Shown piece after piece: positions 1 to 61,610 of a DNA stretch of 61,610 nucleotides. The translations under genes and the position numbers were made by a program. Location: contig JANXXE010000057.1 of assembly GCA_025350815.1 (NCBI GenBank), positions 1 to 61,610 of the forward strand. Direction: 5' to 3'. The notes beneath the pieces were generated by a model that searched no databases, was not told the DNA's origin, and saw only the letters and a list, made by a program, of their open reading frames with translations. How positions within the stretch are numbered: the stretch's first letter is position 1; each line of letters opens with the position of its first letter. This DNA comes from Myxococcales bacterium (lineage in GTDB: Bacteria > Myxococcota_A > Polyangia > Fen-1088).

Positions 1-1400
1 TGACCTGCCCCGAGGTGGAATCGCGGGTCATGGTGATGTGGTGCCAGGTGTTGTCGTTGATGGCGGCCGAGCTTTTTGCGGCGGAGCCGGTACCGGCCTG
101 AACGCCGATGTAGCCGCTGGCGTCGATCCAACCCCAGAAGATGTCGTTGGCGTCGCCGACGTGGTCGGTGCCGGTGATGCCGGGGGCAGAGGTCATGGTG
201 TTGTTGCCGGTCATGGAGGTCTTGATCCAGGCGGCCAGCGTGGCGGTGCCGCCGAGAGTGCCGGCAAGACTGGAGGCCATGGCGACGTATTGGCTGCGGC
301 CGGAATTGAATTGCAGGCTGCGGCCGTTGGAACCGCCACCTGGGGTTTCCTTCACGAGAATCGGCCCGTTGGTCAAAGTGCCGGTGTTACCCGTCGTGGA
401 CGAATCCGACATCGACGTGCCGCTGGTCTCGTCGAACTTCCAGAAGCCAGCCAAACCGGTTTCAGGGGGCTCGCCGCCCGCGGTACGACCGGCGTACAGG
501 GACGAAACTTCGGTCTGATTGAGACCGCGCTTGTAGATGCGTACGTCATCGATCCAGCCTTTGAAGCCGGTGCCCGTGTATCTGCCGATGCGCAAGTAGC
601 CGGTGGCCGAAGTGTCGTAGGCCAACGCGCTGGTAAACGTTTGCGACTGGACCAGGGTGCCGTTCACATACAGGCGTTGTTGGGGTGCGCTGCCCGCGGG
701 ATCGTACACGCCGACGACGTGCGTCCAGGTGGCGTCTGGTAGACCGCCAGTGGCGGTGGTGAGCCCCGAGGTGCCCGCCGAATGGCCAATGGTCCACTGA
801 AGCATGGTGCTGTCACCCGTTCCTGGGCTCACAAGGAGCTGGTAAGTGCCCCAGGTGGGACCGCTGTCGCTGTTCCAGCCCTTTATCAGCAGGCGGGACC
901 ATGCGGCCTGCGCGCCATTGGGCTTGGCCCAGAATGACACGGTGACGGCCGCGGGCTCGAGGGTGGCGCTTCTGGCGATCTCGGCGTAACTGTTGGCGCC
1001 ATCGAACTGTAGGCTGCCTGGGTTATCCCACGCGACCGCGCCTGGTACGGCCGAGCTCCACGTGGGGTTGCTGTACAGGGTTCCTGTCAGTCCCGAACCG
1101 GACGAATCGGACAGGCTGGTCCACTGGCCGTCGTCCATTTTCCAGTAGCCGACAAGGCCATTTTCGGTGGGGGTGCTCAGACGAAGATTGTTCAGGGTGC
1201 TGGTAGCGGTGAAGGTCTGGGCGGATGTGGCGTCGACGACGACGACGCCCGTTTGCGGGGTCAAGGTACCGCCGGTCTGATTGATGGTGCCGACGTGGAC
1301 TTGATAGTTATTGGTAGACACGTCGACCGTGCCGTTGCTGATGGCCAGCGTGTTCGAGACGTTTAGCCGATCGGCCAGTGTCCATCCGCCGCCGCTGCCG
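1..1400. repeat. Paralogous block, copy A (partner 6823-8222)
   Basis: This stretch aligns, apparently without gaps and in the same reading frame, to 6823-8222 at a constant offset of 6822. It encodes the last LamG domains of the first giant protein. Identity is patchy: about 98% by eye in 1-300 and again high around 590-1000, but roughly 80% in 310-590. The alignment fades after about 1330, apart from a second conserved stretch near 1500-1560. The mosaic looks like gene conversion between tandem paralogues. Confidence 0.85.
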
Positions 1401-4400
1401 GCCACAGTCAGATTATAAAAAGACGCCTTGTTGGTGAGGATGGTCTTGCCGGTAGCGGTGCCATTCAGGGTAACCGTGCCACTGCGCGCAGTGAGCCAGC
1501 CGCCGGTGTTCAGCCAGCTGCCCCCTACGGTGACGCCATAGTTTGACGCGCTTACGTCGAGAATGGCGCCGTTGATGGCCAGATTACCTGCCACGCTGAG
1601 GGCGCCTGTCATCGTGTAGGTGATGTTGTTGGTGGTGCGGGCGCTGCCGTTGGCAAGGTCGGCAATCTCGGCAGCAGAAAGGGCCCGTTCGTACACGCGG
1701 ACGTCGTCGATGTTTCCGGTGAACTGGTTGGTGCCTGTGACGTAGCGCTGGCAAAACATAAGTTCGGGTTCAAGTGGGACCGAAGCACCGTAGTTGGTAT
1801 CTGTGCCCTTGAGGACACCGTCGTAGTAAATCTCGAAACGACTGGCGCCAGAGTCGAAAACGCCGGCGACATGGTGCCAGTTGCCGTCTTTGAGGGTGGT
1901 CAGGCCGGTGCCAGAGTAGGCAGATCGTGTGGAGCCCCCGTCCCAGCGCTTGAAGTAGAAGCCATTCTCGGTTGCGTTGATTGCAAGTTCGTAGTTACCA
2001 CCTGCCACGACTGTGTCGGCGTTTGCGACCGAACTGGTGGTCTTGTACCAGTGGGCGATTGTCACCTTCGAGGTGGGTCGGATGCCCGGCGCGGCATTGG
2101 GTACCATGGCAAACCCTGTCCCCGCGGCGCACTGGAGGCTGTAGGGGTTGGCGAACTTGGTCGACGGGGCCGTGTTGCTGGCAACAGGGGTCCAGCCGTA
2201 AGTGGCGTGGTTTCCAAAACCCGACGAATCGGCCGCCTGGCCGTTGAGTGACGATTCGTCGAATTTCCAGTATCCGACAAGGCCGTCGTTTAGCGAAAGG
2301 TTGTTCAGGCCAGATGCCACCAGGTTGGCGTTGGCCGCCGGATTTATAAGAACGGTTCCTGAATTGTGGGTGAAGGTCCCGCCGGTGACGCTAAGAGGGC
2401 CGCGCACGGTCATGAGATTTGGCGGCGCCGAAAAGACGCCGGTTGCCTGGGTGAATCCAGACGATCCCACGGTGATCGAAGAAGGGCGCAGCTTTGCGAC
2501 GGGAATGATCTTGGTGGCCTCGGACGTAGAGCCATACTTGAGCTGCATGACACCGGTGGAGGCGTTGTTTTTGTATTCGACCTTGATGTCGTACCAGGTG
2601 TCCTTCGTCAGCAGGATGGGCGCACTGGTGTCAAGGGCGTTTCCGTGGTCAGAGAAATTGTCGATCAGGCGGACGCCGTTGACCGTGAGGCGGACGCCGT
2701 CGTCGCTTTGCGTGTAGAAAGTGTAGTTTTCTGAATAGGCAGCGAAGACCTGCCCGGTCCAGCGGGCAGACCAGGTGGTGGCGCCGCCGGCGCGCGTCGT
2801 CCCAAGGCCGGTGTCACAGGCAATGCCGGCTGTGGCTGTGGCGCCGCAGTCGATGTTGGGGTCAAGATAGGTGCTTTGGAAGGTGTCGAAGTTGGTGCCG
2901 TCGTAATAGGCGCCGGTCAAACCCATGGCGGATCTGGGTCGCAAGTTGGCCGATGGGATGACCTTCTTGGTGACCAGTGAAGGGCATCGGTAGCTGAGCA
3001 TGACGGCGGATATGCTGTTGAAGTCGTAATACTCGAGGCGAATGTCGTACCACTGGCCGGCCGTCAGGTTGAGGGTAGGGGAGCCGATGTCTTGCTGATA
3101 GGCGTGCGTCGTCCAGTCGTTGATGACCTGAGTCCCGTTGACCCAGAGGCGAACGCCGTCGTCGCTGTCTGTATAGAAGGTGTAGGTTTCGCTGTAATCA
3201 GCGAGGATCTGGCCGGACCAGCGAACAGAGAAGGCGTCGGTGCGCGCAATTCTGGGGCTGACAACGTTGGTATCGAAGTTATTCGTGGGCCAGTTGATGC
3301 TGGAGTCGACCCATGACCCCATGTACGTTGTGAATGCGGTGGTGTCGTAGTATTCGCCGAGAAGCCCGGTGCTGGTGTTGGCAGATTTTATGTAAGTTGA
3401 CACCGTGCCGGTGTAGCTGGAGGCCATGCTGAAACCGGTGATGTTGGGGTCGGTCCATATGATGGCGTTACCGGTCTTGCTGGAAACACCGTCCATGACG
3501 ACGGTGTCCGTGGTGCCCCAGGGGGCGCCGGTGTTGGACGACCCGCCGCTGACGTTGGACCATTTTGTGTTGTCGTCGAAGTCACTTGTCGTTGCAGCGG
3601 AGCCTGCCCAGTATTTGGTTACCGACGGTCTTGTGCCGTTGTATATCGACGTGATATCCGAACCGCTTAGCTGGCGATTGTAGATCATTACGTCGTCGAT
3701 TGTGCCGTCGAACCATTTGTTGCTGGTTGAGTCGTAGGCGCAGTCGTCCCTGTCCCAGTTTGCTCCAATTAAAATTGGCGTGTTTTGCGGGCTAATTCCC
3801 ATTTGTTTGCTGTTCATATTGGTGCAAGAGTCAACCGCCACGCCATTTTGATAGTGGATCAATGTGCTGGTCGAGCTCTTGTACGTGTATGCGACGTGTA
3901 CCCATTGATTCAAGGGGGTCGTCGCTGTTCTTTCACAGTTTTGGAAACCCTGAGAGTCGCTCAGGCTGTTCATGGCGACGATCATTGTGTCGCTTGTAGC
4001 CCAGGATATGCCCCACCAGAATATTTCGCGATATCCCTGGCCTGCCTGTTGGCAGTCTTGACGCGAGAAGATGACCTTCGCGGTCCCCGTAGAGGTCCGG
4101 TAAATCCACGCCGCTCCGGATATCTCGGTCGTGATTGTGTCGATGCTGTTGGACCGGGGGATCGTGATGTAGTCGCTGCCCGAGCCCCATTGGAGGGCGT
4201 TGCGGGTGGCGGCGGTGGCGCCAATACGCCAGGGAAAGGTCGTGGGGGTGGTGATGGTGAAGTTGGTCAACGTGCCGGTATTGGCGTTGGGGCCGGCGTC
4301 ATAGGCCGTCGTGCCTGTGCCTTCGTCCAGGCGCCACCAGCCGACCAGGCCACTGGTGTCCACGGTCGCCTGTGCCACTCCGCCCGAAAGCAAGACGAGC

Positions 4401-4465
4401 ACGGCAACCAGGCCGACGCCCAGTCGCCGCTGAAATCCTGCCGCCGTCCCTCGCAATCTCGCCAT
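1..4465 (-). CDS. Giant secreted LamG/PA14 multidomain protein (3' part outside window)
   Basis: The frame stays open from an ATG at 4465 to base 1, so about 1488 N-terminal residues are visible and the C-terminus is missing. A G-rich stretch precedes the ATG. Residues 1-32 are a Sec signal peptide ending AQA. Domains visible by motif: a LamG/concanavalin-like domain at about 36-240 (VGWWRLDEG opening, DDVMIYNRQLS closing), two PA14 domains at about 364-500 and 515-650 (GLLGEYYD and GLTGAYYDG openings), then LamG-like domains at about 730-925, 1103-1320 and from 1337 on, separated by beta-repeat spacers (VTVGGSWLN). The closest relative is the next gene upstream. If the missing end resembles that paralogue, the full protein would be about 2200 residues. 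LamG and PA14 domains usually bind glycans, so an adhesive or polysaccharide-binding surface role is inferred. The substrate cannot be told. Confidence 0.85.
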   Translation of the reverse strand, partial: MARLRGTAAGFQRRLGVGLVAVLVLLSGGVAQATVDTSGLVGWWRLDEGTGTTAYDAGPNANTGTLTNFTITTPTTFPWRIGATAATRNALQWGSGSDYITIPRSNSIDTITTEISGAAWIYRTSTGTAKVIFSRQDCQQAGQGYREIFWWGISWATSDTMIVAMNSLSDSQGFQNCERTATTPLNQWVHVAYTYKSSTSTLIHYQNGVAVDSCTNMNSKQMGISPQNTPILIGANWDRDDCAYDSTSNKWFDGTIDDVMIYNRQLSGSDITSIYNGTRPSVTKYWAGSAATTSDFDDNTKWSNVSGGSSNTGAPWGTTDTVVMDGVSSKTGNAIIWTDPNITGFSMASSYTGTVSTYIKSANTSTGLLGEYYDTTAFTTYMGSWVDSSINWPTNNFDTNVVSPRIARTDAFSVRWSGQILADYSETYTFYTDSDDGVRLWVNGTQVINDWTTHAYQQDIGSPTLNLTAGQWYDIRLEYYDFNSISAVMLSYRCPSLVTKKVIPSANLRPRSAMGLTGAYYDGTNFDTFQSTYLDPNIDCGATATAGIACDTGLGTTRAGGATTWSARWTGQVFAAYSENYTFYTQSDDGVRLTVNGVRLIDNFSDHGNALDTSAPILLTKDTWYDIKVEYKNNASTGVMQLKYGSTSEATKIIPVAKLRPSSITVGSSGFTQATGVFSAPPNLMTVRGPLSVTGGTFTHNSGTVLINPAANANLVASGLNNLSLNDGLVGYWKFDESSLNGQAADSSGFGNHATYGWTPVASNTAPSTKFANPYSLQCAAGTGFAMVPNAAPGIRPTSKVTIAHWYKTTSSVANADTVVAGGNYELAINATENGFYFKRWDGGSTRSAYSGTGLTTLKDGNWHHVAGVFDSGASRFEIYYDGVLKGTDTNYGASVPLEPELMFCQRYVTGTNQFTGNIDDVRVYERALSAAEIADLANGSARTTNNITYTMTGALSVAGNLAINGAILDVSASNYGVTVGGSWLNTGGWLTARSGTVTLNGTATGKTILTNKASFYNLTVAGSGGGWTLADRLNVSNTLAISNGTVDVSTNNYQVHVGTINQTGGTLTPQTGVVVVDATSAQTFTATSTLNNLRLSTPTENGLVGYWKMDDGQWTSLSDSSGSGLTGTLYSNPTWSSAVPGAVAWDNPGSLQFDGANSYAEIARSATLEPAAVTVSFWAKPNGAQAAWSRLLIKGWNSDSGPTWGTYQLLVSPGTGDSTMLQWTIGHSAGTSGLTTATGGLPDATWTHVVGVYDPAGSAPQQRLYVNGTLVQSQTFTSALAYDTSATGYLRIGRYTGTGFKGWIDDVRIYKRGLNQTEVSSLYAGRTAGGEPPETGLAGFWKFDETSGTSMSDSSTTGNTGTLTNGPILVKETPGGGSNGRSLQFNSGRSQYVAMASSLAGTLGGTATLAAWIKTSMTGNNTMTSAPGITGTDHVGDANDIFWGWIDASGYIGVQAGTGSAAKSSAAINDNTWHHITMTRDSTSGQV

Positions 4466-4600
4466 GGTTCCCCCCCATCACTGACATCGGCGGTCCACCG
4501 GGTATCTTGAAGGCGGGCTTACAGTTTTATCGGGACCACATAAGGCCGCCGGAATCATCGAGAAAGGCGCATGATCTCAATGAGATCGGCCGTCTGCGGG

Positions 4601-7600
4601 TCAGGTCGGGTCAGTCTCGAAGGGGACGAAGTAGAGATCGCCGCCGCTGGTGGCAATCATGAGTCGCCCGGTGCCAGCGTCGCGGGCCAGGCCCGTGATG
4701 GTGGTGGGGCCGAAATCGTAGCGTTTGAAGATATTGCCGGTGGATTCGTCGATGAAATAAACGCGGCCGCCGCTGGTCCCGGCGTTGGGGCCGGTGCCAA
4801 TGACAAGGACGCCGCTGCGAAACATGGGCGAGCAGCTGACCTGGTCGGCGGGACTGAGGGTGAGGGGGAAGTTGGAGACCAGGGCGCCTGCGGAGGTAAG
4901 GGCGTAGACGTGACTGTCCTTGTCGCCGTAATAGATGCGGTTGGCGAAGGCCTCGACGTAGGGGGAACTGAGGATGGCGTAGTTGCCGGCGTCAAGCTGA
5001 CCCGAGCCGTTGGGGTGGCGGGTGCCATCGGTGTCGCGGTAGGGGAAGCCCGAGCCGTTGATGAATTGATTGGAGTTGAAGTTGTCAGTGACGACGGAAT
5101 GCAGGCGGGCGCCGGAATCCCCGATGATGGCGTGGTCACCCCAGAGGCGAACGGAGCCGTTCATGTCGTGGGCGCTGATGCTGGAGCCGCAGCAAGATGC
5201 CTGGACAGTGCCGCCGGGCACGTCGACGCGGTACAGGTAGGCCTGGCTGGCGGCAGCTTTTGAGGACAGGAAGAGATAGGTCTTGTTGCCGCTGTTGTTG
5301 TAGACCTTCCAGGCGGGGGCGGCGGTGACGTCGCCTGTGTTGGAGGTACCGATGTTCTTGACGAGGGTCTTTTCGGTGCCGCTGAGGTCTGTGATCTGGA
5401 CGCCGAAGATCTTGGGCGTGGAGGTGCTTTTGCCACCGAAGTAGATGTTGCTGCTGTCAAGGACGAGGGGGGAATTGATGGCGGTGACGGTGGAGGTGGA
5501 GAAGGGTGTGGACCAGACGCCGCTGGCCGGCGGGGCCAGGGCCGAGCCCGAATCGATGAGCTTGTAGATTTTGCCGCCGGTTGTGGCGACGTAGACGATT
5601 TTGATATTGGATTCGCTGAAGGTGCCGTTGCCGTTGATGTCCCAGGTGGAGGTTTCGCTGACGACGGCCCAGCGGGGGGCGCCGATGATGTCGCCGTCGG
5701 TTTCGGGGATGTCGTAGCTGTACTGGTTGGCGCCGTTGGCGTCGCGGACGAAGACGCGGTCGGCGCTGGCGGCGCCGCCGATGTTCTTGAAGGCCACGTA
5801 GGTGGCGTACCAGGTGAAGGTGGTCCAGTTGAAGGCGGCGCTGGGGAAACCCTCGACGGAGCCAGCGGTGTCAGTGGCGCCCTTGGTGGCCCACGCGATG
5901 ACAGAGCCACCGACGGGGTTGGGCAGGCCGTCGTTGGCGGTGACGTCGCCGCCCGTGCCGTTATCGTCGTCGCCGTCGTAGGAGTCGCCGCCGAGGGCGC
6001 CGTGAGTGGCAGTGTCCTTGAAGTCGAAAAGGGCCTTGGTGTAATTGGTGTCGCCGGTGTTGCTGTCGACGAGGACGACGTTTTTGGTGCCGGCGCCGGC
6101 GGTGTCGAAGTAGCAATCGGGGGATTTTAGGTAAAGGCCGTTGGCGGTAATTTTGAGGTATTGACCAGTGGTGCCGGCGATGTTGCTGAAGCGCAGTCCG
6201 CGGAAGTTGGTGAAGGTGGCGCCCGAGGCGATGTCCATGCCGGCAAGGGTGGTGTCACGGATGGCGAGGCCATTGACATTGAGAGTGGCGGTCGTGCCAA
6301 CGGAGAATGTGTAATTGCCCGAGACGGCCTGAATGGTGGGCCGCGCGGAGATGGAACTGTTGTTGGAGGCAAGGGTACCGTTCATAGTGAAGGTGGTGCC
6401 ACTGCCGAGGGCCAGGATGCCGCTGGTGTGCAGCATTTCGAGGACGCCCTGGGGCTGTACGGTGAGGCCGCCTGTCAGGGTGACTGTGTTGCTACCGACG
6501 CCGAGGACGCCCGAGTTGACGCCGGTGGCGCCTGTGACAGAGGCGGAGTAGCTGGCGGTGCTGAGGCCGGCGCCGTCGAGATTCAAGGTCCCGCCGACGT
6601 TGAGGTTGCCGCCAAGAACCATGACGACACCGCGGCGGCCACGGTAGAGGCTGGAGACCTCGGGCGCGGTCAAGACGCGGCTGTACATGCGGACGTCATC
6701 GATGAATCCGTTGAAGTAAGGATTGGCTGAATTTTCGATGCGGCCGATGCTGCTGAAGGCGGTAGATTTTGTGCCGGTGTCGCTGGTGGCGCTGTTGGCC
6801 TGGACGCCGTCGACGTACATGATGACCTGCCCCGAGGTGGAATCGCGGGTCATGGTGATGTGGTGCCAGGTGTTGTCGTTGATGGCGGCAGAGCTTTTTG
6901 CGGCGGAGCCGGTGCCGGCCTGAACGCCGATATAGCCGCTGGCGTCGATCCAACCCCAGAAGATGTCGTTGGCGTCGCCGACGTGGTCGGTGCCGGTGAT
7001 GCCGGGGGCAGAGGTCATGGTGTTGTTGCCGGTCATGGATGTCTTGATCCAGGCGGCCAGCGTGGCAGTGCCGCCGAGAGTGCCGGCAAGACTGGAGGCC
7101 ATGGCGACGTACTGGCTGCGGCCGGAATTGAATTGCAGGCTGCGGAGGTTGGATGCGCCACCCGGCGTGTCTTTGACAAGAATCGGCCCGTTCGTCAGCG
7201 TGCCGTTATTGCCACCGGTCGAAGAGTCCACCACCGTTGTGCCGCTGGTCTCATCGAACTTCCACCGACCCGCGAGGTTCGTCTCCGGTGGGTCGCCGCC
7301 GGCGGTGCGACCGGCGTACAGGGCCGAGACCTCGGTCTGGGTGAGACCCCTGTTGTAGATGCGCACGTCGTCCATCCAGCCGTTGAAACCGGGGCCCGTG
7401 TAGGCGCCGATGCGCAAGAAGCCGGTCGCCGAAGTGTCGTAGGCCAACGCGCTGGTAAACGTTTGCGACTGGACAAGCGTGCCGTTCAGATACAGGCGTT
7501 GTTGGGGTGCGCTGCCCGCCGGATCGTACACGCCGACGACGTGCGTCCAGGTGGCGTCTGGTAGACCGCCAGTGGCGCTGGTGAGCCCCGCGGTGCCCGC

Positions 7601-10588
7601 CGAATGGCCAATGGTCCACTCAATCATGGTGCTGTCACCCGTTCCTGGGCTCACAATGAACTGGTAACTGCCCCAGGTGGGACCGCTGTCGTTGTTCCAG
7701 CCCTTTACCAGCGGGCGGGACCATGCGGCCTGCGCGCCATTGGGCTTGGCCCAGAATGACACGGTCACGGCAGCGGGTTCGAGGGTGGCGTTCCTGGCGA
7801 TCTCGGCATAGCTGGTGCCGTCCACTTTCAGGCTTGTGGGGTTATCCCAGACCACACCCGACGGCACCGACGTGCTCCAAGCGGGGCTGTTGGTTAGGGT
7901 CGCGTTCAGGCCCGATCCTGAAGAATCGGCGGCACTGCTCCATTGCTGGCTGTCATCCATTTTCCAGTAACCCACCAGGCCGGTTTCCGTCGGCGTGGTG
8001 AGACGAAGGTTGTTGAGGGTGCTGGTGGCGGTGAAGGTCTGGGCGGAAGTGGCGTCGACGACGACGATGCCCGTTTGCGGGGTGAAGGTGCCGCCGGTCT
8101 GGTTCATGGTGCCGACGTGCACCTGGTAATTGCTGGTGGATACGCCCAGGGTGCCGTTGCTGATGGCCAGGGTGTTGGAGACAATCAATCTGTCGTTGAG
8201 GGTCCAGGCGCCCCCGCTGCCGGCCACGGTCAGGTTGTAGAAGGGTATCCAGCCGGAAAGGATCGACTTTCCCGTACGGGTCCCGTTCAGGGTGACGGTG
8301 CCGCTGCGGGGTGTGAAGGAGCCGCCGTTGTTCAGCCAACTGCCCCCTACGGTGACGCCATAGTTCGACGCACTGACGTCGAGGGTGGCACCATCGAGCA
8401 CCAGATCGCCATTGGCGACCATCGCGCCTGCCAGCGTGTGGGTCGCGACCGACAGAACCCGCTGGCCACCGCGGTAAAGGGAGCTCACCTCGTCGCCCGT
8501 CAGCGCCCTGTTGTACAGGCGCATGTCGTCGAGCCAGCCGTTGTAGAAGTTGTTGTTGTTACCGTCCTGTCCGATAAAGAGGTCGCCCAGTGACGTGGTG
8601 TCGTAGAGGATGGCGTCGGACCGGACCGTCGAGGCGACCAGGACGCCGTTGACGTACAGGCGCATCTGCGGGGAGGCGCCCGCGGGATCGTAGGTCGCCG
8701 CCAGGTGCGTCCACGTCAGGTCGGGGACCAGGCCGCTGGCCCCTTGGGCGCAGTCGATGTTGCCGGAATAGCCAATGCAGACGCGCGGTACGTCCGAGCC
8801 CGCGTTCTGGGGATTGAGCTGCAGCAGATAACTCGCCCATGTCGGGCTAGCGTCGTTCTGCCAGCTCTTGTCGAACATGACGACGTTCATGCCCTGGGCG
8901 CCGTTTCGCTTGACCCAGGTCGCCATCGTGACGGCCGCGGGTTCGACAACGGTCGTTCGGGCAATTCGCAGGTACTGGGTGGACCCGTCGACCTGCAGAG
9001 AGTTCGAGTCAGCCCGGCGCAGGCCGGACGGGACGTCTGTGGTCCAGGTGGGGGCGTTGCCCAGGGTGGCGGTGTGGCCGTATCCGGACTGGTCGATGGC
9101 CCAAAGCCCCCCTCCCTCGTCGAAGGGCCAGTAGCCAATGAGGCCGTCGTTCAAGTAGACGTTGTTGAAGGTCGAGCCGCCCGGGGTCAACGTTTTGCTG
9201 GATCCCGCCTTGAGTAGCAGCGAGCCAGAATTGTGCGTGAACGTTCCGCCCGTCTTGTTGAAGGTTCCCGCGATTTCCAGGCGCTGGCCCGGCGCGACCA
9301 AGGTTCCGCCCGACAGGGCTACGTCGCCCGTGACGCGGGTGATGGACCCACCGGCGTCAAGCGTTCCAGCGGCCACGGTCATGCCCGCGGATCCAATGGT
9401 GACGGGGCTTGGGCGCAGTTTGCTGGCCGGGATAATTTTCTTCGGCTCGGACGGCGAGGCGTACTTGAGCTGAATCACCGATGCGGCGCTGTTGTTGTCG
9501 AAGAACTCAAGCTTGATGTCGTTCCAGGTTCCCGAGGTCAGGGCGATCGTGCCGCTGTTTTCAGTGGTCGTGTGCTGGGTGAAGTTGTTGACCAGGGACG
9601 TGCCGTTGACCCACAACTTCGCGCCCTGCTCGCTTTGTGTATAGAAGGTGTAGGTCTCACTGTAGGCAGCATAGACCTGACCGGTCCAGCGAACCGAGAA
9701 GGTGTCGTTGCCATTGGCGCGGTTGGTGCCCAGGACCGTGTCGGCCGGGCTGAAGTCGACGTTGCCATCGAGGTAGGTGTTCTGGAAGGTGTCGAAGTTC
9801 GTGCCGTCGTAGTAGGCGCCGGTCAAGCCCACGGCGGTCTGTGGCCGCAGGTTGGCCGTGGGAATGACGGTCTTGCTGCCCATAGACAAACTTTGGTAGC
9901 TAAGCTTGACGGCCGAAATAGCGGTGTTTTCGAAGTACTCGAGGCGGATGTCGTACCAATGCCCGGCGGTGAGATTAAGTGTCGGCGAGCCCGTGTCCTG
10001 CTGGTACGCGTGGACCGTCCAGTCGTTGATCACCTGGGTGCTGTTGACCCAAAGGCGAGCGCCGTCGTCGCTGTCGGTGAAGAAGGTATAGGTTTCGGTG
10101 TAGGGGGCATAGACCTGTCCTGACCAGCGCACCGAGAAGTGGTCCACGTCGCCAGTTCTTGGGCCTACGACGTTGCTGTCGAAGTTGTTGGTCGGCCAGT
10201 TGATGGTCGTATCCAGCCAGGCGCCGAGGTAAGTGTTGAAGGCGGTGCCGTCGTAGTATTCGCCCAGAAGGCCTTGTTGTCCGGACGTCTGGACGTATAC
10301 CGAGACCGTGCCGGTGTAGCCCGAGTTGACCGAGATCCCCTGGACGTTGGGATCCAGCGAAATGATCGCCCGTCCAACCCCCGTGTTATCGAATACCGCT
10401 GTGTCGCTGGATCCGGGGACCACACCCCCGGACCACCTGGTCGAGTCCTCCCAGGCACCCGTCGTGGCGGACGACCAGGTCTTGTTGGCCGCCAGCGCGG
10501 AGGTGCTGGCCATTGCCAGGCAGGCGACGGTCAGTCCGGCGCCGAAAAGACGAATGCCACGTGTCACACCCGCAGTTGATTGAGTCAC
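4601..10588 (-). CDS. Giant secreted PA14/LamG protein with C-terminal beta-propeller-like region
   Basis: Read from the GTG at 10588, which has GGAGGG 7 nt upstream, the protein has 1995 residues; an in-frame ATG further upstream lacks a ribosome site. An N-terminal signal peptide ends near LAA. Two PA14 domains lie at about 106-250 and 253-390 (GLLGEYYDG, GLTGAYYDG). Three LamG-type domains follow at about 482-690, 869-1080 and 1105-1310, each opening with GYW/GRW and closing with DDxRxYNR or similar. From about 1597 to the end is a region with repeated VYVATTGGKIYKL- and RVYFIDESTG-type strands, resembling PQQ/outer-membrane-type propeller repeats. No MYXO-CTERM or LPXTG tag is seen. It lies 135 bp upstream of its paralogue in the same direction. 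Glycan or matrix binding at the surface is inferred from the domains only. Confidence 0.9.
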   Translation of the reverse strand: MTQSTAGVTRGIRLFGAGLTVACLAMASTSALAANKTWSSATTGAWEDSTRWSGGVVPGSSDTAVFDNTGVGRAIISLDPNVQGISVNSGYTGTVSVYVQTSGQQGLLGEYYDGTAFNTYLGAWLDTTINWPTNNFDSNVVGPRTGDVDHFSVRWSGQVYAPYTETYTFFTDSDDGARLWVNSTQVINDWTVHAYQQDTGSPTLNLTAGHWYDIRLEYFENTAISAVKLSYQSLSMGSKTVIPTANLRPQTAVGLTGAYYDGTNFDTFQNTYLDGNVDFSPADTVLGTNRANGNDTFSVRWTGQVYAAYSETYTFYTQSEQGAKLWVNGTSLVNNFTQHTTTENSGTIALTSGTWNDIKLEFFDNNSAASVIQLKYASPSEPKKIIPASKLRPSPVTIGSAGMTVAAGTLDAGGSITRVTGDVALSGGTLVAPGQRLEIAGTFNKTGGTFTHNSGSLLLKAGSSKTLTPGGSTFNNVYLNDGLIGYWPFDEGGGLWAIDQSGYGHTATLGNAPTWTTDVPSGLRRADSNSLQVDGSTQYLRIARTTVVEPAAVTMATWVKRNGAQGMNVVMFDKSWQNDASPTWASYLLQLNPQNAGSDVPRVCIGYSGNIDCAQGASGLVPDLTWTHLAATYDPAGASPQMRLYVNGVLVASTVRSDAILYDTTSLGDLFIGQDGNNNNFYNGWLDDMRLYNRALTGDEVSSLYRGGQRVLSVATHTLAGAMVANGDLVLDGATLDVSASNYGVTVGGSWLNNGGSFTPRSGTVTLNGTRTGKSILSGWIPFYNLTVAGSGGAWTLNDRLIVSNTLAISNGTLGVSTSNYQVHVGTMNQTGGTFTPQTGIVVVDATSAQTFTATSTLNNLRLTTPTETGLVGYWKMDDSQQWSSAADSSGSGLNATLTNSPAWSTSVPSGVVWDNPTSLKVDGTSYAEIARNATLEPAAVTVSFWAKPNGAQAAWSRPLVKGWNNDSGPTWGSYQFIVSPGTGDSTMIEWTIGHSAGTAGLTSATGGLPDATWTHVVGVYDPAGSAPQQRLYLNGTLVQSQTFTSALAYDTSATGFLRIGAYTGPGFNGWMDDVRIYNRGLTQTEVSALYAGRTAGGDPPETNLAGRWKFDETSGTTVVDSSTGGNNGTLTNGPILVKDTPGGASNLRSLQFNSGRSQYVAMASSLAGTLGGTATLAAWIKTSMTGNNTMTSAPGITGTDHVGDANDIFWGWIDASGYIGVQAGTGSAAKSSAAINDNTWHHITMTRDSTSGQVIMYVDGVQANSATSDTGTKSTAFSSIGRIENSANPYFNGFIDDVRMYSRVLTAPEVSSLYRGRRGVVMVLGGNLNVGGTLNLDGAGLSTASYSASVTGATGVNSGVLGVGSNTVTLTGGLTVQPQGVLEMLHTSGILALGSGTTFTMNGTLASNNSSISARPTIQAVSGNYTFSVGTTATLNVNGLAIRDTTLAGMDIASGATFTNFRGLRFSNIAGTTGQYLKITANGLYLKSPDCYFDTAGAGTKNVVLVDSNTGDTNYTKALFDFKDTATHGALGGDSYDGDDDNGTGGDVTANDGLPNPVGGSVIAWATKGATDTAGSVEGFPSAAFNWTTFTWYATYVAFKNIGGAASADRVFVRDANGANQYSYDIPETDGDIIGAPRWAVVSETSTWDINGNGTFSESNIKIVYVATTGGKIYKLIDSGSALAPPASGVWSTPFSTSTVTAINSPLVLDSSNIYFGGKSTSTPKIFGVQITDLSGTEKTLVKNIGTSNTGDVTAAPAWKVYNNSGNKTYLFLSSKAAASQAYLYRVDVPGGTVQASCCGSSISAHDMNGSVRLWGDHAIIGDSGARLHSVVTDNFNSNQFINGSGFPYRDTDGTRHPNGSGQLDAGNYAILSSPYVEAFANRIYYGDKDSHVYALTSAGALVSNFPLTLSPADQVSCSPMFRSGVLVIGTGPNAGTSGGRVYFIDESTGNIFKRYDFGPTTITGLARDAGTGRLMIATSGGDLYFVPFETDPT
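6823..8222. repeat. Paralogous block, copy B (partner 1-1400)
   Basis: Second copy of the LamG-encoding block, inside the complete giant gene. Nearly identical and 80%-identical patches alternate relative to 1-1400 with no frameshift, so both copies are under coding constraint. The PA14 regions of the two genes (about 2870-3400 and 9780-10290) are also similar, but only at roughly 80%. Confidence 0.85.
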
Positions 10589-10727
10589 AACTCGCCCTCC
10601 ATCTTTCCATCGGCGGGGGGGCATAAATTCTGAACGACGCCTTACCTTTTTCTATCGTCGCCGCCGACCTGTAGGGGTTAAACCTTCTTCAGCCTGTCAA
10701 GGCCGCCGTCACGCCCCAGCGGCCGGC

Positions 10728-11582
10728 TCAGGCGCCGGCGATGATCTTGTCGATGCGCGCGGCGACGTCGGTCAGGTAGACCTCGTCGCCCTTGTCCAGT
10801 TCGGCCGTCATGTAGTTGGTGAACCCAACCTCGGCGAGCGCCTTGCGGACTTCTTTCCAATTGACGTCGCCCTCGCCCAGTGGAACCCATTTGTGCTCTT
10901 TGCGGACGAAATCCTTCAGGTGCACGCGCACGATGCGTTTGCCGAGAGTGCGGATCCAGTCCTCGGGCCAGCCGTTCTTGACGATGTTGCCGACGTCGAA
11001 ATAGGCCTGCACGTAGCGGGATTTGAAATCGTCAATGAAGCGCGCGAATTCGAGCGGGCTCAGCAGGAAGTTATTCCACACCTCTTCGATGGCCAGCGTG
11101 ACCTGCAGCTTTTCGGCCAGCGGTATCAGTTTGCGCACGCCATCCTGCGAGCGCGTGTACGCGTCGATGTAGCGCGTGTTCTCGTTGACCACGGCTGGTA
11201 TCAGCAACAGGTTGTCGGCGCCGACGGCCTTGGCGCAATGGAGGCCTTTGGCGATGAGATCGAGGCTTTCCGCGCGCACGGCTGGATCGGGATGGGTCAA
11301 CGGCTTGTTCTGGTGGCCAAAAATGATCGAATGAATGGGCAGTGCCGTCTTGTCGGCGGCCGCCCGCAGGGCTGCCTGTTCGACGGGATCGTAGGTCGGG
11401 GGGATCTCGATGCCCTCGAATCCGGCGCGTTTGGCCATCGCGAAACGGTCGGCCAGCGATAGTTCCTTCGGCAGCATGGTGAGGATCAGGGACTTCTTGG
11501 GCCGCGGTACTGTCGGCGCCGCGCGGGCCGGGCGGGCGAACGCAAAAGCGGCGGCAAGGGGCAGGAATTCACGACGGTTCAT
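10728..11582 (-). CDS. Tat-type exported sugar phosphate isomerase/epimerase (TIM barrel)
   Basis: 284 residues. The N-terminus MNRREFL followed by an alanine-rich stretch to about residue 22 is a Tat-type signal. The rest is an AP-endonuclease-2/xylose-isomerase-like TIM barrel. Probable metal-site residues are E167 (in AIEEVWN), D196 (YFDVGN), H221 (VHLKDF) and E261 (TAELD), the pattern used by inosose dehydratases, tagatose epimerases and hydroxypyruvate isomerases. The exact sugar cannot be read from the sequence. It lies 28 bp downstream of a tiny lipoprotein-like ORF in the same direction. A second exported enzyme of sugar type (Gfo/Idh/MocA family) is encoded 4 kb away; such pairs often act together in periplasmic sugar processing, but no direct operon link exists here. 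Confidence 0.85.
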   Translation of the reverse strand: MNRREFLPLAAAFAFARPARAAPTVPRPKKSLILTMLPKELSLADRFAMAKRAGFEGIEIPPTYDPVEQAALRAAADKTALPIHSIIFGHQNKPLTHPDPAVRAESLDLIAKGLHCAKAVGADNLLLIPAVVNENTRYIDAYTRSQDGVRKLIPLAEKLQVTLAIEEVWNNFLLSPLEFARFIDDFKSRYVQAYFDVGNIVKNGWPEDWIRTLGKRIVRVHLKDFVRKEHKWVPLGEGDVNWKEVRKALAEVGFTNYMTAELDKGDEVYLTDVAARIDKIIAGA

Positions 11583-11609
11583 GGCTATATCCTCCGCGGT
11601 GTCGTTGCA

Positions 11610-11810
11610 TCAGGTAGGGCACGAAGCCTGCGCACAGCGTGCCCAGTCCGACGGCGCTTTTGTGAATAGGCCCGTGCCGGAAGCCACGTCGAGGGCGCGA
11701 CCTGCAGGTCGCGCGGCCGGGGGCGTGTGTGGCGGCTGCGGCGCCCGGTGCGCGCACGCGAAGAACGCAAAGCCCAGGGCGAAGAAGGCCTGCTGTCGAT
11801 GGGTCAGCAT
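11610..11810 (-). CDS. Small putative lipoprotein (66 aa)
   Basis: A 66-residue reading frame from ATG at 11810. A hydrophobic N-terminus (AFFALGFAFF) runs into ACAHR, which could be a lipobox, followed by a Pro/Ala-rich stretch. No domain is recognised. Support for the start is a TATAGT box 7 nt upstream (complement of 11818-11823), a spacing seen at several other genes here. It precedes the sugar isomerase gene by 28 bp, so the two could be co-transcribed. It may be a real short lipoprotein or a remnant. Codon use is too short to judge. Confidence 0.35.
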   Translation of the reverse strand: MLTHRQQAFFALGFAFFACAHRAPQPPHTPPAARPAGRALDVASGTGLFTKAPSDWARCAQASCPT

Positions 11811-11890
11811 GCGGGGCACTATAGCGCCCGTCGGCAGCCTGGGACGGCGTGCCCGCGCTGCAACCGCATTCGTGCGCGAAAGTTCGCGCG

Positions 11891-12283
<393 letters not shown>

Positions 12284-12300
12284 GTGTAACTCCTTTTGCG

Positions 12301-12834
12301 TCAAGTGTATTCGGGGGGGGCCGGCTTGGCCAGCCCTTTGTCATTCACGGCGTCGCGGCCCTTGGTCCACAGGCGCCGCAGCCAGCCGCGTTCTTGCTGC
12401 ATGCGCGCCTGCACCTTGAGGATGCCTTCTAACAGGGCCTCGGGGCGGGGCGGGCAGCCCGGGACATAAATGTCGACGGGGATGACCTGATCGATGCCCT
12501 TGAGGACATTGTACGAAAGCTGGAACAGGCCGCCGCAATTCGAGCAGCTTCCCATCGAGATGACGTACTTCGGTTCCGGCATCTGAGCGTGCAGGGTCTT
12601 GATGCGCGTCGCCATCTTGTAGGTGACGGTCCCCGCGACGATGATCAGGTCGGCCTGCCGCGGGGAGGCGCGCGGCGCCATACCGAATCGTTCCAGGTCG
12701 GACCGCGGCCCGCCTGTCTGCATCAGCTCGATAGCGCAGCAGGCCGTCCCGAACAGCAGGTACCAGGCCGAATTCTTGCGCGCCCAGTTAATGACGTCGT
12801 CGACGCGGGTGATGAGGATGCCGTCGTTCTGCAT
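12301..12834 (-). CDS. nuoB: NADH-quinone oxidoreductase subunit B
   Basis: 177 residues, full length for the family. NuoB carries the terminal 4Fe-4S cluster N2 in the peripheral arm of respiratory complex I, next to the quinone site. All ligand motifs are present: adjacent C32-C33 (GTACCAIE), C97 (MGSCSN) and C127 (PGCPPRPE). An extra cysteine, C100, follows C97. The gene stands apart from other nuo genes: its neighbours are an A-type Fe-S carrier (17 bp downstream) and a sulfite-oxidase-like gene (about 40 bp upstream). A TATACT box (complement of 12853-12858) lies 18 nt before the ATG and may be the -10 element of its own promoter. The rest of complex I must be encoded elsewhere. Confidence 0.95.
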
Positions 12835-12873
12835 GGCAGGGTGGAAGCCCGGAGTATACGTCGAATTTGCGGG

Positions 12874-13500
12874 TCAGCCTGCGTTGCCATCAGCATCGTC
12901 CTCGGACTCGCGGCCGGACTCCTGGTGCGAGTAGCGTTCTTCCAGCCACGGGTCCGCGCGGTTGTGATAGCCGCGTTCTTCCCAGAAGCCGCGGTGATCC
13001 CCGGTCAGGAATTCGATTCCGCTTAACCATTTGGCACTTTTCCACGCGTAAAGCTTGGGCACCACCATGCGCAGCGGGCCGCCGTGTTCGGCCGTCAAGG
13101 GCGCACCTTTCCAGGCCCACACCAACAGAACATCGTCGTCCATCAGCGTTCTTAGGGGTACGTTCGTCGTGTAGCCATCGAACGAATGCATCAGCACGTG
13201 GCGCGCGCCCGGCAGCGGTTGCACGGCGGCCGCGACGTCGCGAAACAGGACACCGTCCCAGTCATTGTCGTAGGTCGACCAGGTGGTGACGCAGTGAAAA
13301 TCGCTGCGCACACGCGATTGCGGCAGCGCCTGAAGTTCGGCCCAGGTCCAGGTCACGGGTTTGGCGACGGCGCCGGAAACCAACAGGCGAAAGGTCGGCA
13401 GCGCCACCTTCGGGATTTCCCCGTAGTGCAGCACGGGCCACTTGGTGGTCAGGGTCTGGCCTGCGGGAAGCCTCGGTTTGCCGGGGCTGTGGCGATTCAT
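12874..13500 (-). CDS. Sulfite-oxidase-fold molybdopterin-dependent oxidoreductase (cytoplasmic form)
   Basis: 208 residues matching the molybdopterin-binding domain of the sulfite oxidase/YedY (MsrP) superfamily: LVSGAV and WTWAEL near the N-terminus, and the probable Mo-ligating cysteine C70 in DFHCVTTWS, followed by VPLRTL, GGPLRMVVP and KSAKWL motifs. The product is unusual in having no Tat or Sec signal, unlike MsrP, so it probably stays in the cytoplasm. No MsrQ-like haem membrane partner is adjacent. It lies divergent from a rhodanese-ThiF protein that belongs to molybdopterin- or thiamine-type sulfur transfer, a plausible but unproven functional link. Substrate unknown. Confidence 0.85.
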   Translation of the reverse strand: MNRHSPGKPRLPAGQTLTTKWPVLHYGEIPKVALPTFRLLVSGAVAKPVTWTWAELQALPQSRVRSDFHCVTTWSTYDNDWDGVLFRDVAAAVQPLPGARHVLMHSFDGYTTNVPLRTLMDDDVLLVWAWKGAPLTAEHGGPLRMVVPKLYAWKSAKWLSGIEFLTGDHRGFWEERGYHNRADPWLEERYSHQESGRESEDDADGNAG

Positions 13501-13564
13501 GCGCGCAGTCTACGACCCAGAGGCAGTTGATTGCTGGGGATCTTCGCGCTAGACAAACTGCCCC

Positions 13565-14743
13565 ATGTCGAGCTTTTCGGGCTACCTCAAAGACCTAAAG
13601 ACCAGGATTCGTGAGACGGACGTCGAGGCCGTCAAGAAGGTCGTCGCGGCCCGTACCGGCAACGGCGCCAGCCTGGCGCTGATCGACGTGCGTGAAAAAG
13701 AAGAGTGGAGCGAAGGCTACATCCCGGGCGCCAACTGGATCCCGCGCGGCTTTCTGGAATTGCGCATCGAGGACCAGGTGCCCGAAAAATCGTCCGAGGT
13801 GATCTTGTATTGCGCGGGCGGAACGCGGTCGGCGCTGGCCGCCCGATCGCTGGCTGAACTCGGTTACACCAATGTCAGCTCGATGGCCGGTGGGTTCACG
13901 GCATGGAAGCGCGCGGGGCTGAAGTTCGACCGGCCGTTCATCATGACGCCCGACCAGTCCATGCGCTACGCGCGGCACACGATGCTGCCCGAGGTGGGCG
14001 AGGCGGGGCAGATCAAGCTGTTGCAGTCGCGGGTGCTGTGCCTGGGGGCCGGTGGCCTGGGCTCGCCCGCCGGACTGTACCTGGCCGCAGCCGGTGTCGG
14101 GACGCTGGGCTTCGTCGACGACGACGTGGTCGACGCGTCGAACCTGAATCGCCAGATCCTGCACGCCGTCGATCGCGTCGGCATGCCGAAGGTGGAATCG
14201 GCGAAGAAGACCCTGGCGGGCATCAACCCCGATGTGAAGGTGGTCCCGCATCAGGTGCGGCTGTCGTCGGAAAACGTGATGGAGATTCTTGGCCAGTACG
14301 ACGTGATCGTCGACGGCGTGGACAATTTTCCGTCGCGTTATCTGCTGAACGACGCCGCGCTGAAGCTGCGCAAGCCCGTCGTCCACGCCAGCATCTATCG
14401 GTTTGAGGGTCAGTTGACGGCGTTTCTGCCTGGGCAGGGCCCGTGCTACCGGTGCCTGTACCCTTCGCCGCCGCCGCCCGATATGGCGCCGTCCTGCCAG
14501 GAGGCGGGCGTACTGGGGGTGCTGCCGGGCGTGGTCGGCGTGTTGCAGGCGACCGAGGCCATCAAGATCGTCCTGGGCATCGGCAAGTCCCTGTCCGGTC
14601 GGCTGATCATGTTCGACGCCCTGGCGACCAAGTTCAGAGAGCTGAAGCTGCGCCGCGATCCGACGTGCCCGACCTGCGGCGACGGCGTCAATCCCGACGA
14701 CATCCAGCTTATCGACTACGAGCAGTTCTGTAACGTCAAGTAG
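13565..14743 (+). CDS. Rhodanese-ThiF/MoeB fusion, sulfur-carrier adenylyltransferase
   Basis: 392 residues. N-terminal rhodanese domain (about 15-122) with the persulfide cysteine C83 in LYCAGGTRS. C-terminal ThiF/MoeB/E1-like domain (about 132-390) with the nucleotide loop GAGGLGSP (161-168), NLNRQ (193-197), and two zinc CxxC pairs at C294/C297 and C368/C371. Such proteins adenylate the C-terminal Gly-Gly of a small sulfur carrier (MoaD, ThiS, CysO type) and pass on sulfur. The domain order is reversed from classical MoeZ/MOCS3, where the rhodanese is C-terminal. No carrier gene is adjacent. The neighbouring Mo-enzyme fold points toward molybdopterin, but thiamine or cysteine pathways remain possible. 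Confidence 0.9.
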   Translation: MSSFSGYLKDLKTRIRETDVEAVKKVVAARTGNGASLALIDVREKEEWSEGYIPGANWIPRGFLELRIEDQVPEKSSEVILYCAGGTRSALAARSLAELGYTNVSSMAGGFTAWKRAGLKFDRPFIMTPDQSMRYARHTMLPEVGEAGQIKLLQSRVLCLGAGGLGSPAGLYLAAAGVGTLGFVDDDVVDASNLNRQILHAVDRVGMPKVESAKKTLAGINPDVKVVPHQVRLSSENVMEILGQYDVIVDGVDNFPSRYLLNDAALKLRKPVVHASIYRFEGQLTAFLPGQGPCYRCLYPSPPPPDMAPSCQEAGVLGVLPGVVGVLQATEAIKIVLGIGKSLSGRLIMFDALATKFRELKLRRDPTCPTCGDGVNPDDIQLIDYEQFCNVK

Positions 14744-14781
14744 GCGCAGGGGCGCGACGCCGGTGGGTATGCTTTCTTGTT

Positions 14782-15681
14782 ATGCCTTCTTGTAGGGCCT
14801 GCCTGCCGGAGGATCTTCCGCGCCTGGCGGCCGCCGCCAGTCAAGTCTTCTCGCCCGGTGGGGGCGACATGGCAGCGCGCTACCCCCTGCTGTTCGACCC
14901 CGCGAACGCGGGCCACCTGTGGATCGTCGAGCGCGACGGGCAGTTGCTGAGCCACGCCGGCTTTTGCCTGGGTGAAGCCGACATTCAGGGACGCACCGTG
15001 CGCACGGCGTGTTTCGGCGCCGTGTTCACCGTCGAAGCCGCCCGCGGACAGGGCCTTGCCGCCCAGGCGCTGGCAGCAGCAATTGCGGCTGCCAGCGCTG
15101 CGGGGGCCGAATGGGGGATCATTTCGGGCAGTGGGGCCCTGTACGCGCGCGCCGGATTCGTTCGTCTTGCCGCGCTGCCGACTTACCGGGTGCCGGCCGC
15201 GGCCCCGGTCGTTTCCGTCGAACCAGCGACGTTGTCCGATGTGCCGGCGTTGGCCGCCCTGTACGACGCCGAGCCGATTCGTTTCCGTCGGTCACCGTCC
15301 GAGTGGCGCCAGCTTCTGGCCGCCGGGATCTTGTTCGTCGGGCCCGCCACGGTGTGGGTCGTCCGGAAAAACGCACGCGCGTTCGCGTACCTGGCCGTGA
15401 ACGACGACGCGCTGGACGACCCGGGCTTCGTTCGTGTGTTTCGCGCGTTGGAGGTGGCCGGGGACAGGCAGGCGCTGGCCGATGCTGCCGGGGGCCTGGC
15501 GCACCAGTTGGGCGGCGCTGCCCTGCTGCTGGTAAACGCCGACGTCGACGGCGCGTTGGCGCAGCTTGCGGTTCAGCGGGGCTGGCTGGTTGACCAGACG
15601 CGATTTGCGTTCAGCGCTGCACGCTGGACCCCGGCTCTCGTCGGTGTCCCCGTGCCGTGGTACGGCCTGAACTTTGTTTAG
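14782..15681 (+). CDS. GNAT family N-acetyltransferase
   Basis: 299 residues. The N-terminal half is a GNAT fold: beta strands LWIVERDGQ and GAVFTVE followed by the acetyl-CoA loop RGQGLA (88-93), then GIISGSGALYARAGF. The C-terminal half (about 140-299) looks like a second, degenerate GNAT-like module with no clear acetyl-CoA loop, as in two-domain GNATs. The start is the ATG 8 nt after a TATGCT box (14768-14773), so the mRNA may be leaderless; no Shine-Dalgarno site is seen. Target unknown. It ends 5 bp from the convergent Gfo/Idh/MocA gene. Confidence 0.8.
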   Translation: MPSCRACLPEDLPRLAAAASQVFSPGGGDMAARYPLLFDPANAGHLWIVERDGQLLSHAGFCLGEADIQGRTVRTACFGAVFTVEAARGQGLAAQALAAAIAAASAAGAEWGIISGSGALYARAGFVRLAALPTYRVPAAAPVVSVEPATLSDVPALAALYDAEPIRFRRSPSEWRQLLAAGILFVGPATVWVVRKNARAFAYLAVNDDALDDPGFVRVFRALEVAGDRQALADAAGGLAHQLGGAALLLVNADVDGALAQLAVQRGWLVDQTRFAFSAARWTPALVGVPVPWYGLNFV

Positions 15682-15685
15682 TCGG

Positions 15686-17047
15686 CTACGTGCCGCGCGG
15701 CAGGACCGTGTTGTAGTCGATCGCAGCCATCGCCCGGCCGTCGCCCGTGGTGATCTTGCGGGTCACGCCGTCGAAGAAAACCGTCATGCCGGTGCGTTCG
15801 GAGATTTCGGCCAGCGACAGGATGGAATGCGCCCGCAGCGCAAGATCGATGTTTCCGGCAGGCGTGGCACCCGTGCGAATGCAGTCGAAGAAGTTCTTCT
15901 CCAGGCGGGCGACGTCGCCGGGCTTGGCCGGATTCGCGAAATCTTCGGGCTCGATTTCCTCGGCGAAGACCCGTTCAGGTCGTAGTTCAGCGCGGTTCTG
16001 CCCCGACGACAGGTAGATGGTCGCCTTGCGGCCGCGAATCATTTCGGCCAGGCCCTGTTCATTGACGGTGCTGCCGACCACGCAGAAGGTCAGGCCGCTG
16101 GGCATTTCGGCCAGCAGGTGCGTGGTGTCCGTGATCTCACGATCGGTCGAAACCTTGCGTGTGCCAGTGCAGGTGACACGCCGGGGGAATTCGGGATTGC
16201 CAGTTGCCATCAACAGCGGCAGGAACGTGTGCGACAGCAGGTTGCCCAGAATGCCCGAGTTATAGGCGTAGAACTTGTGCCAGCTGAAGTAGTGCTCGGG
16301 CGAAAACGGGATCTTGCGCGCACGGCCCAGCCACATCTTCCAGTCGAGGTTCTTCTCGTTGGCCTCAGGATCGATCGGGAACGTCCATTCGCTGTTGTTC
16401 TTGTTGTTGCGGCAGTACGAACCCTGCGCCCACACCAGGGGGCCAAGCTTGCCCTTGCGAATCCATTCCGCTGCCTTGTGGTACTTGTCGTCGGTGCAGT
16501 ACTGCGAGCCGACCTGAAAGACCTTCTTCGTCTTCTTGACGGCGTCGTAGACGCGAAAGCCTTCGTCCAGATAGCGCGAAAGGGGCTTTTCGCCGTAGAC
16601 GTGCTTGCCGGATTCCAGTGCGTCGACGGCCACATCCGCATGCCAGGTGTCGATGGTCGACACGACGACCGCGTCGATGTCCTTGCGTTCGAGAAGGCGG
16701 CGGTAATCGCGGACCGCGCTCGGTTCCTTCACGCCCGTGATCTCGCGCGCCCGGTCGAGGCGCTTCTGGTACACGTCGCAGACGGCGGCCTGAACGATGT
16801 TGTTGGCGGCGGCGTTCTGCTTCTGCGACTTCAGGTGGTTGGTGCCCTGGTTGCCGGTCCCGACATAGGCGACGGCTATGCGGTCATTGGCTCCGAGAAC
16901 CCCCGGGGCAAAGGGCGCCTTGCCCTGTGCGCGGGCCGGCGCCGACATCAGTTCTGCCGAGGCGAACGCCGCGGCTGCGGCAGCCGTCGAACGAATGAAG
17001 GAACGGCGGGATTCGCCCGGTTGCTGCAGGTTGTTCTTGTGCCCCAT
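15686..17047 (-). CDS. Tat-exported Gfo/Idh/MocA-family oxidoreductase
   Basis: 453 residues. A Tat signal with SRRSFIR (R14-R15), a poly-Ala core and ARAQ cleavage region covers about 1-41. A Rossmann NAD(P) domain starts at about 56 with GTGNQG (63-68), and the catalytic EKP motif is at 153-155 in GEKPLSR. A C-terminal alpha/beta domain covers about 200-440. Family members oxidise or reduce sugars, inositols and glycosides with a tightly held cofactor. Export through Tat fits a prefolded cofactor-bound enzyme. A TAGGCT box (complement of 17056-17061) lies 8 nt upstream of the ATG, which suggests a leaderless transcript. Substrate unknown. It may work on the same glycan class as the exported TIM-barrel enzyme at 10728. 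Confidence 0.9.
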   Translation of the reverse strand: MGHKNNLQQPGESRRSFIRSTAAAAAAFASAELMSAPARAQGKAPFAPGVLGANDRIAVAYVGTGNQGTNHLKSQKQNAAANNIVQAAVCDVYQKRLDRAREITGVKEPSAVRDYRRLLERKDIDAVVVSTIDTWHADVAVDALESGKHVYGEKPLSRYLDEGFRVYDAVKKTKKVFQVGSQYCTDDKYHKAAEWIRKGKLGPLVWAQGSYCRNNKNNSEWTFPIDPEANEKNLDWKMWLGRARKIPFSPEHYFSWHKFYAYNSGILGNLLSHTFLPLLMATGNPEFPRRVTCTGTRKVSTDREITDTTHLLAEMPSGLTFCVVGSTVNEQGLAEMIRGRKATIYLSSGQNRAELRPERVFAEEIEPEDFANPAKPGDVARLEKNFFDCIRTGATPAGNIDLALRAHSILSLAEISERTGMTVFFDGVTRKITTGDGRAMAAIDYNTVLPRGT

Positions 17048-17122
17048 GAAGGCGAAGCCTACACCGCTTTTGGCGCGGCCGGCTGGGCCAAGGTCAGCGT
17101 GTGCGTGTCAGCACAACCGTCG

Positions 17123-17389
17123 CTACGGGAAGATGACCCGGGCTGCGACGCGGCCGGCGACCAGGCCCGCCATGGCGCCCAGGACGCCGCCAATTGCGTA
17201 AGCCAGCAACGTGTGGATGGGGGCGTTCAGCATATCGGCGCTGGCGCCCACGACGAATCCGCCGAGGATGGCGCCAAAGCCAAAACCGGTGAAGGACGCT
17301 TCCAGGTGACCCTTATTTTCTGTGTCCATCGAGATCCCGACTATCGTGTGATCGGGGCCAAACTGCAAGGCGAGCGGGGTGGCCACCAC
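17123..17389 (-). CDS. Small glycine-rich two-helix membrane protein
   Basis: 88 residues from a GTG at 17389, or 68 residues from an in-frame ATG at 17329. Two hydrophobic, glycine-rich segments (FGAILGGFVVGAS and IGGVLGAMAGLVAG) are probable membrane helices with glycine-zipper spacing. It follows the Fic gene by 8 bp in the same direction, so the two are probably co-transcribed. No family is recognised. Glycine-zipper membrane proteins include lipoprotein-like stress proteins and small toxins, but nothing here decides between them. Confidence 0.55.
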   Translation of the reverse strand: MVATPLALQFGPDHTIVGISMDTENKGHLEASFTGFGFGAILGGFVVGASADMLNAPIHTLLAYAIGGVLGAMAGLVAGRVAARVIFP

Positions 17390-17397
17390 CGGTTGGG

Positions 17398-18441
17398 TTA
17401 GCTCTTCCTGCGGAACCTGTAGCGGGCCAGGGACCTGTCGCCGACCTTGTCGAGAATCTTGCTATCCACACCGAAGCGCAGGTCCCGGCTGGCCGTGGCG
17501 GTCGAAAGCGTCGGGAACCGCGCCAGGTAGTCCTTGCGGGAAAAATCGCGGTGGGCGAAGGCGGCGCGCGCCAGTTCGATCCTACTGTCCATCGTGACCG
17601 GTTCGGGCCGCAGGTGGTTCAAGAAGTCGGCCAGGCCGTCCCGGATGGTCGATAGCGAGAACTCGATGAAGCGTGAAGATTGACCGGCCTTGTCGCATTC
17701 TCCCAGGACCCGGTAGTACTCCTGCTGCCGCGCGTGGATGACCGATTCCACGGGGATCAACGCGAACAACGGGTGCGCGTGCAAGAGCACGACGTGTTGC
17801 CACAGTCTGCCCACGCGGCCATTTCCGTCGGAGAAGGGGTGGATGAATTCCAGTTCGTAATGCGCCACGGCCGATCGCACCAAGGGATGGACATCCTTGT
17901 CGGCGTCCACGAATGCCAGCACCTGTCGAACCAGGGCCCCCACACGGGCTGCCGGCGGCGCCACGTGGGTCACCCGCGAACCCGCGAAGATCCCGACCGC
18001 CCGCTCACGGTAGCGCCCGGCGTCCTTGACCAGGCCGGCCGTGAGGCCCCGATGCGCGTCCAGTAGGTGCTTTTCTTTGCCGGGGTTAAAGGCGGCCGCC
18101 CGTGCGTAGGTCGCGATCGCGTTCTGGATTTCCTTGATCTCCCTGGCCGGCCCGATCACACGCTTGTTGTCCAGAACCGCGGTGGCCTGTTCCAGCGACA
18201 ATGTGTTGCCCTCAATGGCCAAGCTGCCCACCACCGTGCGGATCTGATTCGCCCGCCGCAGTTTCGGCTGGGGTTGCGGACTCATCATGCCCTCGTACCG
18301 ACCGACCATCATCATGATATCGATCGACAGTGACAGCGCCCGAGGCGTCACATCGAAGGGCGGTCGGTAGGGCGGTCGGTCGGTAGGTAGGGGGGGCACG
18401 TGATAGTAGCAAATGATACTATCATCCGGTGCCTCGTGCAC
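17398..18441 (-). CDS. Fic family protein (probable AMP transferase, class II)
   Basis: 347 residues from the upstream ATG. The Fic core HPFSDGNGRVGR (201-212) is intact, including the catalytic histidine. An N-terminal inhibitory motif SLAIEGN (73-79) matches (S/T)xxxE(G/N), so the protein is self-inhibited (class II), and no separate antitoxin is needed. A winged-helix-like segment follows the Fic domain at about 285-345. Fic enzymes of this type transfer AMP, or remove it, at hydroxyl side chains of target proteins. The start is uncertain: an inverted repeat at 18401-18424 lies inside the first codons of the long form. Family conservation seems to begin at FDVTPR (residue 29), so a GTG at 18399 is also plausible. 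The segment between is built of CGGTCGGTAGG-like repeats. Expression may be autoregulated through the inverted repeat. Confidence 0.88.
   Translation of the reverse strand: MHEAPDDSIICYYHVPPLPTDRPPYRPPFDVTPRALSLSIDIMMMVGRYEGMMSPQPQPKLRRANQIRTVVGSLAIEGNTLSLEQATAVLDNKRVIGPAREIKEIQNAIATYARAAAFNPGKEKHLLDAHRGLTAGLVKDAGRYRERAVGIFAGSRVTHVAPPAARVGALVRQVLAFVDADKDVHPLVRSAVAHYELEFIHPFSDGNGRVGRLWQHVVLLHAHPLFALIPVESVIHARQQEYYRVLGECDKAGQSSRFIEFSLSTIRDGLADFLNHLRPEPVTMDSRIELARAAFAHRDFSRKDYLARFPTLSTATASRDLRFGVDSKILDKVGDRSLARYRFRRKS
18401..18424. promoter_or_regulatory. Inverted repeat, possible operator of the Fic gene
   Basis: TGATAGTA, an 8-nt spacer, then TACTATCA form a perfect 8-bp inverted repeat in an AT-rich island within GC-rich DNA. 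It sits at the 5' end of the Fic gene and overlaps TACTAT and TATCAT boxes that could serve as -10 elements. This fits a repressor site controlling the Fic gene, possibly by its own winged-helix tail. It is inference only; no repressor is assigned. Confidence 0.5.
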
Positions 18442-18560
18442 CCATGCGCTTCGCGCAGGCGTTCTTTCAGCGTGGTCAGATCGCGCGCGGCCGCATCCAA
18501 TATCGCGCCCTCGCCGCCGTCGACGCGCTTGGCCGGGACCTTCAGCGCGCCCCGCCCCTC
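18428..18560 (-). pseudogene. Coding-like fragment upstream of the Fic gene (possible gene remnant)
   Basis: One minus-strand frame here reads as ordinary protein (for example DAAARDLTTLKERLREAH, with LKVPAKRVDGG before it) with strong GC at third positions, like the real genes around it. There is no ATG, GTG or TTG close upstream in frame, and the frame then runs into the AT-rich operator region. It is out of frame with the Fic gene. It looks like the C-terminal end of a former gene, or a short peptide with an unusual start. No family recognised. Confidence 0.35.
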
Positions 18561-18596
18561 CGCTGGGGTCGCTGTGGTCGTTGACTCTGCTATCGT

Positions 18597-19610
18597 GTGC
18601 GAATGCGTGTGCGAATGCAGTTCGGAATGCACAGCGGTCCTGTGTTGGGTGTTCTGGCGGTGGCGCTGGCCCTCGGATCGTCGTGTGATTCGTGTGGTGG
18701 CGGCGGAGGGGGCGGGGGTGGGGGCTCGTGGCTGGTCGGGCGCGACGGGCTCATGCTGAACGTGGCGACAACTCCAGGTCAGGCGCGGCCGTACGGTCTG
18801 CGCACACGACGGGATCTGACGGACATCGTTTGCCGTGGGGAATTCGAGGCGTGGGTGGTCGGCCAGGCTGGCACGTTGCTGACGACCAGCGACGGGGGTG
18901 CGACGTGGATCGAGGCGGCGCTCGGCACGACCGAAACACTGCGGGGCGTGGCGGTCGCCGAGCAAGGCACGGCCTATGCGGTCGGCGATGCCGGGATCTT
19001 TTTTCGATCAGTGGATCACGGCCACCACTGGCAGGCATTGCCGGCCGGGCCCGTTGCCTGGACCGCCGTCGCCACGCGAGATGACGGCGGTGCGGCGCTG
19101 CTGACGGCGATCGATGGATCACTGTGGCGCTTCGACGGAACCACGGCCGCGGCGACGAGGGTCTATGCGGGTGACGGCACGTCGCTGAACGCGGTGGCCC
19201 TGGATGGGCCGGGCATGGTGGCGATCGCCGTCGGGGACAACGGGCTGATGATCGAAAGCCGCGATGGCGGCCTGACGTGGAACCGGCTGCCCCTGGGCAC
19301 CACCCGCAGCTTGCGGGACCTGTGGCTGCTGCAGGGGGCCGGGCGCGTCGTCGCGGTGGGTGAGGCCGGGGTCATTGTCGACTGGCGCATGGGTGCGCCT
19401 GCCGCCGGAGCGCGCATTGACGAGTTGTTGCCCGCGGCGCTGTCCCTGCGGGGCATCCATCTTGAAACCGGGGGCCACGGGATGATCGTCGGGGACGCCG
19501 GCTGGGCCTTTATGACGCATGACGCTGGTTTGACCTGGACGCGCCTCGACCTCCGGGAGACGCGCGACATTCTGGCCGTTGACGCGCTTGAGGTCGGGCC
19601 CCACCTTTAA
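18597..19610 (+). CDS. YCF48-like beta-propeller lipoprotein
   Basis: 337 residues. A lipoprotein signal with LALGSSC puts the lipidated cysteine at about C30, followed by a run of ten glycines (34-43) as a flexible tether. The rest is a beta-propeller of YCF48/BNR type: repeated SxDGGxTW motifs (TSDGGATW, SRDGGLTW, THDAGLTW, SVDHGHHW) and intervening VVGxxGxxL blades. Relatives are assembly or stability factors and sialidase-like propellers. In Myxococcota, secreted members of this class are common and of unknown function. The start is uncertain because tandem GTGTGCGAATGC copies offer ATGs at residues 1, 3, 7 and 11. It is followed 100 bp later by the cysteine-rich lipoprotein gene in the same direction. 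Confidence 0.8.
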   Translation: MRMRVRMQFGMHSGPVLGVLAVALALGSSCDSCGGGGGGGGGGSWLVGRDGLMLNVATTPGQARPYGLRTRRDLTDIVCRGEFEAWVVGQAGTLLTTSDGGATWIEAALGTTETLRGVAVAEQGTAYAVGDAGIFFRSVDHGHHWQALPAGPVAWTAVATRDDGGAALLTAIDGSLWRFDGTTAAATRVYAGDGTSLNAVALDGPGMVAIAVGDNGLMIESRDGGLTWNRLPLGTTRSLRDLWLLQGAGRVVAVGEAGVIVDWRMGAPAAGARIDELLPAALSLRGIHLETGGHGMIVGDAGWAFMTHDAGLTWTRLDLRETRDILAVDALEVGPHL

Positions 19611-19709
19611 AGCTGTCGCGACGCCCCAGGGCAGCCTTCGTCCACCCAAGCGATCTTTCTGCTGGACAGGAGTTTCGAAAGTCGGTCGACTGCCCGCCAC
19701 TATCCCTAA

Positions 19710-22700
19710 ATGAGGTTGTTCATGCGAGATACCAGACTTGGGTCGCTTTTGTTCCGGGTCATGATCGGGGCGTTCTTCGCGCTTGCGGCGCCGGCCTGCT
19801 CGGTCAAGTCCGTGATGACGGTTTCCCCAGGTGACGAGGATGGCGGCGAAACGACGTTTCCCGACGGCGGTTTGCTCGATGGCGGGTTGAACAGCAGGGA
19901 CGGGGCGCGGACGGATTTGGGCGGGACGATCATAGACGCTCCGGGCGCAGTTATTGACAGCCCGGTCGAGGCCGGCAGATGCAGCGGCGCCGGTCCGGCC
20001 GTCAAGAAGACGGCGGGCTCGGCGTGTGGTTGCGCCAACGAATGTGCCACCGGGGCCTGCGTGCTGGGGGTGTGTTGCAGCGGCGCCAGTTGCACCAAAC
20101 ATGCGCTGGGTACCGTCTGCACGCTTCCGTCAGATTGCGAGTCAGGCTTCTGCGCCGACGGCGTGTGTTGCAACCTGGCCTGTACCGGCGCCTGTGTCTC
20201 GTGCGGCCAGGCCGGCAAGATGGGTGAATGCGGTCCGGTCGCGGCGGGTCTGGCGGATGTGCACAAGATCTGTCGCCAGGATGCGCCCGCGACCTGCGGC
20301 CAAAGTGGCCTGTGCAATGGGCAAGGCGGGTGTTCCAAGTTTGCCGCCGGCACGATCTGCAAGCTGCCGTCGTGCGTGGCGGGGCGTAACCTGATCCCGG
20401 CGGGTGCCTGCGATGGCAGCGGCACGTGCGTGAATGGGGCTGCGGTCGACTGTTCGCCTTTCACCTGCGACAGCAATGCCTGCCGCATCGCCTGTGTGGA
20501 TGCCACCCAGTGCACAGCCCCCAACACCTGCCGCAGCGGCAGTTGCGGCAAGCGAGGCAAGGGTCAAACCTGTACGGCCACTGACCAGTGCCAGTCCGGC
20601 TTCTGCACGGACGGTGTCTGTTGCGAGAGTGCCTGCACCGGAAAGTGCAGCTTCTGCGGCTTTGCCAACAACCGCGGGACCTGCGTGGCCGTTGGCAACG
20701 GCGTGCCCGATCAGCGCGCCGCTGCGGGCGTCACCGACCCGACCCGGGTCTGCGTGGATCAGGGCCCGGCCTCGTGCGGGACGAACGGCCTGTGCAACGG
20801 TGCGCGGGGCTGCCAGGCCTACCCCGGTGGCACGGTCTGCAAGTCCGGTAAGTGTGACGCGACGGGGAATACCGAAACCGGCGCGGGGGCGTGCAACGCG
20901 GGCAAGTGCCAGGTGCCAACAGCGCGATCGTGCGCGCCCTTCGTTGGCTGCAACGGTAACCGTTGCTCGACTTTTTGCGACGCGGACAATCAGTGCGTCA
21001 GTGGAAATGTTTGTAGCGGAAATTCGTGCGGCAAGCGGCCCATTGGTTCCTTGTGCAGCCGGGACGCTGATTGCGGCGTGCCCGGGATCTGTGCGCAGGG
21101 GCGGTGCTGCGCGACCGCGTGCAACGGAACTTGTATGGCGTGCAACATCGACGGGTCGTTGGGGACATGTCGCCCGGTGGCCGTCGGCGGGGCCGACCCG
21201 ACGGGAACATGCAAGAGCGACGCATGTACCAACAACTGTGACGGTTCCGGCGGCTGCCGGCGCGAGGCGGTCGGCACGACCTGCGCCGCGTCCACCTGCG
21301 GTGGGAACAACACGCTGACGACATGGACCTGTGGGTCCAATGGTGCCTGCCAGATGTCCAGTGCCGCGTGCACGGGCAACCTGGTCTGCATGACCGACCG
21401 ATGTTCGCCGCCCGCGAAAAAGGGCGGCGGCGGGGATTGTCTGGACAACAGCGACTGCGTGATGAATGCCTGCGTGAACGGCAAGTGCTGCAACATGGCC
21501 TGTTCGGGGGCCTGCAAGCAGTGCACCGTCGACACGAGCTGGAACTGCGGCAACGTCGTCGACGGGGGGGCGTGTGGCGGCGGAATGATCTGCAAGGCCG
21601 GCACCTGTACCAAGAAGGACGGCGGTGAAACTTGCACTGACGGGATCGAATGCCAGTCGGGATCGTGTCTGGGCAGTCACTGCTGCGCCAATTCGTGCCC
21701 CGGCGATGTTTGCAAGCAATGCGCGGCTGGCGATAGCTGGCAGTGCAGTAGCCGCCCAAACAACGCCACTTGCGGTACTGGTCTGGTGTGCACCGATGGC
21801 AACTGCGGTGCGCCACCGAAGAAGCCCAATGGGGATGTCTGCGCGGCGGCCGGGGAGTGCCTGTCCGGGGCCTGCGTCACCGGCAACTGCTGCGCGACGG
21901 ATTGCCAGGGCTCGTGCAAGGAATGTACGGCAGCCACGACCTGGATGTGCGCCAACAAGACGAACGGCACGGTGTGCGCCGCGGCCAGTATTTGCACCAA
22001 TGGCTCCTGTGGCAAAAAGGCCAACGGCGATGCGTGCGTCATGAACGACGAGTGTCAGTCGATGGCTTGCGTCGGTGGGTTCTGCTGTGGCTCCGCGTGC
22101 ACAGGTACCTGCAAACAGTGCACGGCGGGAACGAGCTGGGTGTGCACGAATCTGGCCGACAGCTTGCCTTGTGGGGCCGGCATGATTTGCATGAACGGTG
22201 CATGCGGCAACATCCCCCTCAAGGCCAATGGCGACAGCTGCACCGCCGGGGGCGATTGCACCTCAGGCGTCTGTTTCGGCGGCGCGTGTTGCGCTGATGC
22301 CTGCGCGGGGACCTGCAAGCAGTGTACGGCCGCCACCAACAACTGGCACTGCGCCGATCAGACCAACGGCACGACGTGCGGCGCGAACATGGTCTGCAAG
22401 ACCGGCACGTGCGCGAAGAAGGATCCGGGCGAGGCTTGCAGCGCGGGCGCTGACTGCTTGTCCGGCGCGTGTCTGGGCAATGTGTGTTGCGCGGCATCGT
22501 GCTCTGGCGCCTGCAAGCAGTGTGTTGGTCCCGGTTTCGCGTGCAGCGACATGACGGATGGCACGGGCTGCGGCGGCAGCAACGTCTGTCTCGCCGGGGC
22601 GTGCAGCCCCAAGAAGAACAACGGCGATGCCTGCGGGGGCAACAACGAATGCACCTCCGGTCAGTGCGTGAACGGAAACTGTTGCAACGTTGCCTGCGCG

Positions 22701-23786
22701 GGCGCCTGTCAGCAGTGCACGACCGGGACCTGTCAGAACAAGGACAACGCGACAAGCTGCGGTGGCAGCAACATCTGCTTGGCCGGTGTCTGCGGGCCAA
22801 AGCGCAGTGACGGCGATTCATGCGCGGCGCCGGGGGAATGCATGTCGGCCAATTGTGTCAGCGGAATCTGCTGCAACAGCGCGTGTTCCGGGATCTGCAA
22901 GCAGTGTTCGACTGGCACCTGTGGGGACAAGACCAACGGCGTTAGCTGTGGCAGCAATCTGGTCTGTGCGGCGGGCGCGTGTGTTGCGGCGCCGAAGGCC
23001 AACGGCGATAGCTGCACTGCCGGCGGTGATTGCGGCTCGGGCTTCTGTTCAAGCGACGGCAAGTGCTGTTCGGAATCCTGTTCGGGGTCGTGCCGGCAGT
23101 GCACGGGTGCGAACTGGACGTGTGCGGACAAGGCCGAGGGATTGGCCTGCACGGGGGGCGTCTGCACCGCCGGGGTGTGCGCCCCGAAGGCCGGCACAGG
23201 GGCGACGTGTTCGGTCAGCAATCAGTGCGCGTCGGGCAATTGCACGGGGGGGCATTGCTGCGACATGGCCTGTTCAGGTTCCTGTCAGCAGTGCACGGCT
23301 GGCACCAGTTGGGTGTGTTCACCCACAAACGAGGGGATGGATTGCTCGGGCAACACCAATTTCTGCAAGATGGGCGCCTGCGTTCCCAAAAAGGCGCCGG
23401 GCGATGCCTGCGGGGCGGGCAACGAGTGCGCGTCGGGCAACTGCCTGGCGTCCGGGTTCTGCTGCGGTTCGGCGACATGCACCGACGTTTGTAAGGAATG
23501 CACGGCAGGGACCAGCTGGACCTGCGACAAGAAGTCGAACGGGACGACCTGCAACGGCAGCGACGTCTGTCAGGAAGGCGCCTGCAAGAAGGACAAGGGC
23601 GGCAGCTGCGGCGGGGACACGGACTGCGCCGTGGGCGCGTGCGTGGGTGGCCACTGTTGCACCACGGCTTGCGTGGGCGAGTGCAAGGAATGCACGGTGA
23701 CGACCGGCTGGGCGTGCATGCCCAAAACAGTCGGAACGGTCTGCGGCAGCGGCATGATGTGCACCGCCGACGGCATGTGCATGTAG
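19710..23786 (+). CDS. Cysteine-rich repeat surface lipoprotein
   Basis: 1358 residues. The N-terminal signal ends ALAAPAC, so C30 is probably lipidated; an acidic, Gly-rich linker (about 38-85) follows. From about 90 to 570 there are three or four longer, irregular cysteine-rich units with GLCNGxxGC motifs. From about 571 to the end there are twelve units of about 65 residues, each of the form GDxC(x5-6)C.SG.C..G.CC...C.G.CKQCT..TxWxC......xC......C..GxC, with about twelve cysteines per unit. This spacing implies disulfide-knotted modules in an oxidising environment. The protein is presumably on the outer surface. Function is unknown; adhesion or a protective stalk are possibilities. It ends 4 bp from a convergent gene. 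Confidence 0.88.
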   Translation: MRLFMRDTRLGSLLFRVMIGAFFALAAPACSVKSVMTVSPGDEDGGETTFPDGGLLDGGLNSRDGARTDLGGTIIDAPGAVIDSPVEAGRCSGAGPAVKKTAGSACGCANECATGACVLGVCCSGASCTKHALGTVCTLPSDCESGFCADGVCCNLACTGACVSCGQAGKMGECGPVAAGLADVHKICRQDAPATCGQSGLCNGQGGCSKFAAGTICKLPSCVAGRNLIPAGACDGSGTCVNGAAVDCSPFTCDSNACRIACVDATQCTAPNTCRSGSCGKRGKGQTCTATDQCQSGFCTDGVCCESACTGKCSFCGFANNRGTCVAVGNGVPDQRAAAGVTDPTRVCVDQGPASCGTNGLCNGARGCQAYPGGTVCKSGKCDATGNTETGAGACNAGKCQVPTARSCAPFVGCNGNRCSTFCDADNQCVSGNVCSGNSCGKRPIGSLCSRDADCGVPGICAQGRCCATACNGTCMACNIDGSLGTCRPVAVGGADPTGTCKSDACTNNCDGSGGCRREAVGTTCAASTCGGNNTLTTWTCGSNGACQMSSAACTGNLVCMTDRCSPPAKKGGGGDCLDNSDCVMNACVNGKCCNMACSGACKQCTVDTSWNCGNVVDGGACGGGMICKAGTCTKKDGGETCTDGIECQSGSCLGSHCCANSCPGDVCKQCAAGDSWQCSSRPNNATCGTGLVCTDGNCGAPPKKPNGDVCAAAGECLSGACVTGNCCATDCQGSCKECTAATTWMCANKTNGTVCAAASICTNGSCGKKANGDACVMNDECQSMACVGGFCCGSACTGTCKQCTAGTSWVCTNLADSLPCGAGMICMNGACGNIPLKANGDSCTAGGDCTSGVCFGGACCADACAGTCKQCTAATNNWHCADQTNGTTCGANMVCKTGTCAKKDPGEACSAGADCLSGACLGNVCCAASCSGACKQCVGPGFACSDMTDGTGCGGSNVCLAGACSPKKNNGDACGGNNECTSGQCVNGNCCNVACAGACQQCTTGTCQNKDNATSCGGSNICLAGVCGPKRSDGDSCAAPGECMSANCVSGICCNSACSGICKQCSTGTCGDKTNGVSCGSNLVCAAGACVAAPKANGDSCTAGGDCGSGFCSSDGKCCSESCSGSCRQCTGANWTCADKAEGLACTGGVCTAGVCAPKAGTGATCSVSNQCASGNCTGGHCCDMACSGSCQQCTAGTSWVCSPTNEGMDCSGNTNFCKMGACVPKKAPGDACGAGNECASGNCLASGFCCGSATCTDVCKECTAGTSWTCDKKSNGTTCNGSDVCQEGACKKDKGGSCGGDTDCAVGACVGGHCCTTACVGECKECTVTTGWACMPKTVGTVCGSGMMCTADGMCM

Positions 23787-23790
23787 GGGA

Positions 23791-24297
23791 CTACGCGGTG
23801 GGGGGCCCGCCCCCGCTCGGCCGGCGGCGTCCCCGCGGTCGCGGCGCCTGGGTCGGCTCTGCGGCCGTTTCGCGGGAATCGGGATCCGCGCTGACAAGGG
23901 CGCCCGGGGGCAGGAAGTGCGGCACGGCGGCCATCAGCGCCGGGTCTTGAAACCGCAAGCGACGCGCCACAACGGTTTGCTTCTGTTCGTCAAACTCGCC
24001 TTCCAGCACCACCCAGTCGCCGGGCGAGATCCAGCCGGCCTCGCTCCGCACCGGGTAGCCGGTAGCGGGCGTCGGGGCGTCGGCCTCGCGCTGTCGCACG
24101 GCCACCTGCACAACGGCGTTGCGGGCGTCGACGTCATAGCGCCCGTCGTGGTCTGTTTCGATCGCGAACGGGACGACGGCCCCGTTGATTCGCGGGAAAG
24201 ATCGTTCGGTGGTCCAGGTCGTCCACAGGACGCAGCGGTCGGCGCCCGTGGGGCCTGCCATTGTCGGACCGTCGGCAACGCGGCCAGAAAATTCCAT
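23791..24297 (-). CDS. Conserved-looking hypothetical protein, possible OB-type beta domain
   Basis: 168 residues from ATG at 24297. Residues 1-125 alternate beta-like stretches (CVLWTTWTTERSF, FAIETDHDGRYDV, WVVLEGEFDEQKQTVVARRLRF), a pattern like the small beta-barrel of GIDE/Mulan or nodulation-efficiency-type domains, but there is no firm match. The last 40 residues are Pro/Arg-rich and probably disordered. There is no signal peptide or membrane helix. It lies convergent with the cysteine-rich repeat gene and just downstream of the metallophosphoesterase gene in the same direction (38 bp). I do not recognise the family. Confidence 0.6.
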   Translation of the reverse strand: MEFSGRVADGPTMAGPTGADRCVLWTTWTTERSFPRINGAVVPFAIETDHDGRYDVDARNAVVQVAVRQREADAPTPATGYPVRSEAGWISPGDWVVLEGEFDEQKQTVVARRLRFQDPALMAAVPHFLPPGALVSADPDSRETAAEPTQAPRPRGRRRPSGGGPPTA

Positions 24298-24335
24298 GTC
24301 ACATCTTTACTGTGGGGCCCCGCCGCCGTCCAGGC

Positions 24336-26723
24336 TCAGCGCGCTGGGCGACGCAGACGTCGCTGGCTGATGCGCGCCAGGCCCGCGGCGAGCACGAGCC
24401 ATGGTATCCCGCCGGCGACGTATCGATCTCCGACGCCACAAGAACAGCCGGCGCTGCTGATGGGACGCGTGGGTTGATCAGCGTTCGCATCCGCCTGCGT
24501 GTCCGCGCCCACGGCATCCGGCAAGGTCACGCCGTCGCCGTTCGAGGCGTCGGGCTGGGCGTCGGCTGCGGCATCGGGGCAAGCGCCGCGCCCGGCGCAA
24601 CTGCCGGTCGTGGCACCCGTGATGTTTGAATAGCCGGAAGGACCAGCCGCGTTGTACGCCCGGGCGCGGTACCGATAGGCGGTGTCGGCGGTCAGACCGA
24701 CGTCGACAAATCGGGTGGCGTTCGCACCCAGAGCGACAATTTCGGCGAAGGCGTCGTCGCCTGCCGCCCGTTCGATCTTGAAGCCGGCCTCGTCGGCGGC
24801 GTTGTCCCGCCAGGTCAGTGCGATCGCATTTGCCGACCGACTAACGGCGGACAGCACCGATGGTCCTTTCGGGGGCGTCGTGGGCAGGGGCGCGCCCTTC
24901 ACGATGGTAAAGCGATCCTGTATCTGGCCGGTCTCGCGCAGGAAGCTTGCCTCCAGCGTGTTGCCGTCGACGTCCAGCACCAGTGAGCCAAGCTCGCGCA
25001 GGTTGATGAACATCGCTGGATGGTCAAGGGGCGTTCCCAGGGTGACCAGGCCCGCGCTGCCCGCGACGACATAAACAGCGCCTTCGTGCGCCGCTGGTCC
25101 CGGCGTTGCCTTGAGGTACGCGCCGCCTTCGTCGGGTCGGCCGCTGCCAAGATTCTTCTGCATCCGCGGGTCGAGGGTGCCGGAGACGCCGTAGTGTCCA
25201 TCGAGCATCCCCGTGCGCTCGTAGTCGTGGCTGTGGCCGCTTAGAATCAGATCCACGCCGTGCTCCTCAAGTATGGGCAGAACGTTCTGCCGCATCTCGA
25301 CCAGCTCGATCTCGACGTCCGAATCGTGGTTGCCCTTGCTGTAGGGCGGGTGGTGCCAGTAGGCAATCAGCCAGCCACTGGCGTCGGTCGCCAGATCGTT
25401 CTGCAGCCACGTCAGCATCGCGCCGCCCGGCAGGCGGTCGGACGTCATCGAGTCCAGGCAAACGAAGTGAATGTTGCCATAGGTGAACGAATAGTATTTT
25501 TCCGTGCCTGACGGCAATCCGCCCACCTCGCCGGCCGTTGGCAGCGTGAAGATGTCCAGGTACGGAATCGAATCGGGCATCGCGAGACCCGCGGTTTCAT
25601 GGTTGCCGATCGTCGGCCACAGGAATGTCTGCCTAAGCAGATCGGGATACATCTCGAACACGGCCTTCTGGTACTGGTCGTCGGTGCCTTCGTTGTAGGC
25701 GTTGTCCCCCAGCATCAGCCACAGATCCGTGGGGCGACCGTTGGCGTGGGCGCGGTACGCATCGGCCACAGCGGCAGCGTTCAGATCGGCGACACCCGCG
25801 TCGCCGATGGCCCAGATCCGCGTGGGTTTGGTCGTGCCGGGGCGGGGCGGCGTGATGAAGAAGAAACTGGGATCTTCCCCCGCCAGGGCGCCGGCCTGCG
25901 TGCCGACGGAATAGAAATACTTCGTCGCGGGCGTCAGATTGCTCAGCGCGACCTCGTGCTCGGTGGTCAACGAGGCGTCATCCACCACCGTGGTCAGCGT
26001 GGTGTGGCTGGCGCCATAGCGAACGCGGCTGTCCGACGGCAGGTCCGTCCGCCAGCGAATCACGGCCCGCGTGGGCGCGCCCATCTGCAAATACGGCCCG
26101 CGTTCCAGCAACAGATCTTCGCTGCCATTGACCTCCAGTTCGAAGCTCAGCGACGGGCTGCTGGCACTGAGCTGATGGACCTCCGCGGCGATGACGTTGG
26201 CGCCGGGAACAAGCAGGGCGGGGCTGACCTTGCGGATCAAGAACAGGTTGTCGACCGCCTCGCGCAGGGCGCGGGTGCGCGCCGTGATCGCGCCGGCGGG
26301 CATGTTGCTGCGAAAGATCTCGGTGCCGTTGACGTAGACCACGCCGGCGTCGTTCATCAGCACGCGCAGGATCACGTCAGCGAATCGCGCTGGGTCGGGC
26401 ACTGTGAAGGTATGGCGGAAGTAGGTGGTGACGTATTTGTCCTTCGGGTTTGGCCCGAAGCTGACCAGGGTCGTCTGGTCGGGGTTCCCGTAGCCCAGTT
26501 TCGCCCGACCAGTCCGCCATGCGCCGTCGTTGTACAGAGGTGTCCGCCACGCCGTGCCCTGATCCGAGCCATCGTCGACGTATTTCCAGAGCGATGCTTT
26601 GGGCACCAGCGGCGTTGCGGCCATCAGCGCAGCCCGATCCACGGTCTGCGGCGTTCGGTCGGCCGCACACGCAGCCAGCCACAACGGGATCAGCGCCCCC
26701 ACCGTAGCGGTCAAGGCTCGCAC
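24336..26723 (-). CDS. Purple-acid-phosphatase-like metallophosphoesterase lipoprotein with MYXO-CTERM tag
   Basis: 795 residues from GTG at 26723. The signal ends WLAAC, so C19 is a lipid site. A galactose-binding-like beta domain follows (about 45-200, FRHTFTVPD and VYVNGTEIF), then a fibronectin-III-type domain as in purple acid phosphatases (about 205-295). The calcineurin-like catalytic domain (about 305-600) has GDAG, LGDNAY, GNHE, YWHHPPYS and GHSHDYER, supplying the dinuclear metal ligands. A second FN3 domain covers about 640-720, then a Pro/Asp/Ala linker. The last 40 residues match the MYXO-CTERM pattern: CSC, a hydrophobic helix and an Arg-rich end. It should hydrolyse phosphomonoesters or related compounds at the cell surface. 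Having both a lipobox and a C-terminal anchor is odd. Confidence 0.9.
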   Translation of the reverse strand: MRALTATVGALIPLWLAACAADRTPQTVDRAALMAATPLVPKASLWKYVDDGSDQGTAWRTPLYNDGAWRTGRAKLGYGNPDQTTLVSFGPNPKDKYVTTYFRHTFTVPDPARFADVILRVLMNDAGVVYVNGTEIFRSNMPAGAITARTRALREAVDNLFLIRKVSPALLVPGANVIAAEVHQLSASSPSLSFELEVNGSEDLLLERGPYLQMGAPTRAVIRWRTDLPSDSRVRYGASHTTLTTVVDDASLTTEHEVALSNLTPATKYFYSVGTQAGALAGEDPSFFFITPPRPGTTKPTRIWAIGDAGVADLNAAAVADAYRAHANGRPTDLWLMLGDNAYNEGTDDQYQKAVFEMYPDLLRQTFLWPTIGNHETAGLAMPDSIPYLDIFTLPTAGEVGGLPSGTEKYYSFTYGNIHFVCLDSMTSDRLPGGAMLTWLQNDLATDASGWLIAYWHHPPYSKGNHDSDVEIELVEMRQNVLPILEEHGVDLILSGHSHDYERTGMLDGHYGVSGTLDPRMQKNLGSGRPDEGGAYLKATPGPAAHEGAVYVVAGSAGLVTLGTPLDHPAMFINLRELGSLVLDVDGNTLEASFLRETGQIQDRFTIVKGAPLPTTPPKGPSVLSAVSRSANAIALTWRDNAADEAGFKIERAAGDDAFAEIVALGANATRFVDVGLTADTAYRYRARAYNAAGPSGYSNITGATTGSCAGRGACPDAAADAQPDASNGDGVTLPDAVGADTQADANADQPTRPISSAGCSCGVGDRYVAGGIPWLVLAAGLARISQRRLRRPAR

Positions 26724-26743
26724 GGCCAGGGGGCCGATCGCGC

Positions 26744-27124
26744 ATGAACATAGTCGACCGAGGCGAATGGAAGATTCTAGCCCATTTCGCCGCAGGATCG
26801 CGCGTTGGCGCTATGCTCGCGAACGTGCATCCCGGCAGCGGCGGTCGTGTGATCTGCGATCTTGTTTCGTGCGACGGCGCGACGGTCATCTATGAGGTCG
26901 CGCTGTACACTGCGGTTCAGGTGTGGCGGGGCCAGGCGCAGGTCGCCCCGACGACCGGGGTCGTGTCCTGTTCCCGCTGGGACATCGCGGAGGCCCCTGC
27001 GTGGCTGGTGACTTATGCCGAGGCGTTCTTGCGTTCCGAATGGCGGGCGCACGCCCGTGACCCGGCGGCACCGTGGGCGAATCGCATCGCACGCTGGCGC
27101 GCGGGTGGAGGCCAGGCGGGGTAG
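26744..27124 (+). CDS. Hypothetical protein (126 aa)
   Basis: 126 residues from ATG at 26744, divergent from the metallophosphoesterase gene (20 bp between start codons) and 20 bp upstream of the VIT-family gene. There are beta-like stretches (WKILAHF, VICDLVSC, ATVIYEVALYTAVQVW) followed by an amphipathic helical tail rich in Trp, Arg and Ala. No signal, no membrane helix, no known motif. Its position suggests co-transcription with the VIT gene. I do not recognise it. Support is the clean fit between neighbours and protein-like composition. Confidence 0.5.
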   Translation: MNIVDRGEWKILAHFAAGSRVGAMLANVHPGSGGRVICDLVSCDGATVIYEVALYTAVQVWRGQAQVAPTTGVVSCSRWDIAEAPAWLVTYAEAFLRSEWRAHARDPAAPWANRIARWRAGGGQAG

Positions 27125-27144
27125 AGTGGCCGGCCGGATCGACC

Positions 27145-27840
27145 ATGCCCACCGTCCCCCATATCGAAAAGCACTTCAACTCCAGCGCGCGGGTGCGCGA
27201 CGTCGTCATCGGCATGGCCGATGGCTTGACGGTGCCCTTCGCGCTGGCGGCCGGGCTCTCGGGCGCGGTCTCGGCATCCAAGATCGTCGTCACCGCGGGA
27301 CTGGCGGAAATTGCGGCGGGCTCGATCGCAATGGGTCTGGGCGGCTATCTCGCGGCACGCACGGACCGCGAGCATTATGCGGCCGAGCGCGCGCGGGAGA
27401 TGCGTGAGACCGAGCTAATCCCGCATTCGGAGATCGATGAGGTGGCCGAGATTTTTCGGGGCTATGGCCTTGCCGACGAGCAGATCGGCCCCATCCTCAA
27501 ATCGATCAGCGCCGACAAGAATCGCTGGGTCGACTTCATGATGCGCTTCGAGCTGGGCCTGGAGGCCCCGGATCCGCGGCGCGCCCGCGAAAGTGCGCTG
27601 ACCATCGCACTGGCCTACGTGTTTGGCGGGTTGATTCCGCTGACGCCGTATATTCTGGCACCGTCGGTGGAACTGGGGCTGCTTGTTTCCACGGGCTGTA
27701 CGATGGCGGCGCTTTTCGCGTTCGGATTTGTCAAGGGGCGTCTGACCGGCCTGCGCCCTGTGCGCAGCGGTCTGCAAACGCTACTGATTGGCAGCCTGGC
27801 CGCGGGCGCGGCGTTCGCACTGGCCCGACTTATCGCTTAG
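27145..27840 (+). CDS. VIT1/CCC1-family divalent metal transporter
   Basis: 231 residues from ATG at 27145; an upstream in-frame ATG at 27073 would add a non-conserved segment overlapping the previous gene. Motifs of the VIT family are clear: RDVVIGMADGLTVPFALAAGL in the first helix (with the metal-path Asp and Met), EIAAGSIAMGLGGYLA in the second, a cytoplasmic helical region rich in Glu (EREHY, EIDEVAEIF; the metal-binding domain), then three more membrane helices at about 150-230. Eukaryotic members move Fe2+ or Mn2+ into vacuoles. Bacterial members are thought to export iron or manganese. The gene overlaps the convergent next gene by 11 bp. Confidence 0.9.
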   Translation: MPTVPHIEKHFNSSARVRDVVIGMADGLTVPFALAAGLSGAVSASKIVVTAGLAEIAAGSIAMGLGGYLAARTDREHYAAERAREMRETELIPHSEIDEVAEIFRGYGLADEQIGPILKSISADKNRWVDFMMRFELGLEAPDPRRARESALTIALAYVFGGLIPLTPYILAPSVELGLLVSTGCTMAALFAFGFVKGRLTGLRPVRSGLQTLLIGSLAAGAAFALARLIA

Positions 27841-28753
27841 GCGCCGCCGGGCGTTTGAGGACCCGGAAGTCGGGGAACGATGTGACAGGCAGGGTGATGT
27901 GCAGAGGCGGGGCCTCACCACGATCTCGGTGCCGCGCCAGCCACTCCATCGCCGGACCCGCTGCCGATGGCATTTCCACGGTCGCCCACAGACGGCCCTC
28001 GCGCACCCAGCGCTGCCCGAAGGCGGGTGAGCCGTCACAACCGATGATCGGCGTGGCCAGTAGCGATTCGTCGTTGGCAAGGCTGGCGGCGTCACGGACC
28101 GCCTGGCGGACGCCCAGGGCCATCTCGTCGTTCTGTGCCGCGAACAGGTCTGGCAATCCCTCGCCGTTGCGGCCCGTCTGCCACCAACTGGCGAAGGCCA
28201 TGCGTGCGCCTTCGCTGGTCCAGTCGGCCTCAAGAATGATCACCTTGACGGTGCCGTCATTCAACTGTTCGTGCAGACCTTCCAGCCGCCGCCGCGCAGA
28301 CGACGTCCGCGCAGGACCCGTGACGCACAGGATGCTGCCACCGTCCGGCAGGGCGACCTGGACCTGACGCCCCTGGATGCGCCCGATATCGACTTGATCC
28401 GGCGTGACACAAAAGACCGGGACGTCGGGACGCTGACGCGCGACGGCCTCAAGATAGTCCGCCTCGCGGTTCAGCAGGCCCCACGCGATGCCGGCTGATA
28501 CGGCCGCTTGTGCGGTCTGCCCCAGTACGTCGTCGTGGACAGGATTGACCAGCACGGCGGTCAGGGGTGGCGACGCGCCCGGTGCGATGGCCTCGGCAAT
28601 CTGCGCGACCTGCTTGTCGGCGTTGTTGCGCGCGGCGATTACGCGCAGGTCCATGCCAAAACGCGCCGCCGCCGCTCCCGCGTCGTCCCTCAGGCGCTGC
28701 TGGTAGTCGTTGTCCAGGTTGAGCAGAAACAGGCCAACAGCAGGGCGCGACAT
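27830..28753 (-). CDS. Periplasmic-binding-protein-like sugar-binding protein without signal peptide
   Basis: 307 residues with the type 1 periplasmic binding fold (RbsB/LacI-sensor type): VGLFLLNLDNDYQQRLRDD at the N-terminus, VNPVHDDVLGQ, VSAGIAWGLLNRE, ILCVTGPARTSSARRR, FAAQNDEMALGVRQAV and PIIGCDGSPA match the usual strand-hinge motifs. Residue 1 begins almost directly on the first beta strand, so there is no export signal and no helix-turn-helix. It therefore looks cytoplasmic, either an orphan sensor or a protein whose partner is elsewhere. The nearest upstream DNA holds a 23-bp tandem repeat and a truncated barrel gene. No ABC permease or ATPase is adjacent. Confidence 0.8.
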   Translation of the reverse strand: MSRPAVGLFLLNLDNDYQQRLRDDAGAAAARFGMDLRVIAARNNADKQVAQIAEAIAPGASPPLTAVLVNPVHDDVLGQTAQAAVSAGIAWGLLNREADYLEAVARQRPDVPVFCVTPDQVDIGRIQGRQVQVALPDGGSILCVTGPARTSSARRRLEGLHEQLNDGTVKVIILEADWTSEGARMAFASWWQTGRNGEGLPDLFAAQNDEMALGVRQAVRDAASLANDESLLATPIIGCDGSPAFGQRWVREGRLWATVEMPSAAGPAMEWLARHRDRGEAPPLHITLPVTSFPDFRVLKRPAAPKR

Positions 28754-28768
28754 CCCGTTAATTGTTAC

Positions 28769-28814
28769 ACGATCCAGGCCCTGTCCGAAGCACGATCCAG
28801 GTCCTGTCCGAAGC
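28769..28814. repeat. Tandem 23-bp direct repeat (two copies)
   Basis: Two adjacent 23-bp copies, 28769-28791 and 28792-28814, begin ACGATCCAGG and end CTGTCCGAAGC, with a single C/T difference. They lie in the short spacer between the binding-protein gene and the truncated outer-membrane barrel gene. The repeat may be a by-product of a deletion or slippage event that also removed the end of the barrel gene, or a binding site. Confidence 0.75.
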
Positions 28815-28885
28815 CCGCCTGCGCCCCCAGGCGCTGTCCCGGTAGCTGGGATGGGCCAGGCCGAAGCGGTGGCACCGGCGGTAGA

Positions 28886-29710
28886 TCAAGGTGGGCTTGC
28901 GGTCGAGTTCACGGGCCGTCTGTCGGACAGCCGCGACGGGTGTGCCGATGAAACGCGCCAGGGCTGGTATGCGACGGTGGCCAGGGCCCGCAGGCCGCGC
29001 GGATCGAATCCGTCCGCCGAGCTTCCGGCCAGCGCGCTGCCGACGCCCGCCTGCAACGTCCAACCGTACGCCAAGGGCGCGCGCACCCCCAGGATGACCT
29101 CGACCGGAACCGGCTTTTCGGCCGACGCGTGCCGATGCAACTCGCCGGCGGCGTATGCCTCGCCTTGGATCCATAGGCGCCGGGGCAGCAACTGCAACGC
29201 CAGCGCCGCGCCCGCCGTGGCCTCGCCGCCCAGAACTTCCCCCGACAGATCGCTGCGGCGTCGCACGTTGTAGCCTGCTGTGATGGCGCCGCACAGCCGG
29301 CCGTGCTCGAAGCCGGCCACCAGGCGGGGGCGGGCGCTCGGGCGTCCCTCGCTGGCGAGGCTGGCGGCCGAAGCGGTCGGCAGGGGCGTCGTCAGGGCAA
29401 TGTTCAGGCGGAACCCGGTCAGTCGCGAGCGCTCGACCAGTCGCAGCTTGGCCGCAAGGTCGATGTTGCCCCACCAGGTGCGGGTCTCACGGCCCTGCGG
29501 CAGGATCGAATTGTCGGCTCGCAGCGCGATGTAGCTCGCCGGCAATCCTGGGCCCGGCTGTGCGGTCAGCAGCGGGCTTGTCACAGAGGGCCGCAGCTCA
29601 AACGCCGTCGCCAGATCGGCCGTGGCGACGGACGCGGTGATGATGCCGATGGCGATCAGCGGATGGACCGCTGTTCTCGCACGGCTAAAACAACCGCCGC
29701 CCGGTGCCAT
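28886..29710 (-). CDS. Outer-membrane beta-barrel domain protein, apparently lacking the usual OmpA domain
   Basis: 274 residues from ATG at 29710, with GGAGG 6 nt upstream. A signal peptide covers about 1-36. The rest alternates hydrophobic beta strands with short turns (LVAGFEHGRLCGAITAGYNV, VEVILGVRAPLAYGWTLQAGVGSAL), as in the N-terminal barrel of large myxobacterial OmpA-family proteins. In those, the barrel is followed by Asp-rich repeats and a peptidoglycan-binding OmpA domain. Here the barrel ends near ATVAYQPW and only about 23 unrelated residues follow before the stop. I see no OmpA domain in any frame downstream. It may be a truncated gene product or a free-standing barrel. Confidence 0.65.
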   Translation of the reverse strand: MAPGGGCFSRARTAVHPLIAIGIITASVATADLATAFELRPSVTSPLLTAQPGPGLPASYIALRADNSILPQGRETRTWWGNIDLAAKLRLVERSRLTGFRLNIALTTPLPTASAASLASEGRPSARPRLVAGFEHGRLCGAITAGYNVRRRSDLSGEVLGGEATAGAALALQLLPRRLWIQGEAYAAGELHRHASAEKPVPVEVILGVRAPLAYGWTLQAGVGSALAGSSADGFDPRGLRALATVAYQPWRVSSAHPSRLSDRRPVNSTASPP

Positions 29711-29814
29711 CTTGCCTCCGATCTACCAGAGTAAATCATCGGCATTTCCGGCCCCTTCCTGAGGAAAGGGCCGGCTGGCCTTGGCGCGTGTGCGTGGCTG
29801 TCGTGTCCGGTGGG

Positions 29815-30639
29815 CTAAAAACAGGCCCAGCGCAGATTGGCGGCGTTTCCAAGGCACAGGCAGCGGCGGGCGCGCCCGCCGTCGGGTGCGCTGTCGCAAA
29901 CGTTGCCCATGGTCATGCACGTCGTGCCAGCCGGATTGGGTGCATCGCAAGCGGCGGCGGGCGCTGCGTCCCCCTGGCCGCCGCCGCAGCGCCACTGGTT
30001 CTGGATGCAGACGCATCCGGCGGCGCCGCCTGCGCCCTGGCAGAACGTTCCCGGGGTGCATGTCATGCCATCGGCGTTGGCGGGACACATCCCGGCGTTC
30101 GGGTTAGCCGCGCCGCCGTCGGGCGTTACGCAGGCACCGCACAACAGGACCGCCCCCTCGCATTTGCAGGTGCGCGTTCCCTGATTGTTCCCTTGGCCGC
30201 CGCAGGTGGTGCTGCAGTCCGCGGTGCAGGCCATACCGGCCTGACACATGGCCGGCGGGGTCGTATCCGGGCGTACACCCGCGTCGCGGATCATGCCCTG
30301 GCCACCCTGACCACCGGCACCAGCCGCGCCGCCAGCGCCGCCTGTGCCCGCTGATCCGCCCCTGCCGCCTGTTCCGGCCGCACCACCGGTTCCGGCTGAT
30401 CCGCCGCTGCCGGCCGATCCGCTGCCGGCCGCGCCACCGGTTCCCGCGGTCGAGCCGCCCGTGCCCGTCGTTGACCCGCCAGAGCCACCACTGCTTTGCC
30501 CGTTGGCGCTGGCGTCGTTGTCGCCGCCGTCGCTGGTGGTGGACTTCTTGTCCGAGCCACAGCCATAAACAGCCAGGGCCAGCGTAAGCGCTGTGCCAAT
30601 CAAGGTGGTCAGAACGGGAGTGCGGGTCATACGGGTCAT
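29815..30639 (-). CDS. Lipoprotein with Gly/Ser/Thr-rich linker and cysteine-rich C-terminal domain
   Basis: 274 residues. The start at 30639 is set by AGGAG 5 nt upstream; a longer in-frame form has no such site. The signal ends AVYGC, so C27 is probably lipidated. Residues about 50-125 are a low-complexity linker built on repeated GTGG and GSGG units. Residues about 135-274 hold many paired cysteines (CQAGMACTADCSTTC, CKCEGAVLLCGAC, CVCIQNQWRC, CLCLG), which should form disulfides outside the cytoplasm. This lipidated anchor, flexible tether and Cys-knot head is common in Myxococcota. Function unknown. Confidence 0.8.
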   Translation of the reverse strand: MTRMTRTPVLTTLIGTALTLALAVYGCGSDKKSTTSDGGDNDASANGQSSGGSGGSTTGTGGSTAGTGGAAGSGSAGSGGSAGTGGAAGTGGRGGSAGTGGAGGAAGAGGQGGQGMIRDAGVRPDTTPPAMCQAGMACTADCSTTCGGQGNNQGTRTCKCEGAVLLCGACVTPDGGAANPNAGMCPANADGMTCTPGTFCQGAGGAAGCVCIQNQWRCGGGQGDAAPAAACDAPNPAGTTCMTMGNVCDSAPDGGRARRCLCLGNAANLRWACF

Positions 30640-30712
30640 GGTGTCTCCTAAGGGATTGATCGCAGCGTTAGGGGCCCTCGTCACGGTATCGTCGTTAAAG
30701 TTTTTTTGTGGG

Positions 30713-31081
30713 CTATTTCAGCCAGGTAGCCCACACATCGGCCGCGTAACCGATCGTGGCGCGGGCCGGCGGCGCGCGGACGATGGGCGTCCGTATCAGC
30801 AGTGGGTCCGCGACCAGGGTCTCCTCGACCCTCGGCCCCGTCGGGGCGCGGTGTTGCAGACCCAGATCCAGGTAGCGCTTGCCGGCGCGGTCGAGCAGCG
30901 CGTCCATTCCGCCGACGCGGGAGGCGACGCTGCGCAATTCGCCCGGCGACATCCCTTTGGCCCCCTTGGCGCCCAGATCGACGAAATGGAACCGGACGCC
31001 GCGATCGCGGAAGAACCGTTCCGCCTTGCGGGTGTCGGCGCATTTCTTGGTGCCGAAGATCTGCAGGCCGTCCAGGCTCAT
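30713..31081 (-). CDS. ArsC/Spx-like glutaredoxin-fold protein
   Basis: 122 residues from ATG at 31081, whose ATGA overlaps the stop of the upstream DUF1684 gene. The thioredoxin-like ArsC/YffB pattern is clear: LQIFGTKKCADTRKAERFF at the N-terminus with a single C14, VDLG after the second strand, and TPIVR with a cis-proline-type TP near residue 97. Members are arsenate reductases, Spx regulators or YffB-type proteins. No ars genes are nearby, so arsenate reduction is not assured. Translational coupling to a DUF1684 protein is the only contextual clue. Confidence 0.82.
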   Translation of the reverse strand: MSLDGLQIFGTKKCADTRKAERFFRDRGVRFHFVDLGAKGAKGMSPGELRSVASRVGGMDALLDRAGKRYLDLGLQHRAPTGPRVEETLVADPLLIRTPIVRAPPARATIGYAADVWATWLK

Positions 31082-31977
31082 TGGTGTCCGTCGTGCCGCT
31101 CGCCGGCTTCGATCGCGACCGGCAGGTGGTTCTGCCGCGGGGGCAGGGGGCAGGTGGCGAAGGCCGTGAACGCGCACGGGGGCGTATAGGCCTTGTTGAA
31201 ATCGAGGACCATCGTGCCGTCCTTGGCGGGCGTGGCATAGACGAAGCGGCCGGCGGCGTAGCTGCCCTTGCCGCTGGTCTTGTCGCGAAAAATGAAAAAA
31301 AGTTCGGTCGCGCCCGGCGTTTCCCAGACGGGATCCAGCGTCAGCGCTTGCCCGGCAAGTTCGAAGCGCACCGTGCCGGGGCTGGACATGGACTCGACGT
31401 AGCCGTAGGCGTTGGGCACGGCGATTTGCACGGGCTGCGCATGCGGGACGAGGCGCGCCGCTACCCGATATTCGGGTCGGGTGGGAAACCAGTGCAGCCC
31501 CTTGAAGGCGGCGCGGGCGGGGCTGTGGCCGTCCTTCAAACGAATGCCCACGCGGCCGTTGCGCTCGACGACGTTCATCATCAGGGCGCCCAGCACGACG
31601 ATGTCCGGCTCGCCCGGGCTGTCCGGACGCAACGTCGCCGTCGTGATTCGCTTGCTCGCCAGTGTTACGCGGGCCGCCGGATCGACCTCGATCGTGACCT
31701 TGCCCTGTGCCAGCCTGAAGAAGCCGCCTTTCGCGGGGGCCGACACCGCGGGTAGCACGATTTCCGCCAAAGGATCGCTGCCAAAGCGGTTGTCGCCTTC
31801 TTTGAGCCAGAAGAGGCCCGTGACGCTCAGCCAGCCACCGTCGCGGGTCAGGCGCGCCTCGCGCGCGCGGTGAAAGGCCTCGATCTCGGATTTGTAGGGG
31901 GCGTCGTCGGCCAGCAAGGGGACATCCAGCAACAGCGGCAGCGCCGCCGCCAGGGCGCCCCAGACACGGTGTTGCAC
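31078..31977 (-). CDS. DUF1684 family secreted protein
   Basis: 299 residues from the GTG at 31977, just before a hydrophobic signal segment (WGALAAALPLLLDVPLLAD); the frame is open further upstream but only as antisense of the ferritin-like gene. The body matches the DUF1684 family: YKSEIEAFHRAREARL, GWLSVTGLFWLKEGDNRFGSDP, then late motifs FFIFRDKTSGKGSYAAGRF, LDFNKAYTPPCAFTAFATCPLPP. The conserved Tyr-Thr-Pro-Pro-Cys-Ala-Phe and Cys-Pro-Leu-Pro-Pro stretch is the family hallmark and may be an active site. Function is not established for the family. The last codons overlap the ArsC-like gene by 4 bp. Confidence 0.85.
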   Translation of the reverse strand: MQHRVWGALAAALPLLLDVPLLADDAPYKSEIEAFHRAREARLTRDGGWLSVTGLFWLKEGDNRFGSDPLAEIVLPAVSAPAKGGFFRLAQGKVTIEVDPAARVTLASKRITTATLRPDSPGEPDIVVLGALMMNVVERNGRVGIRLKDGHSPARAAFKGLHWFPTRPEYRVAARLVPHAQPVQIAVPNAYGYVESMSSPGTVRFELAGQALTLDPVWETPGATELFFIFRDKTSGKGSYAAGRFVYATPAKDGTMVLDFNKAYTPPCAFTAFATCPLPPRQNHLPVAIEAGERHDGHQ

Positions 31978-32091
31978 CGGTTCATGAAACGGACGGGCGC
32001 CCGGGCTGTCAAGTGCGACCGGGGCGTCGCCCGCGCGCGGGGGGCGTGGCCGCAATTCCCGCGGGCTGGTATCGCCGGGGGCGGCGCTGTC

Positions 32092-33003
32092 ATGACCGCG
32101 GATTTGGGACATACTGACGGTGGCATGGACGGCATGCTGCTTTCCCGGGCCGAGATGACCTTCAACTTTGCCGGCGCGCGCCTTGAGCCTGCCCGCGATC
32201 GCGAAGTCCTCGGCTGGATGATGAACCAGTTTCTGTACGGGGAAATCACCGGCATCCAGATCGGGCACTGGCTGTACCAGGCGCCCGACATCGAGGCGGC
32301 GCGCTTTTTGGCGCGGCAGGCGGTCGAGGAGTTCCAGCACGTCGACAATTTCCTGCGCATCATGACCCTGCTGGGCGTCAGCCCCGCGCCCGCGCACCCC
32401 GTGTTGCGGTTTTTGGCCACCGGCATGATGGGCGGATCGTGGGCCGAACACGTGGCGCTGGAAATGGCGGCGGGCGAAGGCTTCGTGCTGATGTGTTTTT
32501 ACGCGATCATCGACACGCTGGATCAACCGCGCGTCGTCGACATCCTGACCCGCGCCGTGAAGCAAGAGGAGCGGCACGTGGCGTTCGGCGAGGCACAGAC
32601 CATGCGGGTCATCGACGGGCGACCTTGGTTGCGGCGGCGCCTGCTGGGACTGAATCTGGTGTCGTTGTGGGCGGTCAGGCGCCTGGCCCGTGTGATGTCC
32701 ACCCGCCTGCCGCAGGATTCGCCTGTGCTGCGCCAGCTGCCCCAGTTCCTGGCGCGGGTGGTGGCGTCGCACGAACTGCGCATGCGGCGCATGGGCCTTC
32801 TCGACGTGCCGCTTGATAGGCTGTCTTCGGTGCGTCGGGCGCTTCTGGTGGCCGAGGCCTATGTCGGCAAGGTGCTGGGGGCGGTGGTCGGGCTGCTGCT
32901 GTGGCCCGTGGGTTTCGTTACCGGTCGGCGAAAACGGCGCCTCACTGACACCTATCTGAGCGATCCCGCGATACAAAAACCGGCGATCACGGACGGGCAA
33001 TAG
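32092..33003 (+). CDS. Ferritin-like diiron protein
   Basis: 303 residues from ATG at 32092; an alternative ATG at 32125 starts with MDGMLLSR. Two ExxH-type half-sites of a four-helix ferritin-like bundle are visible: EEFQHVDNF around residue 75 and EERHVAFGE around 160, with further Glu residues (ITGIQ..., AEHVALEMAAGE) on the partner helices. A C-terminal hydrophobic segment (LGAVVGLLLWPVGFV) before a basic tail may be a membrane anchor. Such proteins bind a diiron centre used for oxidation or hydroxylation, and the substrate here is unknown. The start lies close to the divergent DUF1684 gene, and the end overlaps aroE on the other strand by 17 bp. Confidence 0.75.
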   Translation: MTADLGHTDGGMDGMLLSRAEMTFNFAGARLEPARDREVLGWMMNQFLYGEITGIQIGHWLYQAPDIEAARFLARQAVEEFQHVDNFLRIMTLLGVSPAPAHPVLRFLATGMMGGSWAEHVALEMAAGEGFVLMCFYAIIDTLDQPRVVDILTRAVKQEERHVAFGEAQTMRVIDGRPWLRRRLLGLNLVSLWAVRRLARVMSTRLPQDSPVLRQLPQFLARVVASHELRMRRMGLLDVPLDRLSSVRRALLVAEAYVGKVLGAVVGLLLWPVGFVTGRRKRRLTDTYLSDPAIQKPAITDGQ

Positions 33004-33850
33004 ACCGGCGGCTGCCTGACCGGCGCGCGGCCCGAAGAAGGGGCTCGGCGGGCGGCTTTCGGCCAAGGGCCAGGGCAATTCCGGCCGCGGCCTGGTGAAC
33101 CAGCATGGGCAATCCGTCCTGGTAGCGCGCGATCCGCGAACGCACGGCTTTCGCCAGTGGGGTCGTGGCCCCGTACGCCATTTCCAGCACAGCGGCGCCG
33201 CGCGCGATGCCGTTCAGGCCGGCGCGCGCGTCGTCGCTGTCCCACGCGGCGGCGGGCACCGCCGAGACCAGAATGTCCGCCCCGTCGAGGGCCTTGGCCA
33301 GCGAGCGGGGCGTCCAGGCCGCGACGCTGACGCGGCCCCGGGCGCGCGTTGAAAGCCGCAGACGCAAGGTACGCGCGGCCATTGGCCGCCGGGCAATCAG
33401 CCGCACGCGGGCGCCGGCGCCAATCAGGGCGGTCAGGGCACCGGCCGCCGCCCCCCCTGCGCCGACCATGACGACAATCTGGCCGCGGAGCCGCGTGACC
33501 CCCAGATCGCCGAGTGCCGCCAGCAAGCCCGCGCCGTCGGTGTTTTCGGCCCGGACGGACACCTTGCTGGCGGTTCGGCTGATAATCAGGGTGTTGGCCG
33601 CGCCCGTTGCCCGGACCAGCGTCGAGCGGCTATTGGCCAAGTCGGCGGCCGCGCGTTTGTGGGGGATTGTGACGTTGAGATACCGGTACCCATCGCCCGC
33701 AAGCGTGCGCACGAGCGGGACGAAGCCCGCGGCATCGACGCTGAAGGCCAGGTAGTTTCCCGTGACGCCGAGGACCTTGAACGCGGCCGCGTGAATCGCC
33801 GGCGAGCGGCTTTTGCTGACGTCGCCTCCGAGCACCGCCCCGCGAATCAT
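32987..33850 (-). CDS. aroE: Shikimate dehydrogenase
   Basis: 287 residues. NADP-dependent reduction of 3-dehydroshikimate in the aromatic amino acid pathway. The shikimate site is seen in SKSRSPAIH (12-20), the catalytic lysine K65 in NVTIPHKRA, N86 (GAANT) and D105 (ENTDG). The cofactor loop GAGGAA is at 130-135, followed by RLIARRP for NADP selectivity. The C-terminal LVHQAAAGIALALG is conserved. The start overlaps the xseA stop by ATGA (33847-33850), so it is the last gene of the lipoprotein-xseA-aroE operon. The Arg-rich last 15 residues extend beyond the usual end. Confidence 0.93.
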   Translation of the reverse strand: MIRGAVLGGDVSKSRSPAIHAAAFKVLGVTGNYLAFSVDAAGFVPLVRTLAGDGYRYLNVTIPHKRAAADLANSRSTLVRATGAANTLIISRTASKVSVRAENTDGAGLLAALGDLGVTRLRGQIVVMVGAGGAAAGALTALIGAGARVRLIARRPMAARTLRLRLSTRARGRVSVAAWTPRSLAKALDGADILVSAVPAAAWDSDDARAGLNGIARGAAVLEMAYGATTPLAKAVRSRIARYQDGLPMLVHQAAAGIALALGRKPPAEPLLRAARRSGSRRSIARP

Positions 33851-35250
33851 CCCTTGCGTCCTTTCTCGACGCGCGCGGTGATGTCGCCGTCGCGGAACAG
33901 AACGGTGACAGTGTCGCCAGGCGCCACGGATTTCGCGCTGGTCACGAGTTGGCCGTCGGGTGCGCGCGTGAGGCTGTAGCCGCGTTCCAGTACGTGCAAC
34001 GGTGACAGCGCCTGCAGCTTGCCGGCCAGACTCTCGACGGCGCGACGGCGCGCACCCAGAAGAAGGGCACCCGTGCCGCCGAGACGTCGTTCCAGCAGCG
34101 CCAGGGCCGAGCGCTGTTCGGCGATGCGGCGCGCGGGGTGCGCCCTGAAGATTCTGCCTTCCAGACCGCGCATTGCGGCCCGGCGTTGTCCCATTTGCAC
34201 CCGCAAGGCTGTCCCCGCACGCCCGAGCAGGTCGTCCAGCACTTGTCGGCGTTCGTCGAAAAGGCGCCGCGGATCACCAAGCGTGGTGCGCGCCCGTTCA
34301 AGACGCAGGCGCGCGTTGCGAATCTCGCCCGCGGCGGCGCGGCCCAGTCGGCGCCGGTACAACTGCACCTCGTCTACAAGGTCGGTCGCGACGGGCAGGG
34401 CCAGTTCGGCGGCGGCGGAAGGCGTGGGTGCGCGCAGGTCCGCAACGAAATCCGCGATGGTGAAGTCGGTCTCGTGCCCGACCGCGGAAATCACGGGTAC
34501 CGGACAAGCGGCGATCGCGCGCGCCAGCGCCTCGTCGTTGAACGCCCACAGATCTTCCAGCGAGCCGCCCCCGCGCGCCAGGATGATCAGGTCGACGTCC
34601 GGCACAGTCACCAGACGGCCGAGCGCGGCGATGATACTGGCGGCGGCACCCGCGCCTTGCACGGGCGTGGGCGACAGCAAGATGGGCACTGGATAGCGTC
34701 GGTGGGCAACCCGGATGATGTCCTGGATGACGGCGCCGGTCGGCGATGTCACCACGCCCAGGCGGCGCGGCAGGAACGGCAAGGGGCGCTTGCGGCCGGC
34801 CTCGAATAGGCCTTCAGCGCCAAGCTTGGTTTTGAGTTGTTCGAACGCCAACGCCAGGGCGCCGGCGCCCGCCAGCTCGATCTCCGTGACGGACAACTGG
34901 AACTTGCCGCGCCCCTCGTAGATGGTCAGGCGCCCGCGGCAACGAACCAGCAAGCCATCGTCGGCGCTGAATTTCAGCCGCGCGGCCTCGCGCGAGAACA
35001 TGACGCAGTCAAGCTGCGCGGCTTCGTCCTTGAGGCAAAAATACAGATGCCCCGGTCCGGAGCGCTTAAGGCCGGAGATCTCGCCTTGCACGCGCACGTC
35101 GGCGAAGCGCGCCTCCATCGTCATGCGGGCAGCGCGCACCAGTTCGGCCACCGCCAGGACACGGGGCTGCGTCGCGGTGGGCGCGGCCCCCGCTGCGAAG
35201 CGGCTGTCCAGTGACAGCTGGGGCGACTCGTCGGCGCTTGCTGGTTTCAC
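33847..35250 (-). CDS. xseA: Exodeoxyribonuclease VII large subunit
   Basis: 467 residues, usual length. It forms the catalytic part of the single-strand DNA exonuclease ExoVII. The N-terminal OB-fold (about 26-125) includes ARFADVRVQGEISGLKRSGPGHLYF. The catalytic domain has GVVTSPTGAVIQDI, ILARGGGSLEDLWAFNDE (the conserved active-site stretch) and VISAVGHETDFTIADFVADLRAPTPSAAAE. A coiled-coil region and a C-terminal YSLTR..G..V motif follow. The small-subunit gene xseB usually follows xseA, but here aroE follows with a 4-bp overlap and no xseB is seen in the window. The start overlaps the upstream lipoprotein gene by ATGA. Confidence 0.95.
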   Translation of the reverse strand: MKPASADESPQLSLDSRFAAGAAPTATQPRVLAVAELVRAARMTMEARFADVRVQGEISGLKRSGPGHLYFCLKDEAAQLDCVMFSREAARLKFSADDGLLVRCRGRLTIYEGRGKFQLSVTEIELAGAGALALAFEQLKTKLGAEGLFEAGRKRPLPFLPRRLGVVTSPTGAVIQDIIRVAHRRYPVPILLSPTPVQGAGAAASIIAALGRLVTVPDVDLIILARGGGSLEDLWAFNDEALARAIAACPVPVISAVGHETDFTIADFVADLRAPTPSAAAELALPVATDLVDEVQLYRRRLGRAAAGEIRNARLRLERARTTLGDPRRLFDERRQVLDDLLGRAGTALRVQMGQRRAAMRGLEGRIFRAHPARRIAEQRSALALLERRLGGTGALLLGARRRAVESLAGKLQALSPLHVLERGYSLTRAPDGQLVTSAKSVAPGDTVTVLFRDGDITARVEKGRKG

Positions 35251-35825
35251 TTGCCGCTCCGAGCGGCCGCGCGCTCGTAGTCGGCGGCGCTGGTGCGCAG
35301 CATGTCCAGGTCCGCGATGGCCCGGCGCTTGATCTGTTCCGCGTCGTCGGCGAGACCCGAGAATCCCCAGCGTTTGTCGTCGCCCTTGCGAAACACCAGA
35401 CGCGCCCCGGCGGGCAGGGCGACCTGTCCCTCGGTGTCAGTCGCGTTGACCGGGGCGCCGTCCGGCAGGCCGCCTGCCGCCAGCCGTGTCCAGATGCTGG
35501 GATCGATCTGTCGGACGAAGAGGGCGCGCGCACTTTCGCTGGTCGCCCCGGGCTCGAAACGGGCCAACTGCCGGGCCCGCTCGGTTCCTTCGGGGAAGGC
35601 GCTCAGCAGAATGTCGTACGCCTCGCGGTGGCAGCGCTGGACCGTCATCCAGGACCATCGCGTTTGTTGATCCAGGCTGTCGAACAGGCCGGTGGCATTC
35701 TGGGCGTTCACGGCCGCCGCGAATCGCTGGTAGGCGTCGTCCGGCGTCCGCGCCCCGCGCGCGCAGCCCGTGGTCAGCGCTGCCACGCAGATAAGGCCCG
35801 TCACGTGTCGCGCAGTCAGGATCAC
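35247..35825 (-). CDS. Putative lipoprotein, first gene of the xseA-aroE operon
   Basis: 192 residues from GTG at 35825, which gives a compact signal ending AALTTGC (C21 lipidated); a TTG at 35861 would add 12 residues. The mature part is helical and charged: PDDAYQRFAAAVNAQNATGLFDSLDQQTRWSW near the start, then VALPAGARLVFRKGDDKRWGFSGLADDAEQ. This resembles the small DUF4878/NTF2-like lipoproteins that begin with SPEDAYxxF, but the match is weak. The last codon overlaps the xseA start by ATGA, so it is translationally coupled to a DNA repair gene, for no obvious reason. Confidence 0.75.
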   Translation of the reverse strand: MILTARHVTGLICVAALTTGCARGARTPDDAYQRFAAAVNAQNATGLFDSLDQQTRWSWMTVQRCHREAYDILLSAFPEGTERARQLARFEPGATSESARALFVRQIDPSIWTRLAAGGLPDGAPVNATDTEGQVALPAGARLVFRKGDDKRWGFSGLADDAEQIKRRAIADLDMLRTSAADYERAAARSGK

Positions 35826-35893
35826 ATGCGCCGGAATAGCGGAAAGGCGTCGTCGGGGCAAGTTCGCCCTGTGCTAAAGTCCGCCCCTCGACG

Positions 35894-37021
35894 GTGAGCG
35901 AAACTGGCCCTCACAGTGTTCTTCCCGGTGCAGCACCCGCGGCTGCCGGCCCGACCGCCGCGTCCGACGCCAAAGAGTTTGCCGCGATCCCAGTGCGGGC
36001 GCGGCGCCGGCTTGTCGCCGCCCTGGGCGTGGTTGCGCTTGCCTTGTTCCTGGCGTTCCACGTGCGCGATGATCTGGCGTACGCGCTGTCGTCCAGCGAT
36101 CCGCAGGATCTGGGGCGGGGCCCTGCCGTTGCCACTGCGCCCGCGGACAGGTTGCCCCTCAATCGGTACGTCAGGTTGGCGGGGGTCCCCGATCGCGAGA
36201 GCGCCGTGGTGCTGGAGCCCCGCGGGTCCGGTAAGTTCCAGCAGTTCTTCCGCCTGCTGGCGACAAGCAGCCGCATTTTCGTCAATCGCAGTCCGGATCC
36301 CCTGCCGCTGGCGCTCGCCGACCGGGACGTGTTCGTGGGGCGTCTCGTGCGGTTCGGGGATCTGTCTTTCGAGTCCTCGATCCGCGAGCACTTTGCGAAG
36401 CGCGTGACGGCCACGCATTTGTTCAAACCCCAGGATGTCATCGCGGGACTGGTCGCGGGCCGCGGGCCTCTGGCTGTTTCAGATCTGGCCGGCGACGAGG
36501 TAACGCTGGGGCCAAACGACGAACTGGTCTTGTCGCACGTACGCCCGGACGAGTTTCGCATCGATTTTCCGAAGGCGCGCTACCCCGACGTCGCTGCCGC
36601 CCGCGCCATCGTCGAGGGCAACGCTGGTCGCGTGCTGTCAGCCGTGTCGGGCGCGGCCGACGCGGTGGAGATCGTCGCCGTCTTTCCGGCCGCCGTGCGC
36701 GACAAGGCGTTCTCGGCCATCGGGGATCCGGACCGCAGAATCAAGATCCGACAGGTCCGCAGCACACTGAAGGTGCCGGCCGGCGCGCTGCGGGGCGACC
36801 CTTCCGGGCTGGCCGTTCAGTCGGCGGACGGTCGAATCGAACGGATACCAGCCAGTGAACTGCAGTCGATTCGCACGGTCGCGCCGGTCCTCATCCCCGA
36901 TGGTGCGCTGCTATTGCTGGAGGGGGACAGGCCCCGGGACCACCTGAAGATTTTGGCCGTCGTGGCGCTTCTGCTGGCGTTTGCCGCGGCGAATATTTTG
37001 TCGCTTCGTCGGTCCGTCTGA
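35894..37021 (+). CDS. Hypothetical bitopic membrane protein
   Basis: 375 residues from GTG at 35894. A first membrane helix lies at about 41-58 (LVAALGVVALALFLAF) and a last one at about 352-370 (ILAVVALLLAFAAANIL), with about 290 residues between them that presumably face the periplasm. That part begins with RYVRLAGVPDRESAVVLEPRG, similar in tone to proteins with a DUF-type E3-ligase/GIDE-like fold, but no catalytic motif is seen. It precedes cysS by 20 bp in the same direction. I do not recognise the family. Confidence 0.65.
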   Translation: MSETGPHSVLPGAAPAAAGPTAASDAKEFAAIPVRARRRLVAALGVVALALFLAFHVRDDLAYALSSSDPQDLGRGPAVATAPADRLPLNRYVRLAGVPDRESAVVLEPRGSGKFQQFFRLLATSSRIFVNRSPDPLPLALADRDVFVGRLVRFGDLSFESSIREHFAKRVTATHLFKPQDVIAGLVAGRGPLAVSDLAGDEVTLGPNDELVLSHVRPDEFRIDFPKARYPDVAAARAIVEGNAGRVLSAVSGAADAVEIVAVFPAAVRDKAFSAIGDPDRRIKIRQVRSTLKVPAGALRGDPSGLAVQSADGRIERIPASELQSIRTVAPVLIPDGALLLLEGDRPRDHLKILAVVALLLAFAAANILSLRRSV

Positions 37022-37041
37022 TCCGTGTAAAAAGGCCCGCC

Positions 37042-38514
37042 ATGATTCGGCTTCACGACACCCGCACCAAACGCAAGGTTGACCTTGTGACCCGCGAACC
37101 CGGAAAGGTGGGCCTGTATGTCTGCGGCGTGACCGTCTACGACATCTGTCACATCGGCCACGGCCGAATGATGGTCGCCTTCGATGTCATCGTGCGGCAC
37201 CTGCGCCGGCGTGGCTTCGCAGTGACCTTCGTTCGCAATATCACCGACGTCGACGACAAGATCATCCGGCGCGCCTTGGCCGAAGGGCGAACCGCTGCCG
37301 AGGTGGCGCGCATCTATTCTGACGCGATGGCGGCAGACTTGGCCGCCCTGGGTATCCTGCCACCCAGCATCGAGCCGCTGGCCACCCAGCACATCGCCGA
37401 GATGATTGCGCTCATCACGCGCCTCATTGACCAGGGCCTGGCGTATGCCGCCGATGGCGACGTGTACTACGCGGTGACGCGTTTTGCCGGGTACGGATCT
37501 CTTTCAGGGCAAAGTCCGGACGAATTGAAATCGGGCGCCCGCATCGAGGTCGGCGATCAGAAACGCAATCCGCTGGATTTTGCCTTGTGGAAAGGCGCCA
37601 AGCCGGGCGAGCCGTTCTGGGAAAGTCCCTGGGGTCCCGGCCGTCCCGGCTGGCACATTGAATGTTCGGCCATGGCCCACCGGTACCTGGGCGAGGCCTT
37701 CGACATCCACGGCGGCGGCGCCGATCTGATTTTTCCGCACCATGAAAACGAGATCGCGCAATCGGAAGGCGCTTTCGGACACGGCTCGTTCGCGGGTCAG
37801 TGGTTGCACTCGGGGATGGTGAACTTCGGCGGCGAAAAGATGTCGAAGTCCCTGGGTAACGTCGTTACCATCCGCAAGGTCGCCGAGGCCTACGATCTTG
37901 AGGCTCTGCGTCTCTTGGTGGTGAGCGTGCACTACCGCAGCCCGGTGTCGTTCGAGATCGGTCGCAATGCGGCGGGCGAGGCCGTGTACCCCGACCTCGA
38001 CGAGGCGGAGACGCGTCTCGAATATTTCTACCGCACCCTTGAACGCCTGGATGCCTTCCTGGCGTCGGCGAAGGTCGCCCCTGCGGCGCCGCCGCCGTCA
38101 GATCTGGTGGCGCGTTTCGACGAAGCGATGGACGACGATTTCAACACGGCGACGGCGCTGTCTTGCGTGCACGAGGGTTTCGTCACGGCGAACAAACTCC
38201 TCGACGAGCCAAAATCGCTGGCCAAGGATCTGCGTTTGGCAACCTTGACGGCGCTGGCCCGGGACCTGCGCGGTGCCGGCGAGACCCTGGGCATTGTCAC
38301 GCGCGCGCCGGGGGACTTTCTGCAGGCCCGCCGGGATCGTCTGTGTCAGCGCCGGGGCATCGACGCCGGCCACGTCGAAGATCAGATCGTCGCCCGCAAG
38401 GCCGCGCGCGCCGCGAAGGAATTTGCCCAGGCCGACGGGATTCGCGACGCGCTCAAGGCCACCGGCGTCGAGTTGATGGACTTCCCGACCGGCACGTCCT
38501 GGCGAATCGTTTAA
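37042..38514 (+). CDS. cysS: Cysteinyl-tRNA synthetase
   Basis: 490 residues, full length class Ia synthetase that charges tRNA-Cys. HIGH is at 37-40, with the zinc ligand C28 in YVCGVTVYD. The zinc/substrate region GWHIECSAM and [10 protein letters not shown] follow, and KMSKS is at about 267-271 in [11 protein letters not shown]. The C-terminal anticodon-binding region ends [19 protein letters not shown] lies about 9 nt before the ATG. It is convergent with the next gene across a perfect CCTAAATTTAGG palindrome. Confidence 0.97.
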
Positions 38515-38526
38515 CCTAAATTTAGG
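38515..38526. terminator. Convergent-junction palindrome CCTAAATTTAGG
   Basis: Perfect 12-bp palindrome that starts right after the cysS stop and includes the stop codon of the convergent gene. The core AAATTTAGGGCT recurs at 43114-43125, also over the stop codon of a minus-strand gene at a convergent junction. It may act as a weak bidirectional terminator, or be chance. The stem is AT-rich and lacks a U-run. Confidence 0.3.
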
Positions 38527-39319
38527 GCTGCCGATCCCGCTCGTCCTGGGACAGGTAGGCGAGAATGACCTCGTCCAGGCTTTTGTCGCTGATGATCTCC
38601 ACCGGCGGCGTATCGGTCTTGACGGCGCTGGTGCGCGGCGCGTCCGCGGGGTGCACTGGCGGCGGGGCGAACGGCAGGGGCGGCGGCAGCGCGGGACCAC
38701 CCGTGCGGGCGCCGGGCAGGGGGGCTGCCGGGCGTCGCGCGCGATGCGGCGGAATCTGCGGCACCGGCGGGGCCCCGCCGACCGAAACGCTTCTTTGGAC
38801 GACCACACTGGGCACCGGAGGTGGTGTGGGGCGATCGGGCCTGGCTGCGCGCGTGAGCGCGTAGACCCCCGGCCCGGGGGGCATGCGCAGTGGGGCGACG
38901 GCCGCAGCTTCGGACTCCAGTGATTCCGACGATTCCAATTCTGCCTCGACTTCTTCGAGGGGTGGTAGCGCATCCAGGTCGAGGGCTTTTTGGTCGGGCG
39001 CGCGATCCGTGGCCACCTCGTCCAGGGCCTCGCCCCGGGTGGCGAAGTGCGCGCTGATGCGTTCGTCGTGCTTGGCTTGCTTGAGCTCCTTGAGGATGGC
39101 CTTGTGCTGACCCTGCATCAGGCTGCGGACGAGTTCTTCGGACGCCTCGCGATCATAGTCGTGGCGCATCGAGGCCACGATGGTGCCCTGGTAGTACAGG
39201 TGGGTGAAAAGACGTGGGTTGGCCGGCCCCGAATCCTCGGTCTGTACGTGGAAGACGCGCCCCCGGTAGCGCACGTTGTGGTTGTAGCCCAGTAGCGGGC
39301 TTCGGGGCGGCCGGCCCAT
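38522..39319 (-). CDS. Hypothetical protein: small conserved N-terminal domain plus long disordered tail
   Basis: 265 residues. The first 75 residues are compact and look conserved (GYNHNVRYRGRVFHVQTED, THLYYQGTIVASMRHDY); I recall such an N-terminus from myxobacterial hypothetical proteins. Residues about 80-250 are rich in Pro, Ala, Glu and Ser and probably disordered. The last 20 (SLDEVILAYLSQDERD) form a conserved-looking helix. This layout fits a short folded head, a tether and a docking helix, perhaps for protein-protein contact. A TATACT box (complement of 39327-39332) 7 nt before the ATG suggests leaderless mRNA. Function unknown. Confidence 0.75.
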   Translation of the reverse strand: MGRPPRSPLLGYNHNVRYRGRVFHVQTEDSGPANPRLFTHLYYQGTIVASMRHDYDREASEELVRSLMQGQHKAILKELKQAKHDERISAHFATRGEALDEVATDRAPDQKALDLDALPPLEEVEAELESSESLESEAAAVAPLRMPPGPGVYALTRAARPDRPTPPPVPSVVVQRSVSVGGAPPVPQIPPHRARRPAAPLPGARTGGPALPPPLPFAPPPVHPADAPRTSAVKTDTPPVEIISDKSLDEVILAYLSQDERDRQP

Positions 39320-39374
39320 GCGCAGCAGTATATAGCCGCCGTTGACCCTGTGCTAAACTGGCCAGGAGGCCGCG

Positions 39375-39665
39375 TTGGTCAGTGTCATCGCGATAAAGAT
39401 TCGGGATACGACCCGTGATCGCACCTCGCCCATGGCATTGGGCCGGCCGTATACGGGTTACCTCATCACCTATCCCACCATCGGCCGTGGCATGGTCATT
39501 TTTCGCAACCCCAACGGCCACCGGATGATCACGACGCCCGTCCGCCGCGTGCTGGGCGATTTCGGGGCCGAGGACGTCTACGTGGAAACCGAGAATTCCG
39601 TCTACAAGCTCGCGTTTCGCTCGGGCGCGTCCGCGGTCGTTGCTCGCGTCAGCCAGGCCCGGTAG
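39375..39665 (+). CDS. Small hypothetical protein (96 aa) upstream of the aminotransferase fusion
   Basis: 96 residues from TTG at 39375, supported by AGGAGG 5 nt upstream (39364-39369). Beta-rich pattern (YTGYLITYPTIGRGMVIFR, DVYVETENSVYKLAF) with conserved-looking basic loops, compatible with a small beta-barrel of SH3 or Hfq-like size, but no family is recognised. It ends 5 bp before the nucleotidyltransferase-aminotransferase fusion and is probably in the same operon. Divergent from the preceding hypothetical gene. Confidence 0.6.
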   Translation: MVSVIAIKIRDTTRDRTSPMALGRPYTGYLITYPTIGRGMVIFRNPNGHRMITTPVRRVLGDFGAEDVYVETENSVYKLAFRSGASAVVARVSQAR

Positions 39666-39670
39666 CGCGG

Positions 39671-41638
39671 GTGTCGCGCCCCATGATTCGCCAAGCGCTG
39701 ATTCTGGCCGCCGGCCGGGGCCGGCAGGTGGGCGAGTCGGGAATGCCGAATTGCCTGGCGACGGTGGGCGGAATCCCCGTTATCCTGCGGACCCTGCGCG
39801 TTCTGCGCCGCGCCGGCGTGAACCGCGTGGGCATCGTGACCGGGTACGCAGGTGCCGAACTGCGCCGGCGGGTCGAGCAGATGTGCGCCAAGGAGCCGGC
39901 CCTGCCGCCCGAGCTGCTGTTCTTCGACAACACCGCCTGGGAGAAGCCGAACGGTCTGTCGGTCCTGGCGGCGCGTGGCTTCGTCACCGAGCGGACCCTG
40001 CTGGTGATGGCGGACCAAATCGCAGCCCCGCGTCTGGTCGAAAGTCTGGCGCGTCTTTCGCCGACCGACCCCGGTACGATCCTGGCCGTCGATCGAGATC
40101 TGTCCCGTGTCTTCGATTTCGACGACGCGACCAAGGTCAAGCTGTCGGCCCAGGACGGGCGGGGCGACGGAAACCGGGTCGCGCGCATTGGTAAAGATCT
40201 GCGCGAGCACGATGCCGTCAGCGCCGGCCTGTTCGTGATGGCACCGTCGCTGCTGGACTGCCTGGATGCCTTGCCCGAGCCGTCTTTGACCGAGGGCGTG
40301 CGCGAGGCGGCCCGGCGCGGTTTGATATCGGGGCACGAGGTGCGCGGGGCCCTGTGGCAGGACATCGATTCACCCGAGATGCGGCTGCACGCCGAATGGC
40401 TGCTGCGCGTTTACGGTGACGAGCTGGACCGCCCGGCGGTTCAAGGTGTCACACCGTCCCCCGCCACAGATACGCTGGCCCTGATCGAACAGCTACTGGC
40501 CGAAAAGGACGCAGCCGGCTACACGTTGCTGAATCCCGGTCCGGTGATGACGTCGGCACGGGTCAAGGCGGCCCTGGTTCACCATGACGTCTGTCACCGC
40601 GACGAGGACTATCGGGGCGTCGTGCGGCGCTTGCAGCAAAAGCTGCGAACTGTGTTTGGTGCCTCCGACGAGCACGAGATGCTGCTTTTGACTGGGTCGG
40701 GGACGGCCGCGATGGAGATGTCGATTGCCTCGGTGGTGCCGCCCGGGAAGAAGATTCTCACCGTCGAAAACGGCGCCTTTGGCGAGCGCCTGACGGAAAT
40801 CGCCCGTCTTCACGGGTTGCCGCACGTCGCACACCGTCTGCCCTGGGGCCAACTTCCCGATCCGGCCGCGCTCGCCGCGACGCTGCATGGTGATCCGGAT
40901 ATCGCGGTGGTCGCCATGATTCACCACGAGACATCGATTGGTATCGTGAATCCGGTCGGTGCCGTCGGTCGCCTGTGTCGCGAACGCGGCGTCATGCTGG
41001 TTCTCGATTCGGTTTCGGCGCTTGGCGCCGAGGATCTGGATGTCGTGCGCGACAACGTGGACATCTGTTATTCGTCGGCGAACAAGTGCCTGCATTCCGT
41101 ATCCGGTGTCTCCTTCATCTGCGTGGCGCCAGGCGTGTGGCCGCGTATCGCCGGCATCGCGCCGCGGGTCTACTACCTGGATTTGTCGCGCTACCGTCGT
41201 TACCTGCAGGAAGATCAGACGCCGTTCACGCCGGCGGTGTCGTCGTTCTTTGCGCTCGAAACCGCGCTCGACGAGCTGCGCGAACAGGGGGGCGTGCCGG
41301 CCCGGCGCGAATTGTACCGCCGGCGCAATCTGCGCATCCGCCGGGTTCTCACCGATCTGGGCTTCCGATCCTTCACCAACACCGGGCGCGAGTCTCACAC
41401 CATTTGCACGATGCGAATCCCCGATGCCCTGACGGTGGCCGAGCTTTACGATCGCCTGAAGAAGGTCGGCTTCGTCATCTACAAGTGCAAGGGCGCGCTG
41501 TCCGAGCGGTACATTCAGGTGGCCAATATGGGCGAGCTGCCTGACACGACCATCGACGCGTTCCTGGCGGCCGTCGCCACCGTTGTCGAGGCCGCGCGCG
41601 TCGCCGGCGTTGCGACCGGCCGCCTGCGGTCCGTCTGA
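39671..41638 (+). CDS. Nucleotidyltransferase-class V aminotransferase fusion (PntC/2-aminoethylphosphonate transaminase type)
   Basis: 655 residues. An N-terminal NTP-transferase domain (about 6-245) is followed by a PhnW-like class V aminotransferase (about 275-645). Conserved parts: LNPGPVMTSARVK, LLTGSGTAAMEM, VDSVSA-type loop (LDSVSALGAEDLD) and the PLP lysine K472 in SSANKCLHSVSG, typical of 2-aminoethylphosphonate-pyruvate transaminases. Such fusions make phosphonoacetaldehyde into 2-AEP and activate it as CMP-AEP for coupling to lipids or glycans. The nucleotidyltransferase signature is altered: AAGRGRQVGESGMPN replaces the usual GxGxR...PK, losing both basic residues, though the later metal-site DIDSPE and IGKDL remain. 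No PEP mutase or phosphonopyruvate decarboxylase gene lies in the window. Its TGA overlaps the next gene's ATG. Confidence 0.85.
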   Translation: MSRPMIRQALILAAGRGRQVGESGMPNCLATVGGIPVILRTLRVLRRAGVNRVGIVTGYAGAELRRRVEQMCAKEPALPPELLFFDNTAWEKPNGLSVLAARGFVTERTLLVMADQIAAPRLVESLARLSPTDPGTILAVDRDLSRVFDFDDATKVKLSAQDGRGDGNRVARIGKDLREHDAVSAGLFVMAPSLLDCLDALPEPSLTEGVREAARRGLISGHEVRGALWQDIDSPEMRLHAEWLLRVYGDELDRPAVQGVTPSPATDTLALIEQLLAEKDAAGYTLLNPGPVMTSARVKAALVHHDVCHRDEDYRGVVRRLQQKLRTVFGASDEHEMLLLTGSGTAAMEMSIASVVPPGKKILTVENGAFGERLTEIARLHGLPHVAHRLPWGQLPDPAALAATLHGDPDIAVVAMIHHETSIGIVNPVGAVGRLCRERGVMLVLDSVSALGAEDLDVVRDNVDICYSSANKCLHSVSGVSFICVAPGVWPRIAGIAPRVYYLDLSRYRRYLQEDQTPFTPAVSSFFALETALDELREQGGVPARRELYRRRNLRIRRVLTDLGFRSFTNTGRESHTICTMRIPDALTVAELYDRLKKVGFVIYKCKGALSERYIQVANMGELPDTTIDAFLAAVATVVEAARVAGVATGRLRSV

Positions 41639-42669
41639 TGCGGGCGGCCCTGTTCCGTCGTCACGGCGGGCCCGAGGTATTGGAGGTAGGCGAGGTCCCG
41701 ACCCCCATCCCCGGCGCGCGTGAGGTACAGATCGCGGTGAAGGCGGTGGCGCTGAACCATTTTGACCTGTGGCTGCGCCGCGGGCATCCGGCCATGAAGG
41801 TTTCCTTCCCGCATGTGTCAGGCGGCGACGTCTGCGGCGTGGTGTCCGCGGTCGGCGCAGGCGCGCAGGGGGTGAAGGAAGGGGATCGTGTCGTCGTCAA
41901 CCCGGGGCTGTCCTGCGGCCGGTGCCGGGAATGCCTGTCGGGGCAAGACAATCTGTGCACCGCGTACCGCATGGTGGGTGAGCAGACCTGGGGCGGCGAG
42001 GCCGAATACCTGGTCGTCCCCGACGTGAACATCGTGCCGGCCCCCGCGGGTCCGTCGGACGCGGAACTGGCGTCGTTGCCGATCGTATTTATGACCGCGT
42101 GGCATATGCTGGTCGACCGGGCCGCCATCCGGCCCGCGGATACGGTGCTGGTGCTGGCCGCTGGCTCGGGGGTGGGCGTGGCTGCGGTTCAGGTGGCCAA
42201 GTTGCATGGGGCGCGCGTGATCGCCGCTGCGTCGACGGCGGCCAAGGTCGCGCGGGCACGGGATTTGGGCGCTGACGAGGGGATCAATTATGCCGAACAC
42301 CCGGACTTCGTTCGTGAGGTCAAACGCCTGACCGCAGGGCGCGGCGCCGATATCATCGTCGAGCACACGGGTGCGGCGACGTTTCCGGCGTCGGTGCGGT
42401 CAGCGGCGAAGGGCGCCCGGATCGTCACGTGTGGGGCCACCGATGGTTTCGAGGCGCCGCTGAACCTGCGGCATGTGTTCTGGCGGCACCTTTCGATCCT
42501 GGGGTCGACCCTGGCGCCCAAGGGTCGGCTGTTTGCCATTGTCGACCTGGTCGCAGCCGGGCGCCTTCGGGCGGTGGTCGACCGCGTTCTGCCCCTTGAC
42601 CAGGTGGCCGAGGGGCACCGTGTTCTTGAGGCCCGCGAGGCGTTCGGCAAGGTGGTCTTGGTGCCCTAA
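41638..42669 (+). CDS. Zinc-type medium-chain dehydrogenase/reductase
   Basis: 343 residues starting inside the TGATG overlap with the aminotransferase fusion, so the two are translationally coupled. MDR fold: GroES-like N-terminal domain with HVSGGDVCGVV, the four structural-zinc cysteines C93, C96, C99 and C107 (CGRCRECLSGQDNLC), and a Rossmann domain with LAAGSGVGVAAVQ. The catalytic zinc site of classical alcohol dehydrogenases is not obvious (NHFDLWLRRG in place of the Cys/His pair), so it may be a quinone-oxidoreductase-type enzyme keeping only structural zinc. If the fusion truly handles phosphonates, it could reduce phosphonoacetaldehyde or an analogue, but this is inference. Confidence 0.88.
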   Translation: MRAALFRRHGGPEVLEVGEVPTPIPGAREVQIAVKAVALNHFDLWLRRGHPAMKVSFPHVSGGDVCGVVSAVGAGAQGVKEGDRVVVNPGLSCGRCRECLSGQDNLCTAYRMVGEQTWGGEAEYLVVPDVNIVPAPAGPSDAELASLPIVFMTAWHMLVDRAAIRPADTVLVLAAGSGVGVAAVQVAKLHGARVIAAASTAAKVARARDLGADEGINYAEHPDFVREVKRLTAGRGADIIVEHTGAATFPASVRSAAKGARIVTCGATDGFEAPLNLRHVFWRHLSILGSTLAPKGRLFAIVDLVAAGRLRAVVDRVLPLDQVAEGHRVLEAREAFGKVVLVP

Positions 42670-42691
42670 GAGCGCTATATACTGCGCCGTT

Positions 42692-43102
42692 ATGGCAAAT
42701 GGCAGCACGGGCACCACCGAGAGCCAACACACGATTTCGATCGAGCGCGAGGTCGACGCACCGGCGCGCGACACGTTTCGTTGCTGGGTCGAGAACACCT
42801 TTCTTCATCCCGATCACATCCTGAAACGGACCGCCGATCGAATGGTGCGCTTTACCTACACGGGCAAGGACGCCCCGGACAGCGTGGCCGAGATTGAATT
42901 CGAGACCAAGGGCGCGAATGGCTGTCTGGTGCGGGTCAAACACAGCCAGATCGGCGACGCGACCGTGGCGCGGGTGCTGGAACAGAAGTGGGCCGATGAA
43001 CTCGACGCGCTGGCCGTGCATGCCGCGGACAAGCAGGGGATTCCCACGCTGGAGATTCGCGTGTGGCCGGGGCCCAATCCCAAGCCCGGCTTCAAGAACT
43101 GA
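42692..43102 (+). CDS. SRPBCC/START-like family protein
   Basis: 136 residues from ATG at 42692. The pattern TISIEREVDAPARDTFRCWVENTFLHPDHILKRT, then VAEIEFETKGANGCLVRVKHSQ and a long C-terminal helix, fits the helix-grip fold of polyketide-cyclase/AHSA1-like proteins, which bind small hydrophobic ligands or act as chaperone cofactors. The C-terminus carries an extra stretch with repeated Pro. A TATACT box (42678-42683) 8 nt before the ATG suggests its own leaderless transcript rather than read-through from the dehydrogenase gene 22 bp upstream. Confidence 0.7.
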   Translation: MANGSTGTTESQHTISIEREVDAPARDTFRCWVENTFLHPDHILKRTADRMVRFTYTGKDAPDSVAEIEFETKGANGCLVRVKHSQIGDATVARVLEQKWADELDALAVHAADKQGIPTLEIRVWPGPNPKPGFKN

Positions 43103-43109
43103 CGTCGCC

Positions 43110-43124
43110 GCCCAAATTTAGGGC
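43110..43124. terminator. Convergent-junction hairpin GCCC-AAATTTA-GGGC
   Basis: A four-base GC stem around AAATTTA, between convergent genes ending at 43102 and 43118 and including the stop codon of the latter. It shares AAATTTAGGGCT with the junction at 38518-38529. The stem is short and has no U-run, so terminator activity is only a suggestion. Confidence 0.3.
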
Positions 43125-43567
43125 TTCGGGGGATCGCCGGCGGGCCGGAAACGCAGTTCAAGCATGACCGGCTTTGGCGTTGCGGGGACTTCGACGCTGG
43201 CGCGGCCCAGCTTCAGTTCGACCAGTGACAGGTTGTAGACCACCGTGGTTTGCCAGGCGGTGTCTATCTGCACGCCCGTCACGAGATCATTTGACCCGGC
43301 CTGGACAGAGGGTGCCGTTGGGGCCTGGCTGGCGCGTTCTGGCGCAAGCCACACCTTTACGGCCTGGCCACCCACGCGGACTGTGCAGATGGGTTGCTCT
43401 GTGGGACCTGCGGTCGTCGTGCGGAGGCCGTCAAAATACGGGATCGTCATCGTGTACAGGGGTGAGCCGTCCTGGGCGACAAGGGGCCCGCTGGTGGCGC
43501 AAGCGGCTGCCGTGAACGCGAGGCAGGCCGTCAATATGGCATTGTGGAGGGATCGCCCGGTTTTCAC
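43118..43567 (-). CDS. Putative lipoprotein (about 149 aa)
   Basis: 149 residues from GTG at 43567; the frame is open to 43621 but that part does not resemble a signal. The signal ends TAAACATSG, giving a lipidated cysteine near C23. The mature part has beta-like stretches (YTMTIPYFDGLRT, ICTVRVGGQAVKVWL, TTVVYNLSLVELKLG) and a short Pro-rich tail. No known domain is recognised. It stands divergent from the MerR-isc operon with about 140 bp between them and convergent with the SRPBCC gene. Confidence 0.65.
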   Translation of the reverse strand: MKTGRSLHNAILTACLAFTAAACATSGPLVAQDGSPLYTMTIPYFDGLRTTTAGPTEQPICTVRVGGQAVKVWLAPERASQAPTAPSVQAGSNDLVTGVQIDTAWQTTVVYNLSLVELKLGRASVEVPATPKPVMLELRFRPAGDPPKP

Positions 43568-43654
43568 CGTCGCATCGTAACGCGTTCTACCGGGCGCCGG
43601 CAAAGAAGCCGCAAAAAGCATGGCGTCATGCCGCGCATGTAGGCCATTTCGCGC

Positions 43655-43700
43655 TTGACTTGCCGACCTCGGAATCCTATTACTCTTACGTATACGTAAG
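43655..43700 (+). promoter_or_regulatory. Promoter and palindromic operator of the merR-isc operon
   Basis: A sigma-70-like promoter is visible: TTGACT at 43655-43660, a 17-bp spacer and TATTAC at 43678-43683. Right after the -10 lies a perfect 16-bp palindrome, CTTACGTATACGTAAG (43685-43700), ending 10 bp before the regulator's ATG. The palindrome would cover the transcription start, fitting a repressor site rather than the classical MerR spacer position. The most likely binder is the MerR-family protein encoded next, giving autoregulation of the whole operon. An imperfect match (GTATACGT at 12854-12861) lies in the nuoB-erpA promoter region. Confidence 0.65.
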
Positions 43701-43710
43701 GGTTTGAGTC

Positions 43711-44202
43711 ATGGATGTTGCTGCTGACAGTCTTTCTCTCCTGAAGATTGGGGATCTGGCCCGCCGAACGGGAAAAACCGTCCGGGCGATTCATCTATAC
43801 GAGGAACTGGGGCTTCTGACGCCGGCCGTCCGCTCGAAGGGCGGTTTCCGTTTGTACTCGGGCCGCGCGGTCAAGCGCATCGACTGGATCCAGAAGCTGC
43901 AGGACATGGGCTTTTCGCTGACTGAGATCAAGGCGTTCCTGCGCGTGTGGGAAGAAAGCGCGACCGCGCCCAAGGCGATGGCGACGGTGCGGGAGATTTT
44001 CGCGGACAAGCTGCGCGAGACGCGCGAGACCATTTCGCGCCTGGGTCGACTGGCCGCCGAGCTGTCCGACAGCCTGGAATATCTGGATAGCTGCCGGTCG
44101 TGCGAGCCCGTGCACACGCAGCCCGAGTGTGGCACCTGCGAGTTGCACGGGCATGAGGGCAAGTCCGCCCCCCTGCTGGTGGACGGAATCACGAAGCACT
44201 GA
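43711..44202 (+). CDS. MerR-family regulator heading the isc operon, with C-terminal Cys4 motif
   Basis: 163 residues. The N-terminal MerR winged helix (about 10-80) shows [26 protein letters not shown] and [13 protein letters not shown]. The dimerisation coiled coil covers about 88-125. The C-terminal tail holds C128-x2-C131 and C140-x2-C143, followed by HGH (146-148); the spacing could hold an Fe-S cluster or zinc. It occupies the place where the Rrf2-type regulator iscR usually starts the operon. By position it should adjust isc expression to cluster supply, but a zinc or iron sensor is also possible. The gene ends 8 bp before iscS. Confidence 0.85.
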
Positions 44203-44210
44203 GCATCAAC

Positions 44211-45428
44211 ATGGCGATCAAACTTCCCATCTACATGGACAATCACGCGACCACGCCGCTGGATCCGCGCGTGCTGGACGCCATGCTGCCGTACCTGCGC
44301 GACAATTTCGGCAACGCGGCCAGCCGCTCGCACGCTTTCGGATGGGCCGCCGAAAAGGCCAGCGAGGATGCGCGCGAGCAGGTCGCGGCGTTGATCGGTG
44401 CCTCCGGCAAAGAGATCGTCTGGACGTCGGGTGCGACGGAATCCGACAACCTGGCGCTCAAGGGTGCAGCCGAGTTCCACAAGGACAAGGGCAATCACAT
44501 CGTTACCGCGCAGACCGAGCACAAGGCGGTGCTGGACACGTGCAAGCGCCTCGAAAAGGAAGGCTTCCAGGTAACGTACTTGCCGGTGGCCGAGGATGGG
44601 CGCGTGCGTCCCGAGGCTGTCGCGGCCGCGCTGACCGACAAGACGATCCTGGTGTCAGTCATGCTGGCCAACAACGAGATCGGCACCGTCAATCCGGTGA
44701 ACGAGATTGGCGCTGTCGTGAAGGCGCGCGGGTGTCTGTTTCATATCGATGCGGTCCAGGGCGTGGGCAAGATCCCCTTCGATGTGAACGCGGCGCGTGC
44801 CGATCTGGTGTCGCTGTCGGCGCACAAGATGTACGGGCCGAAAGGTGTGGGCGCGCTGTACGTGCGTCGCAAGCCGCGCGTCCGCATCAGCGCGCAGATC
44901 GACGGCGGTGGGCACGAAAGGGGCATGCGTTCAGGGACGCTGAACGTTCCGGGCATCGTGGGCTTCGGGGTGGCCGCCGAGATTTGCCGGCGCGAGCTGT
45001 CTGTCGAGGGCCCGCGGATGCTGGCGCTGCGCGAGCGGCTGCGCCAGGGATTGCAGTCACAGATCTCGGACACCTTCGTGAACGGCTCGATGGAGCACCG
45101 GCTGCCGGGCAATCTGAACATCAGCTTCGCGTTCATCGAGGGCGAGGCGATGTTGATGGCGCTCAAGGACGTGGCGGTGTCGTCGGGTTCGGCATGCACG
45201 TCAGCGTCGCTGGAGCCGTCTTACGTGCTGCGCGCGCTGGGCGTCGAAGAAGAGATGGCGCACACGTCGATTCGGTTCGGCATCGGGCGCTTCAACACCG
45301 AAGAAGAAGTCGATTTCGTGATCGATCTCGTCGCCAGAAAGGTCAAAAAGTTGCGGGAGATGTCCCCCCTTTACGAAATGGCGCAGGCGGGGATCGACAT
45401 CAAAAGCATTCAGTGGGCTGCTCACTGA
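44211..45428 (+). CDS. iscS: Cysteine desulfurase IscS
   Basis: 405 residues, PLP enzyme that takes sulfur from cysteine and passes it as persulfide to IscU. PLP lysine K206 is in [11 protein letters not shown], and the mobile catalytic cysteine C329 is in [11 protein letters not shown], both as in E. coli IscS. The N-terminus [21 protein letters not shown] and the C-terminal [18 protein letters not shown] (IscU/partner-binding tail) are conserved. Second gene of the operon, followed by iscU after 32 bp. Confidence 0.97.
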
Positions 45429-45460
45429 CGGCGGAATGAATCAAGGGAGACTGTTCAATC

Positions 45461-45868
45461 ATGGCGTATAGCGAAAAGGTACTGGACCACTACGAGAACC
45501 CGCGCAACGTGGGCAGTCTCGATGTCAATGATCCCAACGTCGGTACGGGTCTGGTGGGCGCGCCGGCCTGCGGCGACGTGATGAAGTTGCAGCTACGGGT
45601 CAATGACCAGGGCGTCATCGAGGACGCCAAGTTCAAGACCTTCGGATGCGGGTCGGCCATCGCCTCGTCGTCGCTGGCGACCGAATGGATCAAGGGCATG
45701 ACGGTCGATCAGGCGATGGCGGTGAAGAATACGCAGATCGTCGAGGAACTGAACCTGCCGCCGGTCAAGATTCACTGTTCTGTGCTGGCCGAAGACGCCA
45801 TAAAAAGCGCCATCGAGGACTACAAGAAGAAGCAGGGCGCGCGTGGTGGCAAGGATCAGGTCGCCTGA
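45461..45868 (+). CDS. iscU: Iron-sulfur cluster scaffold IscU
   Basis: 135 residues. Cluster ligands C37 (GAPACGDV), D39, C63 (KTFGCGSA), H105 and C106 (KIHCSVLAED) are all present. The LPPVK motif recognised by HscA is at 99-103. It is a typical group I scaffold that assembles 2Fe-2S with IscS and hands it on with HscA/HscB help. An AAGGGAG ribosome site lies 11 nt upstream of the ATG. The C-terminus has a short basic extension (KKKQGARGGK). Confidence 0.97.
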   Translation: MAYSEKVLDHYENPRNVGSLDVNDPNVGTGLVGAPACGDVMKLQLRVNDQGVIEDAKFKTFGCGSAIASSSLATEWIKGMTVDQAMAVKNTQIVEELNLPPVKIHCSVLAEDAIKSAIEDYKKKQGARGGKDQVA

Positions 45869-45902
45869 GGCGCCGACAAACGAAAAGACACAGAGGACCA
45901 AC

Positions 45903-46238
45903 GTGGCCGTTGCCGTCAGTCTAAGAGCCGTCGCAGAGATCAAGAAGGCCGCCGCCAAGCGCGCGGCTGCACCGAAAGGTTTGCGCGTCGGGATCCGCGG
46001 CGGGGGGTGCACGGGATTTTCCTACCTGTTCGAGTGGTCGGACATTGATCCGCGGGCCGAGGACAAGGTGCTGACGTTCGAGGATGACAGCGTGCGGGTG
46101 TTCATCGATCCGAAAAGCCTTTTGTACCTGGAGGGCTCGACGCTGGACTACGCGACGTCCGTCATGGCCCGCGGGTTCAAGTGGGTCAACCCGAATGCCA
46201 AGGGCTCGTGCGGCTGCGGCGAGAGTGTTCAGTTCTAG
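45903..46238 (+). CDS. iscA: A-type iron-sulfur carrier IscA
   Basis: 111 residues from GTG at 45903, with AGAGGA 5 nt upstream; the frame is open further up but that would overlap iscU. Ligand cysteines C36 (GGGCTGF), C103 and C105 (CGCG) are in place, and the middle motif VFIDPKSLLYLEGSTLDY is typical. It accepts clusters from IscU and/or holds iron. A second A-type protein lies next to nuoB at 11891. Confidence 0.95.
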   Translation: MAVAVSLRAVAEIKKAAAKRAAAPKGLRVGIRGGGCTGFSYLFEWSDIDPRAEDKVLTFEDDSVRVFIDPKSLLYLEGSTLDYATSVMARGFKWVNPNAKGSCGCGESVQF

Positions 46239-46265
46239 GCGACGGGGAATGGCCGCGGGGGCTGG

Positions 46266-46883
46266 ATGTCGATGATCTGCTGGTCGTGTGAGAAGAACGC
46301 AGGCGAGGGCTTGCTGTGCGTCGGATGCGGCGCGATCCAGCCGCCCTTTGCCGGGGTCGACCATTTCGCCGTCCTGGGCGTCGAGCGGCGCTTCGACCTG
46401 GACCTGGCCGTGGTCGAGGCGCGCTACAAGGACCAGGCGCGGATCCTGCACCCTGACCGATACGCCCGGGCCGATGCGCGCGCCCGGCGGGCGTCGTTGC
46501 AACGGGCGGTGCAGTTGAACGAGGCGTGGCGGACGGTGAAGGATCCCGTCAAGCGGGGCGAGTATCTGCTGTCCTTGTGGGGCGGCACGGCGCAGGTCGC
46601 GGTGGCGCCGGGCCTGCTGATGGAAGTGATGGAACTGCGCGAGGCGCTGGCAGAGGCGCAGGCGGCGGCAGATCACGGGCGGGTGGCGGCGTTGGCGATG
46701 GACGTACGGGGCCTGGAAGCGCGTGCCCTCGGGGCCGTTGCGGCGGGCTTTTCACGCGGACTTGCGGCGGCGGATGACATCGCGCGGGCGTTGGCGGCCG
46801 TGCGCTACTACCAGCGGTTCGCCGAGGAAGTGGCCGTCCACGAAGAGGCGCACGCAGGTGCGGCTGTGGTTCATGGCGGTTGA
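46266..46883 (+). CDS. hscB: Co-chaperone HscB with N-terminal zinc-finger extension
   Basis: 205 residues. An N-terminal Cys4 motif (C5-x2-C8 ... C18-x2-C21) precedes the J-domain (about 30-100) with its HPD at 62-64 in [12 protein letters not shown]. The C-terminal helical IscU-binding domain follows (about 110-200). HscB brings IscU to HscA and stimulates ATP hydrolysis. The tetracysteine extension is absent from E. coli HscB but is known from human HSC20. The last codons overlap the hscA start by 11 bp, so they are translationally coupled. Confidence 0.92.
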
Positions 46884-48858
46884 GGCGCTGTTCGATATCT
46901 CGGAGCCCGGCCAGGCCCGGGCCAAAGAGGCCTGCAAGGGACGGGCGGTCGGGATCGATCTGGGCACGACCAATTCCCTGGTGGCAGCGGTGCAGGCGGG
47001 GCAGCCTGTTTGTCTGCGCGGGCCGGAAGCCGGCGCGTCGGTGGTTCCATCGGTGGTGCACTATGCCGCCGACGGACACGTGGTCGTCGGGCAGACGGCC
47101 CGGGATGACCTGGCCCCGCGCTTTGCGCAAGACACGATTGCGTCGGTCAAGCGATTCATGGGCCGTGGCCCGCAGGACGCCGAGGCGACACGGCGCCTGA
47201 CGCCGTATCAATTTGCGCCCGCTGCCGGTGAACCGTCGCTGGTGCGCTTTGTGGTGGCCGGCGGATCGCGGCTGGTGACGCCCGTCGAGGTGTCCGCCGA
47301 AATCTTGCGCGTTCTCAAGGCGCGCGCAGAGGCTGACCTTGGCGGCGAACTGGACGGCGTGGTCATCACGGTGCCGGCGTATTTCGACGATGGTCAGCGA
47401 CAGGCGACGCGCGATGCGGGGCGTCTGGCGGGTCTGGACGTCCTGCGCCTGTTGAACGAGCCGACGGCGGCGGCACTGGCGTATGGCCTGGACAAGCAGG
47501 CGGAAGGCACCTTCGCGGTGTTCGACCTGGGCGGTGGCACCTTCGACGTATCGATCCTGAAGCTTGCGCGGGGTGTTTTCGAGGTCAAGGCGACCGGCGG
47601 TGATTCGGCGCTGGGCGGGGACGATTTCGATCGCTTGATTGCCGGGCATCTGTTGCAGGCGATGGGTCTGCCGGATGACGGCGGCGGTGATCGGTTCCTG
47701 GTGCGCAGGGTGCTGGACGCGGCCCGCGCCGCGAAAGAGGCGTTGACCGAGGCGCCCGACATCGCCGTCGTGGTGGAACGCCCGGGTGGCGGCACGTGGC
47801 GCGGACAGCTGGATCGCGCACAGATGGAGGCGTTGGTCCGGCCGGTGCTGGATCGCTGTGTTCGTCCGGTGCGGCGGGCTTTGGCCGATGCCGGCGTCGC
47901 GGCCGCGGATCTGACGGGCGTGATTCTGGTGGGCGGGGCGACGCGGATGCCTCTGGTGCGTGAGTTTGTGTCGACGCTGTTCGGGCGCGAGCCGTTGCAT
48001 GACATCGATCCGGACGAGGTCGTCGCCCTGGGCGCGGCGATCCAGGCGGATATTTTGGCCGGGGGCAGCGGCCGCGACGATGTGGTCCTTCTGGATGTCG
48101 TGCCGCTGTCGCTGGGCCTCGAAATGATGGGCGGCGTGGCGGAGAAGCTGATTCATCGCAACACCACCGTGCCCTGTGGGGCGACGCAGACCTTCACGAC
48201 CTATGCGGACCGGCAGACGGGATTCGATCTGCACGTGGTGCAGGGCGAGCGCGAATTGGTCGCCGACTGTCGATCGCTGGCCCGCTTCAAGCTGACGGGG
48301 ATTCCGCCCATGGCGGCGGGCATGGCGCGTCTGGAGGTGACCTTCCTGGTCGACGCCGACGGGCTGTTGCGGGTCTCGGCGCGCGAGCAGACGACGGGCA
48401 AGGAAACCGCCATCGAGGTCAAGCCGAGTTATGGTCTGACCGACGACGAAGTCGAGCGCATGTTGCTGGATTCGTTCGCGCACGCGGAAGACGACGTGAA
48501 GCTACGGTCACTGACCGAGCAACGGGTCGAAGCCGAGCGCATTCTGGCGGCGCTGCGTGCGGCGATGGTCGACGCACCTGAATTGTTGGCCGATGCGGAC
48601 AGGCAGGCCGTGGCGGCCGCGGTGCGTGTTCTGGAGACGGCCCGCGCCGGTACGGATCATCTGGCCATTCGCGCGGCGATCGAGGGGCTGGATGCGGCGT
48701 CGAAGGATTTCGCGACAAAGCGGCTCGACCGCGCGCTGGATGTCGGGCTTCGGGGTCAGGGCGTGCGCGCGGTGGAGGCCAGGGTCGACGAGTCAGCGAC
48801 GGCCAAGGGAACCACGGCGGGCGTGAAGCGCTCGCATGCCGGACACGAGCACGGATAA
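46873..48858 (+). CDS. hscA: Hsp70-type chaperone HscA
   Basis: 661 residues from ATG at 46873, inside the end of hscB. Nucleotide-binding domain begins [12 protein letters not shown], with [53 protein letters not shown] and [12 protein letters not shown]. The substrate domain has [14 protein letters not shown] and a helical lid. It is specialised for IscU (LPPVK motif) rather than general folding. The last ~25 residues are His/Gly/Lys-rich (RSHAGHEHG). TAATG overlap with fdx. Confidence 0.96.
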
Positions 48859-49235
48859 TGCCCAAGATCAGATTTCAGCCGGAGGAGGTCGAGGTCGACG
48901 TGGCGGTGGGAACGACCATCCTGGACGCCGCGCGGGCGCGGGGTGCGCAGGTCGGTTCGGCCTGCGGCGGTGTGTGCGCCTGCTCGACCTGCCACGTATA
49001 TGTGAAGGAAGGTCTCGAGGATCTTTCGGAGGCGGGCGAGCGCGAGGAAGACATCATGGACAAGGCGTTCGATGTGCGCGCGAATTCTCGCCTGGGATGC
49101 CAGGCCCAGTTGCGTAAGGATCGCCTGTATGTCGTCGAGGTCAGCCGCGAATGTCGGCAGGCATTTCTCGACGAGCATCCGGAGGTTCGTCAGGCGCTGG
49201 CCGAGGCCGCGCGGCGCGGGAGTGTCGCCCCATGA
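48858..49235 (+). CDS. fdx: 2Fe-2S ferredoxin of the isc operon
   Basis: 125 residues, adrenodoxin-type. Ligands C36-x5-C42-x2-C45 and C81 (SRLGCQAQL), plus an extra C40 in GGVCACSTC. It supplies electrons for cluster assembly on IscU. The first 105 residues fit the family, and about 20 C-terminal residues are extra. The start overlaps the hscA stop (TAATG) and its own stop overlaps iscX (ATGA), so the three are coupled. Confidence 0.95.
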   Translation: MPKIRFQPEEVEVDVAVGTTILDAARARGAQVGSACGGVCACSTCHVYVKEGLEDLSEAGEREEDIMDKAFDVRANSRLGCQAQLRKDRLYVVEVSRECRQAFLDEHPEVRQALAEAARRGSVAP

Positions 49236-49429
49236 CCTGGACGGACGTGCGTGAGATTGCCATCGCCCTTTACGAAGGCCACCCGGACGTGCGGCCATTG
49301 GAGGTGCGGTTCACGGATCTGCACAAGTGGGTGCTGGCGTTGCCCGGCTTCACGGGCGATGCGCACAAGTCGAACGAAAAGATTCTGGAAGCCATCCAGA
49401 TGACCTGGCTGGACGAAGCCGAGGGCTGA
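49232..49429 (+). CDS. iscX: IscX, small acidic IscS-binding protein
   Basis: 65 residues with the whole IscX pattern: MTWTDVREIAIALYE, then VRFTDLHKWVLALPGF and SNEKILEAIQMTWLDEA. IscX binds IscS and iron and tunes the rate of cluster assembly. The start overlaps the fdx stop by ATGA. Last gene of the operon, 3 bp from the convergent GDT1-like gene. Confidence 0.95.
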   Translation: MTWTDVREIAIALYEGHPDVRPLEVRFTDLHKWVLALPGFTGDAHKSNEKILEAIQMTWLDEAEG

Positions 49430-49432
49430 CCC

Positions 49433-49705
49433 TCAGCGCGGGCGCAGCAGAAACAGCCCGCCCATGACGACGAACGCGACGCCGGCGATTCGTCTGAGCC
49501 ACAGGGGCGAGACGAAGCGGGCGATGGATTCGCCAGCGACGACGGCGATGGCGGACGACGCGACCAGGGCCAGCGCCGATCCCAAAAAGACCGCCCAGCG
49601 CGACGAGCCGCCGACCGCCGCCGACAACGTGGCCAGCTGGGTCTTGTCGCCCAGTTCAGCGACGAAGATGGCGGCGAAGGTCGACAGGAAAACGTTCCAG
49701 TTCAT
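49433..49705 (-). CDS. Half-size TMEM165/GDT1 family transporter
   Basis: 90 residues from ATG at 49705, with AGGAT 8 nt upstream. Carries one copy of the UPF0016 signature (AELGDKTQLAT at 16-26) and three membrane helices. Full-length GDT1 proteins have two such copies and move Mn2+ or Ca2+ in exchange for protons. A single-copy protein of this length must act as a homodimer or with a second half. No second half is encoded next to it. Manganese export is the usual bacterial role. Confidence 0.85.
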   Translation of the reverse strand: MNWNVFLSTFAAIFVAELGDKTQLATLSAAVGGSSRWAVFLGSALALVASSAIAVVAGESIARFVSPLWLRRIAGVAFVVMGGLFLLRPR

Positions 49706-49728
49706 TTGAGGGATCCTTTTTTGGCCGG

Positions 49729-50460
49729 TCAAACGTCGTCGGGGCCGACGGGGCGCCAAGCGCCGAGCGGCAGGTCGGTGGGCAGGATCAATCGTCCGAA
49801 GGACACGCGGCAGAGCGCCAAGACGTGGCTGCCGAGTGCCGCAAAGATGCGGCGAACTTCGTGGTAGGCGCCGGCCTTCAGCGTGATAGTCGCGCATAGC
49901 GCGCCTGCGGGCTGGTCCGCCAGACTCGCGAGATTGGGATGCAGAGCGCCGGGATCGAGCGCGCGCAGGTCGAGGATTTCGGGCTGGCGTCCATCGTCGA
50001 GGGTGAAATTGGGCGGCACGGGCGACCAGGGCCGCGCCAGCACGGCCTGGTAGGTGCGCGGGATGCCGTGTTTGGGGTGGGTCAGGCGGTGCAGCCAGTC
50101 TCCGTCGGTGGTCCAGATGAGAAGACCGGTCGAGTCGAGATCCAGGCGGCCCACCGGGCGCAGGTCATCCATCAGAGGCGCATCGTGCAACAAGGTCAGC
50201 GCCGTCGGGTGGCGATCGTCGCGCAGGGCGGTCACGACCCCGATGGGCTTGTTCAGCACCAGGGCAAACGCGTCGTGGAGCTGCCATCGGTCGCTGTCGA
50301 CCATGACCTCGAAGGGGCAGCGCGCGTTGTCGATGATCGCTCGCGAATCGGGCAAGGGGGCGCCCGTACCGTCGGTGACGCGCCCCTCGGTGACCAGCAA
50401 GCGGGCATTGCCGCGCGTGCAGCCGATATTGCGGGCCAGCAAATGATCCAAGCGGGGCAC
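49729..50460 (-). CDS. RsuA/RluB-type pseudouridine synthase
   Basis: 243 residues from GTG at 50460, or longer in-frame forms up to 50595 that would overlap the divergent trmL gene. S4 RNA-binding domain at about 3-45 (LDHLLARNIGCTRGNARLLV), then the catalytic domain with the active-site Asp in GRLDLDSTGLL, preceded by LNKPIGVVT and followed by HPKHGIPRTYQAVL and GAYHEVRRIFAALG. This is the small-subunit/RluB-E branch and modifies a uridine in rRNA; the target cannot be fixed. A TATATT box 9 nt before the GTG supports this start. Confidence 0.88.
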   Translation of the reverse strand: MPRLDHLLARNIGCTRGNARLLVTEGRVTDGTGAPLPDSRAIIDNARCPFEVMVDSDRWQLHDAFALVLNKPIGVVTALRDDRHPTALTLLHDAPLMDDLRPVGRLDLDSTGLLIWTTDGDWLHRLTHPKHGIPRTYQAVLARPWSPVPPNFTLDDGRQPEILDLRALDPGALHPNLASLADQPAGALCATITLKAGAYHEVRRIFAALGSHVLALCRVSFGRLILPTDLPLGAWRPVGPDDV

Positions 50461-50469
50461 GACGGGTGA

Positions 50470-50520
50470 AATATATGTCAGGAACCGCGAGCGTGGGTCC
50501 CCGTCGCGAAGGGGTACAAT
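50470..50520. promoter_or_regulatory. Divergent promoter region between the pseudouridine synthase and trmL genes
   Basis: TACAAT at 50515-50520 lies 7 nt before the trmL GTG, and TATATT (complement of 50470-50475) lies 9 nt before the GTG of the divergent pseudouridine synthase. No Shine-Dalgarno site is visible for either gene. Both spacings put the expected transcription start at or next to the start codon, which suggests leaderless mRNAs. The two RNA-modification genes thus share one compact control region of about 67 bp. Confidence 0.5.
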
Positions 50521-50527
50521 TTGCGGC

Positions 50528-50998
50528 GTGTCGTCGCTGCACATCGTCCTGGTCGAACCCGAGATCCACTGGAACACGGGGAACATCGGCCGCACGTCCC
50601 TGGCCGTGGGCGCCGAGTTGCACCTGGTGGAACCCCTGGGCTTTTCGCTGGCGGCGTCCCAGGTGCGCCGCGCGGGCCTGGATTACTGGCCGCGGGTGCG
50701 GCTGCGCGTGTGGCCGAACTGGGCCCAACTGGCGCAGGCGTTGCCTTCCCTCGGCGAGCCATTCTTTTTCTCGGGCACCGGTGACAAGACCCTGTGGCAG
50801 GTGGCTTTTCCCCGGCAGGTGGCGCTGATCTTCGGTCGCGAAAGCGTCGGGCTGCCGCCGGAGTTGCTGGTGGACAATCAGAAGCGCGTCGTGCGCATTC
50901 CGATGCGGGATCCGGACTTGCGGTCGCTGAATCTGTCGACAGCGGCGGCGCTGGCGGCCTACGAAGTGTCGCGGCAGTGGGCGTCGCATTCACCCTGA
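50528..50998 (+). CDS. trmL: tRNA (cytidine(34)-2'-O)-methyltransferase TrmL
   Basis: 156 residues from GTG. A minimal SPOUT (TrmL/CspR) methyltransferase: IVLVEPEIHWNTGNIGRTSLAVGAELHLVEPLGF (motif 1), FGRESVGLPPELL (motif 2) and VRIPMRDPDLRSLNLSTAAALAAYE (motif 3 with the knot). It methylates the wobble 2'-OH in certain leucine tRNAs. Full family length. Confidence 0.93.
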   Translation: MSSLHIVLVEPEIHWNTGNIGRTSLAVGAELHLVEPLGFSLAASQVRRAGLDYWPRVRLRVWPNWAQLAQALPSLGEPFFFSGTGDKTLWQVAFPRQVALIFGRESVGLPPELLVDNQKRVVRIPMRDPDLRSLNLSTAAALAAYEVSRQWASHSP

Positions 50999-51061
50999 CG
51001 GCGCCGCCCGGGCAAAAATGGGGGTTTGGCGACAGACCGGATATGATCACCGGTCGACGCC

Positions 51062-53206
51062 ATGACCATGGGTTCTCTTCGGCTGGGGGGATACACCTGC
51101 GAGGCGTTGCTGGGCCCGGGCGGTGTGACCGAGACCTACCGAGCGGTGCCGTTGGGTACCACGGCGCCGGCGTTTGCGCTGAAGTTGTTGCGCGCCGATC
51201 GAGGCGGATCTGATCCCGAGGTCGCGGCGCGCTTCATACAGGCGGCACTCGACCTGGCGGCCCTGGCTGCGCCCGGGATCGCCCCGGTGGTCGAGGTGTC
51301 GACTGCACACGACGAAATATTTGCCGTGTCGGAACTGGTCGCCGGTGTTGACCTGATGGGCTGGGTTGAAAGTCGCGGCGTCGTCGTTCAGCCCCATCTG
51401 GTGGCGTTGCTGGGCGCGCAAATGGCGCGCACGCTGGCGTTCCTGCACGGCCTGTCGTCGCCCATGGTCCACGGCGGAATTTCACCCGGCAATGTCATTG
51501 TCACGGCCGACGGGGGTGTCGTCTTGCTGGATGCGGGTCTGGCCGCAGCGCTGCGGGCACTGACAGACAACCCGATCGAAAAATGGTTTTACGTCGCGCC
51601 CGAGGTGATAGCCGGGGCGGAGGCAACGCCGGCGGCGGATCTGTATTCACTGGGGGCCGTGCTTTTCTACTTGTTGACGGGGGCGCCGCCCTTCGTCGCT
51701 GAAACGCGCGAGGAACTGGGTCACCTGGCGCGCCAGGGGATGCCACCGGCGGCCGGGGTACCGCCCCTGTTGGCCAACGTCGTCGGAAAGTTGATGGCCC
51801 CGGCGCCCGCCGATCGGCCCGCTTCCGCCGCTGACGCCGCTGTGTTGCTGTCCGGGGGCAAGCTGTCTCGCGGGCGTCCAGGCGGGGCGCCGATCTCGGC
51901 GTTGACCCCCACACCCATGGTCGAGCCATTGCCACCGCCCATTGATCTGTCGCAGTTGGGTATGCGCGCGGCGACCGCCGATCCCGAGCCAGTCATGTTG
52001 CCGTCGGTGTCGGCGATACTGCCGTCGGTGTCGGCGACGTTCGCGCCCGTCGACCTTGATGCGGTTCCCGAGTCTGCCGTGGAGGATTCTCTGATCGCCA
52101 TTCCCTCGCTGGCGTCGCTGTCGGTGCCGGGCGGCCAGGGGGACAAGACGCCCGTTTTGGGTGTGCCGACCGGGGCCAAGCCGTCGTTCGGAGATTCCTT
52201 TTTCGAGATTTCGGGGGTCAACCTGCCGGTGATGGCCTCCGAGCTGCCGCGTCCCGTTCCGGCGCCCGTGCCCGTGCCGGAGGCATCTGCCGAAAGTATC
52301 GACATCGGTGCGGGTCTGCGGGCGACCAGCGCTGCGGTTCCCATTGTGAGGAAGACCGATCCGATGATTCCGACCTTCGCCCCGCCGGACGAGGCGGATA
52401 CGCCGCCGCTTGAGACTGCGCGCGAGGAGAAGGCCTGGCCCCGTCCCGCCGCAAGCGCGGCTGAACGCACCGCGCGCCCGACGGCCGGGACGCCGGTGTG
52501 GCAGCCGCCGCGGACCGCGCGTGGCGGGGTACGCCGGAACACGCAAAGCGCCACCGTGCGCTCAACACCCTGGAAATCGGTGGTGCTGGCGACGGCCGCA
52601 GTGGTGCTGGTGGCTGGTGGGGCGCTGGTTGTCATGGGGGGCATGGGTCGGTCGCGTGCCGAAAAGCCAGTGCCCGTCGCGGCCACCCCGACACCGGTTA
52701 CCGTGACGGTTCCCCCGCAAAGCGTGGTGCAGCGTCCGGCGGTGCCGAAACCCGCTGGGGGGCCCAAGGTTCCAGGTGAGTTGAAAGTCATCACCAGTCC
52801 CCCCGGGGCCACGGTGTGGGTCGACGGCGTCGAGAAGGGAACGAGCCCGCTGACGGTGAAGATTCCGACGGGCGCGCACCGGGTGGTGTTGACAAAACCG
52901 GGCTTCAAGATGCTGCGCGAGGCAACCGACACCGCCGAGAGCGGTGCACTGTCACGGACAATGCCGCCGGCCAGTCCGAATTTTGGTGGCAACATCGTTC
53001 TCGATGTCCTGTGCCAGACCAGGGCCAAATACCCGGTCTTCGTCGACGGCCGCGACACCGGCGTTCTGTGCCCGGCCGAAGGGCTGAAGGTGCCGCCCGG
53101 CAATCACCTGATTGGCGTGTTCGTTATTCCGCAGAACAAGATCTGGAGCTTCGAGCGCGAGATCCCGGACGGGCCGGCGCCGCAGCGGGTGATCTTCAGC
53201 TACTGA
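51062..53206 (+). CDS. PEGA-domain Ser/Thr pseudokinase, membrane-anchored
   Basis: 714 residues. Residues about 8-280 have the protein kinase fold: K41 (FALKLLR), catalytic-loop position HGGISPGN (137-144), DAG (157-159) in place of DFG, APE and DLYSLG. The HRD motif is HGG: Arg and the catalytic Asp are both lost, and the lysine of the catalytic loop is Ser. It should bind but not transfer phosphate. A Pro/Ala/Ser-rich linker (about 285-500), a membrane helix (about 505-527), and PEGA-type repeats (ITSPPGATVWVDGVEKGTSPL, then PVFVDGRDTGV) follow, outside the membrane. The end overlaps the convergent kinase gene by 7 bp. Confidence 0.9.
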   Translation: MTMGSLRLGGYTCEALLGPGGVTETYRAVPLGTTAPAFALKLLRADRGGSDPEVAARFIQAALDLAALAAPGIAPVVEVSTAHDEIFAVSELVAGVDLMGWVESRGVVVQPHLVALLGAQMARTLAFLHGLSSPMVHGGISPGNVIVTADGGVVLLDAGLAAALRALTDNPIEKWFYVAPEVIAGAEATPAADLYSLGAVLFYLLTGAPPFVAETREELGHLARQGMPPAAGVPPLLANVVGKLMAPAPADRPASAADAAVLLSGGKLSRGRPGGAPISALTPTPMVEPLPPPIDLSQLGMRAATADPEPVMLPSVSAILPSVSATFAPVDLDAVPESAVEDSLIAIPSLASLSVPGGQGDKTPVLGVPTGAKPSFGDSFFEISGVNLPVMASELPRPVPAPVPVPEASAESIDIGAGLRATSAAVPIVRKTDPMIPTFAPPDEADTPPLETAREEKAWPRPAASAAERTARPTAGTPVWQPPRTARGGVRRNTQSATVRSTPWKSVVLATAAVVLVAGGALVVMGGMGRSRAEKPVPVAATPTPVTVTVPPQSVVQRPAVPKPAGGPKVPGELKVITSPPGATVWVDGVEKGTSPLTVKIPTGAHRVVLTKPGFKMLREATDTAESGALSRTMPPASPNFGGNIVLDVLCQTRAKYPVFVDGRDTGVLCPAEGLKVPPGNHLIGVFVIPQNKIWSFEREIPDGPAPQRVIFSY

Positions 53207-55803
53207 CTGGACGTCAGAGCGGTGCGTGCCAGATCGCAGCCGCGCCTGGCCGCGGCATTGGCAGGCTCGCCGCGCAAGGCCGCCTCGAAAGCGCTCAGGG
53301 CGTCGCGGAAGTGGCCCAGGCGGTAGTGCGCCTTTCCCAGCAGCAACTGCGCCCGGACACCGCCGCCCACCTGACTTGCCTCCTGTGCCGCCGCCAGGGC
53401 CGCGGGAAAATCACCATTCTGGAAGGCGCTGTCGGCAGTACTAAGCAGCCGTCCGATGTCCTGTCGCGAATGGGCGGGGGGAGCGACCGCCTTGCGGGTG
53501 AGCGCCGGCGGCTTTGGTGTTGTGGGCCTCATAGTCTTTCTGGCGGCGGCCGCAGCTGGCACCGGGCGGGATGGTGCCGGCGAATCTGCGGGCGTGGGGG
53601 CGACGGCTGCTGCGGCCGCGTTGGTGGTTCCCGGGGCTGCCGCCGCTGGCGTTGCGTGCGGCGTGGCCGGTATCCCGTCCGGGGTCGGCGCGGGTGGTGA
53701 TCGATCACGCCGGTCGCGCGCCAAGATTCCGCCTGCCAGCAATGCGATTGTGCCCGCGATGGCCAGGCCCGTCCGCCAATGATCCACGAGCGACGTGCCT
53801 CGGACCATCGCCGTGGAAGACGGCACCCGAATGCCAAGCGCGCTGGAGCCAGAGGTGCGCACCCGCTCCAGCGTCTCGACCAGCAGTTGCTTGAGCTCAC
53901 CCATTGTTTCGGGCCGGACCTCGGGATTGCGGGCCAGGCAGCGCATGACCACCGCCTCGAGGGAGCTCGGCACGTCCGAGCGCCACTTGTGCAGCGGTTG
54001 CGGGTCTGCCTGGACCTTGTTCCGCCAGACACTGTCGACGTCATCACCCTCGACCGGTGGGTGACCACCGCCCAGCATGAAATACAGGATTCCGCCGACG
54101 GCGTAGATGTCAGTGCGAAAGTCGATTTGCGCTCCCGACGTGATCTGTTCGGGCGCCATGTAGCGCGGGGTTCCCACCGCAGAGTCAGCGCGGGTCAGTT
54201 CGGCGGAGGGCGTGCCCGGCGGGCCCGGGTCGGATCGCAGGAACTTGGCCACCCCGAAGTCCAGCACTTTGACCACGTCGTCGTCGCGATCGCGCTGCAA
54301 CATGATGTTCGATGGCTTCAGATCGCGATGGATGATGCCCGCCTTGTGTGCCGCCTCCAGCCCGCGGCAGATCTGCAGGGCAATCAGCAAGCTGCGCTCG
54401 AACGGAAGTGCCCCATCGCGGTGGACCAGCTTGCCGAGCTCGATTCCGTCGATGTACTCCATGACGAAGAAGAAGTCCCCGCCGTCGGTCGCCCCGCAGT
54501 CGGTCACGTCAGCGATGTTCGGATGCCCGATTTGCGACGACGCGGTCGCCTCCAGGCGAAAGCGTTGAAGCAGTTCGGCCTTTCGCCGCTCGGCATAGTG
54601 CGGGATCTTGATGGCGACGCGCTTGCCGACGCCGGTGTGATGGCCTTCGTAGACACGGCCCATGGCCCCTTCGCCGATCGATCGCCGGATGTAGTAACGG
54701 TCAGCGATGACGGTGCCGATGATCGGATCCGCATCGGCGACGGGTTTCTTGGCCTCCGGCTCCCTGGCCACAGGCTCGACCACGGCATCCGGGGGCGTGG
54801 GTTGCAGGGTCGCTGCACGTGCCACCAGCTGGTCGCGTTCGGCGGTCTCGTCGCGGATGTCGGTTTCGAACAGGTCGCGCATGAACTCCCCCACGCGCAG
54901 GCGGCCCGAGTCGCGGGGAATCAAGGCGTTGATCGCAGCGGACAGCTCATCACCACTTTGGAAGCGCCCATCGGGATCCAGCGCCAGCGCCTTGGCCACC
55001 AGCTGATCCAGCTCGGGCGAGACGTGCCCATTGACGCGCGAGGGCGGCAGAATGCGGTCAAGCTGGCTGCGCGCCTGCTCGTTCGGGAAAAGCTGCCGCC
55101 CGGTCAACAGTTCCCACAGGATGACGCCAGCAGAGAACAGATCGCTGCGGTGGTCGAGGGGCTTGCCCAGATGCTGCTCGGGCGACATGTAGCTGACCTT
55201 GCCCCAGTTGATGCCCGCGGCGGTCTGCGAAAGCTTGCTTTTCCATTTGGCCAGACCGAAGTCGATCAGCTTGACGCCTCCCGTGTACGAGATCATCAGG
55301 TTGGACGGCGAGACGTCACGGTGGATGAGGTGCAGGCCCCCGAGATTGTGGGCGTAACCGAGCGCCGCGGTCACCTCGCCCATCAGGAAAAGCGAAACGC
55401 CCAGCGGGAAGGCGGCGTTTCGTCGCGCGCAGCGGTTCCACACCTCGGTCAGGGTCTTGCCGGGGACGTATTCCATCGCCAGGTAGCCCTGGCGTTTCAC
55501 GATGCCGAAGTCGAAGACGTAGACCAGATTTTCGTGCGACAGCTTGGTGACGACCTTTGCCTCGTCCATGAAGCGCTGGCTCATTTCGTCGGCGTCGCGG
55601 CCGGCCTGCAGATCCTTGATGATTTTGAGGGCCGAGACCCGTTCCAGGCCGGATTGACCCGACAGGGCCATGTACACCTTGCCCATACCGCCGTGGCCCA
55701 GTTCCTTGAGCAACACATAACGGTCCCCGAATCGACGCGGATACGCCCCTGGGTCTGCTGCGTCGGTCGGGGCGGGGGCTAGGCTCACCGGGTGCGGGGC
55801 CAT
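53200..55803 (-). CDS. Ser/Thr protein kinase with two kinase domains, membrane helix and TPR-like tail
   Basis: 867 residues from ATG at 55803; the longer frame above it adds a non-conserved 40 residues. Kinase domain 1 (about 28-295): [10 protein letters not shown]60 (ALKII), [15 protein letters not shown]. Kinase domain 2 (about 368-640): [41 protein letters not shown]. Both keep the HRD and DFG aspartates. A membrane helix follows (about 679-697), then an Ala/Pro-rich linker and a C-terminal TPR-like segment (about 770-867; [35 protein letters not shown]). It is convergent and slightly overlapping with the pseudokinase gene. Substrates unknown. Confidence 0.93.
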
Positions 55804-55858
55804 CGTAGCAAAAAATTGCCGGGGACGGGCGGGGCCCCGATACTCGACGACGGGGGAC

Positions 55859-56164
55859 ATGCGCCGCGATGCTGGAAACGTGTGGCTTTTGCGGGGTCTT
55901 GGGGCCCTATTGCTGGCGGTCACCTTCGGGTATGTGCCCTACCACTTGTACACGCGGTCGGGCTTCGCGCGGTATCTCGAACGGCGGCGCGATGTCGAGG
56001 CCATTCGTGTCCAGAACGCGCACCTGCGCGCGGAGATTGAACGGATCGAGCGCGAGGCGGAGGCCCTGCGGTCGGATCTGCGGGCGGTCGAGCGCATCGC
56101 CCGCGCCGAGCTGAACTGGGTGCGCCCGGGTGAGGTCATCTTCGATCTTGGGGGCCAGCGGTGA
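55859..56164 (+). CDS. ftsB: FtsB/DivIC-family septum formation initiator
   Basis: 101 residues. A single membrane helix at about 9-29 is followed by a coiled coil (about 40-80, AIRVQNAHLRAEIERIEREAEALRSDLRAVERIARAEL split by typical heptads) and the conserved end LNWVRPGEVIFDL. FtsB links FtsQ and FtsL in the divisome. The start ATG follows GGGGGAC. The stop overlaps the GTG of the GGDEF gene (GTGA, 56161-56164). Confidence 0.88.
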   Translation: MRRDAGNVWLLRGLGALLLAVTFGYVPYHLYTRSGFARYLERRRDVEAIRVQNAHLRAEIERIEREAEALRSDLRAVERIARAELNWVRPGEVIFDLGGQR

Positions 56165-58344
56165 AGCTGTCCCGGCTGCGGGCGCGCGTCGGCTTCGAGG
56201 TGCAACGCGCCTTGCGGGCCGCGTGGGGCACCGGGGTTGCGCTGATCTTCGTGGTCTTGCTGTGGCAGGGTTGGTTCCCGGACCTGACGCTGCCGGGAAC
56301 GGACTGGTCGCGGGCGGCCGCGGCCGCGGTGCTGGTGGCCGTGCTGGTCGCCAAAGTGGCGGGCCGCCTGCGCATGAGCGAGCGGCGCCGCGCAGCCTGG
56401 CGCGAGATTCTTTCGGACATCGAACTCGGCCTGCTGTTGCTGACGGCCACCTATGTTTTCCTGGCGGTGCTGGGCGGGGTGTCCTCGGCGGTCTACCCAC
56501 TGGTCTATGCGCTGGTCAGCTTCCTGGTTACCTTCCACCGTCTATGGGTGGGTATTCCTTTGGCGCTGGCGGCCATGGGCTTCGAGGCGGTGATGGCGTT
56601 TTCGCCCTTTACAGCCCCTGGTGCGGCGCTGGTCTTCCCGGGTCACGCGGGTTTCATCGCGATCTTCGCGCTGCTGAATGTCGTTTTTCTGCACGCCGAG
56701 GTGGCGCGGCAGCGACGTGAGCGCCGGCGGCGGCTGGCCGAAGAAGTCGCCTCCATGCGGCAGGAGGCGCGTGATTTTCGACTGATCTCGACCGCGCTTG
56801 GCAGCGAAAGCCGCGTCCGCACGCGCGAGGAAGAAGAAGAGAAGCTATCGCAGGGATCGATCGAGACCATTCACGAACAGCTGTTCGCGACGCTGGATCT
56901 GCTGCGGCGCTCGCTGCATCTGCAGACCTGCGCGCTGGTGTGGCTGGACGCATCGGGCGAGCGCCTGAAGGTGAAGGAAATGGCGAGCGACGCGCCCAAC
57001 CTGGCCGAGGGGTCGCTGCTGGCAAAGACCGGCGTGTTCGGCGCGCTGTTCCGGGACGGCAAGCCGTTCGCGCTGGAGAATCCCAGACCGTCCCTGCTGC
57101 CGTATTACGACGGCCCCGTCGAGGTGTCGGCCTTTCTGGGCGTGCCGGTCAGCGAGGGGCGCACGGTTCGCGGGGCCCTGATTGCGGATCGCAAGACGGG
57201 TCAGGCATTCGCGCAAAACGAGATCGACCTGGTGGTCAGCGCGGGCGCGCAGGTGATGCGCATCGTGCAGTCCGAACGGGTCTTCCAGGCGGTCGAGCGT
57301 TCAAAGAACGAGCACGAGCGGTTCTACCGGGCATCGGCCGCGCTGAATCGGGCGCTGACGTTGGAAGAGGTCTACGACGCCGCGGTCGAAGGGGCGCGCA
57401 GCGTCTGCGAATTCGAGTTCACGGCCCTGGCAACTTTCGATGACAAGAAGGGCATTCACACGGTCTGCCGTGCGGTGGGCGAGGGGGCGTCCGCACTGGA
57501 AGGCACCGAGCACCGCGATCCCGCGTCGCTGGTGTCCATGGTTGTGAAGAACAAGCTGGCCTTGCCCGCCGCGGGCGAGTGGCGCGATCACGACGCGGTC
57601 CACGTATTCGACCCATCGGTGCGCCTGCGCGGGTTCGAGTCGCTACTGGTGCTGCCCCTGCTGGTCAAGGACGAGGTCATCGGGACCTTCACCGTGGCCG
57701 CGCGCCGCCCGGGTGCCTTTCCGACGGACAGGCGCGAGATGCTGGGCGTGATAGCGAACCAAGTCGCCATCTCGCTGCAGAACGGCCGCATGTACCAGGT
57801 GCTGGAAGAACAGGCCACCACCGATGGTCTAACGTCGCTGGTGAATCACCGGACCTTCCAGGAAAGGTTCGCCGCGATGCTGGGCCGCGCGGATCGGCAT
57901 CAGTTCCGCATCGCCCTCATCCTGACGGACATCGACCACTTCAAGAAGGTCAACGACACCTACGGCCACCCGACGGGTGACGAGGTCTTGCGGCGGGTGG
58001 CCAGTATCCTGAAGGCCAGCGCCCGCAAGATTGACATCGTCGCGCGCTACGGCGGCGAAGAATTCGCGATGGTTCTCGAGGCCACGGACCGCGTGGGCGC
58101 GCGCCAACTGGCCGAACGCGTGCGCCAGGAAGTCGCACAACAGTTATTCGAATCGTCCAAGGGCCCGTTCTCGGCGGCGCTGTCCCTGGGCGTGGCGATT
58201 TATCCGGACGACGCGCGCACCAAGCAAGAGATCATCAGCCGCGCCGACCAATCGCTGTACGCGGCCAAGGACGGCGGCCGCAACCGGACCGTCTGTTACG
58301 GCGATCTGGAAAAAGATCGCGCGAAGCTCAAAGCGGCGGGTTAG
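56161..58344 (+). CDS. Membrane diguanylate cyclase with two GAF domains (GGDEF)
   Basis: 727 residues from GTG at 56161. N-terminal membrane helices (about 20-175), a coiled-coil linker rich in Glu and Arg (about 180-235), GAF 1 (about 240-380), GAF 2 (about 390-550) and a GGDEF domain (about 560-725). The active-site motif is GGEEF (631-635), and RKID (622-625) five residues before it is a product-inhibition I-site. It should make c-di-GMP from GTP in response to ligands of the GAF domains. The gene overlaps ftsB by 4 bp and is followed 7 bp later by the TPR membrane protein, forming one operon. Confidence 0.93.
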   Translation: MKLSRLRARVGFEVQRALRAAWGTGVALIFVVLLWQGWFPDLTLPGTDWSRAAAAAVLVAVLVAKVAGRLRMSERRRAAWREILSDIELGLLLLTATYVFLAVLGGVSSAVYPLVYALVSFLVTFHRLWVGIPLALAAMGFEAVMAFSPFTAPGAALVFPGHAGFIAIFALLNVVFLHAEVARQRRERRRRLAEEVASMRQEARDFRLISTALGSESRVRTREEEEEKLSQGSIETIHEQLFATLDLLRRSLHLQTCALVWLDASGERLKVKEMASDAPNLAEGSLLAKTGVFGALFRDGKPFALENPRPSLLPYYDGPVEVSAFLGVPVSEGRTVRGALIADRKTGQAFAQNEIDLVVSAGAQVMRIVQSERVFQAVERSKNEHERFYRASAALNRALTLEEVYDAAVEGARSVCEFEFTALATFDDKKGIHTVCRAVGEGASALEGTEHRDPASLVSMVVKNKLALPAAGEWRDHDAVHVFDPSVRLRGFESLLVLPLLVKDEVIGTFTVAARRPGAFPTDRREMLGVIANQVAISLQNGRMYQVLEEQATTDGLTSLVNHRTFQERFAAMLGRADRHQFRIALILTDIDHFKKVNDTYGHPTGDEVLRRVASILKASARKIDIVARYGGEEFAMVLEATDRVGARQLAERVRQEVAQQLFESSKGPFSAALSLGVAIYPDDARTKQEIISRADQSLYAAKDGGRNRTVCYGDLEKDRAKLKAAG

Positions 58345-58351
58345 CGGGTCC

Positions 58352-60247
<1,896 letters not shown>

Positions 60248-60351
60248 AAACGCATCGCGGCGGGTCTGTATAGTGCGGTCGAACACCAGTTGTCCACCGC
60301 GAACTCGCTACCCGTCGACGGCCGCCGGGAAAGCGTGTTACGCATTTGCCC

Positions 60352-61533
60352 ATGACGGATCCGGTGCGTCGACAGTTGTTGCTGGGTGCGGGCGCGCTGG
60401 CGCTGGGCGGGCGGCTGGCGCGTGCGGCGGACGTCAAGATCGAACAGCCCAGGGTCAGCGCCGGCACGCTTCCGCTGGCGGACTTCCGGCCGAAAAGCAT
60501 GCTGCACGCGAAGGAAACGGCAGTGCCGCGGGCCCGGTTTCCGGTCATCGATTTCCACACGCACGTCACCTCGGGCAACGGGCGCAAACTGGGGACGCCG
60601 CCCGAGAACATTTTGCCCTGGATGGATCGCAAGAATCTGCGCGCCCTCGTCAACCTGACCGGCGGGACGGGCGCCGGGCTGGCCGAGACTGTCAAGCGCT
60701 ACGACCTGTCCCGGCCGGGACGTTTCGTGACCTTCACCGAGCCGTCATGGGATCGCGTTGCCGAGCCGGGCTATGCCAAGTGGCAGGGTGATGAGATCGC
60801 CCGCGCCGTCCAGCAGGGTGCGCGCGGATTGAAGATTCTCAAGACGCTGGGCCTGTACCTGCGCGAGCAGGGCCAATCTGGTCCGTTGGTCAAGGTGGAC
60901 GATCCCCGTTTCGATCCGATGTGGGAGGCCTGCGCTGCGGCCAAGGTTCCGGTCGCCATGCATGTGTCTGACCCCGAGGCGTTCTTCCTGCCCGTGGACG
61001 CATCCAACGAACGCCTGGAGGAATTGGGTGGGCACCCCACCTGGTCGTTCCACGGCAAAGACTTCCCCAGCAACCGCGAGATCATGGAGGCGCGCAACCG
61101 CGTTCTGGCCCGCCATCCGCGAACGACGTTTGTCACCTTGCACGTGGGCAACGGCGCGGAGAATCTGGCCTTCGTCGGCGAGTGCCTGGATCGATACAAG
61201 AACATGCACGTCGACATCGCGGCGCGCATTGGTGAACTTGGCCGCCAGCCACGCGCGTCCGGCGTGCTTTTCGACAAGTACCAGGATCGCATCCTGTTCG
61301 GGACTGACAGCTCGCCGCCCGCAGCGGGCGATCTGGCCACCGAGCGCGCGGTCGAGCGGAGCTACGAGATCTACTTCCGCTTCCTTGAAACACGGGACGA
61401 GTACTTCAGCTATTCGACCGGCCCGGTGCCTTCGCAGGGGCGCTGGATGATTTACGGTCTTGGACTGGCCGATAGCGTTTTGCAGAAGGTTTATGCGGAC
61501 AACGCGGCCCGGCTGCTGCGCATGCCATTATGA
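60352..61533 (+). CDS. Tat-exported amidohydrolase-2 family enzyme
   Basis: 393 residues from ATG at 60352; an in-frame TTG at 60346 adds two residues. The Tat-type signal VRRQLLLGAGALALGG runs to about residue 25. The catalytic barrel has DFHTH (H69, H71), then GLKILKTLG with a possible metal lysine, MHVSDPEAF, TLHVGNGAEN and GTDSSPP with the late Asp, the metal-ligand set of amidohydrolase-2/ACMSD-type hydrolases and decarboxylases. The C-terminus ends VYADNAARLL, where family members usually bring in the last helix. Substrate unknown. The next gene starts 10 bp later in the same direction. Confidence 0.88.
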   Translation: MTDPVRRQLLLGAGALALGGRLARAADVKIEQPRVSAGTLPLADFRPKSMLHAKETAVPRARFPVIDFHTHVTSGNGRKLGTPPENILPWMDRKNLRALVNLTGGTGAGLAETVKRYDLSRPGRFVTFTEPSWDRVAEPGYAKWQGDEIARAVQQGARGLKILKTLGLYLREQGQSGPLVKVDDPRFDPMWEACAAAKVPVAMHVSDPEAFFLPVDASNERLEELGGHPTWSFHGKDFPSNREIMEARNRVLARHPRTTFVTLHVGNGAENLAFVGECLDRYKNMHVDIAARIGELGRQPRASGVLFDKYQDRILFGTDSSPPAAGDLATERAVERSYEIYFRFLETRDEYFSYSTGPVPSQGRWMIYGLGLADSVLQKVYADNAARLLRMPL

Positions 61534-61543
61534 GCCGACTTTC

Positions 61544-61610
61544 ATGACCAGACTTTTGCGCTTGTTGTTCGTCCTGCTTGCGGTCGCGGGCTGTACCGCC
61601 TCGGCCAAGC
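61544..61610 (+). CDS. Lipoprotein N-terminus (cut by window end)
   Basis: Only the first 22 codons from ATG at 61544 are in the window. They form a clear lipoprotein signal: TRLLRLLFVLLAVAGC, with the lipidated cysteine at residue 17. It follows the amidohydrolase gene by 10 bp and probably belongs to the same operon. Nothing can be said about its function. Confidence 0.75.
   Translation, partial: MTRLLRLLFVLLAVAGCTASAK

Follow-up and report, generated by a model that had tools for sequence, protein, structure and literature searches.

In many Myxococcota, as well as in another phylum, a regulator of the MerR family seems, judging from its sequence context, to bind just behind the promoter of the genes for iron-sulfur (Fe-S) cluster assembly, and these bacteria appear to have evolved a feedback switch of their own instead of the textbook IscR. 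The window, the whole stretch of 61,610 nucleotides analysed from a Myxococcales bacterium, contains an isc operon in the order merR-iscS-iscU-iscA-hscB-hscA-fdx-iscX, of which merR is the first gene, its stop codon lying 9 bp from the start of iscS. The MerR protein is, with a probability of roughly 0.6, a dedicated autogenous repressor of isc with a four-cysteine (Cys4) tail that takes an Fe-S cluster. The features of the operon are:

43655–43683, + strand, isc promoter: -35 TTGACT at 43655–43660, 17-bp spacer, -10 TATTAC at 43678–43683 (sequence reading, conserved arrangement)
43682–43703, + strand, predicted 22-bp operator ACTCTTACGTATACGTAAGGGT (sole exact match in the genome; conserved before merR orthologues in two phyla)
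43711–44202, + strand, merR, MerR-family regulator of 163 amino acids with a C-terminal CxxC-x8-CxxC tail (Pfam, fold match, cysteines)
44211–45428, + strand, iscS, cysteine desulfurase (TIGR02006 and PRK14012 over cut-off)
45461–45868, + strand, iscU, scaffold (TIGR01999 over cut-off)
45904–46238, + strand, iscA-like A-type carrier (PF01521, TIGR00049; start probably the GTG at 45904)
46266–46883, + strand, hscB, co-chaperone (HSCB_C, DnaJ; N-terminal CxxC...CxxC segment)
46874–48858, + strand, hscA, chaperone, start uncertain (ORF, HscA-like sequence)
48858–49235, + strand, fdx, [2Fe-2S] ferredoxin (PF00111; TIGR02007 below cut-off)
49151–49429, + strand, iscX, ORF as listed, the true start probably lying inside it (PF04384 and TIGR03412 over cut-off)

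The product of merR matched the Pfam families MerR_1 (PF13411), MerR (PF00376) and MerR-DNA-bind (PF09278) over their cut-offs. An AF2 model revealed a normal MerR fold with a single long helix (residues 86–128), and Foldseek matched the model to CadR, CueR and SoxR; Pfam, model and Foldseek thus agree on a winged-helix DNA-binding domain followed by a dimerisation helix, as expected of the MerR family. No Rrf2 domain was found in the protein with Pfam or NCBIfam. The only cysteines are at positions 128, 131, 140 and 143, forming a tail directly C-terminal to the dimerisation helix, a part of the model in which AF2 confidence is low. The open reading frame, the Pfam matches and the residue positions confirm the initial annotation, which had described a MerR gene with these four cysteines before iscS. 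CueR, CadR, PbrR, ZntR and MerR are closest by sequence and fold and have operators of 21–22 bp; however, the window protein lies far below the NCBIfam cut-offs (the best of the CueR, ZntR, CadR and MerR equivalogs was CueR, with 79.9 bits against a cut-off of 147.4), has no metal-efflux target, and its operator lies outside the promoter spacer. The NCBIfam SoxR model scored 50.1 bits against a cut-off of 116.9. SoxR shares the MerR fold and the placement of four cysteines after the dimerisation helix, whereas its cluster motif is CX2CXCX5C and it is an activator responding to a redox signal with no link to isc or suf; the protein described here has CxxC-x8-CxxC and the promoter geometry of a repressor (PMC8063818).

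Linkage of merR to iscS and retention of the cysteines were read from the sequences of relatives. The MerR protein had a match in 38 of 59 relatives, and iscS was the next gene in all 30 of the loci fetched. In an alignment of 20 rows the four cysteines were invariant, as were the residues P154 and G159 that follow. Named genomes were scanned as well, and the best 80 of 213 relatives were nearly all Myxococcota, including the cultured Enhygromyxa salina; several metagenome-assembled genomes labelled Klebsiella or Bifidobacterium are best read as mislabelled, the labels being implausible. Among these 80 loci iscS followed merR in 78, with one of the others at a contig edge and one with suf genes next, and CxxC-x7..9-CxxC was kept in 79. 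The suggestion that related genomes be searched for a four-cysteine MerR beside iscS was therefore answered positively. Of 285 genomes surveyed in the phylum, 102 encoded an IscU that passed the curated cut-off, 89 encoded this MerR protein and 81 encoded both; the two were adjacent in 80 of these 81 genomes, and SUF was found in only one of the 81. An isc operon without this MerR was found in 21 genomes of the survey, two of the loci being cut by a contig end. In one sister family (f29) an Rrf2 protein with three cysteines is encoded directly before iscS in four of the loci read (L184, L185, L192 and L197), and in another family (f28) the gene before iscS encodes an adenosine deaminase in two loci (L187 and L189). 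One phylum thus offers a natural comparison of two regulators, MerR-Cys4 and Rrf2-Cys3, that occupy the same place in the operon. Two further loci (L166 and L168, in genomes G091 and G120) read merR-iscS-iscA-hscB with no space for iscU, and both genomes also contain SUF.

The genome of the window was searched for the regulator and machinery that might otherwise be expected. No Cys3 Rrf2 IscR was present among its two Rrf2 matches, and no SufB/D was found. The first match (L001), with cysteines only at 21 and 68 and located near sulfate-transport and siroheme-type genes, and the second (L002), the winged helix-turn-helix of a YihY-like membrane protein, were both rejected as a hidden IscR; the neighbour names were read from the sequences and not from a family search. 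Control of SUF by MerR in this genome was likewise rejected, no SUF having been found. It had been proposed that MerR stands in place of IscR, and that an Rrf2 IscR elsewhere in the genome would speak against it; MerR heads isc, and the genome search for a Cys3 Rrf2 supports the proposal.

The perfect 16-bp palindrome CTTACGTATACGTAAG reported behind the -10 box is present at 43685–43700, recurs before orthologues far above chance and is the core of the 22-bp operator. Besides the end of the -10 box, the operator overlaps the site at which transcription is expected to begin and a Shine-Dalgarno-like AAGGG. The isc promoter was not called in a consensus promoter scan of the window because the scan demands T at the last -10 position; the claim for the promoter rests on conservation of the -35, 17-bp spacer and -10 arrangement across orthologous loci. 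The operator consensus is ACYCTTACGTnnRSGTAAGRGT, a 22-bp dyad, and one frame fits all sites, so that a division into two types, a 16-bp overlapping and a 22-bp operator, was rejected. In upstream DNA outside the set from which the consensus was drawn, an operator with at most two mismatches preceded merR in 54 of 58 independent loci, with none for the reversed-pattern control. No operator was recognisable in two loci, L250 and L112. The L112 orthologue also has its first cysteine pair altered (CDSLC).

The position of the operator bears on the mode of control. In MerR activators the spacer is 19–20 bp and the operator lies inside it (PMC9909328), a geometry that is typical of the family, not required for membership, and that was found neither in the window nor in most relatives. 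Of the promoters with an operator, 62 of 83 had a 17-bp spacer as called by a finder that mildly prefers 17–18 bp and permits 15–21, and in 77 of the 83 the operator was behind the -10 box or flanked the promoter, outside the spacer. In many of these, another operator immediately precedes the -35 box, about 72 bp from the first. Since the operator lies behind or flanks a normal promoter with a 17-bp spacer, repression is indicated rather than untwisting of the MerR type, and the promoter-operator geometry is, as far as sequence can tell, that of a repressor. The reading of repression from an operator after the -10 box is thereby supported across loci. A classical activator that untwists the promoter and turns isc on in response to a signal would agree with the MerR fold and with the 22-bp dyad, a length known for some MerR activators (PMC5045206); it is very improbable given spacers of 17 bp and an operator that falls outside the spacer at 77 of the 83 promoters.

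The targets of the putative repressor were sought by pattern matching. The 4.5-Mb genome of the window contains one exact match to the palindrome and operator, that at the isc promoter, which is the outcome of the genome scan that had been advised, and other operator-like sites with two to three mismatches were at control level. In 24 genomes, all but two stray cases among the listed matches with at most one mismatch were at the merR promoter. The target list of the operator is thus predicted to be essentially the isc operon itself, and the wider regulon envisaged in the initial annotation is not borne out, the operator occurring almost only at isc in the 24 genomes and as a single exact match in that of the window. 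That regulon had been suggested by an imperfect match in the nuoB-erpA promoter region. The octamer GTATACGT does exist there (12854–12861), although no 22-bp operator with three or fewer mismatches accompanies it; it was rejected as an operator, the remainder of the 22 bp being absent. The octamer is located 20 bp upstream of a nuoB-like gene, after which follows an erpA-like gene for an A-type carrier (region 11891–12834, - strand).

A second form of the system was found in the phylum Candidatus Eisenbacteria, where 27 of 47 genomes encode a MerR orthologue. In L088, the one named locus with suf genes next, merR is followed by genes for an A-type carrier, sufC and sufB, and sufC was within 1.5 kb downstream of merR in 25 of the 27 loci; of the other two, L233 breaks off behind the carrier gene, and in L250 merR is followed by iscS. 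The four cysteines were kept in all 27 loci, and the operator was found with at most one mismatch in 21, at most two in 25 and at most three in 26. The combination of MerR-Cys4 and operator at the head of a SUF operon was seen in L088 and L224–L249. In a tree, the ISC-linked, SUF-linked and NifS-linked MerR proteins formed one clade apart from paralogues, with moderate support. Since the regulator keeps its operator whether ISC or SUF is the machinery behind it, the function common to both forms is, on this comparative reading, control of Fe-S biogenesis, and this is the strongest single argument for the proposal. It also speaks against a neighbourhood that persists by descent only, with isc not controlled by MerR, which is the least probable of the readings considered: the operator is kept before the operon across two phyla, it is nearly absent from other places in 24 genomes, and the module occurs at SUF too.

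The SUF loci bear in addition on what is sensed. A sensor of sulfane sulfur or persulfide, the tail cysteines of which respond to the IscS product or to polysulfide, would fit the position of merR beside the desulfurase gene in Myxococcota and a further family (f52) in which merR is paired with a NifS-like gene alone. In Candidatus Eisenbacteria, however, where merR heads SUF operons, its neighbours are the genes for the A-type carrier, sufC and sufB. Since an A-type Fe-S carrier, not a desulfurase, is next in these loci, an Fe-S signal is favoured over sulfur sensing, which we regard as improbable.

The ligand of the Cys4 tail is likely, on context and analogy, to be an Fe-S cluster, with zinc as the main rival. 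A cluster is favoured because of the linkage to two Fe-S machineries, the analogy with SoxR, IscR, RisR and SufR, and the lack of a metal-transport target. To our knowledge, SoxR is the only known cluster-binding protein on the MerR fold. Zinc stays in play because the tail is shared by paralogues found in other contexts. Such paralogues, with about 30% identity and encoded outside Fe-S operons, were found in four loci (L178, L180, L182 and L183), the neighbours being folE and a LON-domain gene in L183, a LON-domain gene in L180 and an AAA gene in L178. In one family (f41), second merR copies in seven loci (L164, L167, L169, L170, L172, L173 and L177) encode a Cys4 tail and are accompanied by altered dyads (ACGTTAACGT-like). 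In L167 and L170 the second copy has a deoxynucleoside kinase gene just upstream. Since paralogues away from Fe-S genes share the Cys4 tail, the tail alone is no proof of an Fe-S cluster, and from the distribution of these sequences the tail is older than, or wider than, the Fe-S link. The rival holds that the same isc or suf repressor carries structural or regulatory zinc in the tail and that the signal is zinc, thiol redox, or sensed elsewhere. In its favour count CxxC-x8-CxxC itself, which is also a common zinc pattern, the nearest solved structures, which belong to metal sensors (CadR and CueR among them), and the occurrence of Cys4 paralogues near folE, the product of which is a zinc enzyme. 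We nevertheless consider it unlikely, as MerR is tied exclusively to Fe-S machineries, of two different kinds, the operon contains no gene for metal transport or efflux, and the cysteine that precedes the dimerisation helix in metal-sensing MerR proteins is absent.

The sequences themselves show the gene linkage, the four cysteines, the operator in a repressing position, its single target and the move of the module to SUF in another phylum. How the Fe-S repressor binds and represses, which ligand it carries and in which direction it signals we infer as follows. Working like IscR or RisR, to which it is unrelated, a MerR dimer would bind the 22-bp operator over the -10 box and start region and block RNA polymerase; in some relatives two operators about 72 bp apart would flank the promoter. 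The Cys4 tail, at the place of the SoxR cluster, would receive an Fe-S cluster built by the products of the operon itself, and the holo form would repress isc as long as cluster supply is sufficient. Iron limitation or oxidative stress would lead to loss of the cluster and lift the repression. With an operator of 22 bp and a target list of one, the proposal is directly testable.

The merR gene resides in an assembly operon and has a conserved operator at its own promoter, as expected for a dedicated regulator of Fe-S biogenesis. Only two protein families are listed for this role in the reviews consulted, Rrf2, which includes IscR, and DeoR, which includes SufR (PMC8593673). Like IscR of E. coli, MerR is encoded by the first isc gene, has a cysteine-rich C-terminal part and is expected to exert negative feedback on its own operon; unlike IscR, it belongs to the MerR and not the Rrf2 family, has Cys4 after the dimerisation helix in place of Cys3-His, and no wider regulon was seen for it. 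SufR, also an autogenous repressor dedicated to this task, has four cysteines in a C-terminal site and an operator that is a palindrome, although its DNA-binding family is unrelated and its cysteine spacing and operator are different (PMC8593673). In the same phylum, RisR of Myxococcus xanthus controls Fe-S biogenesis operons and binds a palindromic site; in contrast to MerR, which is encoded with isc where suf is absent, RisR is a Cys3 protein of the Rrf2 family that is encoded alongside suf and regulates the isc and suf operons alike, and the paper describing it makes no mention of MerR (PMC9973013). No MerR protein at the head of isc or suf turned up in our literature search, outside which most subscription journals lay. 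Autogenous control of Fe-S biogenesis is therefore already known, and it is the MerR family that is new to such control. On balance we expect that the protein represents a third, independent family of Fe-S homeostasis repressors, a portable MerR module that is coupled to ISC in Myxococcota and to SUF in Candidatus Eisenbacteria. It would also be the first Fe-S sensor on the MerR fold to follow cluster supply and act as a repressor, not as a redox-responsive activator. If so, the same feedback was invented again on the MerR fold, and a large part of the Myxococcota, without IscR at isc and without SUF, could control their only cluster factory in this manner.

The HscB protein of the window has an N-terminal four-cysteine segment, CWSC-x9-CVGC (46266–46360), for which there was no Pfam match and which is reminiscent of eukaryotic HSCB.
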